Shown one piece after another: positions 1-64,000 of a DNA stretch of 64,000 nucleotides. Position numbers and translations under genes: made by a program. Position 1 is the first letter of the stretch, and each line of letters begins with the position of its first letter. The stretch lies in contig JNEU01001154.1 of NCBI GenBank assembly GCA_000697475.1, positions 62,001-126,000 on the forward strand, in the 5' to 3' direction. This stretch comes from Lichtheimia corymbifera B2541 (taxonomy: Eukaryota > Mucoromycota > Mucoromycetes > Mucorales > Lichtheimiaceae). Below the pieces are notes generated by a model. That model ran no database searches and was not told the origin of the DNA. It saw only the letters and a program-made list of their open reading frames with translations.

Positions 1-1160
1 CTTGCAAACCAAGCTCATCTTCCATCTGTGGGGGGTATGGATGCACAACAATGTGCAAGTCTTCGGGTCGTGGTTGTTGGGGTGTTGCTGCTGCTGCTGT
101 TGATGATGGTGAGGAGGTGACTAATGGTGGTGGCGGTGGTGGTTCTTGTAAATGAATAGCTGATGATATTGTTGGCTCGGATAACGTAGGTACAGATTCA
201 TCGTGATGGGATACCAAAGCATGCCGACTGCCAGTTTCAGCGCGATCCACGTTATTATGATAATCGTCCCTTGATGATGAAATGTACGTTTTGAATCCAT
301 GCGTATCCTTTCGAACCCGTTTCCGCCGTAAACAAAAGCATCCCACAGCAAAACATAATAAAACTGCACCAACAACGCTGCCGACGACAATGCCAATAAT
401 AGCTCCTACACCCAATCGATTACATGACACCTTGTTGCAGCATGGATCCGAGCTGTTGTTATCGCAGTACTGACAAGCCGTATCCGTATCGGATTGAAAT
501 CCTGAAAAAGAACCCATCAATATAGTCCCTTGAAGCTGTATATCACACACCCACATCCACATACGTACCACAATTATCAGGTTCATTGACAGCTCCTTCC
601 ACACAATTGACAGCGTCACTGCCACTGAAACCTTCCCAATTTGAACATTCTGCTTTTAGGCTGGCGATTGCATTGGAACGTGTAGTGGTATCTGAGCAAG
701 TTGAAATATCGCTTGTAATGTTGGATACACTGTTAACCCAGTCATCGCAAGTTGATTGACAGAGCGGTGGTGGTGATACATTATGCTGATAACTGCAACT
801 GAGGGATTCTTGTGATTGCGTAAACCTCGCACATAATCGAGAAAGAGAGTATCGTGCATAGGGCGTGTTGTCATCACTCGTTGATCCTGAACATCCAAGC
901 TGATCCATGTACAACGCACTGGTCTTTGCATACGATATTATACTTTGATCAAATGATGATACATCGGTCACATTTGCCATAAACGTGTATCGAGACGTGA
1001 GCGATGCTAGATCGATATAGTATTGACTGAATGCTGGACATGCTTCGGATGACGAGAGTGAGAGGCAGTTTGTTGTCGAGGATTGAGCTTGAGCCTTCCA
1101 TGTTGCGACGAAAAAGACGGCAAGCAATGCAGCAGAACAGGTGAATGATGAAGAGGACAT
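1..1160 (-). CDS. Cys-rich type I membrane protein (C-terminus beyond window)
   Basis: Exons 1160-569 and 501-<1, with a GTACGT...CAG intron at 568-502. The start MSSSSFTCSAALLAVFF opens a signal peptide ending near AQA. The ectodomain has about 18 cysteines (CLSLSSSEACPAFSQYY, LCQSTCDDW, CQYCDNN, DPCCNK) and several N-x-S/T sites. After CNRLG comes one membrane segment (GAIIGIVVGSVVGAVLLCF) followed by a basic stop-transfer CLRRKRVRK. The cytoplasmic tail is Pro/Ser/Ala-rich (PPPPPP) and runs off the window. A C-x-L...CPAF...Y start followed by spaced cysteines recalls frizzled-type cysteine-rich domains reported in fungi, but I cannot confirm this. It may be a cell-surface sensor. The longer in-frame ORF reaching 1403 is a low-complexity purine-rich leader, so the start at 1160 is preferred. 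Confidence 0.75.
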
Positions 1161-2549
1161 GGAAATGGGTTGCTTTTCCGAGTTGCAGAACAAAAGATCA
1201 AAAGAAGTGAATGATATACAAGATGAGTGATGCAAGAGGGTTGTTACAGTTGAAGAGTTCAGTTGACGAGCATACTGCTCGTTGTGTGGTGTGGAATAAC
1301 AAAAGAAAGCAAAAGAGAAAGGACGTGTATATAAAGAAAGAAAGAGAGAAAAAGAGATAGAGAGAGAGCGAAAATCAAAGAGAAAGAGAGAGAGGAGCTT
1401 CACGCAAAAAGGGTATAAACGAGGCTACGCTTGAGACAAGACCTACAAGAAATGGCTACGCCCGTCATCTGGGCAACAGGGCGGGTTTCACAACGTGGAG
1501 TGCGTGGTGTGTGCGATGCTTTTTGCTCTCTTCATTCTCCAACCAATCTCCCCCCTGACAAGCCACCACCAGGTGTTCACCTTCCCTTTCCCTCATTACC
1601 CTTCTACATTCTTGACTTAGCGCTTGCTGTCATTTTATTCATACCGGTCTTCGGTCCGCTCTTTGTTACTCAGTATTACAATCAGCAGCAATAACCCATA
1701 TGGTAGACTTTTATCATTGCTAGTGCCTTCAAATCATCAATTACGCCCCGCTAATTACCATGCATACCATCCAGTAAAACATGGCATATATACCCAATTT
1801 CTTTAATATGAAAAAGTAACCACAACCATCCCAAAGTAAAATGAACTTTAGCAGTATTCAGTTAGACCTGCTGCTTAGTTGTGGGGGACCTATGGAAGAC
1901 GAAAAAACAAGATGTTTGTTATTTCGCCGCTTCAAAAACATCTCAAAGAACTCGATCGGGTCCCACCATTTGGGACGTCGATCCCTTGTACAAAAAGCTA
2001 ATTTGGTGTTCTGCTCGCTTGAATTGATAGGATACCACCTTATTCAATGTTGACAACATTCAATTGACTACCATCCATAAGATTCCCATTGAAAAAGAAG
2101 CATTCTGGGGGGATTAAGAGATGGTCCTACGCCCCTGTTCCTGAATATATAAAGCAGTGTGGTGGTGGTAATAGTAATCATGTTGATTATCGGGCGATAC
2201 TTAAAAGGATAACAGTAATAAGCATGCAATGTGGTGTATGCATGTGCCCCTAAATAAAGGTATGCAACAGGTCACAAGATCAGCGCCTTACTTGCAGCTG
2301 TACGTTGCATGGCAACCAGGTAAGAATCCCATCGTGAGTCAAAAGGGCCTTTTGTGGAATAAATCAAATTGCAATTTCCAGGAATTCTACTTTTTAAAGT
2401 GTCTTTTTTTCTTCTCTTCTCCTCCCTCATACTTTTCTTGTTTCTTGTTCTTTATTCCATATGCTCATTGCATAGATTGACTCATCTCATCCACATACTC
2501 TCTCTCTTCCATTCTTCTTTTCCCTCATTGAGATTCCTTCAACTTCTTC
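1161..2549. other. Divergent intergenic region with GA-rich leader
   Basis: This 1.4 kb lies between two divergently transcribed genes. Positions 1310-1400 are a (GA)n/AAAG-rich tract, which is CT-rich on the strand of the left gene and probably its promoter or 5' leader. Around 2385-2540 the plus strand is CT-rich before the next start codon, typical of fungal 5' leaders. ORFs here are short and have no recognisable features. Confidence 0.5.
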
Positions 2550-5268
2550 ATGGCAGTACTATTACAACCACAACGATCCAGACAAACGCTCACACTGCTT
2601 GCTGGTGCTCTTTTATCATGCATTGTGCTCCTGGCGACCTCCTATTTTGCATGGACATCATCACATGTACGACCCAACGACGACAAGGCACCAAGCAATC
2701 ATCATCATGCTGAGATTGACATTGTTCAATACCCGGATGTATCAGAGCAATTAGACCAAGACACGTTGAACGCTTTATTACTATCAGGTATGTGAAAAGG
2801 GATCTGTGTGTGGTCACATCGATTAATTGATTAAATGTCTCTCAACCTTATATCCATGTATCACATCATCATCATCAGCAGGAGCATCTTCATCTTCATC
2901 ATCATCATCACTACCCTCGTTTGAACGACAGCATACATGGACGCAATTGAATCAACTTGTGAGCAATGTGGATGAAACATCATTACCAGGAGTCACTGCG
3001 ATTGTGTTATATAATGAGGAGGTTGCAATGCAGATCAAGGCGATTACCCAACAACCACAGCCATCCGCTATTGCTCCTGTTGCTGTGTGGATCATTTGTA
3101 CTACGGAGGACGAGCGGAGGATTGTGGAACAACAGAGTTTTCCAAGTATTGTTCAAGTCTTGGTTCGTGACAAGAGCAGCTGGTTACCAGTGCCTGCTAC
3201 AGACTTTGTTTGGCTCATTGATAAGGGTGTCGTTCCAGGCTCTCGCTATTTGGACCTTTTGCTTAAATTAGCACACACCAATGAATACAAAAATACCTTG
3301 CTGGGATCGACACCCGTTACTCTGGTACAACATGAATTGGATGGCCAAATTACATGCAAAGCCATTGAGCAACATCAACAACAACAACAAACACATTCAG
3401 CACAAACCATTCATTACACGTGGCTTTTACGACGACATTGGCTCGCAGCCTTGATGAAAGAAGATGTAATCCCCCCTGCAGAAAACAACGCTCTGGGCTA
3501 CTGGATTAGCTTGAGTATCAACAAACATGCAGGCATCCCCTTGATTGGTCTTCCTACAACAAATGACGCCGACTATCGTGTGGAACAACGTAATGGAAAT
3601 AACGACCATTGTGCGGCATTCAACGAATACATTGAACAACATCCAAATGCACTTGTTGGCCAACAATTCCCTTTGGAGAACCAAGATGAACAAAAAGAGG
3701 CAGCGATTTTCTTTGTCAGTGATACGAATAATGAATGGGTGCAGCTTGCATGTGATATGCATCAACACCAAGATAACAACAATGCAGCTGTTCATATTGT
3801 TACCATCACCGACAATGACATTCACCATCAATGTCCATCCTTACCATTATCACGTATACATCATTTCGACATTGGCTCCACAGATTTGGATACCTCTGAA
3901 CTAGTGCAACAACTGATGCAGATCATTCGTATCACCCAACCCAAACTCTTTTTCTACATGCAGCCATCAGCCTCGTCAGCAGCACAGCATGCATTGGAAT
4001 ACACAAAGGTCTTGCTCATGGATGGATCCACCACGATGATTGGTTTACCCAGCCAAAGCCTTCAACACTTGTCATGGATTACAGAATTGCCAGTGGAGAC
4101 GCTTTCCAGTAAGTGAAAAGGCTGCGTAATAATTATAAGACCACCATCATCTCATACTCTCCCTCTCTTAGAATGGCATGATTTCACACTCAAAGTGATT
4201 CTGACGACTGAAAAGCACCATGCTGAGTCATTTATGCATCTTTACGAATCCGTCCACAATGCCGAATACTTGGGTGATCGTGTGGATCTCATGTTGTATA
4301 TGGAAAGCAGTGCGGATGCGAGAACACAAACAGCAGTCCAAGGAGTGCAATGGGAACATGGTCTTAGGGATATTCGTCATCGTATTGTGCCCACCGAACG
4401 GGCATCCATGTTTGTGGAAGCATGGTATCCATCCACCAACAGCGAATACGCCATCATTTTGGATGACGGCATGCGACTATCACCCTTATTCTATATCTGG
4501 GCCAAGTATGCTATCCTCAAATACCGTTACACAGCAACCAACAAGAACGATCACCTCTATGGTATCAGCTTGACTGCTCCACGTATTCTTGATACAGCTG
4601 CCGATAGCGATCGTCAACTCTTTGAAGCACCATCCTCCTCTGATAACGGAAGCAAGGGATATCTAATGCAAGTAGCACCAAGTTTAGGCGCCGCTGTTTA
4701 TTTCCCTGAGCATTGGCGAGAGTTCCATGATTACATGAATGCACGTGTAGCCGATCATCTTGATAAGCAACTTCAACATATTCAAGTACCCAATCTAAGA
4801 TCGAGTCAATGGATCCATTCATGGCGTCGATACATGGATGAGCTTGTTTACTTGCGTGGCAACGTCATGCTTTATCCTAATCTTGACAACGGTGCCAGCT
4901 TTGCAACACGTCTTGAATTATCCACCGATCACTCTCATCCCACACCTGTCAGCATGGTCCAATTATATACGCTACCCCTTGTTGAAAAGGATGCCAAAGG
5001 TGTCTTCACTCGACAACTCTTATCAGAATGGTCGGATCTCCAAACATTGGATATGTGGGGCAAGCCTTCCACGCTCACAGAACTTGCGGATCGTGGTAAA
5101 AAGTTGCAAAAAGAGGTGTCAGCATGCGTACTGGGTCCAGTGTACAACTTTGATCCATCCGAGCTACTTTGTCCTTTTGCGCGAGTTGTGGAGTATAAGG
5201 GAGGAAGCAAGGAACCATTACCCACGCGAACTATCACGCTATACGTACCTGCGGAGACTCATCCATGA
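2550..5268 (+). CDS. Type II membrane GT2-like glycosyltransferase
   Basis: Exons 2550-2787, 2879-4108 and 4172-5268 give 854 aa. A short basic N-terminus and one membrane anchor (residues ~15-34, LTLLAGALLSCIVLLATSYF) are followed by a Ser/His-rich stem, as in Golgi type II enzymes. The C-terminal part holds the nucleotide-sugar fold: VILTTEKHHAESFMHLYES, a DxD-like acidic site in YAIILDDGMRLSP, then FYIWAKYAILKYRY, LYGISLTAPR and GAAVYFPEHWREFHDY. This arrangement matches the fungal/plant GT2-like family with the 'AVYFPEHWREFHDY' signature. The middle third (residues ~90-480) is divergent. The first acceptor is a tandem CAGCAG, so exon 2 could begin at 2879 or 2882 in the same frame. The donor sugar and acceptor are unknown. 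AATAAA at about 5330 fits the 3' end. Confidence 0.8.
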
Positions 5269-5847
5269 TGATTGAAAATACATATTGTGTTGTATAGAAC
5301 CATGCTGTTTCTTTATTCGATACCATTACAATAAAAAAAAGAAGAATCATTTCATGCCCATCCATCCACCTGATCATGTTGTCATTCGGTATGGACTGTT
5401 AAAGTTGTCCGCATTAGCAGTTGGACATATACAAAAAATCGCATTTTAGGCAGCAGGTGGGTTTATCAGCTATGGTTTTCCATCACTTTGAATCGGTACT
5501 CAAGATGCTTGACCACTTTATCAGTTTAATCCATCATGGCAACAATTCCCACGCCCAATCACATATAAACTAGGCTCTTTGCACCAACAGTACCATACGT
5601 CCTTTCTTTCTACTTTTATGCATATCATCATCAATAGTATTTGGTAAGTCTCAAGGATAGTCTTTATTACGAATGTGATCCCGAAAAATGAGGGCACTCA
5701 TGCATTCATCTTTTTTGTTATCTATAGCTCACATTATTGTTTTACGCTGGATTCCTTGATGAACCCTTTGGGGTATAACTATCACTTAAATATTAAAGGG
5801 ATGCCTAGTTGAGACTCCTTTGTAGGTGACATACAAGTACATGGCCA
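5269..5847 (+). other. Intergenic: poly(A) signal, no gene seen
   Basis: An AATAAA-A tract at 5330-5340 follows the glycosyltransferase-like gene. The remainder holds no ORF or repeat I can support. Confidence 0.5.
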
Positions 5848-7797
5848 ATGACTTCCAATAGTCAGATTGTACACGAGTATAAGGATGTCTTCGACACGCT
5901 GCTTGGATTACAAGGTGTCGACTTTCCAGGTGCTATTATCAATCACATGCATCAGATCGAAAAGGGTGCTCATTCTTCCAAATGGAAGGTATGTTTCGTA
6001 GCTACATATGCCCTCCTCGTTTTCCTTTGTTCACGCTTTGTTGTCTTAAGCGTAAGGCTCAAGACTATCCTCCAGCCATTGTGTCACAAGACATCCGGAT
6101 CCCAGACAACAATGCGGCAGTTCGGCGAGTCTGGTATTAACTACAACTTATAGCGGGTACCTTGTCAATGGAAGCTAACGTACCTGACTCATTGACAACT
6201 TCGAAGTGCTGACAGCGCTGTGGCGTGGTGAAAAGCTTGTCATACATGGGACACGCAAGGTTGAAGGGCATTTTTATCAGTATCAAGCTGCAACTGTCAG
6301 CTTTCCGTTGGCAACAAAGGATTTTCATGAGTTTGCCCGATTGCTAAGGTCGTAATTCTCTGAAGGTAAGTGCAATTCGCTCCTGACATTATTATCACTA
6401 CTAACTTGTACTATAAGCGTCATGTCATGTACAGCCAGAAGCTGATGTCAGCCATCACCAAGTGCGCACTTGAGTTGAACTTGATCCAAGGAAATCGTTC
6501 GCATCTTCCCGTTCCAGAAAAGGACGATTCCATCGAGTATGACCACGAGAAGCTATCCGATTTGTTGAAGGAAATCAATGACGAAGAGGAACGTGAGCTC
6601 AGGGATTATGATGAAGCTATCAACGGTGTACAGCTGGATGACAACGGACACCCCATGCTTTGTGCATTCGACATTTCGCCACGAGTGGACCATAAAAACG
6701 GATGCAGCGGCTGCCAGATTGACAACATCAGCCTATATGTTGTGTACATCAGGGACATCAGCAACGACACTACATATAACAACTGGTACTACAGTATCAA
6801 CAGCAATAGGAGGAAAATGAGTTGGGGTTTCTTCTAGTATGATGTCTACAATATCAATTTTTTACGTTCTCCAATGATGACCTTGTCTTCTGCAACGTCG
6901 GATTTGTTATCATCCTACTTCCATCATTGTCAAAGTTGTCACTGTGATATTTGGCTCGTTGATAAGGTAAAACCTAATCACGTTGCTTGATGATTCACAT
7001 GCTCACATTGCTTTTCATATAGCTTCATCCTGAGATGCATCTGCAAAGTTGGATTGGGTTGCCCCAGTGGCGGCTTAACAAGCGATGACATAAAGAAGTC
7101 CATTACAGATGTTCTGCTGTGGAAACGCCCACAATCCTACCCCATTGATTTGGAACCATGGTGGAGGATATTCGATATTGCATTCATGAATGAAGGCCAC
7201 TGCACAGTTGTACACATCCGATGACACAGCACAACATAATGGTACAACGGTTGACCGCAGAATACCATTCACGCACGGTTGTATACACCACCAGATGCCC
7301 GATCTCTGAATAAGAAGAAACACATCACACAGCTTAGTGAATGAAGCACGCAATGAAGCATGCTCTGAGATGGTTTCTTTGCTTACTTCCACCATTATTC
7401 GCCCTTAGCTAAACCAATCTAGGTCGGAATCAGAGTGCCTTGCCTACAAGGAGTACAGCATTGTATCCAAGGATATCACTGGCATGGATCTGTATGAGAT
7501 GAACCTGTTTGAAATGAATGAGTTGTTGGAGCCACTCGGTTTCCCTACGTGATGACCAAGTCTAAATATGAAAAAGTCGATTCGGCAGTAGGATCAATTG
7601 ACCACAAATTCAATTTGTTTACGGGAGACAATAAGCCAATGGATACAATCACCAAGAGTCACCACCAACAAAGTCATCGAGCGTATGTTGTCACAACGGC
7701 GATTAATAGAGCAATTTGCACCCTTGTGCGCTATTTGGCAAGGCGAGATGTTGGTGACCCACGGCGTGTGGATAGTTGAAAATTTGTGTATATGCTC
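5848..7797 (+). pseudogene. Multi-exon lineage-specific gene, probably decayed
   Basis: Coding-like blocks lie in series on the plus strand: 5848-5988 (MTSNSQIVHEYKDVF..., good GTATGT donor), 6057-6134, ~6210-6355 (ALWRGEKLVIHGTRKVEG), 6419-~6750 (RHVMYSQKLMSAITKCALEL, acceptor TATAAG), 6838-6966 (YDVYNINFLRSPMM, then GTAAAA), 7021-7226 (WWRIFDIAFMNEGHC), 7423-7552 (MDLYEMNLFEMNELLEPLG then stop) and ~7668-7797 (LVTHGVWIVEN). Several junctions cannot be joined in phase, and in-frame stops fall after 6134 and after 6350. I therefore read it as a relic or a badly diverged gene. Composition of the blocks (acidic, few rare residues, Cys pairs CQSCHC, GCSGCQ) is protein-like. I do not recognise the family. 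Confidence 0.35.
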
Positions 7798-8407
7798 TTG
7801 ATTCACCTTTGTGGTTATAACCTTTGATTCATTCGACAACCCCACCCAATCCATATAACGTTTCTGTTATATGATTTTATGACCTGATCCACATATGAAG
7901 AAAATAAAGCTTGGCAAATCTGAAAATAGCAGGAGACGGGATAAATGCATAGGTGAAGGGAATAGTTTATTCATGCCCATTGGTGATATATCTATGTGTG
8001 TGTGTGTGTGTGGCTGAAGACGGGGAATAGGTCGTAAGAGGCTAGGCCAATCGGTCGATCCAATATCGAATTCTTGGCTGATGATGGTGATCCGACCGTG
8101 CTACTGACCTTGTTCTTGAGACGATAGTGCGTCTTGATAGAGATCAATACGAGTGAACGATGTTGGTATCCAGGGCAACTCCATCCATGGTATCCAGGGG
8201 AACCGAATCAGAAACTTTCCATTTTCGAGGCAATGATGATGATCATCCTATTGCATATCCTTGTCTATCACTTTCAAGTTGCATTGTGCGTAATGACGAA
8301 CCGCTTACCAAACGTGGCTACTTTGGAAAAAGGACTAGATCCGAACCAACTCGTCTTGTCTCTCTCTGCAGTTTCCCTTTTCTTTTTCCTTCACATATCT
8401 TTTCAAC
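7798..8407. other. Intergenic with (GT)n microsatellite
   Basis: A (TG)9-type dinucleotide run lies at about 7995-8012. No gene is supported; a CT-rich leader precedes the start codon at 8408. Confidence 0.5.
7995..8012. repeat. (TG)n microsatellite
   Basis: Alternating TG dinucleotides seen directly in an intergenic region. Confidence 0.9.
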
Positions 8408-9549
8408 ATGCCTAGACGATGCTGCTGTATCTTTCCACTAAGAGGTGGTGCTGTTATCCTTAGTATCCTCATTGCTGTAAGCGACATTGCCGTATGCCGT
8501 GTATGCTGTATTTTGTGATCTGACATTCGAGGAACATTAGGCCGTCTCCGCCCTCTTGGTAGCCCTTACATTTGCACACATGAATCGTAAGCATGCCACT
8601 CAGCTCATCTCTCACGTCCTTTTCCAATGTATTTACGCCTCATTGTTGTAGCCATGGTGATGCATCTATCAGTTATCCATGCTGTGCTGCCGTGGGTAGC
8701 GGTTATTATATACAGTAAGTAGAGAAAAAAAAGGAGCGAGGAACCACAAAACGACGCTGGTGAAACGTTGAAAAGCTCACAATGTGTTACCACTTTGTTT
8801 TCTTTGTGCGTAGTTGCAACTGCAGTGATCGGCATATATGGCATCCTTGCTAGTGCAGCGGTAAGTGGTGTACCTTTTTTCACTCTTTCATTGACTGAGT
8901 TGAACTCATAATGCAATACATGACAGGGCAAACTTGCATTGATGCGACTATACAAGCTTCTTTTCTGGGTGTGTCTCGTATTCATCTTGACCATTTGGGA
9001 TGCTATTACCTTTATTCTCGCCCTTGTCAACCGATCCAAGAGCCAAGACGCATGCAACGAGGCCAATCCAGATCAGGGTGAAGGTGGCGGTGGTGATCAA
9101 TCTGTTTCAGTTGCTGGATACAAAACGACGTTCCTGGGTATGCAATTAGGAAGCACTTATGGCTTGGCCAATTGTGCACAGGCTGTGCAAGCAGGGGTTA
9201 TTGGTTTAGCCATTCTTCTCTTTGTTGGACAAATTGCCATGGTAATGATCATTTGGGGGGCGAGAAGAAAATAGGGGTTGGCTTGATTTGCTTACGCATA
9301 CACGTACACACGCAATAGTTTTACTTTGCCACAGTCGTTGGATCCTACACCAAGAAACTCAAGGAGCGTACTTATGGTCATCGGATCAATGATGATGATT
9401 GGAATGATAACTTGGAAGGACTTGGCGCAGCTTATCGTGCAGACGCTCAGAATGCCCAACGCTATCGGATGAGTCAACTCAACAGAGATAAGGGCTCTTC
9501 AGGCAACAAATTCACAAATGGATTGAAAAAGTTTAAATTTGGAAAATAA
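8408..9549 (+). CDS. Four-TM membrane protein, unknown function
   Basis: Six exons join in phase: 8408-8476, 8541-8586, 8652-8714, 8814-8860, 8927-9241 and 9319-9549, giving 256 aa. Four hydrophobic segments are visible: GGAVILSILIAAVSALLV, VLPWVAVIIYIATAVIGI, YKLLFWVCLVFILTIWDAI and GVIGLAILLFVGQIAMFYF. The N-terminus is short and Cys-rich (MPRRCCCIF). A hydrophilic loop with Gly-rich EGGGGDQS lies between TM3 and TM4, and the tail is polar and basic (YTKKLKERTYGHR..., ending KKFKFGK). The topology resembles small tetraspan families of fungi (MARVEL- or tetraspanin-like), but I see no diagnostic motif. Most internal exons are under 70 nt and interrupt the membrane segments. Its stop is 63 bp from the stop of the convergent WD40 gene. 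Confidence 0.8.
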
Positions 9550-9612
9550 AACAAGGGCTTTATCTCGGGAATGTCAATGTATATTGGGGTGTGAGAAAAG
9601 TGTCAAAAAAAG

Positions 9613-11016
9613 TTATTCATCGTCATCGCTTCCCATTAATTCTGCCAATTCACGTTCCTCTTCTTCGGTTAGACCGGTTGATTCCTTTTCTTCAGCTGGG
9701 ACCCGTAAAGGCTTATCGTTGTATTCTTTCAATGCAGAGGCTGATAGGGTGGTACAATAGTACATAGGATTAGATGGGTTTTGCCATATATTGCAGTTTT
9801 CATATGCTCCAAACTTACGTGTGATAGACCAACGTCGGAGTGAGCAATCTAGAGAAGCACTGAAGAGGGTGGTGCCCACCACATCCAAGCACCCCACCTC
9901 ATCGAAATGACCCCGGATGGTTGAAACAAGCTTTCCAGACTATTATAAAACACCCGCCAAAAATTAAAACCTCGATTGGACTAAATAGTTGTTCGTGTGA
10001 CCTACTGCAATGTCCCAGACGCGAATGTTGTCATCGCTTGCACCAGTAACTACATATGGCCCCACGATCGTTACCGATTTGACTCGATCAGGATGTTCAA
10101 GCACTGTATCCACGACTCCAGTCTATATAGATGATTAATGCCATATACATATAAAAAGGGAATTTGATATCATACCTCTGTATTCCATCGACGTACGGTC
10201 TTGTCAGCCGATGCAGTCCACATTTCATCATCCCACACACGTACGCAATAAACACTTGTATCATGTTCATCAAAGGTGGCAATGCAATTGTTGGTAGCGA
10301 TCTCCCATTTTGATATCAAACGATCTGACGAAGCAGCATACAAATAGCGACCAGGAGTATCAACGGCTAAGCTTTCAATCGCACGTGAATGCTTCTTGAG
10401 CGTGGCAATGCATTCATTTGTTTCAGTGTTCCACTGACGGATATGGGTGTCGGAGGAGCCCGAATAAAGTGTGGAGCCAACCAACAGCAATGATTTGACG
10501 AAATCGGTATGTCCATGCAATGTAGCAATGCATTCACCAGTCTATGAAACATGATGGATATCCCCACGCTCATGTTAACTATGCATTCATTCGCTAAAAA
10601 TGACACTTTACCTTAGTATCCCACTTTTTAATGGTCTTATCCCATGATCCTGTCCAGAGAGTACTTCCATCCGATGATAGTGCTAAACTTGTCACAGGGC
10701 CAGAGTGTCCCTTGAATAGCTTTACTGCTTTCCGAGTCTAAACAAATGAGATCGCGTCAGCACAATGACGTTTACAGTGTAGCATCCTCTTGGATGAGTG
10801 TAATCTTGCCTCGAGATTGATACGTTTGGCATTGAATCCAGATTCAGCAACATAAGCGTATTTGCCACTTTGCAAGACGATGAGGCCCAAGGCTTTTGTC
10901 GACAGTTGAATGCATTCGCCTTCAGTATAGTTGTACTTTGCTTCTTTCTCTTTTTGCTTCTTGAGCTCAGCGTCGGTTTGGAAGAAACTGCCTGCCTCGT
11001 TTGCGATATTGACCAT
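9613..11016 (-). CDS. WD40-repeat protein
   Basis: Six exons: 11016-10810, 10737-10612, 10541-10176, 10122-10006, 9939-9819 and 9740-9613, giving 354 aa. Six or seven WD40 blades are seen (e.g. LFKGHSGPVTSLALSSDG...TIKKWDTK, LHGHTDFVKS...IRQWNTE, ISKWEIA, VRRWNTEV, IRVWDIA). The first blade is weak and encoded by exon 1. Introns 1 to 4 fall exactly at blade borders in phase 0, so blades match exons. The C-terminus is acidic (EEEERELAELMGSDDDE). Intron 1 has a GC donor (GAG|GCAAGA) and a TTTAG acceptor; nearby GT sites break the frame. It is probably a scaffold protein; the partner is unknown. Confidence 0.88.
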
Positions 11017-11705
11017 AATTACTGCAAAAGGGAAAAGGAAAAAGGAACGTGATTTGGCTGATTTGACAGCACACCACCTAATTTCTTTTTACCAGCGCAC
11101 ACACATAACACATAGACATACACACATAGTCATATGCATATCTAGCTTCTCTTATAAGCATTGAATGAGAATTAACGAATTTCATTATCATTGATGAATC
11201 ACATGAGGATATAAATTTATGCATCTTGTCATGAAACTAAGAAAGGGATCGGGATGACAACGTTATCAAGTGGCGTTACGTCATTTACAGGGTGCACCAC
11301 GTTACTGAACCTGATGGTGCCTAACGCTATCCCGTTATCAAGCCATCAAATCATCGTTTAAGCGCCGCAAGTGATTCGGAGGGTGGATGTCTCCCAATGG
11401 GTGTATTTTCTGCAAAAGACCAACTTGTCCCCCGAGATAAACATGGACTCCGACGTGAACTGCATCCCAGCCCTGAAATTGTTATTGGATGATGAGTTGA
11501 CAGCCCACTGAACGATCGATAAACATCACCATACTCCCATATTTGGCTGGTTCATCTCAAGGGATATAAATACAAAGCTCTCCGAGACCCATGGTCTTGT
11601 TCATCATTCCGCCTTCTGTTGTCATCCAATACCCCTCTTTTTTATTTCTCCCCCACACTTTTCGGCATTCTATTGTTCTTTTCTGCATATTCAACTACAA
11701 CAACA
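11017..11705 (+). promoter_or_regulatory. Divergent promoter region with TATA box
   Basis: It lies between the divergent WD40 and F-box genes. TATAAA at 11565-11570 sits 136 bp before the F-box start codon, followed by a CT-rich leader. No gene is supported in the interval. Confidence 0.5.
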
Positions 11706-12342
11706 ATGGATCTACTTCCACCAGAAATCATCATTCATACTCTCAAATACTTATCGCTGGCCGATCTCGTACGAGCTGAGCGTACCTGTAAATCCATGCA
11801 AGCATTTTGTCATAGGGAAATTGAGCATCGCATTACTACCGGTCCATTGAAAAATGATTGGGGTGTATTGGTAAGTACCCATAGTCCCATTCTATCATAA
11901 ACAAAGAGAATCAAATCACTCAATGGCTTATTATCTATAGGTTCATCTTGATCAAGCCAATGCCACTGCTACTCATTTTGATACAAAAACTCGACAAGTC
12001 ACCTATAAGATTGAAATGGAAAAGCCTATTCAGATCAAAACCATGTTTGATCACCGCCGTCAAATCCAATGCTCGTTGTTACGTCGTAATCAGTATCGCG
12101 AAGATTTTGTGTTCACAGTCGAAAAAGGCATCTCAGAAGGTGCCACTATTCCCGTGGCTGCAAGCGGCGCTGATCTATGCAAAGTCAACGGTGCACTGAC
12201 CCGTGTCAGCCCTATCAATCATTCATCTAATGACGACAATGGCGCCTACGATAAGAAACGACTATTAGCACCTTCGCCTCTCGTTTATTCTTTGCAACTC
12301 ACTCAAATGCAAATTCCTCTTTCCACCATTGCTGCCCAGTGA
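11706..12342 (+). CDS. Small F-box protein
   Basis: Exons 11706-11870 and 11941-12342 (GTAAGT...TATAG intron) give 188 aa. The N-terminus MDLLPPEIIIHTLKYLSLAD continues into LVRAERTCKSMQAFC, which fits the F-box pattern (LPPEI...I..YL...DL......C....) that binds Skp1 in SCF ubiquitin ligases. The rest (residues ~45-188) shows no WD40 or LRR repeats; VHLDQANATATHFDTKTRQV and a Ser/Asn-rich stretch are seen. It is short for an F-box substrate adaptor. Another in-frame ATG lies at 11619, but it falls in the CT-rich leader just after the TATA box, so 11706 is chosen. Confidence 0.75.
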
Positions 12343-12549
12343 ACAACAACATCATCATCACCGACAACGCTCCATATTCCCCCACCATCACCTTATACCC
12401 GCGCCATTCGACGGGCTGGCCCCCCTTTTGCCGCACAGACGCATACACAAAAAAAAGTCATTGCATATAATCACACTTCCCCAAAAAAAATAGCTAGATT
12501 GACACATTCTACTTGTAATCTTGCTTTGTATGTATATATACATGAATTT

Positions 12550-14330
12550 TTAGTTCTTTCCAAAGAATTGATACATGATCTTTCGAACAAAAGAGGATAA
12601 CACATCGGGTTCTTCTTGATAAAAAGACTAATTGTACAAAATAAATCATTCTGCTCCTCCTCTTTAACATCCCATCCATCACCATGTAACTTACCATAAT
12701 AATAGCCATGGCAACACTAGTCATCATCACCTCGAAATGCTTGATATGGATGATCCATTTACGTTGATATGCGATCTGGTATGCACTCTTGAGAGCAATG
12801 GGCAAGCAATACATGGCCAATTCTCCACGACGTTTCTTTTCCTCCAAAAAGATGGATGAGAACGAGCAAACGAAACCAAAGATGCCATAAAAGTATTTGC
12901 TGTTGCTGCTAATGACACCCGCATCCATGAGTTTGCGATGCATGCAGACTTGGTATTGATAAAGCATGACGAATAAACCGAGAAAGGCACATGACTTGAT
13001 GGTGGCGAGAGATGTCTTTGCAAGCATACCCTTTGGGCTGTTGTTGTTGTGGTAATTAGTATACCCGCCCCTCATCATCAATATGGATTTCACTTACTCT
13101 TTGCGGAGATGCTTGGTGCGAAGTAATAGCATCGGTACGAAATGCAATGTGCCATAGACTGGAAACATGGCCTGGCATACCTTGAGGAATCGTTCGACAG
13201 CAGTATTATGACATCCATCGACCCAAGGGTGAATCATCTCACAAGGAATGGCAGCTGGATACTCTGGCATGGCTTTGGTGATTGCCAACGCATTTTTTGT
13301 GGGGCGAAATTTGTTGACCGCCGCTAAGGCTTCCTGTTGACTGACTGGGAATCCACGTACGTTCTTTGCATTGAGGACGAGAAGATCACCAGGGACACGT
13401 GCTGTTTTGACCATGAAGTTGTAATATCCAGGGTCCAAAGTGTGTGGTTGCATCTGTAACAAAAGGGGTGAGAATCCCACATGTTGGAATACGTTCATAT
13501 CCAATGACTAACCGTATATGCGTAAAGAATCTGACCACAAGCCAAACCAAACAAAAGTGCATCACCATGCTTAAAGTATAAGATATCCCTTGCTTTGCCA
13601 GCATTGTACACACCCTGCAGCGCTCTATCGAAGATGACTTGGGATCAGCTGAAATCCACTCCACCAGTCAATGGCACCTCGCCAACCACCACTTTTACCT
13701 GACAAAAAGTTGTTGTGCAATATCCACTCGTTTCTCCTGTTTTTCACAAAGAATGGCCAATCCTGCAACGGCACCAGCTACCAATCCATTCAACCGATCA
13801 TCCTTGTCACGATAAATCCGCATGCCATTGTTGACTAGTTTCCATAAGAATGCAAAGCTTCCAAACATGCCAGCAAATCGTAATGCCGTCTCATTTTTAA
13901 GCGATGCTGTAATGATATTGCCGAATGCAGCCCTGAATAAACGTACATGGTGCATGAATGAATACTCTTATCACAAGGTCCCCTTTCCTGATGCTGATAA
14001 CTGATATACCTTTTTCGGATCACTCGTAGCAGGCTTAAACAAAAGATAACACCAGCTCGAATACCATATGCCAATAGGAATGCTCCTATATAAGACATGT
14101 CAGTTGAATGTGTGTTGTGGGATGAATTGAATGTATCGATATACGTAACTGCCTCCTCCTTTGATTGCATGAATCAGTAGATCGGTTACATTTTGCGGTC
14201 TGGGCCAATTCTTTTTGTCGATGGCTGTATATGAGGAAGGGTTGCGCTTCAGTTTAGATTTCAGGCGTTGATAGGATGATGAGCGATGTTTTGGTTGAAG
14301 CGTATCGGACATTGGAAGGGTATCAAGCAC
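12550..14330 (-). CDS. TMEM135-like (Tim17-type) membrane protein
   Basis: Seven exons: 14330-14150, 14085-14010, 13932-13699, 13624-13513, 13453-13098, 13037-12695 and 12627-12550, giving 459 aa (453 if the Met at 14312 is used). Joined text includes IHAIKGGGRAFLLAYGIRAG and FAFLWKLVNNGMRIYRDKDD, followed by a Gly/Ala-rich membrane segment (LNGLVAGAVAGLAILCE). The C-terminal half has the motif PCEMIHPWVDGCHNT and further membrane segments, ending EEPDVLSSFVRKIMYQFFG. The N-terminal Tim17-like and Cys-His C-terminal features fit the TMEM135 family, linked in animals to peroxisomes and mitochondrial dynamics. That role in this fungus is inference. The last exon is only 78 nt and completes the conserved C-terminus. 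Confidence 0.85.
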
Positions 14331-14667
14331 AGAAAAGAAGAAAAGATCAGTACGTAATCAAAATGAAAGGAAAGGGGGAAAGAAAGAAGTAATTGCAAAG
14401 TGGCGATAGAGGTCTTATTTCCACTCCCCTCCGTTTCACAGACCCAAACTCCGGGGCGGCACATGCTTTTTCAAACCGCCTGTGATATGTTGTGTGTTGA
14501 GGAGCAGTAGTAATGTTGTAGAATATACTAGTTGACAGGCCCCCTTCTTTCTTCTTGGATATCACTACCATCACCACTTTTTTTGTCCCATCTCGTAATC
14601 TCCATATATCCCCACTCGGCTGATATCATCCTGCTGATAATAATGGTATGCAATGCTGTGTAGTTGT

Positions 14668-15071
14668 TTATTTGTATGGCAAGACTTTGTGAAGCATCTT
14701 CTTTTGTGTGTTGTTGACCAAGACTGAACGACTGAGACGGTTGACACGTTCGGGTGAAAAGGTCACGTTCAAATGGCGAAGTCCAACCTTCCAACGCTTA
14801 AAGTTGCCGTTGCTCGTAGGGAAGAATCTAACAAGGAGGTCAATGGGTCAATGCCATTGGCATAAAGCAGGTAGGTTGTAGTTGTCGAATGCATACCGCT
14901 TTTTGGCACCTGAATGCGACTTGAGCTTGTAGGCCATGCCACGAACCGCTTGTCCTTGGGGCTTCACAGCAAAAGCATTGCGTGCAGCAGCAGCTGTAAT
15001 TGTACTCGTTAGTCTTTCTATGTAAAAGTGTTCATAATAAACGCAGGATACATACTCAAAATGCCAAACAT
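14668..15071 (-). CDS. MRPL35: Mitochondrial large-subunit ribosomal protein bL35m
   Basis: Three exons, 15071-15056, 14993-14897 and 14827-14668, encode 90 aa. The first exon is only 16 nt (MFGIL plus one base), so the gene is invisible as a single ORF. The mature part carries the bL35 signature: YKLKSHSGAKKRFFPTSNG, then FKRWKVGLRHLN, with a basic C-terminus ending KMLHKVLPYK. The N-terminal 25 residues are Ala/Arg-rich without acids (TAAARNAFAVKPQ), as expected for a mitochondrial targeting peptide. Length fits bacterial-type L35 (~65 aa) plus presequence. It acts in the mitoribosome 54S-type large subunit. Confidence 0.92.
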
Positions 15072-15703
15072 GGTTGGGAGGAGATGCAACGAGTAGCTGA
15101 GGATCCCATTTCAATTTGACTCCACCCAAGTATACACAAGCCACTTGATGCTTATTCCCCTTGCTTAATATGATGGATAACCACCCTATGCTACATCAAG
15201 AGTACACCAGTGATAATTGGCAGGATGCACCGCAGTATGTTATATAAAAAGGAAATGTCATTGAAGACTATAAATGGACATTGACCCAAAGAGGGGTTCC
15301 TTTTCCGGGCTGTATGGTGTCCATGGCAATGTACTCTGCTTCTCGCTGGATGGATTTAATCAAATACCTTTGGTCTTCTGATGTTAGCTGATAATAAGAT
15401 AAAGCATGTGGAAGGATTCTCCTTGTCTATCATTTTTCTGTAATTGCATCCCAAATGAGTGGATTTATGCATTATCACATGATAGATGAACTAAATTCAA
15501 GCGAACAATGACATCTTTATTGATTTACAATGAAGATCAAACAGCTTTGTATTCATACAAGATAATAATGATATGTGCCTAGCTAGCGTTGCTATGAGGT
15601 AAAAAGAACTGGATGGGCTATAACAAGCATCAAGCGGCGGAAATTCTATAGTTGCACTTCCTCTGCCAACCACCACCACCGCCACCACACACAGCTCACC
15701 ACC
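15072..15703. other. Divergent intergenic region
   Basis: It separates bL35m from the coiled-coil gene. A CCACC-rich stretch (15668-15700) precedes the next start codon. The 78-aa minus-strand ORF at 15497-15733 is only antisense to this stretch. No gene is supported. Confidence 0.5.
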
Positions 15704-16416
15704 ATGGAGCCCTCCACCGATGCTGATCAACAACGAGAATCCTTAAAGAATCTCCAGTACGTCAAACAGAAGCTTGTTTACGCGTGAACTGAGTGTCTGA
15801 TTATGCGATATGACTGTAGACGCCTGACCCAATCGTTGATCGATTGTAAAGCCAACCTCTTGCAAAAGACAGAATCACTGGAACATAAGCAGCACCTCTT
15901 GGAGGAAGTCATTTCAGAACGACAACGACTGACAAAGGAAAAACGGATGCTTTTGGATATGATACAAAACGTTCAACGTGATCTTGAAGCGGCAAGTGAT
16001 AATATGATATGGATGCGTCTATGCAGTATTGATATTGACATCGGCCACTTTTTCTAGACAACGGAAGCTGAAGCCTCTTTGGTCAAAGAACGTGATGATT
16101 TGCAGCAGACTGTCAACCGAGTACGGAATCAGGAATATGAACCATTGCATGGCAAGTGTCAAGGAAACGCGTGTTTCTTTAGGAACCGTATCGCTTATCG
16201 AACAATGATATATTAGATCGAGTGAATCAGTTGCGAACATCGCATGGTCTACAAAAGGTGCCTCACGTACAGCAGGAGGTGGATGCACAAATGGCACGGA
16301 TATTGGAAGAGAGAAGAACCAATTGGCAGCAACAAGGTGCCTCACCAGCTGTTAGTAGTAGCAACAATAGTAGCAGTGGCACTCGATCTAGGCGACGTGG
16401 TGGTGGACGTGGATGA
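15704..16416 (+). CDS. Coiled-coil protein with RGG-like tail
   Basis: Exons 15704-15756, 15820-15991, 16058-16120 and 16183-16416 give 173 aa. Residues ~10-150 form a Leu/Glu/Lys/Gln heptad-like coiled coil (LLQKTESLEHKQHLLEEV, ERQRLTKEKRMLLDMIQ, EVDAQMARILEERRTN). The tail is Ser/Asn-rich and ends RSRRRGGGRG, which could bind nucleic acid. The second intron uses a GC donor (GCG|GCAAGT, CTAG acceptor): reading through hits a stop, while the GC-AG join keeps phase. An aataaa at ~16468 may end the transcript; the stop lies 67 bp from the convergent transporter's stop. The family is not recognised; it could be a small subunit of a complex. Confidence 0.75.
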
Positions 16417-16483
16417 TATGAAAAAGAATGGGATATATATTACAGCTATCATCTTTGTACATACATACAATAAATTATACACA

Positions 16484-18826
16484 TTAAATGGATACTCTAT
16501 CGTCCATGAATAATCGCAATGGGGAACGAGGAGCATCATTGGGCACTTGGATAATGCGACGACTAAGGATGGTGGCCACAAAGCTCATGACACCACCAAA
16601 GGCTAGTACCCACGCAACATTGACACCACCTTCATTGTCATCATCGATAGGCTTGTCGCCTCGTCCATGTTGTACCCAGCTCACCACTCGGAAAATGAGA
16701 GATGCAATGATGGCAACAGCAAATTGAGGAAAGACTATATACATATTATGTACGCCCAACACCATTCCTGCATCCAATCCTTCTTCCTCCGCTTGATCTT
16801 GAGTATCATGGGTGCTGGATATCTGGTCATTGTTCTCGTTGTTATGAATGGTCCCATAATTGGTATGTGATGCCCTGGAACTGGTAGCTTCGTCGTTGGA
16901 TGACTCTTCAATCAATAATGAAGCAAGCGTTGCGTTACTCCCAATTTCGCGGTTTTGAGAAAATGCAGGAGATCGAATGACAGGAGAGGAATGAGTCGAG
17001 GTAGAAGCACCACCACCGATAGTGCTAATGTATTCACCCACCAAAGCAAAAGGAATCCATAATACGATGCTCCACGAAATACCAACAATGGTGACAATGG
17101 CAGTAGCAGCCCAAACATTGGTGATGAAGATGGTGGATAGCATAGACACTGCAAAGATCAAATTACCAGCTGTGTAGATGTTTTTGGTACTAAACAGATT
17201 TCCGCATGATTTGATCGCCATCAGCCATGGAAACAGCATCCCGGATAACACTGATACAATGGCATGGAGCAATAATGCAAATGATCCAGCACGTGTTCCC
17301 TTTGCCCATGATCCTGGATCATGCTCTGGATGGGTGCGAAAATAGATATCAGAAACCCACGTTGTACTACCACCGTTCTTTAGCTGTAATGTCCCCCATA
17401 TACACCCTTATATAAAGCTTACCTATAGAAAAGGAATGGAAACCATCCAAGCCAAGCAAAAAATTGGACATTGCAAAGTCGTTGAATAGGCGTGGGTAAT
17501 GATCGTAGCGCTTTCCAAACGTATATAAATGTGTCATACCAGTGGTTGCTATGCAACAACAACAATGGTGGATGGTGTAAGTGCTCTATCAAAATGATGT
17601 CACAGCAACTCACCTCTCGTCTTCATCGTTCCCATCCTCTGAGCTAATGTTCTTTTCATGCGTATTGATACAAGTGATCGAAACGGTCACGATAAACACT
17701 GCAATGGCCACAATACAAAACACCTTGATCTGAGTATCACCAAGAAATGATAACACCTTGACGAGATCCACAAATCCTGTGAAATAGCCGACCACCATGG
17801 CTGCATTTGATAATCGTGCAGCCCATGCATTGGCTTGCTGATGTTGCCATAATGGTGGAATATCGAGAATCAGTGCTCTGCAGGATGCTTGTACCGCATT
17901 GAGAGAAAAATCAAGGGTATAAAATGCCAAGACAGCCACCACAATAGCTGCTCGACGTTCCTGTGTAGATGACACACGTGTGAACTCACCTTGACGTATA
18001 GCATTCGTAATGACTCCACTCACCTGTTCCTCTATGTTCTCTGGTGTGTCTCTGGTATCCGACATCCTAATGATGTAAGCACCAATTTCTTTGGCATAGG
18101 CAACGCATAACATGGATAAGCAGACAAAAATGCCACCACCAATCATAAAAGGTCTTCGTCTTCCCAATCTTGACGTACATCGATCGCTGAATGCACCAAT
18201 TAAAGCTATTCAGTAGTCAGTGAATTTTCAATGTGGTATCCTCCTCCATCCAATAAATGAGCTTACGTTGTATCACAAGGCCTGGTGATCATACCAATAA
18301 TACATCATTTTGTAGTAAGCAACCATGCATCATGTCAAATCCTCTCCTGTCATCATTCAACCTACCGGAAAGTGGACCTGCAAGCCAAACCAGAGCCGTC
18401 ATGTCCTTGGATAACTTTAATGACAGCAAATAAGGTGTCCCATATGCAAGCTCAACGGTCCCTATTGGTGAGAAACGTCCCACAAACATATTGGTGGTGG
18501 TTAGACAATTTTCATGCAGCCGATATAATTGTGTTACATGTGAATTGAACACCGGCCATGCAAATTGTAAGGCATAAAAGTTGCCACAATGATAGCATTT
18601 CCACTTGGTCATGTTGGTTTTGAGCGAGCAAGGCCATTTCTTCTTGACGAGCACGCTGCTGTTGCTCCCTTGCACGATGAACAATGAAAGTATCGGATGC
18701 AGACCGCTTGATACATGTGTCTGGAGCCACATAAGAAGCGGTATACAAGGCTTCAAAAGATGTGCCCGCTGCCAATGATGGGCGTTTTAAACCCGATATG
18801 GGCGGGCGGGTGTTTGTGGATGGCAT
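16484..18826 (-). CDS. SLC45/sucrose-type H+ sugar symporter (GPH/MFS)
   Basis: Seven exons join in phase: 18826-18538, 18461-18366, 18281-18267, 18205-17614, 17548-17423 and 17366-16484 give six blocks plus a cytosolic N-terminus, 666 aa. The first TM reads FTWTVELAYGTPYLLSL, followed by GPLSGLVIQPLIGAFSDR and the cytoplasmic loop SRLGRRRPFMIGG, the hallmark of plant SUT and animal SLC45 transporters. Later text QRLCNVQFFAWLGWFPF then YSTTWVSDIY also fits the family. About twelve membrane segments are visible. A long Ser/Asn/Gln-rich acidic loop (residues ~490-570) is cytosolic, perhaps regulatory. The exon 18281-18267 is only 15 nt. It probably imports sucrose or glucose with protons at the plasma membrane or vacuole; substrate is not shown by sequence. 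Confidence 0.9.
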
Positions 18827-19107
18827 GAAAGACAATAGAAAAGAGAAGCAATGATGTGATCTATCGAGAAAGAAAGCAAAAATGCCCCGGCCTAAAAAAA
18901 GAGACAAGCGAATTGAAATACCGCGCCTCCTTATGCAGCATCGCGAGGGTTTCATTTTCCCTCTCTTTTTCCCTCTCTCTCTCTCTTTCTCTCGTTCTCT
19001 CACTTTTTTCCCTTGTTTACCGTTTTCTTTTGCACACACTTTTACCTTTAATTGTTTATATATTTACCTCACGAGCATGCAAAAGAAGCCAGGCTCCTTA
19101 TAGCCAG
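18827..19107. promoter_or_regulatory. Bidirectional promoter with (CT)n tract
   Basis: The 280 bp between the divergent transporter and methyltransferase genes contains a long CT-rich run (about 18955-19015). ORFs on both strands extend through it only because it is low-complexity. Confidence 0.5.
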
Positions 19108-20927
19108 ATGGGATCCACTGAAAGCAAACTCACACGACATCGTAACAACCAAGACAACCATGGTCGAGGACGGCGCACCAGTGCCCATTTGTTTCGCCAC
19201 CGTTCCAACCAAACATCCAAATCCAAATCATCTTCTGATGATGATCATCAAAGCAATAATAGCAGTGTCAAGGAGAATAGTGGTAGCAGCAATCGCACTA
19301 CACGACCTGCACTATCACACTTGCAGCAACAAGGGAACCAAATAATGAATCGGATCAAGCGCCAACAAGCTCAGCAACAAAAACAGCAAAAACAGCAACA
19401 GAGGCAAATTCAGCAAGAAGAAACAGCACCGAATGATAAAGCTGTCAGCGCAAATTCTGATAGTTCGGAATCAGTAACAACCTCAAAAAACTCTGGGAAA
19501 GCAGATTCCACTGGTGGATGGGATGCAGTCAACCGCGACGCCATGGTGTTAGCTGCTGCTCATACTGCCAGTGCCGCAAGCAATGGAAGTAACACAGGAT
19601 TATCCTCAGCAGGAAGTGGCACCACCGTCAAAGAAGCCGTACAAAAGATCGTGGATGAAGTACACCCATCATCCGGTAGCGTACCTAATCAGCAAAAGAC
19701 ATCACCTTTGTCAGCATTATCATCCACACCTTCCAACTCGCAAAAGAAAAAGCAATATTCAACCTCATATCAACCACAAAGCACAAGCGAACGACTTTTG
19801 ATGGATTTATTTACATTGCCAGAATCTGATGCACGGCGTCGAAAGGAACGTGACAGGTAATAAGGGCGTTTAGAATTCCTAAACCTTCCTCATTTTTTAC
19901 TCATACACGTTTACTTTATTATGCTTATGCAGGCATCAGCGTCAGGTAAATTGCGTCATGGGAAAGAAAATACGGTATACGGCAGGATATAAATAGTCAA
20001 TGTATATTTTTTCTTGTAGCACTATCTTTTAAAGTATGTTTGGCGAAGCAACTTTAAAATACCTCTCGAGTCACCTTCCCTTATTATAAACTGGTGTTGT
20101 GGTGCAGGTAAACAGCGGTATGTTTGATGTCAAATGAAGCAGGTTTATTAATGTGTGTGTCTTTTCAAGGCATGTGGACCATGGAAATGGCACAGCAATT
20201 CCCTGACTGCGAGGTGGTTGGCATTGACTACGAGCAAGCAACGCTCCCAAGCCTTGCTGACAGCCTGAAAAACTTGAGATTTCATAACGTCGTTATCCAT
20301 GAAGGCTGTACTGGATTTGAGGACTTTGAAGACAATAGCGCAGATTACATAATGATGCGTGACGTATGGATGGTCAATTCACCAGCACATCGATGGGCAG
20401 AGACATTATCAGAGGTGTATCGCGTGTTAAAACCTGGTGGATGGGTTGAGTTATACGAGCAGGAACTCGAGGTACAGCATCCAGGGCCTAACTTGTTTCT
20501 TGCCGACCATTGGTATGGCGAGATTTTTGCAAATTGTGGTGTTGAACGCAATATCACGGATCAATTGGGTGAATATCTCAAACATGCAGGATTCATTGAT
20601 GTTGACGAACGTGCTCTGGAATTGCCGTTAGGTGAATGGTCATCCATCCCAGGTATAAAACAAAGAAAAAGATCATTCATTATGATTGTGCTTATTCTTT
20701 CTTCTTCAGCACTCAAACAAACAGGATATCTTAACAAAGACCTTATGGTGCGTCGTTTCCGTAATAACATTCCTCTCATGTGCGAATTCAATAACTTGTC
20801 CCCGGACCATGTCAAGCGAGTCGTTGAAAAAGCATTTGCTGAATGCGACGAACACAAGTCATGCATGCGTTGGTTTTATTACGCATCACAAAAACCACTC
20901 CCAACAGCAACAGCAGTGACATCGTAG
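19108..20927 (+). CDS. SAM-dependent methyltransferase with myristoylation signal
   Basis: Exons 19108-19856, 19933-19945, 20020-20107, 20170-20652 and 20710-20927 give 516 aa. The N-terminus MGSTESKL fits the N-myristoylation pattern M-G-x3-S. Residues ~10-245 are low-complexity (Ser, Asn, Gln; QQQ-rich), likely disordered. The Rossmann part starts at RHQRQHYLLKYVWRSNFKIP. Motif I is INWCCGAGMWTMEMAQQ, motif post-I is CEVVGIDYEQ, then DYIMMRDVWMV and VYRVLKPGGWVELYEQE, all typical of class I methyltransferases of the fungal TAM-domain type. Exon 2 is only 13 nt. Substrate unknown; membrane tethering is inference. The ATG at 18856 lies in the CT tract and is rejected as start. Confidence 0.85.
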
Positions 20928-21001
20928 AGCTGGTCTCTCTCCCTTTTTATTTTCTATTTTCTTTGTCACGATACCATCACCGCCTCTTAATTACATATAT
21001 T

Positions 21002-22908
21002 CTATTCTTGTTCCTCTCCTTGTTCTTGCTGCATTTGCTGAGCAATCTATAAAGTACAATTTCTTAGAGTCGACCTTTCTCATTTTTCCAAACACACTTA
21101 CCGTTTCTATATCTTCAAGATCCCATCCGATATCGCTCTTATTGACTGTAAAGTGGTGCAGCTCATGTGCCAGTGTTCGTAGGACATGATCACTAAGTTC
21201 GTAAGGGATTAGCGTGATATTTCCCCATATAACGCAGCTTATTTTCCCATCACGAACGTACCTTGCATGCTGGATCCAAGTGCAATAATCATCTAGCCAG
21301 ATTTTGCTGTAAACATAATAAACGTCGTGGTGATCAAAAATGTCCTTCATCTCCAACAATGCTTTGAGGAGGGCTCGCTTGCCAAGTCGGAAAAGGATAT
21401 AGACGTCTTGTAACACCTTCTCACATAGCGTGAAATTCCTGTACAATGGATATGCCAATACACGCCGGAAGCAGGCAATGACCACATCTTTGAGTGTTGA
21501 AAATTGCTGAATCAAAAGAATCGGTTAGCGTGTGACGCTCGCAGTATACGCCGGATGCTTTACCTCTAAGCATGAGAGCGTTGGGCTCACTTTTCCAATA
21601 CACCATACAGATTCAACCGAGTTTTCTCCTTCAAACATGCGATGATTGTAGCTGTATGCAAAGATGAGGTCGACAAGACCGAGGTATGTGCTCTTTTCAT
21701 TCGATAACAGGTCTAGGACTCCATATAAGTTGACGTTCATAACGACCTCCTTCGACAAACTCACATTCTTTCTTGGGTAGATTACGCATCATAGCATCGT
21801 CTTTTGCGGTAAACTTGACGAGTGATTCTTTGGGATCCGTGATTGAGAGGGAGCTCATATCTAATCCATCCATTGGTGTTCCCACTTCTTGGATTAAGGG
21901 ACCTGCGAATATATCATGGACATCATCAATACATGCTTTCATACTCCCCCTCCCTTATACCATTTTTCTCCATTACCAGGTTCCTTTGTATTGTTCTTTT
22001 GTATACGACGGAGTTCCTTGTGCCAAATGGTCTTGTACTTTAGGAGATGCTGGATATCCGCTTCACTGATAAAATCCATCGCATAATGATCCTCGTCAAA
22101 CTTTAGATCCTCAATCTCGATACGTTCATGCCGCCGGGAGTCGATGGTTGACTTTTCAGGTTCAGTGATATCGTTGATCTCGTTGGCTGTCTCGTGAACA
22201 TGTTGAAAATAGCCGCTGTATTGGTTATTGAATCCATAGGATGCTGAGCTGCTAGTGAGGATCTCTTGTTGGCTTGGCATATCCTGTGGTAGTTCCCAAT
22301 TGAAATCGATGGCTATTACGCGTTAAAAAAAGTACAACTCAACTTGTGTATCTCATTGTTACCTTCTTGAATATCAGGATCACGAGGTGGATGCTCTTCA
22401 CTGGATGTTTCACCAATGACTTCAATCAATGGCTTTTTTGGCTTATCAGTCGATGCTTCGCCCTTTCGAGCCAACAACTTGGTCAAGAGATCGAGATCAG
22501 GAAAATGCTCGCCCTTGGTTTCCTTGGTGATTTTGACAGTGAACTGGCCAGAGCTGGGATCATAAGTCGCACGAGAGTCATCATCTTCAACAAGGTTGCC
22601 CGGAAAATGAAGGCTATTTGCATCCCCCCCCCCAAAAGAAGAGAATAAACTATCAGCATCATACCCCATACAACAACACTCGCTTATCATATTACCGTAG
22701 AAAATAGGGACGCAAAAAGAAACGAAATTCACTGCCTGAGACATGCAGATCAACGTCTTGAGCCTATTGGAATTGGCATGTCAATGGTATACGACGATCG
22801 CAGCTTGATCAAGGCTGAACAAGGGTTACGTACTCTCACATAAGGCGTATTGATGCAGATCGTGACCGAGTCATTGTCTTGATCGACTTTGAAAGTTGGG
22901 GTGATCAT
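21002..22908 (-). CDS. SHQ1: SHQ1, H/ACA snoRNP assembly chaperone
   Basis: Nine exons: 22908-22834, 22763-22696, 22613-22363, 22312-21977, 21902-21765, 21712-21564, 21506-21262, 21237-21102 and 21046-21002, giving 480 aa. The start MITPTFKVDQDNDSVTICI matches the SHQ1 N-terminus. Residues 1-95 form a CS/p23-like domain (DVDLHVSGSEFRFFLRPYF, FPGNLVEDDDS). The SHQ1-specific domain contains SYGFNNQYSGYFQHVHE, KFDEDHYAMDFI, STYLGLVDLIFAYSYNHR and WLDDYCTWIQHA. Known family members hold dyskerin (Cbf5) before H/ACA RNP assembly in the nucleus. The C-terminus is Gln/Glu-rich (QQMQQEQGEEQE). Its stop is 74 bp from the stop of the convergent methyltransferase gene. Confidence 0.95.
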
Positions 22909-23777
22909 ATGTTGCACGTAAAAGCGGGAGACGACAGAGGTAAGAAGAAAAGGATACTGCTGCTGGTGTGACCGCCGAGATTCCATTTGCATTAACAACG
23001 GTCTCCAGGTTCCTGCATGAATGTGACAGACTTTACGCTCGTCATCGTTGGGCACAGGTCTCATGGCAACCTGTCGTATAGTGCATGCTTGCATTTATGC
23101 ATCCCCCAACAACCTTCTATCTTTTATGTATAATACCTTGGCGTTGTAACTAGCACAGCAATACCGTTGTATATAAAGACACAATGAAATAAATCCTTGT
23201 AAAAAGCATTTGGAAGGCATTCCTCATCATCGTAAAACATCTCTTTTTCAATCGAAAGACGCACTGTTTTGAGACTTGAATAAGCTATGCCTACAGCTTT
23301 CATGAACACGTGACTTTTCGAGAACCCTGCATTCCAAATTGAAGGATAGCAAAAGAGCAGTGGTACTTGTCATCGCCTATATAAGACATTGCTTCGTTAC
23401 ATGGATGCGATGATTATGGTGATACACTGGAGGAATATGAATCAGGATCTGCATTTGCATATTAACTCATTGACTTTCTCCAGTTCCCATGCATGGTCTA
23501 CGTTGTGATTCCAATCATTGACCACTGTATGATTTATTATCGTTAGTTTTATTGTTATAAGTATGCTGAATACTAGTATCTAATCATGGATGGTTGCTGT
23601 GGTACATGTGTGATGTCCAAGGACTTGATTGTTGTGCCTGGGTGGATGATGATAACACAGGAAGGAATGTGATTGGAGAAGCAGCTGCTAATTGTTAATA
23701 TTGGGACATGCCAAGGGCTTGGCCACCACCCATCCTCTTTCGGTTATTACTCTCTCTCCTTCTTTACATACACAACC
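22909..23777. other. Promoter region of divergent SHQ1/PRA1 pair
   Basis: A 61-aa minus-strand ORF (23124-23309, LSIEKEMFYDDEECLPNAFY) and an in-frame upstream extension of SHQ1 (22909-23094) are present. Neither has a conserved feature, and the SHQ1 start at 22908 fits homologues. A CT-rich leader precedes 23778. No gene is claimed. Confidence 0.4.
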
Positions 23778-24559
23778 ATGACAACATCCGAGCCCCTTGT
23801 ATCCGCCTCTACAGCTGCTCAGCACTTGGGAAACACCATCGCCACAGAAGCCGAGTCCAGGCTTGGTTTCCTGAAAAAGATCCGGCAAGAGAAGTTTGCC
23901 AACGTACGACCCCTGAGCGACTTTTTCGACAGAAACAGAATCTCCTTCACTACATCTTTCCCTGAAATCACCAAGCGCTGGAAGTAAGTGTGTTGGTAGA
24001 TGACTTTGTAGATCCCAATGGCAGACGACTGATTCTTCATTCTTTGGGTGGGTAGCTACAACTTGCAGCATTTCGCGGCCAACTACTTTTTTATCGTTCT
24101 AGGCTTGTCAATCTATGCTGTGTAAGTAGTGGCGTTGACATTCCATATTTCCATTCTTTGACTCAACATGCATATGTGTGATGGATAGTGTAACCAATTG
24201 GTGGCTGTTGTTTACCATTGCTTTCATCTTTGGTGGTTTCTACTTGATCTCTCGACAGGATGGTCCTATCACTATTGGTGGCAACAGCATCTCTCCTTCA
24301 TCTCTCTATGCAGCATATTGTGGCGCATCGTTGGTGCTCCTGTTGTTCTCTGGTGCGACAGGTACCATTTTTTGGATTATTGGTAAGATGATGGGACGAC
24401 TTGGCATGAGACATACCACGTGACGCCGATGTACATGAAGGCTGATCCGATCCATTGTTTTGTCACTCTTTAGGTGCAGCTGCTATCGTTATTCTGGGAC
24501 ACGCTGCCCTTTTGGAACCTGGATTGGAAAATGAGTTTGGTGCCGATTCCCAGGTTTAG
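23778..24559 (+). CDS. PRA1/Yip3 family prenylated-Rab acceptor
   Basis: Exons 23778-23983, 24056-24121, 24189-24382 and 24474-24559 give 183 aa. The family core is clear: residues ~45-80 RPLSDFFDRNRISFT and ITKRWNYNLQHFAANYF, followed by hydrophobic hairpins (FIVLGLSIYAV with VTNWWLLFTIAFIFGGFYL, then LYAAYCGASLVLLLFSGATG and IFWIIGAAAIVILGHAAL). The tail LLEPGLENEFGADSQV is typical of fungal members. PRA1 proteins bind prenylated Rab GTPases in Golgi/ER membranes and may act in GDI displacement. Length is usual for the family. An earlier in-frame ATG (23673) is not supported by the CT-rich leader. Confidence 0.92.
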
Positions 24560-25082
24560 AAGCCATATCGACTGCCCGAACGACCGATATCATGGGATAA
24601 CAACAAACCAGTTATACTATTATAGTAGTCCTTTACTTGCTATTAATACAACACATCATCCAATTGAACACTTTTTCCTTGTTGAACAAACGCTATGTAT
24701 CGGTAGTACTTTTCCGATACAATTGTTATCAGTCCATCGGACCTCATAATACAGCAATCGGTTCCGAACTTAGCTATAACACAGGCCACCTTTCTCTCCC
24801 ACATCTAAACATATAAAGTTTGGCGTTTCAATGGCAAAAGGTTATTTGATCCTTATCTGGCAAAAAAACGAATCGACGCCACATTAAACTTGCATGATCA
24901 ATGCCAAGGAATGTGCAACATAAAAACGAGGAAAACCAAACAACGACACGCATAAGGCACATGACTCAAACGTCCTTGTGTACGATGAAATATCGGGATT
25001 TCTCGCGTTACTTGCATGTTGAAAAGTATATAAACACTATCCATCTCTTCTACAAGAATAAACCCTTACTAGTAGATCAATC
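24560..25082 (+). promoter_or_regulatory. Intergenic; TATA box of agmatinase-like gene
   Basis: TATATAAA at 25027-25034 lies about 50 bp before the start codon. The rest of the interval holds only short ORFs. Confidence 0.5.
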
Positions 25083-26684
25083 ATGTATCCCTCTTTATCG
25101 CTTACTGTGTGTGCTCTTACCATTTTGAACGCTGCATGTGCATCTCCTATGCTCCCTTCTTTCATGCATCTTGCAGTGTCAGACGCCACAATCCATTCTC
25201 CTGATGACACCCATGCAACCATTCATTCCTTTGCCATCAACAACGCTCACCCGGATAATAGACAAGGGACATCTGACAAGGATGATTTCGCCATTGATCT
25301 CATGTTTGCTGTGTCAGAGTCTCCGGGTGACAGCCATGCAACGGATTCCCCTGATGACACGCATGCAACCATTCATTCCTTTGCTGCCAAGGCCAATACC
25401 CATGGAAAATTCGACAAGGATGATCTCGTTAGCAATCCAGTTGCAGCTGATAGTCTTTACGCTGGCTTGGGCACATTTGCACATTTGCCTTATGTACAAT
25501 GTTTGCAAAATACCTCACTCACCTATGACATTGCTTTTATTGGTGCTCCTTTTGATAGCGGTAAGAGCAGCAGCATTATCTTATTATACTTGAGTTAATG
25601 TCTTCGGTGACATGTATCAAGGCGTCAGCTACAGACCTGGAGCCCGGTTCGGTCCTGTGGCAATTCGTGAAGGCTCAAGACGTACCTTGTTAACGGGTGG
25701 ATACAATGTACCCCAAAAAGTGGATCCTTTTCGCAGTTGGGCCAAGGTGCTTGATTGTGGCGATATTTTCATGACGTACGTTGTTCTATAACATGACATG
25801 CATGCATGGACTTACCTAACGATCACGTAGACCTTTCGATAAAGATCTTGCTCTTCGTCAATTGCAGTACGGATACGCGACCCTTTTAAATCATCCCACC
25901 GCTGATATAGAAAAGGGGACCATTCCACGCTTGCTTACAATGGGAGGTGACCATACCATTACCTTGCCTATTCTACGTGCACTCCATGCAGTATATGGCC
26001 CAGTATCTGTTATTCATTTCGATTCTCATTTGGACTCATGGTAAGTGTATCATTGCTACTATTAATGCACATACACCACCCACTCAATGACCAAAAAGGA
26101 GCCCAGCCATCGTAGGTGTTGATCCTGATGATGATTCAGCAATGAACCACGGTATGTACTTTTGGCATGCTTCCAAGGAAGGGCTCATCAACAAGGGTGC
26201 ATCAATCCATGCTGGCATTCGCAATAATCTTGTGGATGCCCATGGCTATGAGGTATGATTATACAGGCTCTATTCTACTGCGATAGAAAAGGCACATCAT
26301 TGATTTAGTTTATAATAGGAAGACCAAGAGCTAGGATTCCGGGTAGTCGAGGCACGTGAAATTGACGATATTGGCACTCGTGGTGTGATTGAACGTATTC
26401 GAGAATGCGTTGGTGACAATTATGTGTATCTTTCCATTGACATTGATACACTGGATCCTGCATTTGCACCTGCTACTGGAACACCTGAATCCGGTGGATG
26501 GTCATCACGCGAACTTCGAACCATTCTTCGTGGGTTGGAAGGATTGAATATCGTTGGTGCCGATTTGGTTGAAGTATCACCTGCTTATGATACGAACGCT
26601 CAAATTACCGCATTTGCTGCAGCCGATCTGTTGTTTGAGACATTATCACTGATGGTGCGTCAACCTGTAAAGCAAACAGCATAA
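25083..26684 (+). CDS. Secreted agmatinase/arginase-family ureohydrolase
   Basis: Exons 25083-25560, 25622-25775, 25831-26040, 26099-26252 and 26319-26684 give 453 aa. A signal peptide ([21 protein letters not shown]) is followed by ~120 residues with a repeated phrase [12 protein letters not shown] (twice). The catalytic domain (from ~residue 150) has [20 protein letters not shown], and manganese ligands in [15 protein letters not shown] and [19 protein letters not shown]. The family hydrolyses a guanidino compound such as agmatine to putrescine and urea. The first Asp box reads DSHLD rather than the commoner DAHxD, with metal-binding residues kept. The secretion signal is unusual for a ureohydrolase but seen in some fungal members. 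AATAAA at ~26733. Confidence 0.9.
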
Positions 26685-27536
26685 AATGTTTCTTTTCTTT
26701 TTTATTGTAATTGTGTCCTGTGGTTGCATCATTGAATAAAGGCGTCTCTTAACATGGCAACGGGCAATGCTATTGACTAAGGGCATGCTGTTGGGTGACT
26801 AAATTACTTAACCAACGATGCCGACTCAGAAGGTGTATAGGGCATGGTCGTTTGTATTAACCGTAAACCTTGTGATTGTGCTAAATATCACAATGGCGCA
26901 ATGACAATGAGAAGATGATAACAATGAAACACTAAGGATCATCACAATATTACTAGCTAGATCGCTTACTCAATCATCAAAAAGAGGAGTGAGTTGCGTA
27001 TCACCTCTGAAAACAACATTTGTGCAAGATACATGATCCTTTCTCTTTGATCTGGTATTTACAAGCGGCAATAATTTTACAATTCAGCATTTGCCATATC
27101 GTAAATCTTCCTATAATACAATGGATCACATGCCAACCCAAGATGGGGATCAACTTAGAAAGAAGGAAAGCGTGATAGAAACTTAGAAGTGATTGATCAA
27201 TGTAAAGTCATATTTACTGAATAACTCTTTAATGATGCATGAGGTATAGACTGGGCACTAGAGCGAGTGGAGTACAATTCATGGCTCTAATGGGAGGTGC
27301 ATCGATATGGGGTGTTTCTATTTTTTGCGACATGTGGTGGCACTCGATGCATGGCGTGTCAAAACAAGAAATTGGATGATGATGGCTGTATGTATGCGGT
27401 TGATAGGCTGCATAAAGAACGACGATAATAGCTGCCATGGAATAGGGTGCACAGTACGATAATTGGATGCACCAGTATTTGAGGACGACAGCACCACAAC
27501 CAAGTTGACAACCGTTGCATAAGAGATTCACCGAAT
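26685..27536. other. Intergenic up to repeat element A
   Basis: Contains AATAAA at ~26733 for the agmatinase-like gene. Remaining ORFs on both strands are short and shadow the repeat margin. Nothing else seen. Confidence 0.5.
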
Positions 27537-29080
27537 GTCACCACCAGCCAAAGTCGAAAAAAAAAATTCGAGGGCGACCTGATTCCACTTTGGCTGGTGG
27601 TGACATTGGGTGAATCTGAGATCGGCCACGACGATCGTGAAACTTGCACCCAAGGTGCGCCTCACCACGCCGCACAGCTTTGTTCGATTGAAGAACCCAC
27701 GTTTCATTGTAGAATCTTGAGTTATGGACATCTTTAGGTTTTACATATGCTGTAACCATAACGATATATGACAAGTGGTCTTTGTTCATTGTCAAGTAGG
27801 TAGACCCTGATAGAGTGGAAAATGCACAGGGCCGTGCTTGTGTGACACAGCTCATTTGCATAATACTTCACAGTGAACAAACACCACTTACATATAGTAT
27901 CATGGTTTCAGCATATGTAAAAACGTAAAAGTGCCTGTATCTAAGATTGGCAAGCTTGATCGTGAAACATGATTGACAAGGTGCGCCCCACCACGACGAG
28001 CAATATTGTTCAATGAAAGAGCCCATGTTTCATTGTAAAGTTTTGAGATAAATGCACTTTCACGTTTTTACATATGCTGAAAACATGATGCTACATGACA
28101 AGTGGTGTTTGTTCATTGTGAAGTAGCTTGACCCTGATAGAGTGGAAGATGCACAGGGCCGTGCTTGGTGTGACACAGCTCATTTGTATGATACTTCATA
28201 GTGAACAAACACCATTTACATATAGTATCATGGTTTCAGCATATGTAAACACGTAAAATTTCCTGCATGTAGAGTTGGCAAGCTTGATCGGGGGAATGTG
28301 GTTGGAAAGGTGCGCTCCACCACGACGAGCAATATTGTTCAATGAAAGAGCCCATGCACTTTCACGTTTTTACATATGCTGAAAGCGTGATGCTATATGA
28401 CAAGTGGTGTTGTTCACTGTGAAGTATCATACAAATGAGCTGTGTCACACCAAGCACGGCCCTGTGCATCTTCCACTCTATCAGGGTCAAGCTACTTCAC
28501 AATGAACAAACACCACTTGTCATGTAGCATCATGTTTTCAGCATATGTAAAAACATGAAAGTGCATTTATCTCAAAACTTTACAATGAAACATGGGCTCT
28601 TTCATTGAACAATATTGCTCGTCGTGGTGGGGCGCACCTTGTCAATCGTGTTTCACGACCACGCTTGCCAATCTTCGATACATTCATGTTTGCGCTTTTA
28701 CATATGCTGAAACCATGATACTATATGTAAGTGGTGTTTGTTCACTGTGAAGTATTATGCAAATGAGCTGTGTCACACAAGCACGGCCCTGTGCATTTTC
28801 CACTCTATCAGGGTCTACCTACTTGACAATGAACAAAGACCACTTGTCATATATCGTTATGGTTACAGCATATGTAAAACCTAAAGATGTCCATAACTCA
28901 AGATTCTACAATGAAACGTGGGTTCTTCAATCGAACAAAGCTGTGCGGCGTGGTGAGGCGCACCTTGGGTGCAAGTTTCACGATCAGGCTCGCCGATCCT
29001 AGATTTCGCAATGTCACCACCAGCCAAAGTGAAAAAAATTCAAGAGGTCGACCTGATTCCACTTTGGCTGGTGGTGACAT
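27537..29080. repeat. Large foldback palindrome (element A left part)
   Basis: Left arm 27600-28215 reads as the reverse complement of right arm ~28410-29010, centred near 28309. Example: the left text around 28098-28213 (GTGGTGTTTGTTCATTGTG) returns inverted at ~28410-28520, and the mirrored ORFs at 27861-27538 (-) and 28757-29002 (+) start with the same peptide MQMSCVTQARPC. The ~200-bp centre has a third partial unit. Both ends carry a short inverted hairpin built on CACCACCAGCCAAAGT. No transposase ORF is present. Confidence 0.9.
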
Positions 29081-32045
29081 TGCGAAATCTAGGATCGGCG
29101 AGCCTGATCGTGAAACTTGCACCCAAGGTGCGCCTCACCACGCCGCGCAACTTTGTTCGATTGAAGAACCCACGTTTCATTGTAGAATCTTGAGTTATGG
29201 ACATCTTTAGGTTTTACATATGCTGTAGACGTGATGTTATATGGAGAGTGGTGTTTGTTCATTGTGAAGTATCATGCAAGTGAGCTGTGTTGCACAAAGA
29301 AGTCCGTCTGCATCTTCGGCTCTATCGGGGTCTACCTACTTGACAATGAACAAAGACCACTTGTCATATAGCATCACGTTTACAGCATATGTAAAACATA
29401 AAGGTGTCTGTATCTCCAAATCTCCATAATGATTTGTAGAGGCTTTATGAGAGCGATATTGATCAGCATGCCCGAGAGCACCTCCTGGCCAAGTTTCGGC
29501 GTCCTCACCAGCAATATCGGCGCGCACGGTCGTACACACTATTTATGTTTCCATCCATTTGTCGTCTCTCCCACATTCAAGGTTTTCATAATGAACTCTG
29601 GGGTCTTTATGGGAACGAAATTGCTCGGCATGGTGTAAAGGGTATTCTGTGAAAGTTTCAGGTTTGAGGTGGGCAATCTCGGCGAACAGGAGCGCCGACC
29701 CTACTTTTCCCTAAATTTGGGCTGGCCGGCATTCAAATGTTCATAATGAACCATGCGGTTTTTAAATGAATGGAGTTGATCAGAATGTGCGACAGTACCT
29801 TCTGACCAAGTTTCAAGTGCGAGATGGGGGATCCCAAGAAACTACATACTAAATGACTTTTTCATAAATCCGGCGCTTTCCCAATTTCCGCCCATCATAG
29901 TAAACCCCACATTATGCTCTCCCTTTCGAAATTTTAAAATGAAGTGTGGGTTCTTTATTAATACAAAGTTGTTCAGCATGACGTAAAGCATATTGTGTGC
30001 AATTTTCAGGTTTGAGAGAGGCAATCCCAATATCATGCATTGATATCAGTGTATATGGATATGTCTGACTGCCTGACAGATTTAATTTCCACCTCTTCCA
30101 CTCCCATTTTATTTCCCTCTTCTTCCCATTCTCAACTGTTGATGCATTCAAGTACAACCACAACCTGCGAACGATTATCCTGCTTCACTCCATCATGTCA
30201 ATGCTACGAAGGGCTTGATATGAAAGCCTTTGACTGAATGGCAAGTTCCATGGCGTGTACTCCCCGTTACAGCAACACTCGCATTCCTTGACACTGCACG
30301 TTCCCTTGTACACTCTTCTGCCACAACCAATCGTAACAGCATCATCCTAGCAGTTACTATTATCAAGGTCTTTACTCCATTGTCTCGAACAGCGTTTACA
30401 GCCTTGTCACTCTAGTGCAACACACGCGCTTGCACATTTCTCTGCGCGACCAAACGTACCAGCAGTTGCTATTAGCAAAGTCTGTACTCCCAGGTCCCAA
30501 GTTACTTGCAGCAACTTGCTTTGATACATACGGATTCAAATGATTTGATACCATATCATATATTAAATACACCGCAATACAAGCAATCTTCACCTCGTTG
30601 AGCTGCGATGGAAGACGAAGAATGCGATAGACCAACAGCCGGATGGAAAAGGGAGCATATCAGCAGCAATCACATGGTTATCTTTAACCAACATATTGGA
30701 TGTGATGGGTGGACGGAATCAAGTGCAGTGATGGGATATCCTGGAATGTTGCTTTGGTTACTTGGCGCATCATGCGCAGCAGCGATCACGTGGATACGGC
30801 TGAGGATGACGATGGATTGGATGAGATTGACAAAGTGGATTATATTTTGGCGAAAGGTGTTTTACAGTCATGGACGCTATTGGGAATACTCAAGTCATTG
30901 GATGCAGAATCTGCTTTACAATCATGGATGAAGATGTTTATGGCGGCAGCAACCAAGAACACAATGGCACGTTTATCACTGTTGGCTCCATGTTATTCAT
31001 CCGTAGCTTATTCAATCTACAATACTGTTCCTTTATCATACTTACTCGATAAATATCTACACTACCATATGCTATTTTTCGACTACATTTTTCATTGAAT
31101 TCAATATAATATTTAAGTAAAGAGCATCGTACAATCAATCATATGCGCATGATGTGAATCACTCTGGATTGAAAGGGGAATAGAAAATGGAAGGTTGGAA
31201 AGCGAGATTGAATCGTTTACATCAGCGTGTCGAGGTGCTTTTGTTCTTTTGTCATTGTAAAGCTTAGAGAAACAGGCACCTTTATGTTTTACATATGCTA
31301 TAAGCGTGATCCTATATGTCAAGTGGCTGGGCCTCAATAGAGCCGAACATGCAGAGCGGCGTGTTTGTGTAGCACATCTGTTTGGGGTGAACGGAAAGGG
31401 CCAATGTACGATCGTTAATGCACGATTCAGTGCCAGTCATAAATTGGCAGCCAACATACACTTTTTCCCGTTCCCGGCTTTTGCCCAATCCACTTGATGG
31501 GAATGATGCACCTGCTCCAGACATTTATTTCCATGATTCAATTATCTTGATCCGAGCTGATTTGACCGAGTTACGGTCAAAGAGGGAGCATATCAGCCCA
31601 TGCATACAGCATGCACTATCTATCTCAACTGGCGTTCTCTTAATTTGAGTGTAGCTCAGCCAAATCCGCTCGGATTAAGAAAGTTGAATGATGGAAATGA
31701 AAGTCTGTGTCGTGTTCAAGAATACTGATGATATATTATAGGTCACACAAACGTAGGACATGTGCATCCCTAATCGTGCTCGGTTATATGGGAACTATCC
31801 ATAGATATTAGATACCTTGTTCTTCTTCTCATTAAAGAATCTTACCGAGTCTCACTTGACATACTACGTTCCCATTTTATTTGATAACAACAACCGACCA
31901 CGACAGTCTGGAGCAGGAGCATCGTTTGCATGTCATAGAATGGATAACGGTGCCGATTGTGAGGAATTGGCTGTTAGCTGCCTATTCATGGCCTGTTCGG
32001 ATAGCATATAACATATCATCCATTGTCCCTTTCAGTCGTGGAAAA
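28868..32045 (+). mobile_element. Dispersed composite repeat, copy A (non-autonomous)
   Basis: Collinear and highly similar to 49690-52386. Landmarks shared: the hairpin near 29000-29100, the unit with GGAACGAAATTGCTCGGCAT (29612), the motif GATATGTCTGACTGCCTGAC (30057) and the text ending in CCCAATCCACTTGATGGG (~31483-31500). A ~490-bp block (about 31501-31989) exists here but not in copy B. No reverse transcriptase, integrase or transposase is visible. It contains a short stretch resembling coding DNA (30608-31000, DHVDTAEDDDGLDEID), possibly captured. Boundaries are approximate and no target-site duplication was found. Confidence 0.8.
28979..29113. repeat. Perfect inverted hairpin inside element A
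   Basis: GGCTCGCCGATCCTAGATTT-type text (28986 on) is repeated in reverse complement at ~29087-29106, with the CACCACCAGCCAAAGT half-motifs inward and a short AT/CG spacer (~29030-29050). Seen directly. Confidence 0.85.
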
Positions 32046-32559
32046 GTAGCTGTGTTACAAGCCGAGAGAGAGCGGGACTTGAAGAGCCAATGCTATTGGT
32101 GGAGGATGCATAATGGATGATTCCTCCGTAGGAAGGCCGCCTATGATAGCCCATATGAAATCTTTTCCAGGTAAACCATGGTATAGCTAAGTGGCCAAAA
32201 AAATCAGTGCACCCGAGAGTAGTTTGTGTGGAAGGATAAAGCTGGATTGCTACGTACGAGATTGTAACGCTGTTGTGTATATGACGTGCAATAGATCATT
32301 AGTCTATAGGTGGAGGTATACTACTAGTGTTTTAATCTATTCAACAGAGTCCAATCTACGAGCGAAGCGAATAATCCCGACTGCTAGTCAAACGGATAAG
32401 CAATGTTGCCCTGGTTATCAGTCTGATAAGGTGTTTGGTAGAAACAACCTCGTGTCATTGCTATCGGTAAAGAGCAATGCAGCTACCATTCTACGACATA
32501 TTGCCCTTTACAGAGTGCGATCATTTATTCGAAAGAGTATGCTCAAGATATCCATGTCG

Positions 32560-33993
32560 TCATCTAACTTTGCGAGTTATGTTATGCGCTTTCAATCTTT
32601 TAAGGCCAAGGGATAAAGATGCTGTCGTAATTTGTGTGGTAGTGGATGGGGCGGTATCAAGTGACCAAATGGATGCGCTACTTGTTACAACACGACCAGG
32701 GATGGTTGATGACGATGGTGACAACGATGGTTCCCAAACCGATGATGTGGCTGTTGTTGGCACACCGATGACGTCTGTAGTCGAAGACGAGGGTGATGGC
32801 GCCCATGGCGTTTCTGAGGTTGTTGCCGAGCCAAAGAAGGAAGACGATGATGTTGATGATGCTTGAATACTGTTGGTGCTATTATCGCTACCACCGCTAC
32901 CAGTATCATTTCCGCTGCCAACATCACCACCACCGTTACCGCCACCGTGAACAAGCTTTCCCAAGGCGACAGCAAAATTAGGGGATGCACCTTGTGTATT
33001 GCTGTATGACTGGGATGCATCCCATACCATGATGCCACCATAGCTCTTGGAACTCGATACCTTGCTGATAGCAGGTTTTAATTGATCCATGCTGACATAT
33101 CCGCTACCAGCTGCTTTGGGTGAACCAGGGATACCAACAAAGACTTTGGCACTTGTTTTGCTTGCCCAACCATCCCATGTGTCAAAGTTGAATTGCTTAT
33201 CAATGCTGCAAAAGTTGTTGTAGAATTGCACAAATACAGCATCCACACCTTGCAGAATTTGTTCATTAAGATTGGCATCCGGAAAAGGGCACTGTGGTGC
33301 AGCTGTGATAAGGTACTGCCTTGAGCTATCGGTCTTGTATAATCGGCGTAGCTCTTCGACAAATTTGACATAGCCAGTGGTACCCCCGCCTTCAATATCG
33401 AGATCGAATCCATCTACCACGGCATCACCAAAAGGACGTGATCCATCACCACTACCACCAGCAGTGGTACCGTTAGTGCTGTTGCTATCGCTGGCACCAC
33501 TTTGACCGCCACCACCAAACGTGTTCCATAAGGTCTCGGCAAATTGACTAGCTTGCTGGTCATTTTGAAATCCATATGCACCTGATGCCCCTCCAAGTGA
33601 TAGTAAAATAGTATGGCCTTTGGATTGGCATGTCTTGATATCTAATACAATAAAGAATGATCAGCATGTACATAAGGATATACCATTTTAAACAGCCTTC
33701 TTACCATTGCCAATATCTTGACAATTATTACCACATGGCAAAGCGAGTCCTGGTTGACCTCCAATGTTGAATTGATCGATAAAGGCTATAACAAGCACGT
33801 CGGTAGAATCATCGCAATAACTGGCTAATGGTTGCTGCTGTCCACTGCTTGTAGCGCCAGCAGAGTTTTGGCCCCAATATTGTACCAAGCTTGGTTGTTT
33901 GAACATCCCACTCTTGGGTGCATCTGATGATGCATTGATCCATGGGCGAGAAGACGCAATAATAAGAAAAGTGATGGCAGCTATGAGAAGCAT
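32560..33993 (-). CDS. Secreted GH18 chitinase (class III type)
   Basis: Exons 33993-33705 and 33641-32560 (GTAAG...TTAG) give 456 aa. A signal peptide (MLLIAAITFLIIASSRPW) leads to SLVQYWGQNSAG and the catalytic motif VVDGFDLDIEGGG (DxxDxDxE, acid Glu kept), then VFVQFYNNFC, WASKTSAKVFVGIPGSP, GGIMVWDASQS. The domain ends near residue 310. A Ser/Thr-rich tail of ~140 residues follows (GGGNGGGDVGSGND, SSTTDVIGV), with no GPI or transmembrane end (C-terminus HNITRKVR). A loop with poly-Gly/Ser/Asn (NSTNGTTAGGSGDGS) interrupts the domain just before the catalytic strand. It cleaves chitin in the wall or outside the cell. TATA-like TATATAAG at 34051 lies ~60 bp upstream. Confidence 0.92.
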
Positions 33994-35727
33994 GATGGCA
34001 ATGGTAAAGAGGTTAAATAAAGCCTGATGCTGTGTGCTTTCACACCTACCTATATAAGCGAAGTTTTCTTATTCCATCCTCTTCATTTCCATTGTACCAG
34101 TCCTACGTCTATGCCAACAATCGATGTTATTGAAGAGGGGCCTGTTTTTGTTTCAATTAGTCGACAGTGATGCATTGTAAGCTCTGATTATATGCCAGGT
34201 CACGCTTTGGTATCTTTACTTCTTGACATGTGGAAACGATATGTTAATTGTAGCTTCCTAAAGTGGGCCATTCCTGTAGTAAAAAGAGCACGCGTGAAAA
34301 CGAGCGTTTGGAATGAGAGCCGTCATTGATTAGATATGATGACATTGCTTTCCCGTGATATGATTCAAGTCTTCAAAAGGAATCGATCCACTAGTTGATA
34401 AAATTGGATGCATAGAAATACTGGTCTGCTTATTGAAGAAATTATTCTTGAGATTCGATGACCACGCATTGGCAAGGCATGCGCTTTGGGTAACTACGTG
34501 CATGGCCATAAAATGACACGTGATAATGCATTGATCACAGCATGTCAATCGATCTTCCCGATAATAGGTAGAATCTCGTCATCCTAACTTGCAGCTTATG
34601 AGGCGGCAGCCAATGCGTGGTACCAAATAAATGAATCCCGTGGCGTTCTTACAAGATGACAAGGCAACAACAATAACAGGGTTTCCAAACATGACATCAG
34701 CGTATGATGCCAGGATGCTGCAGCTGTAAGTTTGATATCCTCATGATTTAGCTCAAGCTGTGATATATCGAATACCTGGATTAACACCCACTCACACGTG
34801 TCGATCATCCAAGCCACAAGCCATTTGTATTCTAAGTGACTAAATGCTTTGAGACGTGAGCAGCCTTACTAGGAATATAACACTGCAGACCTTGGATATG
34901 TAACGGAGGAATTTTTATGCGGATTGATCATGTAGATGCATCCACTACATTGGTGCAGCGATATCAGCCTTATGATTTCACAGCTAGTGCTTAAAATTGT
35001 TATCGTTAAAAAGCTTGCAGCAGTCATCTCGAGACAAGGCAAGCCGATCACTGTGCCTGCCATGGTGGTAATAGGCTATATATCATTTGGTCCAGCACGA
35101 CACTAGCCGACCTGAACCATATCCAACCTGCACATCCTTTATTTGGAGACCACTTTTTTTGGTACAACGAGGTATGAATGGTGGGCACATGCTACGGAAA
35201 CGACATGATTATGTATAGCGTAAAAGACAGGTACTTGATGTGGCTTTTCACATGCATCCCATGCATGTCAACCCAATCTAAAGAGCACGGAGGACCATCA
35301 CTGCTTTTCAAATCGACAACTGGATCCCACAAAATGTAACAGTGACACATGTTCCACGTGGCACCATGGAACAAATGGCTCGTCATGTACGATTGTGGAC
35401 ACCCCTCAATGATGCCAGTGCTTCTACAATAAGTCTATGGACGTATCACCATGGCAACATGTTGCTTGGTGTTCCTTGCGAAACCTAGTATTTAGCACAT
35501 TAGGCTCATTGAATAGTGTAGGTAGTAATAATAGTATTGTAGTGCCTTTATATGAATTTGTATATGTGTATGTATAAAGGGATGGAGAGAGGAGGAAGGA
35601 ACAGTGTACACATGCGGAGAAAGGAAAAGGGGAAGAGTGATCAAATATATTACAAACGAAATCCGAGGTCAAAGGGGAAAAGAAAGAAGCTGTACAAGAA
35701 GGATGTGTCGGTTGTATACGTGTATTG
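33994..35727. other. Intergenic, no gene seen
   Basis: Upstream of chitinase and downstream of EPL1. Only short ORFs (largest 73 aa at 34596-34817 and 132 aa low-complexity antisense at 35424-35822). Nothing supportable. Confidence 0.5.
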
Positions 35728-38066
35728 TTATGACACGTGAGGAGAAGAAGTTTGTTGTTGCTGTTGTTGTTGTTTTTGATGAGCAGCAAGTGCCATTTGC
35801 ATTGCCTTTCCTTGGTTTCCATTTACCACCGCTGCCATGTTTGCGGCAATCATGCCATTGGCCATAGCAACGGCTGCTTGCTGGGGTGTCATTTTTGTCC
35901 TGCTGTTTTGCCGTTTCATGGGTAATGACGATATGCCTTTTACTTGTGAATTGGTAGGCGTAACACTGGTGGGGCGAGTACCATTGACCCGAGCTTGTAA
36001 AGCATTGGCGTTTGTGCTGATGCTTGGCGTGGCAAAGGGGATGGTAACAAGGCTTCGGAGTTCAGTATCAGTGAGTAGCTGCATTCGTTGTTGTAGATTC
36101 CTAAATAACCGGGTGAGTCTTCCGAAACGTTTTCCCTTTTCTCTTTCTCTCGCTTCTTTCTTTGAACACTTACGTTTGGCCCATATCATCCATTTCCATG
36201 GTTTCTTCATCATCACTGGAGTCGTGGTCAAATTGATATCGTTCATAGGCGCTTTGCTGAAATGCTGATGGTGATTGTTGCTTGCCCCCTTTACCACCAC
36301 CTTCCAATGGTTGGATACGATGGCCAATACGATCGATAAACACACGACCACCACGACCAATACGCTTGCGAAAACGTACACGGCTTTTTTGTGGCGATAA
36401 AGATTGGAAGAATTGCTGTGGCAATGGCAACGGGAAGGGTTGATAAGGACACTAGATGACGATAAAAGATGTAAGCAAATGTTATAGTAACACAGGCAAT
36501 GATCATGATCGCTTACATAGGTGACATCTTCATAGCCAGCATCTTGCTCTCGTTTTCGTGCAAGCTCTGCCTCGATGGCCTGTTGTATGGGAGACTTTTC
36601 GTGGCGCAAGTCATCTCCTCGTTTGAGCTTGTTGAGGGGAATCTTGATAGTTGCACTAGGGATGACGTAGAATTACTGGTTAGTCATTCCTTGCTACAAA
36701 CATGTTGATGCAACCACAGTAACTAATATTGTAAACATACCCAGATGTACCAGCTTCAAGAGTCGTTTTACGTTTCTTCTTTGGCATAAGATCTTCATCT
36801 TCCTTGATACCCAACTGGCGTTGATATTCTCTTAGCTTGCATTTCTTATCAAAGACGGTGTGTTCAAGGACCAGCCCCTCTTTGCGGATCTTTTCTCGCC
36901 GCAGCACCATCTCAAGCAGGTTGCGTGCCATTTCCATTTCACTCCGTAACTTGCGTAGCCGCTCAAGTGATTGTTGATCGGTACGACGAGTCTTGCGTAC
37001 AGGCTTGGTTTCTCGTCGTCGAAAGCAGACATATGGATCAATCTCGCCCTTTTGTGTATCTTCATAACGTAAAGGAGCAATGATGGGGCGACCTTCATGT
37101 TCTCTTCGACGTGCTTGCCAATGTGTAAAAACAGATTCGAGCAAGGCTGACTTGTCAGATATCACCCCCTGAAACGCTGCATACGATGGGATCTGTGAAG
37201 AATCCTGAAGCTCAAATGTCAGCATTGATATGCTCTTGTCATCATGATTATATCCCTCCTCCCCACTATCTCAACTCCAGCACCGCACACAATGACCACC
37301 ACCAGCACCAAAAGTAAGTACCAAGTCCAAATGAGGCCAATGCTGATTGGCAGTAGTTTCATAGAGCCACATCATTTGCTCAAAGTTGTCCTCGGAAATA
37401 GGGTCGGCTGATGCTGCCTTGTTGTGTTCCTTCAAAAAGGCTTCATCCTCCTCATCCATCACGTAAGGACATCCAATGATATCTTCCACGGTAGATGAAA
37501 AGCGAATCAAGGTGGATGGTTCTTTGAAATGTTTGTTGTATAGATGATGATAGTTCTTCTCAGGAATTGTAGACGATGCATCTGGCGTGGGGATGTAACT
37601 TTCCACTTTGGCACCCGTGGTCACAGCCGCGTGATGCGCTGAAATTGCAGCTTGCAGATCATGCTACAAGGTAATGTGTATGTGTGTGAGAGAGATGAAG
37701 ACCATGTGATGTAAAATGGGGGAACAAAGAATGGGTGCACAATAGAAGTGTATTGTAAAATGAGCCACTCCCCCAAAAATTTTGAACGAGACGGGGGCAA
37801 GAATGAGATTTTTTGGTTGTATGGGTGCGGGTGTATGTGTGTACGTGTGTGCGTGTGTGTGTGTGTGTATGGGTGTGTGTGTGTGTGTGTGTGAATGTAT
37901 ATTGTTATATTACCTCTTCCTCCTCCTCTTTCTCCACGCCAGTCTCTATCTGTGGTACAGCACGCTGTACATTAGAGGCATCAGTGATGTCTGGTAGTTG
38001 GGATTCTTTGTAGACGGGAAGGGGGTGCTTGGGTGATAGCTTTTTCACTCGGAATCTGGAGACCAT
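35728..38066 (-). CDS. EPL1: Enhancer of polycomb-like EPL1 (NuA4 subunit)
   Basis: Six exons: 38066-37914, 37663-37322, 37204-36741, 36655-36517, 36451-36174 and 36100-35728 give 582 aa. The EPcA region (residues ~1-320) includes MVSRFRVKKLSPKHPLPVYK, YIPTPDASSTIPEKNY, EDIIGCPYVMDEEDEAFL, YVCFRRRETKPVRKTRRTD and the SLERLRKLRSEMEMARNLL helix. The middle has RVRFRKRIGRGGRVFIDRIG. The C-terminus is Gln-rich (HQKQQQQQQQTSSPHVS). Family members anchor the NuA4/Piccolo histone H4/H2A acetyltransferase on chromatin. Intron 1 contains a long (TG)n tract. Gene order and spacing are ordinary. Confidence 0.93.
37830..37894. repeat. (TG)n microsatellite in EPL1 intron 1
   Basis: TG-rich tract with interruptions, located just inside the intron downstream of exon 1 (donor at 37913). 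Such tracts are often variable and could alter intron length. Confidence 0.85.
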
Positions 38067-40665
38067 CTAGAATGGGGAGATGAGAATGATGAGCATGGTA
38101 GACCCTTGCCAATCACAGATGAGCTGGTTGTGAGGACCCCAAATACTCACCACGATAGCACTGAAGGCTTTCAGAACGGTTGTTTCTGTTGTAAGTTGTT
38201 TCCTTGTTTACAAAGAAAGGCAGTGAAAATTTCTCTTCCGTAGCCTTTTGGCTGTATAATCACTACTATAAACGCAAAGTGAAAACAAAATGACCTCCAG
38301 GCAGGTGACGCAACATCCAACACCCACTTTGATTGGACTATGTCTCATATATAGGGCACCTTCCCATGTGTTCTATATTACTCTACAATCAGCTCACCCT
38401 TCCCATTCCTCCTCACCTCATTATATTCATCGACCCCATTGCTACCATTCACTCAATAAACCTATCACATGCTATATCCTTGAGTCATCTTTTCCTCTAT
38501 AACATTAATTCTTGGCTATTCAACGTTGACTTTAAAATGATACCCAGCAACTTGGGTTCTCTATCATTGAATCAAATCGGCCCGACCAACCGCTGGCTAT
38601 AAGTGTGTACACATACACAACCACTCGGCGTTGCTACAAAACTCTAATTGTCATGGCGATCATATCTATCATTCGTGCCACCCGCGGTCGTTAGCATAAA
38701 AACCGGTTTTTTTTAATCACCGCGGTGCACTCCTTCTTTGACATAACTGGTTACATGTCAGTGATTTATAGACTATGGGACACAATGTGTATGCCAAATA
38801 GAATGAGGAGTGGTATGCATGTCAAAAACCTATATTTTCTCAGACTCTGCTACCTGCAGCAAGCCCAGCCATCGGAGCATGATCGGCAACATCCTCGTGC
38901 TCACAAACAAATCCTATAAAATGTGGCGTCTCGTTAATTGTTCCTTGGCTTCACCTCTTCTACTTTATGTCATTTTCACGATCATGATGTTCGTACATCC
39001 TATGATGAATGCTTGAGCTCTATTTCTTATGTTGTTGTTTCAAGAATAGGTACAGCAACAAGCTGCCTTGACTATTATCCCCTCGTGCTTATCATGTCGG
39101 CGGTGGAACGCAAATGAGATTGGATCTGTGTCAAGGATCATGTAAGTTGGAATGCCTCATAATTGCCATTATTTAAGCTGACCTTTTCAAATCATAGTAG
39201 TCCATGGACGTGTGATATCCACCGTCTGAAGCCGATGGTGATTGTTGCAAGGACACCGGCGCACTAAGATTGGCCAGTGCCAAATCCCATCATCAATGGG
39301 CCTGGCCGATACATAATGATGTATCATTTTCGTCGCCGGGCTGTGGCTATTTCTTGATATTGGCTCCCTTTGATTAGCCCGATAGCCATGATAACAGGTC
39401 TTCACATCCAACGTCTTGTATAAGGTTGATCAAACAATGCTTACGTACGCAGGAAATCGCTCAATAAACCCGTCCAAGTTTCAGGAACTATGCACCATGC
39501 TACTTTTAGATGCATGTTATTGTAGCACGACTAGTACAACAGCACATGACATGACCAAGGACCGCACACAAGAATAGATTCTTTCCAGAACATCTACTTA
39601 TCCATCGTTCCATCAACCAAATTTGTGCATTCCAAAATAAAGCCCTTTGCTACCAGCATACAATAGCCCAAACTTTTATTTATGATAACATTAATAAGGT
39701 TATTTAATACGCCACTTGACTATGATGCAATCCAGTCGCGAATATTCAATTTCATCTTTCACTCACTTGATTAGCTTCAATGAGACATGTAAAGGTGAAT
39801 AATCCTTGGTCTGATCCTCCAGGGGTAAGATTGAAACGTCCATGGTACCGAGCCTTATCGAATAACTACCTCCCCAAATTAGTATCTTTGCTTCCCAGAT
39901 TTGATTGTTGATGGTGAAAGTGTATGACGCAATTCACAGACGGTGTACGAGATACCAATTCTGCGGCTGATTCTTAAAACCCGATGTGCAGCGCAGCACA
40001 AGTTTCAATCGACTTCTATTTGAATAAGTCGTATACCTTTGATGGTTAACGTGGAAAGTGTTGATTATTTGGGGAGAATATTCAGCTCGGTGTTACCGAA
40101 GGTCTTGGTCTCTAACCTCCAACAATGGGTCATCCCAGTGGTACATCATGTGAACTAGAGGATTCGTTATCACCATTAGATAGTCGAAGGATACATGGCT
40201 ATTCTTAAGCTGCAGGTTATATAACCTGGAGATGGGTCATTGCCTCCAAGCGGGAGGTAAGCTGAAATGACGAGCCGTATCACGTTATTTGAAACAAAGG
40301 CAACCTTAGGTGGTCAGCTATGTTGTACTAATGCACAATATTGCAACTTTGGGGCATTATATATAGTGGAGGACGACAAGTTTATTTCATTGGATGATGA
40401 ATTTCCAGGTCATTATGGATGCTAAGCTGCTGTTGATAAAGCTGTGTTGTTGATCAATGCGCTTCCTTTGGCCATCATCACCAAGAAGGGGCAAGGAACT
40501 CATCCTATCTGCAAATGATCATAGGATGTCATACCAGGAGTAGAGTGGTGTGTATAATATTGACGGCATCTCTTGCATTGGTGGTGGTGCCAAGCATGAT
40601 ATCCCAGGTCGGGGTTGAGTGTTATCAGACAGCTTGCATTCCTTTCTTTTCTCTTCTTGACTAAC
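38067..40665. other. 2.6 kb intergenic region, no gene supported
   Basis: A leader-like stretch (TATATAGG at ~38348, CT-rich to 38530) leads only to a 21-codon ORF, so it may be a decayed gene start. No conserved ORF or repeat is visible in the rest. Confidence 0.4.
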
Positions 40666-41443
40666 ATGGATTTCTCGCCTTACCGACCTTCGCCAGACGA
40701 CGATCGAAGGAAACAACATGAACGGCAATCCAAAGGCAAATCACGTAGCAGCAAGTCAAACAGCAGCAATCGCTATGAACCAGTCTCCACTAATCCGACC
40801 ACAGCTGGTATTCCCGGTGGCGGTTTCTCCAGCTACCAAGCCGGCACAGACAACCCATCGCTATATGAACAAGGTTTCGGTGGCGAATCATCAGGTTTAC
40901 AGTCCAATGCTACAGTGCGTGTGAACAAGTACGAAACACGTTTACCTATACGAGTGGATATTGAAGCAGCCTTGACTTATATACTCGGGCCTATTACAGG
41001 TGAGACAAAACACGCACGCACCAACAAGAAGGACACTAACTAGATGATTCTATCTAGGCATCCTTTTCTTGATCCTTGAAACAAAGAATGATTACGTGCG
41101 ATTTCATGCATGGCAGGCAAGTAACGTGGTGGGACGGATCTTGGAGAAGGAAATACTGAAGATACGCACTATTATAGTCATCTGCTTTGTTTCTATCACT
41201 CATGTGCGTGCACTTTGTGTTGATGTTCATCTCCAGCGTATTATCATGGATGCTCTTTGCTATCGACATTTTACTCATTCTTGCCCTTGTGTAAGTCATT
41301 ATTGTGGATGAGGATTATGGATCATGGATGGTAGGCTTATGCATACGTTTAGGTATCGTGCCTATTTGGACGGAGCTTCATTAGAGCGGACAATGGTGCC
41401 TTACTTTGGACCACTGGCAGCTGAATGGGTCGACAGCGAATAA
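40666..41443 (+). CDS. DUF4870/Tic20-like small membrane protein
   Basis: Exons 40666-40999, 41058-41116, 41178-41290 and 41353-41443 give 198 aa. The N-terminal ~85 residues are polar (Ser/Arg/Asn-rich). The conserved part begins LPIRVDIEAALTYILGPITG, then LFLILETKNDYVRFHAWQ, SSALFLSLMCVHFVLMFISS, VLSWMLFAIDILLILALV and ends YRAYLDGASLERTMVPYFG with EWVDSE. This is the pattern of the fungal DUF4870 (Tic20/UPF0132-like) family with three or four TMs; function unknown. Exon 2 ends at a GC donor (CAG|GCAAGT) with ATAG acceptor at 41177; the GT alternatives break a conserved stretch. Confidence 0.88.
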
Positions 41444-41789
41444 TACCAGCCCTCACCTTGTTATCCAACGATGCATGCATCTATAGCATACGTTTACCAT
41501 TTTACCCCTTATCTCACATTGTATGTATCTAACAATGAAGAACTGCTTTATACTGGCTTGAAGGAGAAGGAATGGTTTGGGGAATACTGAAAATGTAAAG
41601 TTGAAAGGTGAAGAGGGGGATCAAAGGATGAAAGGGAAAGAGAGAATAAATATCATAGGAGACGCGTCTGCATATTACACATACAATAATGCTAACTTTT
41701 TTTGTTGTATAAATAAAAGAATGGCTGAAAAAGTCCTGTGTCGTCCAGCGACCTCGCTTTAGGGAAACTGGCGAGTGGACATTGACCAT
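41444..41789. other. Convergent intergenic region
   Basis: The 3' ends of the DUF4870-like and RhoGEF genes face each other here. AATAAA-type signals occur at 41646 and 41712. No gene is supported; the ORFs at 41529-41789 are antisense to AT-rich 3' sequence. Confidence 0.5.
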
Positions 41790-43749
41790 CTAGTTTCTCA
41801 AATCTTGTTTATCTTTTTCGCTGCTACCTGAGGATGATAGAGAGCGATTGTCTTTTCTTGGATGACCAGCTCGTCGTCGATTAGCTACCATAAAATTGGG
41901 TTAGAATGAATTCCACTGGTTTTACCATTATAGACAACTCACCCTTTGCTGCTGCAGCACGTGCAACACGATCCAATTCCTCAATTACTGATTGCAAATG
42001 TTTGAGCCACCGTTCTTGCTCGTCCTTGCTTTCCGTTTGCATGATATGTACCGAGCTGCTACCAACAAATGTTGTATTCAGAGTATCCACGCCTTGAATG
42101 GGAGATGTGATTTCAATGGAGGTATCATCAATGGGCTTGACACGGGCACGTTCGAGTGGTGCCATGCCTCGAAATTGCAGCAAGATGCGATTGCCTTCTT
42201 GTTTAGGTCGTACAAACACAAGCATGTCGGAAAACAAGATGTAGATTCGCTCTTCACTGCTACCGCCGCCACCCGAGGACTTTGAACCACCGGCCTGGAC
42301 ACGCGACATTGGGCTCTGTAACACGAGGCGTCGTTGTGCCTTGACACCAAATGGAGCTCCAACCAATGCTTGATGAATCATGAGCACTTGATCCACATTA
42401 TCAGCATCGTCAATTCTATATTACAAAGTAAGAATAAATTTTCCACATACACGTGTCAACAGATGGTCGAGAATCCTTACTTTTTCTTCATTTCTTCTGC
42501 AATGGCTTGCATACGATGCCTGCATTGGTTCAGTGCAACGTGGTCGGGGTGCATAGGAGATGTGGCATCGGCAAGTTTAGTCATCAATTGTGCATAGCGG
42601 CTAATGCATCCTGCTGGTGTTTGCAGTAATGATAGCAAGGTGGCACCTTTGACAGCTGGATTTTTGTGTGCGTTCTATAACAAGAAGGTCACGCATGTAA
42701 GTACAAATTTGGATTGAGATTGGGGTAACCTACATCAATGAACTTTTTGAAAGGCTGATAGCGGGTAAGTCGCTCATAAGTTGTAATCGCAAGACCGTAG
42801 TTGTCAAGATAAGCCTTGTATGCTTCCATACGAGTGAACTAAACCAAATATATCATTAGCCGCCATTAAAGCGCATGAACCCAATCTGCTATATCTTTTT
42901 GTTTTTTTTTTCTTACCCAGCTCTGAAACACGTCGGAAATAATCTGCGTAGGTCCCCAAATGCGCAAGCTATGAATTGTACCTGATCAGTGACTATTCCC
43001 AACATGTATAATTTGTTTCTTCCTTTCCATTCAACGTGTAACAAAGGGGGGGGAAAGATTTGATTACTTACCGCTCCTCTAAACTTGCAAGAATCTCTTG
43101 ATGAACCTGGACGATCTCATCAAAGTTGCCAAATAACCATCGAGTCTCTCGTTCGGTGCATACAAGTTTTTTCATTCCAAGGAAATTGAATGAGGATTGC
43201 TTGGCATCCTTTTGTAACGGTTCAATAAAGACTTGTTGTACCACTCTCAAGGATTCATAGTAGGCACGTTCCGAGGTGATCAATTGCTGAACTAATGTCT
43301 CTCGTCGTCGATGGTCCAGTTCTCGTTCTGTCAATGTGTGCGTGTATGTTTTAGCATGGGTTGGAATTACAGGTGGTACAAGGTAATGATACCATACCAA
43401 ACATGCCATCATCAATGTCATCATAGTTGAGACTATCGATAATGTCAAAGTGATCATCCGTGAGAATTTGTTGATGGCCAGGGGGTGCTGAAGAAGGCGG
43501 GCCTGGTGGAGGAGGTGGTGGTAGGGGTGCAGAAGCAAGATAGTGCTCGATGGATGCCGTCGTCATATTGCTGCTATCGCTAGGATAATAACGAACGGAT
43601 GAACTCGTATTACTGCTGCTGCTGGTTGTAGTTGTAGCCTGGCTGGATGCTCTACTAAGCCCTTTTTCCATACGTTCACGACGAGCAGCCGAGTTTTTAC
43701 GTAGAAAAGCTAGCGATGGGTGCCCATTGTCATCGACAGGTGCAGACAT
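41790..43749 (-). CDS. RhoGEF with DH-PH module
   Basis: Seven exons: 43749-43398, 43327-43072, 42968-42917, 42838-42734, 42674-42481, 42415-41943 and 41884-41790, giving 508 aa. Residues 1-115 are Ser/Thr-rich and hold a Pro stretch (PPPPPPGPPSSAPPGH). The DH domain (~residues 120-325) carries TLVQQLITSERAYYESL, VCTERETRWLFGNFDEIVQVH, LRIWGPTQIISDVFQSW and YGLAITTYERLTRYQPFKKF. The PH-like domain (~340-480) has RIYILFSDMLVFVRPKQEG and EQERWLKHLQSVIEELDRV. DH-PH modules catalyse GDP/GTP exchange on Rho-family GTPases such as Cdc42/Rho1. The C-terminus is short and polar. It is smaller than Rom2/Tus1-type GEFs and lacks the CNH domain. Confidence 0.9.
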
Positions 43750-45955
43750 GGCAATGTGAAAAGTGGGTCAATGACAAATGACAAGGAGCACGAGAGCAAT
43801 GAGAGAAGAAAAGGGGGGTTGGTGGTGGTGAGGGAAAGGAAGGAGAAAAGGCGGAAGAGAAATAACAAGCGTATACAACTCGATCAATGGAGGACAATGG
43901 CTTTCGCTTGTACAACATGATCCGACATCAAGGAGCCTATCGTTTTAGTAACCGATGCACAAGGTGCGGATGGCTGCACCAAATTTCTTTCCTTGTCCCC
44001 TTTCACACTTTTCCTTTTTAAACATGTTCCCACCCATCTTTTTCGTTTTCGTTTTCTGACGATCGATCGAATGCATAGTAGTACATGCACACTATATATC
44101 GAGATAGAGGATTACTTAGAATGCATTATCGTGTTCAAGAATGGGATAGCTATTAGTCATTCGTGTATATTTAACAGAGTACATCTGCCGATCCATCATC
44201 AACACTTGCTATCGACTGATCGTCGTCGTATGTCGTGCACGGTATTATTATTTACCCTGGTTGCATTGCGTTTCATTTGTCACGCTATATCCCACATTAT
44301 ATTGCCCTCCTTCCTTTGTCTTTCTGGGTATTTCTCATTTTTCTATCGCCGTCTTCTTCGTCTCAATGGGAAGCCACGTATATTTTATCTCCTTTTGAGC
44401 CATTGGGACACATACAATACACACCGCTATCGCTCAACGCGCACGATCCTCCTTTTTTCGCTTTTTTTTTGCAATCCCGCTAAAATCAATGTCAAGTGCC
44501 GAAAGCGTTGTTTCGCCATGACAACCCGCAGTCTTTGTCACACTCGGGTACAAAGTGACAAAGAGGCAACAACAACCAAAAGCAGCGTACCCAGCTCAAT
44601 ATACAACAAACCACGAGCAATTAGGCACCGCCTCATCCGGGGTACACCTGAACACGAGTAAATAGGTGGCACATCGAGGGACTCTAGAAGGACCCTGTGT
44701 ATTAGGTTTTTGGATGAACTCTAAAATTAACAACACATGCGGTGAGACAAACAATCTTCCGCTGCATATGCTCACCACTCTCTTGTCACTCGACCTATGC
44801 TCTGTCGTTGAACGCTTTTCTTACCTTACCACTCTAGTGGATCGGGTATTTTTTTGGTGTGTCGTTAACCGGGGGTTCGGAACATGTGCATTATCGTGCA
44901 TGTGCCAACACAATCGACTCATCCACCATTGTCTATTGGCATTGGTCGATGCGTTGATAAGGTTTATAACTTTTATTCTGGTTCACTGCTTTAATGGCCG
45001 AGTGACACAGAAGCATCGACAAGAATATTTACACACGTAAGCACTGTGCAATATGCTCGCTAGCATTCTACAAGGCCTAAGCCATTTCTCTCACGTTTTT
45101 TCTCATGAACAAAGTATGTAATATGCATGTTTGCCATGTGAGCACTGCAGCTGGTATAAATGTACCCTGCTTCACCCCCTGCATGTAACATATGGAACGC
45201 AAGCAGCAAGGTATCTAGCGATGGTTGTTTACCAGAACCAGGGCCCCATTAATCCTGTGTGCAAACGCTATGTGCCATGTATCACTCGATTATCTTAGAT
45301 CACGGGTGTACGGATGCCATGAGCTTGTGTTATAGGGACTAATCAACTATATTACTTGTGCCGAGGTACCGGTACCCCCATCAGAGATCTGTTGGGGTAT
45401 GTTTATATTATCCCATCCTACTAATATCCTTGCATGATAGATATCTATGTTGCTGCAGCGTACGTGTACAAACGATGTTAATATTACATATAGTAATCTC
45501 GATACTTGTGCCTGTATCCATATCACCGGTTCCAGTGTGTGCCTCGTCTACTTTCTCGGCAGGGAACACAAACAACAAGGTGCGTCAGGCACATATTGAA
45601 CATTTACCATTAGTCTTCAATAAAGCATTAGTGAGTATAACAAACGCTCATCCAAAATAGTTATGCACCATGCGGGCTCAATGCAATACTCAGCAACAGA
45701 ATGTCCTCTTGATAACCATTGGCCTTTTTGAATGTTGCCACGGATTGTCATTCCGCGCACCAGGGCGATCTAAAGCCCGCCCATTTTTGCCACCAAATGG
45801 ATCTGCCAGAAATTTCCACTCACCATCGAAGCATTCCTTAACGCCCATTTCATTCTGCTTTAACGTTGTCGTTGATCGCTACTCTAACGTAGGAATTACT
45901 TTAACGACGTGGTACAGTATTCATGCATCACTAATAAGAAACATTGTCCCCCTCA
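43750..45955. other. Intergenic; long ORF not supported
   Basis: A 222-codon plus-strand ORF at 43993-44661 overlaps the RhoGEF upstream region but has no domain, no codon pattern I trust and Phe/Ile-rich text consistent with pyrimidine-rich DNA. Likely promoter and non-coding. Confidence 0.35.
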
Positions 45956-48900
45956 ATATGTTGCAGAACCCACCCGTTTAAGACTTTGGTAGTGATTGAT
46001 ATAAATGCATCCATGCTCATCACTGAGAGTATTATCACAAGAAGCTCGCAGCTTATGCTGCTTAAGTAATCTCACGTAAAATGGGTGAAAGCAGCCTTTA
46101 CTTCTTTTGGGATTTGTTGCATACTCCGGGAGATCCAATTTCATCTTCACATTGCCAAATAAAAATAACAGCTAATCCTAAGTGCCCACTTGGACCGACT
46201 CCATCACTCCCTCGAGAAGGTACATGACACCCAATGCGCATAGAAAGCTGATCCACAAGAGCCAAACGACGCCAGCTACCACGGCTTGCATGAATGGATG
46301 TAAACAGGTTTGTCGCAGTGTGATCTAACCACACAGATACCCGCTGTTGGTTCCCAAGGCGATGGAAGACACGGGTCAACCCAATCCATATGATGATCGA
46401 ATAACCTTGCAAATGCCGGTACGTGCTTTTAAAACAGTGGAACGATACATGATCACCGAAAAACGATTGTGCAACGATTGAAGGCCGATGATGAGACGAA
46501 ATGCTGCTGCTACAATCCACCTTAAGGACGCGTGCTGCGGATAGGAATAATACTAATGAAATGGTGTCGGCTATATCCTTTGGAAGAAGAGCCTTGGAAA
46601 GTACGTGTTGTAAATAAGTTGTTTGTTGCGACGATCCATGTTCCAGTAAAGAAGCATTCAGCAGTGGGTGTAGGCCTTAATAATAAATGACATCAAGGAC
46701 AAATTGCTTGCAATGGTTCATCTACATAAAACGACACGCATCAGTATAAAGAATACTTAAATCCACGTGGAGCCCTTGTAACTATACTTACATCATTAGC
46801 ACCAGAAATGAATGAAATAACTGCGCCTCGGGCATGCATACAGCTTTCTTGCGATGTGATCAATATCTTGTTGCCAAGCTCCCTTCTTGTAGGCGATGGA
46901 AGTGAATACGCGAGACACCCTCTTAAAGAATAACAACCATCATCCACCACAAATAAAGCAGGACTCGGCTGAATAGCACATGTGAGGACGCTGACTTGTC
47001 CAAGGCATACGTACAGGAATTTGAAAAGTGATATTCAGATGATGAGGGACCAAGGAAAAAAACGGCTATGGCACCGATAGCAACCGTTGCTATGTCGATC
47101 CACCAATAAAAGGGGCGAGTTGCAGATAGCTAACTTCAAGGGCATTGCGCGGCATTTGACAATACAGTCATAAGATGGTCGAATATCCTAATGTCTCAGA
47201 GGTCGCTTGCTTAACTGCAGACGTATTCCATTAAAAAGACACGTAGCATTGTTGCTTGTTGCTAATGTGGTACATCCAACATAAGAGAAAGGTGCTGCAT
47301 GATACGCTTGAAAGCAAATGGGCAATAATGAGGACGACCAGAGAATCAAGTAATGTTGCTGGCACTAAAGACATGGATCCTGCTGCTCATTGCTGCGTCT
47401 TGCCCGTTGCTGATATGATCCACCGATAACACACGTGCGTACAGGATACTCCTTAAAGGATTGGCGACAACCTGAAAAGATGCATAGATGACTTTGGTAT
47501 CACTAACGACGGCGACGCTAACTTGCGTTGCTTGTTGCTGACATTGGTCCATCCATACAGTAAGAGACGTTGAATGGCAGACATGCATCAAAGGAATTGT
47601 CGGTAACCAGACACACCAGGAGATCGAAAGCTTGCTGACATCAAAGATATGCAAATTGTCCCTTGTTGCTGACGTGGTCGACCGTTGAGAGACCTTCATT
47701 CCAGGACGTCTACCGAAGTGCCGATAACAAGAAGCACCAGATCGTGGGATAAAGCTTGATATGACACCAACGATACGGATGCTGTTGCTTGTCGCTGATA
47801 AAATCCATGTGCATTGGTTGAAACTCTTCAAAGAAATCGCACGTTGCTTGGTAACGCACCACTAGAGATGAAATAAAGACTGACACCACCAAAAGATATA
47901 AACACTCTTCCCCATGGCTGACATGATTCATCTATAAAAGATGCACAGTAAACCAATTTTTCCAAACCCTCCAACAATACTTAGCAATCATAGCTGTAAT
48001 CCTGAGGACATGGATCCAAGATAGCTCATCTAGAAAGAGAATACATGTCAGCACAAAGTTTCAAAAGTCATTGGGATGATACATACTTGAAACTCGTAAT
48101 CATTGTGCAGTGATCCGCTAGAATTCCCGCCGCCAGAAACAATAATGATAAGAAAAGGGCACAATGCCAAAGAATGCCAAGGTACCAGTACTGCCTACTA
48201 GCCCCTCCCCGAAGGAAGCATGGCGCCAAAACACCGAATTTAACAGTGACCCATATGAGCCCTTCATCAGTCGACTTTGGCACCACCTGAGCCGTGGATC
48301 CGCACGCTGCAACTGTGGTGAGAGGATGCATTTGAATTGGGCTAAGCCCATAGCATCATGAGCACATGTGAAAGGGGCAACATGGTCTCCCCAAGGCAGC
48401 ACACAGTACAATGACATCCTGGACGTGCAGCCTTGATAATAATGGTATCGCCGAAAGAGGCTCTGCCACTGTATACCGTTTGGTAAGTTCACTTGCATTC
48501 AACCAATCCCAGAATGATGCACTGTACCTCTAGGTATTGCCAATACCATTATTTTCTGCAAATTGCCTGGTATTCATCCGATCCAGTGTGTGCTGCTGCT
48601 GTTTCCCTGTAAGGCACGTTAATCAGCCAGTCTTGATTTGTAGATCCAACACCATGCATACCATTGAGCCAACCATGCAGCGTTCTTGCTTTGAGATCCA
48701 TATCTTGTTGCTGCCAGAGGTACCCCTCATCCAACATGTCCAATCTACCATGAACGCATTGTAAGATAACAAGGAAAACCAATCTAAACGCGTCTTCTTG
48801 TCAACATACCCAAAGGCGGCAATGTAAAGACTTCTTGGTGCGGACAGCTTGGGAATGAACACACGCTCCACCCCATTAGATTTTGTATAAACGAGAGAAC

Positions 48901-49330
48901 AGTAATCTACACGTGCACATTAGTACCACAATGTCCAACTTGAACAGTAAAAGAGTTGCAGCGATTGAACGCACATGTGTTGTGTTGGAATGGAAGCTTG
49001 AGTTATCGTCGATCGTGCGCCTCCTTGTTGTAGAATGTCTGCAGCCGAAAGAGTCGTCATTGACCACCTGTTCACCCAGTTGAGGCTGCACAATGAAAGG
49101 AATGGCAGCCGTTAACGCGTTGTAGCTTGGGAATGGAGACAACTCTTACCTTGCTTTGTGAAGTGGGAGTGAAGAAGAGGCTCTTTGCCGTTCCTCTCAG
49201 TGTACCCAATTTGTGCACAGCACCCCACCCCGCTTGCTACGGTTACTGTAGCGAATATGCACCTCAACAATAGCCTCCACACTTGAGTCAATAATAACAA
49301 CCATTGAATACATTCCTTGTAATTAAGCTA
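45956..49330 (-). other. Unassigned tract with spliced coding-like blocks
   Basis: On the minus strand a pair of blocks splices cleanly: ~48945-48813 (VDYCSLVYTKSNGVERVF, FIPKLSAPRSLYIAAFG), donor GG|GTATGT, to ~48793-48553 (LVFLVILQCVHGRLDML, YLWQQQDMDLKARTLHGWL, LINVPYRETAAAHTGSDEY). Upstream at ~49300 lies a signal-like hydrophobic segment. Downstream, 48331-48068 reads WVTVKFGVLAPCFLRGG and YLGILWHCALFLSLLFLAAG (a membrane segment). Between ~46.3 and 48.0 kb a motif (VDHISN[KG]Q..., e.g. 47425, 47560, 47680) recurs. A further donor/acceptor pair (GTAAGTATAG at ~46787, TTTTATGTAG at ~46720) is convincing. I cannot join everything in phase. It is either a large diverged membrane-protein gene with repeated exons or a relic. 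Confidence 0.35.
46300..47950 (-). repeat. Degenerate ~125-165 bp tandem units
   Basis: Plus-strand starts of a shared motif (TTGCTGAYRTGGTCCATC-like) lie near 46640, 46930, 47100, 47265, 47410, 47545, 47675, 47795 and 47925, i.e. spaced 120-170 bp. On the minus strand several give peptide starts such as VDHISNGQD, VDHVSNKGQ, MYHISNKQQCY and VDRHSNGCY. The units are too diverged for a simple satellite. Confidence 0.5.
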
Positions 49331-49689
49331 TGCATCATTTATTGCGGCGGGATTAGCGTCTATCAAGTCCGTGCACATCAATGCAGATCGACAGCTCCTC
49401 CTGGATTTGTGCAACCAATTCATGATTGACTCGCCTACCAAACATGTATTCATTGTCATTTTCTTTGTTATTGCAATACTACACACACCTTCATTATTGG
49501 AGGATGCTGTTTACTTGCGTACCTTCCTAAAGGCAATCATCAACATTATCCATTTGTGCAGCAACGTGTTAATCACGCGTATGTGTAACCACTACGTGCC
49601 ATTTTACTCAGCTCGGTCTTCATCTTTCAGTTAAAGCAGTCGACACATCCATTAGGAGGAAGCAGCTTCATCACCCTTATATGAGCCGT

Positions 49690-52386
49690 TCATATGTAAA
49701 TCATAAAGATATCTGTTATCTCTAAACTTTACAATGAAACGGGAGCTCTTTCATAGAGCAAAGTTGCTCGTCGGGGTGAAGCGCACCTTGGATGCAAGTT
49801 TCACGATCGTCGTGGCCGATCTCAGATTCACCCATTGTCACCACCAGCCTCGTCGAAAAAAAAAATTCAAGAGGTCGACCTGATCGACTTTGGCTGATGG
49901 TGACATTGGGTGAATCTGAGATCGGCCACGACGATCGTGAAACTTGCACACAAGGTGCGCCTCACCACGCCGCGCAACTTTGTTCGATTGAAGACCCCAT
50001 GTTTCATCGTAAAGTTTTGAGATACAGGCACCTTTATGTTTTACATATGCTGTAAGCGTGATGTTATATGGAGAGTGGTGTTTTTTCATTGTGAAGTATC
50101 ATGCAAATGAGCTGTGTTGCACAAAGAAGTCCGTCTGCATCTTCGGCTCTATCGGGGTCTACCTACTTGACAATGAACAAACACCACTTGTCATATAGCA
50201 TCACGCTTACAGCATATGTAAAAACATAAAGGTGCCTGTTTCTCCAAATTTCCATAATGATGTGTAGGGGCTTTATGAGAACGATGTTGATCAGCTTGCC
50301 CGAGAGCACCTCCTGACCAAGTTTCGAGGTCGCCATGGGTAATATCGGCGCGCACGGCCGCACGCCCTATTTATGTTACCATCCATTCATCGTCTCTCCC
50401 ACATTCAAGGTTTTCATAATGAACTCTGGGGTCTTTATGGGAACGAAATTGCTCGGCATGGTCGAAAGGGTATTCTGTGAAAGTTTCAGGTTTGAGGTGG
50501 GCAATCTCGGCGAACAGGAGCGCCGACCCTACTTTTCCCTAAATTTGGGCTGGCCGGCATTCAAAATGTTCATAATGAACCATGCGGTTTTTAAATGAAT
50601 CGAGTTGATCAGCATGTCCCAGAGAACCATCTGACCCAGTTTCAAGTGCGAGATGGGGAATCCCAAGAAACTACATACTAATTGACTTTTTCAAAAATCC
50701 GGCGCTTTCCTAATTTCCACCCGTCATAGTGAACCCCACATTATGCTCTCCTTTTCGAATTTTTCAAATGAAGTGTGGGTTCTTTATTAAGACAAAGTTG
50801 TTCAGCATTACCTAGAGCATATTGTGTGCAAGTTTCAGGTTCGAGACAGGCAATCCCAATATCATGCATTGATATCAGTGTATATGGATATGTCTGACTG
50901 CCTGACAGATTTAATTTCCACCTCTTCCACTCCCACTTATTTCCCTCTTCTTCCCATTCTCAACTGTTGATGCCTTCAAGTACAACTACCATCTACGAAC
51001 GATTGTCCTGCTTCACTCCACCATGTCAATGCTACGAAGGGCTTGATATGAAAGCCTTTGACTGAATGGCAAGTTCCATGGCGTATACTTCCCCACTACA
51101 GCAACACCTGCATTCCTTGACACTGCACGTTCCCTTGTACACTCTTCTGCCGCAACCAATCGTAACAGCATCATTCTAGCAGTTGTTATTAGCAAGGTCT
51201 TTTCTACATTGTCTCGAACAGCATGCACAGCCTTGCTACTCTACTACAACACACGCGCTGCACATTTCTCTGCCGCAACCAAACGTAGCAACCGTTGCTA
51301 TTAGCAAAGTCTTTACTCCCATGTCCCAAGTTACTTGCAGCAACTTGCTTTGATACATACGGATTCAAATGGATTTGATACCATATCATATATCAAGTAC
51401 ACCGCAATACAAGCACTCTTCACCTTGTTGAGCTACGATGGAAGACGAAGAATGCAATAGACCAACAGCTGGATGGAAAAGGGCGCATATCAGCAGCAAT
51501 CACATGGCTATCTTTAAACCAACATATTGGATTTGATGGGTGGTTGGAATCAAGTGCAGTGATGAGATATCCTGGAATGTTACGTTGGTTACTTGGTGTA
51601 TCATGCGCAGCAACGATCACGTGGATTCTGCTGAGGATGACGATGGATTGGATGAGATTGACGAAGTGGATTACAGTCATGGACGCTATTGGGAATACTC
51701 AAGTCAATGCATGCAGCATCTGCGTTACAATCATGGATGAAGATGTTCATGGCGGCAGCAACCAAGAATACAATGGCACGTTTATCCCTGTTGACTCCAT
51801 GTGGTTCATCCGTAGCTTATTCAATTTACATACTGTTCCTTTATCATACTTGCTCGATAAACTACCATGTGCTATGATTCTTCGATTACATATTTCATTG
51901 AATTCAATATAGTATTTAAGTAAAGAGCATTGTACAATCAATTCATATACGCATGATGTGAATCACTTGGTTCATTTCTGGATTGAAAGGGGAATAGAAA
52001 ATGGAAGGTTGGAAAGCAAGATTGGATCGTTTACATCAGCGTGTCGAGGTGCTTTTGTTCTTTTGTCATTGTAAAGTTTAGAGATACAGGCACCTTTATG
52101 TTTTACATATGCTATAAGCGTGATGATATATGTCAAGTGGCTGGATCTCAATAGAGCTGAACATGCAGAGCGGCGTGTTTGTGTATCACATCTGTTTGGG
52201 GTGAACAGAAAGGGCGAATGCTTAATGGTTAATGGACGATTCAGTGCCAGTCATAAATTGGCAGCCAACATACACTTTTTCCCGTTCACGACTTTTGCCC
52301 AATCCACTTGATGGGGATGATGCCAAGGCCTGTTCCGGATAGCACATAACATATCATCCATTGTCCCTTTCAGCCATGGAAAAGTA
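49690..52386 (+). mobile_element. Dispersed composite repeat, copy B
   Basis: Same orientation and order as 28868-32045, lacking the ~490-bp segment next to its 3' end. Its left hairpin (49800-49941) is an inverted pair around the CACCACCAGCC motif with a poly-A spacer. It starts inside the element, with no foldback arm to its left; the AT-rich flank 49640-49690 shows no further homology. Differences to copy A are point changes and small indels throughout, so the copies are not recent identical duplicates. Confidence 0.8.
49798..49942. repeat. Inverted hairpin inside element B
   Basis: CACGATCGTCGTGGCCGATC on the left is mirrored on the right (~49921-49940), enclosing a poly-A spacer (~49857-49866). 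It corresponds to the hairpin of copy A. Confidence 0.85.
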
Positions 52387-52635
52387 ACTCAAAAGCAGAA
52401 ATAAAAACTAATTTTTTATTCGCTTAGTAATGATACGCCTTGAAAAGTCTAGGATAGGATGAAAAGGTGAGAAAATGGTACTACGCTAATGCACAAGAAC
52501 GAAGATCCATTTCATGCAATTGTCGATGACTGAGCGAAATCTTGAGTTACACCAGCGACTGGGATAAAGTTTAGTAATCAAAGGAACGCGTAGTAGACAG
52601 CGTTTCTTTCTCCTTTACCTGCATACAACGCCAAT

Positions 52636-53138
52636 ATGCCGTCTCTTGAAATCATTGCCGAGCAGGCCCCTGCCGATCTCGACGCTTTCTGCAAGAACCT
52701 TTCTGGCCTCTTTTCACAATGTATTGGCAAGCCCGAGAGCGTAAGTCCAAATCCTATAGTGTGGGAATTACGAGCATTGTAGACATGTCTGTGTGCTTAT
52801 CAATCACGTCCATTGCTTTTAGTATTGCATGGTTATCTTTACCAAGGTCGATCGCGTCTACTTTGCCGGTGCAAGTGGTGCTGCCTTCCTTGCCAAGATC
52901 ACCTCTATTGGCAACATTGGTATGTGGATGATATCATTTGTCGATTGATCATATCACTGACTTTTGTACTTGGTGCATAGACAACGACCGTAATGCCAAT
53001 TTAACCAAGGTCATTGGTCAAGAGCTTGAAAAGGAGCTCGGTATCAGCCAGGAACGAGGATACTTTTTCTTCAACAATGCTGCTGCTTCGGATACTGGTT
53101 TTAAGGGTACTACTTTTGCCAATTTGATGAAGAAATAA
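52636..53138 (+). CDS. MIF/D-dopachrome tautomerase-family protein
   Basis: Exons 52636-52740, 52823-52919 and 52981-53138 give 119 aa, the usual MIF length (~115). Met-Pro at the N-terminus exposes Pro2 (MPSLEIIAEQAPADLDAFC), the catalytic base of the tautomerase superfamily. A Lys in IGKPES matches the conserved Lys-Pro site, and VYFAGASGAAFLAKITSIG, QELEKELGISQERGYFFF and the end TGFKGTTFANLMKK follow the MIF pattern. No signal peptide, as in animal MIF. MIF homologues are common in animals and patchy in fungi, so it is of interest. The physiological substrate is not evident; a role in keto-enol tautomerisation is inferred. Confidence 0.85.
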
Positions 53139-54975
53139 ATGAAAGCTATCTTTCCTCTGAGACCTGGACGGCAATGACATGTGTCAATGGATTATTCCAG
53201 AATATGGGATCTTGATAAGACGACTCATTGGCAGGGGATTGTCTCCCTTTGCAATCATCGGAGCAACTTTATCAATCAGGCAACTTGGCAATCAAAGATG
53301 ACGAGGATGATGATCATGATGGCACTACTCCCCTTGTCTGACGTCAACTGTGGAAAACGTGCGATATGTCAGGGAGAGTTTGCTGGAAAGTCAATTGCAA
53401 GCGGGCGGGGATATAGCCAATAACAGCTATGCGATCGTATGATTTTCAACGTTGGATATATTACAGCATTTGTTGCATTGATAGACTCTCGGTAACATCA
53501 ATCTGATTATATGTGCAAGTAGGGAGCAACGTGCGTGTGTGAATTCAGCAACATCGTCGAGTTCTCACCAATCCATTGGCAACGGTATCCGTAGGCAACG
53601 TACGAATTGTGTTCACCAGCTGACAAAGAAAAGGTTTCATTGTCGGATGGATCCGAAATGGGTCAATGAGAGCAGCATTGGATATGGTTATCGGGGTCGA
53701 ACTATGATCAACATGCATTCATACCAAAGGCCATCACGGTGCTTCTTTTTAGAGGTTGCAGTCCGGGTACATGCGGTCAATTTGGTAAAGCGCCCATACG
53801 TTTGAGACATTTGCTTCCCCCCCATTTATGTTGTACATGATGTCCCTTTCCCGTATGGATATTATACATTATTGACTTGTTATAAACGCTTGTAAACCAT
53901 CATTCTTCTAATACTCCCCTCATTTATAAAACTGGTCTTAACAAATTCGCATTATAATTTCAGGAACATGACATGTGTTTTCGCAACTTCTTGACAAAAT
54001 ATTAATGACAAACAACATCGAGGAGTAGTTAAAAGGGATAATGGTCGTGTGAGCTATATGCCAATATGTTAAGACGGATAAGCGTTGTATTCGAAGTACC
54101 ATGACATCATATATAGCCCAGCCACCATGCACCGCCCAAAGTAATTGTTAATTGTAATCACTCCCGATCGATCATCGATTGGCCCTCCTTATTTAGAATC
54201 GAGCACAACAAGCAGGCAACTTCTTGTTGGGAGGTAAAGGTGAAGCATTATATATATCTTTCAAGATCCCATGGTTGCACCAACGATCCACGGCATGCGG
54301 GTAACAGAAGGCAAGAGCAAACAACATAACCTGTCGTGCACAGAGATAATCTGCTGGGTTATCTGGAAAAAAAAAAGAGCGGAATAAAAAGAACGCAATC
54401 CAGGAGTAAATACATTATGCATTGCTGCTGTGGTATGGTGGTGTTGTAAAGCCCAACAAGAGACAAATAAACAGGGCATTCAACGTGGCAACCGATTGCT
54501 GTGTTACCGTTTATGCATATCGGTATGCAAGGGTAATAAGGGTATTATACCAGTGATATCAAGATTTGGAGGATACGCCGTATCACCCCTTTACAAAAGT
54601 TGTGATGTTAACTTTATGTCGTACTTGATAATTACGGTTGGATGGTAGTGGCACACATGATAAGAAGCTGCAACAACGAATCTGCAGGTTGAAAATAAAG
54701 TGAGAAGATCTCCGAATAAGGTTTGAGGAGACAGTTGTGGCATGCAATGAAACTCAACGAGATAAGGGGTAGCTTCTCTGTCGTAAGCAATGCCCTGCAC
54801 AACATAGCCCGCCCGCCTAAAAGGGTACTCAAGAAACTATAGAACGTGGTGGATGTGCCAATCACACATGTCTGTGTGCAATCCTGCCGTGAGTATAAAA
54901 GAAACTCATACACATATAATCACGCTGATCTCTTTATTCTTTTCCTTTCTTTCTAAACGTTCTCACATTTTCATA
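53139..54975 (+). promoter_or_regulatory. Intergenic; TATA box before Zn2Cys6 gene
   Basis: TATAAAA at 54894-54900 lies about 80 bp before the start codon at 54976 and is followed by a CT-rich leader. The 53181-53800 ORFs and others in this 1.8 kb are short and unsupported. Confidence 0.5.
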
Positions 54976-56170
54976 ATGAATCATCAACACCCCCTTGCCA
55001 ACCACCATCAACACCACTATGCACCTCCACCTCCAACCACTCATTATACCGCCGCGTCGTCATCCATTGTTCAACCCCATCACCACCACCACCAATTCAA
55101 CTTTGACTTTGCATCACCAATGTATGCACACCATCATCCACAACCGACTCCTGCACATATCCCTGCAGCAGTACAACCCGTGACAAACACGTCTACAGCA
55201 ACCAAGGATGCCAAGCAACAAAAGCCGAAAAGGAAACAAGTGAAAAATGCATGCGGTAGGTTGTGTCACATGAACGCATTTCGCGCCCTTTTTTATCGCC
55301 TCTGATTCGTGCTCATACAAATTTCCCACACAAATATAGTCAACTGTCAAAAAGCTTGTAAAAAGTGCGATGATGGCAGGCCCTGTCAACGATGCATTAA
55401 ATTGGGTCTCGAAGCTACTTGTGTTAACTCACCTCGCAAGGAACGTCGCAAGGGTATTAAGCGTGGCCCATACAAGAAGCGTCAATCTCGTAAGACCGAG
55501 CAACAACAACAAGACTTACAACAAGGTAATTTTTAAAGAAGGGTTGCGGTGGAGAATAGAAGGGGGAAGGATAGCATTTGATCTGACTACTGTTGCAGAT
55601 ATGATGCAGGCCACGTCATCTGCAGGATGGTACAACGTTGATCATCGGTCATGGGCTGTTGCTGCCACGCACTATGGGCAACAACATCAACAACAACAGC
55701 ATCATCATCAACCTACTGCCTATAGGCAATATTGGGAACAACAACAACATCCTGAAAATCCAGCAGCAAAAATGCTTGGATACGATCAACAATTTTTGCT
55801 CCGCCATGATGCTGCTCCTGCTGCTTCATCCAACTCTACAGCTAATACAAGTGACATTTCAGCACCACCATCATCCACCGGTAACACTTTTACTACACCA
55901 TGCTCACCAGCAACACCACCTCCATCGATGCCTGTTGCTCCACCTACTTCGGTTCCGTCTCAATCATTGCTACCTGCTCAGCAACATGTGACCATGCTCC
56001 AAAATCGTGTGCGTGAGCACCAACAAAGAATGATGATGTTACAGCAGCAAGCACATCAAGGAAAGCAAGCAGCTGATGCCTCCTCATTCACCAATACTAC
56101 GACTCACCATGATCAACAACCTGCATGGACATCCATTACTACCTCCGAGCCTTGGCCTTGCTTCGTATGA
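54976..56170 (+). CDS. Zn2Cys6 fungal transcription factor
   Basis: Exons 54976-55255, 55340-55525 and 55599-56170 give 345 aa. The N-terminus is His/Pro/Gln-rich (HHHHH). A basic stretch (KQQKPKRKQVKNA) leads into a binuclear zinc cluster: ACVNCQKACKKC, then CQRCIKLGLEATC, fitting C-x2-C-x6-C-x5-C-x2-C-x6-C. One additional Cys sits in the first loop (QKAC). Next comes another basic segment (PRKERRKGIKRGPYKKRQS) that may extend DNA contact or nuclear import. The C-terminal ~190 residues are Gln/Ser/Pro-rich (activation-type), with no fungal-specific TF middle-homology domain. It probably binds DNA and regulates transcription; targets unknown. Confidence 0.88.
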
Positions 56171-57988
56171 TTCCGACGTATATCCTCCTCCTTCTTTCAC
56201 TCACCACATGATACACAACGCTGATTGCTGTTGCCTGTTTTTAAGCCCACTCCTCCTCATCAACCCATTTATTCAATCCACTTGTAAATACCCTCACTCA
56301 CGTGCTTCGGCTTCTTTTAATCGTTTCATGGGAATTTAAACTAATTACTTGACATTGGATCGTACCCTTATAGTTTTAGTCTCTTTTCACCCCTTTCGTT
56401 ACACTACATCGATATACACACTTTTTTATGCATCATACAAGAACCCCGATGTCACAGCAATTCAAGCAGTAGCTGCAGAATCGGATGCTTGCATCCTATC
56501 CTGCCATGTCACCCCCTTTTCTTTTTTAATCAACCAACTAATAATAATGCACAAGATTTGAAACACTCGAGTTATATTATCTGCACACATGAATCATGGC
56601 GCTGCATTAAAAAGTTGATAGTACATGATATTGGATATCATCATTGGTAACGATAAGAGCACACCCATCCCGTCATTGTCACATGCAGCAAGGTTTGAAA
56701 CAAGACAAGCTACATGTTGTTGTATTCTCGGTGACGTCCGGTTAAAACTTGCAGAACCAAGGAAATGGTGAGCTGATAGGGGAAAGGAGATCATGTGTTG
56801 TACCCCATCCCATTCGAACCGCTGCTAAAATGTATGGGGCATTTATATCATGCACGTGCTGGAAATCAAGTTTATCAACGAGTATGGATGAAGGCGACGG
56901 TACAGGGTCATTTAAGTGATCGATGTAATATCAACACGAACATGAAAGACACTGATTTAGGAGCTGAGTAAAACAGCCGGTGTCCCATCAGCACCAGCAC
57001 AGATGATATCACGTGCTGCTTCCAAACCTTTTTATCAGAACAATGACCTTATAGGCGAGCTATATGAATGAAGCCATCACATATGCTTGACTTCTTCGAA
57101 TACCTAGTGCTGCATATTGCAGTGTTCGTTCTTTTACATATAAAGCCCGGCAGTCAGAAAATCGATGGCTGTTTATGCTGTATGTTGTTGGATCTAAGAC
57201 ACAGATAGCCCAAGTCACTCTTCTTCGTGCACTTGTCAACACATTATTAAAATGATGGTCGTGGCAGATGCTATGATGCCTTATGAGATGCAGCTGTGAA
57301 ACCTGATTTTCCTTTTTTGCGATACAGATGCCACAAGTAGCACGCGTTTTTCAAGCATAAACAAAGAAACCTTTTGACTATGTACTCGTCTTTTGCAAAC
57401 ATGTTATTGTTCATGCGAGTGCTGTGGTATGGTAAACGAGCATGCTAGGTCTATACGAAACCAAGAATTCTCTAGTGAAGGGTTATAGCTTGGAGGTACG
57501 TTTATTAGACCTCCGAATACATAGGCTGAGATCCTTTGTGTACCCATATTTATGCTAACGTGTCAGGAACGCAATGAGCTAGGAATTTGGTATGATCACT
57601 ATGGTCGTGGTCTTAATGTGATTGCAGCCATTCAGCGTTCCAGGTATTTGTAAGTAGCATAGTACTACCAACGACGTAGATTACGTGCATGGATTTTTCT
57701 ACATGTACATTTCTGGAAAACAATGACGACAATGTTTTGAGCAGCAATGGCGTAGCAACATTGTGTAACGGGCACCTTGCCATTTGAACGCCAGATTCAT
57801 GCGGAACACAACTCTACACTTGAAAGAACACTGCATGTTCCATATCCTTGTTGGATGATGCAAAAATAGAAAGAATGAGCAAGGCTGAAAGAAAAAAGGG
57901 ATGATGGTCTTATATACAAGGGAGAAGAATCTAATCTATACAACAGTACAAGTCGATGATGATGATACTATACGATCATATCGTGCAA
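56171..57988. other. 1.8 kb intergenic region, no gene seen
   Basis: Only short ORFs occur between the Zn2Cys6 gene and the GH9 gene. AT-rich text; no repeat recognised. Confidence 0.5.
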
Positions 57989-59993
57989 TTATTGTGAATT
58001 TGGTTGTGGCGAAGCATTTCCAACGGCAACAGCGGGCTTGCCGTCACTCTGTTGTTCCACGATGCTTTGCTGATGTTGGATCTTTGCACGCCGCTTTCGT
58101 AAAAAGTACACTGTCAAGGCCACAGCCACAAGGAAGAGAACGACAACGACTACAACCACAGCAATTGCCCATGAAGGGAAACTTGATGATCCATCATCAT
58201 CACGAGAAACGGCAGGGCGTGGGGTGGTAATGTTGACATAAGGGGGATCGTCTGCATCAGTCATAAGCTGATAGGCCACCAAACTCTGGAAGGGAGCATT
58301 GTAATCAAGAGCTACTTCACTCTGGTCATAATCGCTGCGTTCGTCAAAGAATCGGTCTTTTTGGTCGGGTCCACCTACAACAGCACCATACAATACATGC
58401 GAGTTTCCACTATCTTTATCAATGTTGGATATATCCGTGCCGCCTGAAGCACCAGCATGATGTGGGTTCTTTGGGGAATTCATGTGCACACCACAAACAT
58501 ATGGAGTAAACCTATAATAATAAACAAACATGATGAATGTCATACAAATGCATTGGATGCTAGGCGAGAGGTTGTATGTGACAAGACCCGTTCATCCGAC
58601 GTGGCAAGAGAAATTAAAAACAAGCTTACATTGGATTATTGCCAAGGACATAATCAAGTTGTTTCATGGCAAATTGCGTATATTTGCCGGCTTGGCCATT
58701 GACTGTGTGATCATACATCACTGAAAGAAATGCAATATCATTGGCCGGGACGAGTGAATTGGAGCTACTTGCACTGCCACACCAAAGCAATCCACCATCG
58801 GTATATGTGCATGGATCATTGTTGCTGCTGCTATCGTCACTCTCATCATTGGGAATGATAGTGTCGAGGTACTTAGTTGCAGCTTCATTGTATTTGGTTG
58901 TCGTATTATCGATTGCTGCACCAAGTACATATACACTGCCAGTGGCATCGCTCCAATCCATGATAGCAATACGCTTAGAAGCAAGTTGGAATTGATCATA
59001 ATATCTTGAAGCCTTATCACGGTACTTGGTATCACCCGTTGCACGGTATAACCACAAGGCACCATAAACCAACTGGCTTGTGTAGTTGCCCATGCCGTAA
59101 TATTCATCAGCTTCGGTTACGGCATCACTGTATACTTGCCATGGTGTCCCAGCTTCTGCAAATTCGTACACAGTCTTGGCATGTGAGACGAGTGTGTCGG
59201 TGTAGTTCCTGTCGGAGTCACGAAAAACAAGCGATGCTGAAGCAAAGGCAGCAGCCGTCAACGCCGCAGCATCGGTACCTGGATTATCATAATCCACATA
59301 GTAAGAAGGACGCGGTGTCGCGATACCCGTATCCGGTCCTATAATGAAAAAACATTTGCTCAGCCCACATTATTGCATCATTGGAGCTGGTATACTAGTC
59401 ATCGTACCCCAGTAATCGTTATCAATGTCACCATCAGCCACTTGTACAAATAACACGCTATCCGATGGATGAGCTTTGATTAGCCAGTCTGTGCCCCATC
59501 GAAGCATGTCATGAAGATATCTCGTCTGATTGGCTTTTTCATAGCCTTCGTGCCATTCAATGGCACCCCATGAAACCAATGTAATGGTGTGAGCCAGTGG
59601 AACAGTAAACTTCATGTAATTGCTGCCATAATGATGACGATAAGTAAACACGCAAAGCGAATAAATGATTCCATTGTCCTCACCCTGCATCGTAATAGCC
59701 ACCGGTCAAATTAACATCGTTATCTTTACCGTCATTGAGCGCTGAATCATGTCGCCTGTTGCGGATCATATCCAAAAAATATAAGTGAGAATCCTACATG
59801 ATGACATGATCCAGCCATTATCCTGGTTTATGTCTACATACCATGGTACGCGATTATCGGATGGCAGCTTGCCACTGCGTTGTGCCTCGTAGAACCATAA
59901 GCTATCATTCAAGAGAGCTGTATAATATGCATTCTGTGCGCAAGCAATGCTGAAAAAGAGCGCAATGGATAGGAGGAGCTGCTTTTTTAGCAT
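57989..59993 (-). CDS. Membrane-anchored GH9 glycoside hydrolase, DAGN variant
   Basis: Five exons: 59993-59842, 59755-59684, 59622-59408, 59338-58630 and 58511-57989, giving 556 aa. Signal peptide (MLKKQLLLSIALFFSIACAQ), then the GH9 (alpha/alpha)6 pattern: NAYYTALLNDSLWFYEAQRS, LTGGYYDAGNYMKFTVPLAH, DIAFLSVMYDHTVNG, LDYVLGNNPMFTPYVCG. The usual DAGD reads DAGN across the splice (exon 2 ends GCAGG, exon 3 begins CAATTAC), changing the predicted base Asp. The proton-donor Glu region is kept (DYDQSEVALDYNA), but the classical HHR reads PHHAG. A C-terminal TM (WAIAVVVVVVVLFLVAVALT) is followed by a basic tail (YFLRKRRAKIQ). Cellulose or beta-glucan binding is inferred; activity may be altered or lost. 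Confidence 0.88.
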
Positions 59994-60169
59994 GGAAAAA
60001 AAGTTGTCGTATGTTTGATAAGAGATCCAACAGCCATAGCTTGTACGGAGTGCTTATTTATACACCTTCAGTTCCAAAACCGCACCATCTGTGTTATACT
60101 CAAGGCGTCAACTCGACAAAAATAGCTTGCTGGAACCTCGCAACGGTTAAACAAAGAGAATTCTGACGC
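59994..60169 (-). promoter_or_regulatory. GH9 promoter with TATA box
   Basis: TATAAATA on the minus strand (plus 60055-60062) lies ~60-70 bp upstream of the GH9 start codon at 59993. Confidence 0.5.
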
Positions 60170-60490
60170 TCAGCATGGTGTGACGAGAATCGTGCGTGGC
60201 TGAATAGAACAAAGGTATATTACAGAACAAGCGACAATGGCGTCTTTTTGGTCACATGATGGCTCAGGGTCTGCAAAAGCAGTAATGCAGTCGTGCAGGC
60301 TTTGCGAGAAGCACCGGAATTCCCATGCTGCTTTTATTCGCCTTATACGGCAATATTTTCCGGCTTCAAAACAAACATGCAAAACAGCACCCGTGCCTGA
60401 AGGTGACTTTTTACACTTGGCATTATAATCATCACAGGGTTGATGCAGGCACTCATTACTTTCAAGGATGAATACAGGGTTCAATAACAT
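60170..60490 (-). CDS. Hypothetical Cys-rich small protein (weak)
   Basis: A 106-codon ORF with about 11 cysteines (NECLHQPCDDYNAKCKKS, CITAFADPEPSCDQK). There is no signal peptide and no recognised domain. It sits between the GH9 promoter and the first cyclase-family gene. It may be spurious; listed because the Cys density is unusual. Confidence 0.2.
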   Translation of the reverse strand: MLLNPVFILESNECLHQPCDDYNAKCKKSPSGTGAVLHVCFEAGKYCRIRRIKAAWEFRCFSQSLHDCITAFADPEPSCDQKDAIVACSVIYLCSIQPRTILVTPC

Positions 60491-60647
60491 GAAACATATG
60501 TCACGGTGAGCATTGTTTGCTTACTTGAAAATACTACTAGTGTGGGAACCAGCTTGCCTAAGCCGAAAGATGATTTGATGAGCTTATTTGGATCGTCTTT
60601 ATATTGCCTGCTGTTAACCTCGTTTCGATAACTTCTTTTTCCACAAG

Positions 60648-61734
60648 ATGACTAAATATCCTACCTACGACGAATTACCTATTGCCCCGTCGTCCCCGCC
60701 ACATACTGCTTGGGGCGTTTTTGGGAAGGATGACAATTTGGGTACCCTCAACCTGCTGACTGAAGAAATAGCAGCCAAGGTAGGTTTAGTGAAATAGCAA
60801 AGAGAGGGGCACCAAAGGTGACTTTATGCTTTCATTAGGCAGCCCAAGAGAATGTAAAGCGAGGCGCTGTCTTTTCGCTAAATTGGCATCTTGAATCACC
60901 CTCACCACCACTATTCAACCGTACTTCAATCCAACACCATATTCGTGACCGTGGTAGCAGCAAGAAGTTTGATGATGTCTATGACAATTTTAATACTCAA
61001 AGCAGCACGCAATTCGATGGATTGCGCCATGTATGCCACATGAGCTCAGGACGCTTCTACAACAATGTGTCAGCGGACGACATTGTAGGACCTAATAGTA
61101 CTGGGCGGCTTGGCATCCATCACATGGCTCAACGAGGCATTGCTGGTCGTGGCGTGTTGCTCGATTATGGAAGATGGTGTGAGCGTAATGGGAAGCAAGT
61201 CAATCCTCTTAGTCGCCATGTTATCACTGTGAATGAGCTTGAGCAGGTTGCTAAAGATCAAGAGGTGGAATTCCAGAAGGGAGATATCTTATTATTGCGT
61301 ACAGGATGGATGGCAGCATATGAGCGTGAAGGAGATCGTCTTTCGGATATCATGGATCTTGCCAAACCTGAATGCATTGGTGTAGAAGCGTGCCAAGACA
61401 CGTATCGCTGGGTGTGGAATAACCGTTTTGCAGCCGTTGCTGGTGACCATGTCGCATTTGAAGCCTTTCCACCAAAAGATTGGAATGATTCATGTCGTGA
61501 GTATCAATGTATTTTATCCTGTGTTTGCGTGAACTTGGTTAACAAAATGTCGTTGCTATTGTAGACGCTCAATTCCTTGGTGGTTTTGGAATGCCTATAG
61601 GAGAAATGTTTTATCTCGAAAAGCTCGCAGAAGACTGCGCCAAAGATGGTCGATATACCTGCCTATTCACAAGTGCCCCTCTTAACAAATATCAAGGTGT
61701 GGCAACCCCACCTAATGCATTATGCATGAAATAA
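60648..61734 (+). CDS. Cyclase-family (PF04199-like) protein, copy 1
   Basis: Exons 60648-60779, 60839-61496 and 61565-61734 give 319 aa. Family text: WGVFGKDDNLGTLNLLTEE, NTQSSTQFDGLRHVCHMSS, LGIHHMAQRGIAGRGVLLDY, GDILLLRTGWMAAYERE, and the end FGMPIGEMFYLEKLAED with LNKYQGVATPPNAL. In bacterial kynurenine formamidases the metal site is HxGTHxDxPxH; here it is replaced by QFDGLRHVCH, as in the fungal branch of the cyclase family. It may hydrolyse or cyclise an amide or hydroxy acid; substrate unknown. Tandem with a second copy 0.9 kb downstream. Confidence 0.85.
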
Positions 61735-62634
61735 AGGATGCATCTGGTTTTGGCAATCGCTATGCTGTAATGACATGTTCTCACGCCACTTGAATTGAAG
61801 ATGGATCGCCTTGTGTTACCTCATTCATTGGATGCTCATTGTCTGTGCATCTCAGTGTGTTGGTCCCTCCTTAACGATGCTTTAAATCACCCAGATTGAA
61901 TAATGAGCGATCATTCACCGCATATAGTAGAACGACATCAATGCCAGGGTGTAAACGTAATCATCTTGGCTTGTGCTGAGTCATAATCACTAGAGCACCA
62001 ACAATGAATTCGCTGATGTTATATATGATTCGGTACTTGATCAACAGGGATCGGTGATCAGGATGTGGCACCAAGTGTGCTTGCAGGTTCGATGAATACC
62101 TTGGCATAGGCATGGGGCTCCACAGCTCCACATCTTGGTGTCGTATCTCCTAATCATAGAACCAGAGTGGTAGCAGTTATATAACATTGGCATAAAAGAG
62201 ATCTCGATTCAACCTTTGTATGATCATACGATATCATCAGATGAGCAATACTGTTATGTGCAACAGCACCATGGCCATTTTATAGTAGGAGTGACACCAT
62301 TTTAACTGTGCACCACACCTTACCGCTGATTTATGCTACTCGTTTGCCAACGTGGTGAAGAGAGACAGCATCCTGAAATTCATGATCAATGCAGTGACGA
62401 GCTTTGTTTGGCACTTTAGGCGTGCAGAACAACAATGATGCCGGGCAAACCAAGATCCAACATGCACATGGTAAACATTTCAGAAGCAAGCTAAACCTTA
62501 CATTTGCATGATTGTGCATGAATGTGTCACTCCAATTTTCAGAAGCTTTACAAAGCGCGGTTATCAAGCATGCGTGTTATTGCACACCTTTTTCTCTAGT
62601 TTACCCAAGTCATATACCATATCTCACATACCCA
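61735..62634. other. Intergenic between the two cyclase-family copies
   Basis: The 0.9 kb spacer has no ORF of note, and no homology to the copy-1 upstream region was noticed. This suggests the duplication did not include promoters or that they have diverged. Confidence 0.4.
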
Positions 62635-63731
62635 ATGACCAAGCTTCCTGCTTACGACGACTTGCCTATTGACCCTACCAATGCACCTGATTCTAGCGCA
62701 TGGGGAGTTTTTGGAGAGGATGATAATTTGGGCACTCTCAACCTGTTGACGGAGGAGCGAGTTGCCAAGGTACGTTTATTAGGATGATTGAATAATAAAG
62801 AGGGTTAACATTGATCATCTTGTTGTAGGCAGCTCAAGACAACGTGAAGCGTGGTGCTGTATTCTCGCTCAACTGGAAACTCGAGTTGCCATGTCCACCA
62901 CCACATAACCGTGAAGCGATCCAACACCGCATCCGTGATCGATTTGAAAACAAAGGATTTGGCGCCGTTCACAACAACTGGTTTGATGATGTTATCGAAA
63001 TAAACACCCAGTCATCTTCGCAGTGGGATGGATTACTCCATGTTGGCAATATGGAAACTGGGAAATTTTACAATGGAGTATCACCTGATGCTCTTTCACA
63101 GGAGCAACATTCCCATCGCCTTGGTATCCATCACATGGCACGCCGTGGTATTGCAGGACGCGCTGTTTTGCTTGATTACGAGCGATGGGCTATCAAGCAA
63201 GGAAAGCAAATTGACCCATTCACATGCCATGCCATCACGGTTGATGAACTCAAACAAGTCGCAAAGGATCAACATGTTGAATTTATGCCTGGGGATATCT
63301 TGCTGCTGCGTACCGGATGGATGGCTGCATATGAACGCGATAGCAAGGCAGTGGATTTCGAAAACCTCCACTGCATTGGTGTCGAGGCATCTGAAAGCAT
63401 GTATCGCTTTATCTGGGATAATCACTTTGCAGCTGTTGCTAGTGATAACGTTGCATTTGAAGCTTTTCCAACCAAGGATTGGACCAATTCATGCCGTGAG
63501 TACTTGTGATCACGTACACAAAAACCCATGTATTCATTAGCAGCCTCTGCTTTGTATGTAGACACTCATTTTCTTGCTGGATTTGGAATGCCCATTGGTG
63601 AAATGTTTTATCTCGAAAAGCTCGCAGATGATTGTGCCAACGATGGTCGATATTCATGCTTTTTCACAAGTGCCCCTCTTAACAAGTATCAAGGCGTGGC
63701 AACCCCTCCCAATGCCTTGGCCCTGAAATAG
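62635..63731 (+). CDS. Cyclase-family (PF04199-like) protein, copy 2
   Basis: Exons 62635-62769, 62829-63495 and 63562-63731 give 323 aa with the same intron positions and phases as copy 1. Close protein similarity throughout: MTKLPAYDDLPIDPTNAPD, WGVFGEDDNLGTLNLLTEE, HNNWFDDVIEINTQSSSQWD, LLHVGNMETGKFYNGVS, LGIHHMARRGIAGRAVLLDY. The His after HV in copy 1 (HVCH) is Asn here (HVGN), which might change metal binding or substrate. The start at 62635 is chosen over the upstream in-frame Met at 62512 because it aligns with copy 1. Confidence 0.85.
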
Positions 63732-64000
63732 TGTTACAATCCCTTTCCAAAAATACAACTTTGCTTGCATGATATGTTTAACCAATGGTTGTCTAAAATA
63801 CGTTTACTGCAGGATGCAGATGGGTGACCAAAAAAGGGAAGATAAAGTGGGGGTTGGGGAGGAAGGATGTTGGGGAATGTTATATTAAGTGGGTAGAAAA
63901 GGAGAACAGTACATCTTATAATGCTACATGGTAATGGTGGTGGAGTGGTGGGATGGGTTGGTGGTGGTGGTGGTGTGATGTTGTACGTCTAGCTTAGTCC
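63732..64000. other. 3' flank of copy 2; GTGG-rich end
   Basis: The last ~60 bp are TGG-rich (GTGGTGG repeats at 63940-63976). No gene visible before the window end. Confidence 0.4.

Follow-up and report, generated by a model that had tools for sequence, protein, structure and literature searches.

The palindrome at 27534-29081 of the window is quite likely one cassette of a dispersed, non-coding, foldback-like repeat family of Lichtheimia corymbifera that is used as an insertion target by LINEs and their ORF1-only relatives. The window is the whole stretch of 64,000 nucleotides that was analysed (62001-126000 of contig C416), and the genome searched was the 34,979,012-base assembly of 432 contigs.

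Structure of the palindrome and its modules

Alignment of 27534-29081 with its own reverse complement gave 1577 columns at 89.9% identity, which bears out the foldback palindrome of about 1.5 kb that the first-pass annotation had described. Its inverted arms of 653 nt (27613-28265 / 28353-29005) are 95% complementary and enclose a gap of 87 nt, so the centre at 28309 falls where the annotation had placed it. The terminal hairpins reported there are also present, because the motif CACCACCAGCCAAAGT has four exact occurrences in the window, at 27539 (+), 27587 (-), 29015 (+) and 29061 (-), which pair as two hairpin caps. With up to 3 mismatches allowed, the window holds seven matches to this motif where 0.67 would be expected, and three of the seven lie outside the palindrome. 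The DNA fold of the right hairpin (28990-29100) reaches -54.1 kcal/mol, with a z of -16.4 over 200 shuffles. As the annotation had also stated, the palindrome carries no transposase-like frame, and the open reading frames that overlap it (searched from 80 aa upwards) measure 81-107 aa. Coding arms were ruled out because the frames in the window copy are short. A known non-coding RNA was ruled out as well: the five Rfam matches, to microRNA precursor families, were all below the gathering score and are expectable for long hairpins.

Each arm contains a tandem repeat of about 327 bp, which consists of a linker L and an inverted-repeat unit H of about 185 bp. The order of the palindrome is P-L-H-L-H-(centre)-H'-L'-H'-L'-P, the modules alternate in orientation, and hairpin P is the meeting point of two inverted L modules (Table 1). 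Five H units with both feet (TTTTACATATGCTG / CAGCATATGTAAAA) lie between 27739 and 29396, with starts at 27739, 28066, 28368, 28696 and 29212. At the left P of the window, the left flank scores 14 against L and the right flank 240; family homology ends at 27524, the foot of P, and thus the outer left arm is missing in the window copy. On the right, the family extends from the palindrome to about 31.7 kb, and several other copies have the outer arm on both sides. The palindrome is not self-contained, as a further L-H unit and a longer arm run on to about 31.7 kb. The first-pass annotation had described neither the P/L/H order nor the retrotransposons that are targeted to it.

The window contains another family copy, which matches the first at 89.7% (28869-31509 against 49691-52323), and both copies sit between long open frames. 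The first ~410 nt of the stretch that the second copy lacks have inverted ends (CCTGCTCCAGAC / GTCTGGAGCAGG). The stretch is partly common to loci L031, L033 and L035, and in L031 and L033 parts of it form another palindromic module. We set aside a plain nested MITE as its explanation, because the parts recur joined to 31252-31509 in L031 and L033.

Table 1 Features of the repeat family in the window
Feature	Positions	Strand	Remark
Left hairpin P	27524..27617		arms 27524-27558 / 27583-27617
Linker module L1	27618..27738	+	limits by eye, between P and H
LINE target site AAGTTTCACGATC, unoccupied	27633..27645	-	equivalents occupied elsewhere
Inverted-repeat module H1	27739..27922		feet TTTTACATATGCTG / CAGCATATGTAAAA
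Module H2	28066..28250		
Palindrome centre	28266..28352		87-nt spacer, a partial L module
Module H2'	28368..28552		mirror of H2
Module H1'	28696..28879		mirror of H1
LINE target site AAGTTTCACGATC, unoccupied	28973..28985	+	in module L1'
Right hairpin P	29010..29081		joins inverted L modules on either side
LINE target site, unoccupied	29106..29118	-	L module right of P
Fifth H module	29212..29396		beyond the palindrome first annotated
Outer right arm of the family	29397..31707	+	diverged L-like repeats at 29584-29678 and 29932-30026
477-nt stretch	31510..31986		absent at 52323/52324 in the second copy
Second family copy	49466..52389	+	one P hairpin (49837-49904); target sites 49796 (+) and 49933 (-)

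Elsewhere in the window, direct repeats of about 1.1 kb that are 67% identical (60648-61733 / 62635-63730) hold related long frames and are probably a tandem gene pair. A methyltransferase frame of the window has 14 matches, the best at 98%; Lichtheimia is not among the 8 matches with a named organism, all of which we take to be Mucorales. The GC content of the window is 43.6%. The L. corymbifera genome is given as 33.6 Mb with a GC content of 43.4% and 4.7% repeats in the genome paper (PMC4133162).

Copies across the genome and their age

The genome-wide search for the palindrome, which the first-pass annotation had proposed as a check, recovered a dispersed repeat family. At least 351 matches were obtained, a lower bound because only 40 of the 740 candidate places were scored. 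Contig C416 (311,807 bp) has family matches near 2, 90, 113, 214 and 310 kb. Several contigs end inside the repeat or its LINEs (for example, both ends of C416, C308, C334 and C269), which probably means that the family interrupts the assembly and that its count is too low.

We compared 21 loci, namely the window and 20 stretches of up to 10 kb, which are a biased sample since they were picked as the best hits to the palindrome. Hairpin P occurs in all 21. The spacing between successive P hairpins is 1475-1508 bp in 13 loci and 512-522 bp in eight (nine spacings); the other spacings within loci are 1026, 1771, 1835, 2147, 2482 and 2835. L modules with a score of at least 50, scored without shuffles, flank 44 of the 50 P hairpins on both sides, and in the remaining six a LINE is inserted (L024, L037), the contig ends (L030) or the copy is shortened (L031, L036 and the window). 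The longest self-complementary stretch, in L038, has 6137 columns at 81.3%. A form of hairpin P that is more symmetric than that of the window, a perfect palindrome of 60 bp, lies at C408:167349-167408.

The edges of the cassette are less regular. Comparison by eye among the inspected copies, in which the true ends may have gone undetected, gave no convincing terminus or target duplication common to them; the edges are ragged, with isolated shared ends only (49466 with L027 6640, and L028 2397 with L030 6292). A Pfam scan of seven long frames taken from the 20 loci showed no transposase: two have a zinc knuckle, one a HET domain, two a copper amine oxidase domain, and two are without a match. 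The frame with the HET (heterokaryon incompatibility) domain, at L022 2522-3241, lies beside a palindrome locus. MITEs are under about 0.8 kb and have terminal inverted repeats and a target duplication, whereas the cassette measures about 1.5 kb and its arrays up to about 6 kb; like the first annotator, we recognised no described MITE family. Nor are there the long head-to-tail arrays of a satellite, the arrays being short, dispersed and of alternating orientation. The long, internally tandem inverted repeats of foldback elements are found here, both in the 653-nt arms with their repeats of ~327 bp and in the 6137 columns of L038. A Lichtheimia-specific expansion of HET-type genes is mentioned in the genome paper (PMC4133162).

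For an estimate of age, 43 arms covering at least 560 nt of the query were cut out and used for a tree and for pairwise identities. Arms from different loci are 83.1% identical on average (sd 5.3, maximum 91.9%, n=879), and the 24 pairs within loci have a median of 87.0% (range 66.8-98.3%). Four of these 24 pairs are direct and not inverted (L035, L028, one of L038 and one of L036); the 20 inverted pairs are 76.1-98.3% identical, that is, their arms differ by 2-24%. The nearest neighbour lies in the same locus for only 13 of 42 arms, and the tree is nearly star-like, with unsettled bootstrap. Judged from these alignments, the architecture of the cassette is old, and its arms have been homogenised or rebuilt only occasionally. 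The arm pair of the window (96.0%) and that of L024 (98.3%) exceed every pair between loci, which indicates for the window that its copy was recently homogenised or re-duplicated. The recent event suggested by the first-pass annotation thus applies to the window copy and not to the family, which is old and nearly star-like.

LINE-like elements at sites in the repeat

Open frames with a zinc knuckle (PF00098) were found in two of the 20 loci, L037 (5908-7173) and L024 (2485-3612). Both elements start directly after ...GTGCAAGTTTCACGATC and end with a short 3' region, a poly-A and AAGTTTCACGATC again. They are retroelements that carry ORF1 alone, followed by a 3' tail and poly-A of their own, and they extend from 5977 to about 7320 in L037 and from 2515 to about 3860 in L024. 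The two ORF1s each have 99-100% identical copies at other places, and their sequences suggest that these elements were recently mobile with help from elsewhere (in trans). Among the matches to the two ORF1 families, 11 of 12 for one and 6 of 8 for the other are assigned to L. corymbifera or L. ornata.

All genome matches to the two ORF1 queries that begin at query residue 1 or 2 were collected. They comprise 26 loci, all kin of these queries; L037 and L024 had been picked through palindrome loci, and the other 24 came through ORF1 homology. Matches starting further in were left out, as was C165, whose match begins at residue 9 with 17 nt left before the end of the contig. Over the 37 to about 164 nt of upstream DNA compared per locus, all 26 have the repeat family immediately ahead of their ATG. 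The junctions lie at L in 17 loci, at P in six (C364, C115, C315, C118, C74, C224), at H in two (C421, C65) and at an L-like equivalent of the outer arm in one (C286, window equivalent about 29503). The 17 L-site loci are on C335, C367, C402, C212, C276 (twice), C221, C408, C381, C237, C392, C268 (twice), C201, C132, C266 and C210, of which those on C266 and C210 are identical over 40 nt at their ends and could represent a single copy. The L site is 13 bp long, AAGTTTCACGATC or a close variant (AACTTTCACGATC in C408, AAGTTTCATGATC in C212, AAGTTTCACGATG in the second C276 copy), and the plus-strand copy of C268 has only AAGTTTCAC of it; the distance from this target to the ATG is 1-9 nt. The upstream matches score 111-193 in 13 loci against a shuffle maximum of 38, 55-97 in eight loci against at most 30 in shuffle and window controls, and 32-58 in five loci against at most 30 in controls; the weakest is C224, with 32 against at most 25. 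In C364, C115 and C315 the local alignment stops inside P and the remainder was assigned by eye, and in C221, where the best local alignment stops short of the junction, the last part was likewise assigned by eye.

The 3' ends agree with this picture. All ten that were read pass from poly-A into the repeat, eight at L and two at H, although four of them (C202, C314, C233, C311) were found by patterns containing the target and hence do not test specificity. All six ORF1 copies for which both ends were read (C335, C367, C402, C212, C276, C221) have the target, AAGTTTCAYGATC, on each side of the insert. Past the poly-A tail, the 13 bp found just before the element appear a second time and the repeat resumes in register. 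Across the genome, poly-A followed by AAGTTTCAYGATC of the L site was found 12 times against 0 for the reversed pattern, and poly-A followed by the H site twice against 0, while the P site gave 0 against 0. Two further LINE tails of another kind lie at the L site (C202:120-420 and C314:17560-17840, loci L058 and L059); no ORF1 or RVT_1 match is listed on either contig.

A candidate autonomous partner was found for the H site. The genome has 97 profile matches to RVT_1 and 27 to PF03372, and the one on C233 is the single match among the 97 whose element was linked to the repeat through its 3' end. There, an APE-like PF03372 domain and RVT_1 (PF00078) share a frame of 1287 aa upstream of the poly-A junction, and the 3' end of the element meets an H module; no ORF1 match was found on C233 with the two ORF1 queries. 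On C263, PF03372 and RVT_1 share a frame of 1296 aa that adjoins an ORF1 match. RVT_1 lies downstream, on the same strand, of the P-sited ORF1s of C115 and C364, whose 5' junctions were read, and of the H-sited ORF1 of C65, where the RVT_1 match is shorter and possibly belongs to a different type. Endonuclease and reverse transcriptase are thus joined to the repeat at the H site of C233, and the L-site copies read whole (L024, L037) are ORF1-only; no single copy was read whole with ORF1, RT and both junctions.

Target-specific LINEs (R1, R2, SART/TRAS and the Tx1 group) are the closest likeness of the inserted elements, which also have exact, defined sites in a multicopy sequence, a poly-A and a target duplication, and on the one H-site element tied to RT an APE-like endonuclease. 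What sets the inserted elements apart is their dispersed, palindromic target, which offers at least three sites, together with a fungal host, ORF1-only members and virtually no 5' leader. LINEs with RNA genes, microsatellites, telomeric repeats or transposons as their target belong mainly to the early-branching, Tx1 and R1 groups (PMC4640811; for Tx1, PMC3747384), and LINE/L1 elements have been reported from other Mucoromycotina (PMC7928374). The centromere-associated Grem-LINE1 elements of Mucor are likewise mucoralean LINEs in a repeat-rich compartment (PMC7377519), whereas the target found here is dispersed and defined by sequence. Among the open-access papers listed by our literature searches, none was seen to deal with this repeat, with LINEs directed to it or with a dispersed fungal palindrome that has several LINE sites.

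Alternative explanations and significance

The foldback transposons FB, Galileo and Tetris of Drosophila and Tm1 of nematodes likewise have long, partly tandem inverted repeats, are dispersed and show no coding capacity. These same traits, as given for Tetris (PMC4079207), would allow the family to be a non-autonomous foldback DNA transposon and nothing else, entered by LINEs because it is abundant, AT-rich or silenced. We regard this as unlikely, since the insertions occupy few exact positions, 17 of the 26 sharing a single 13-bp site or a near variant of it, and since neither a target duplication nor a common terminus of the repeat was found in the inspected copies. Tetris and Tm1 have a target duplication of 8-10 bp (PMC4079207, PMC3169594), and the cassette has no detected duplication of that size; it also differs from the foldback transposons in a hairpin P that recurs at steps of 0.52 or 1.5 kb and in being a LINE target. 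With its ragged edges, it is therefore not filed as a foldback transposon despite its looks, although non-autonomous transposition of the foldback type is our likeliest guess as to how it spread.

The remaining explanations have still less to recommend them. A pericentromeric or structural inverted-repeat satellite colonised by LINEs would be modular and partly tandem, as this family is, and LINE1-like elements are abundant at Mucor centromeres (PMC7377519); we nevertheless find it improbable, given short arrays of alternating orientation, the dispersal along C416 and the position of the window copies between long frames. More improbable still is that the repeat serves the LINEs as their 5' untranslated and promoter region, the palindromes being LINE debris. 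This would explain why it stands directly upstream of all 26 ORF1 starts, but the 13-bp target and the in-register repeat after the poly-A (6 of 6) are a target duplication, copies with ORF1s that are 99-100% identical have different sequences upstream, and the ORF1s are joined to three different modules. As for an assembly artefact, about which the first-pass annotation was concerned, or a single recent inverted duplication, the window arms are indeed more alike than any pair between loci. Yet many contigs carry the same cassette, its arms diverged and its hairpin spacing near-constant, and the window arms differ at about 4-5% of positions, unlike the perfect palindrome expected from a chimeric read; we give this explanation hardly any credence.

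We return to a foldback-like family that LINEs would use as their target. The LINE endonuclease would recognise an L, P or H site, nick it and reverse transcribe the element into the site, and insertion into the repeat would keep the LINEs away from genes. Because the inserted copies begin at the ATG with almost no leader, their transcription would probably start in the repeat upstream, which may supply a promoter to the L-site copies. Arm-to-arm gene conversion or re-duplication would probably make the arms alike now and then, as in the window copy and L024. We also consider, as a possible though doubtful extension, that the cassette supplies the target, the promoter and perhaps a hairpin RNA (a source of small RNAs restraining its guests), that the LINEs, which lack a leader, need it in order to insert and to be transcribed, and that several LINE lineages divide the L, P and H modules among themselves as niches. 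In this fungus, several ORF1 lineages use at least three sites within a single dispersed palindrome family. Retrotransposons restricted to a single harmless repeat are models for the coexistence of selfish DNA with its host and for targeted gene insertion, and the many natural copies of this family allow the stability of kilobase palindromes and the homogenisation between their arms to be measured.
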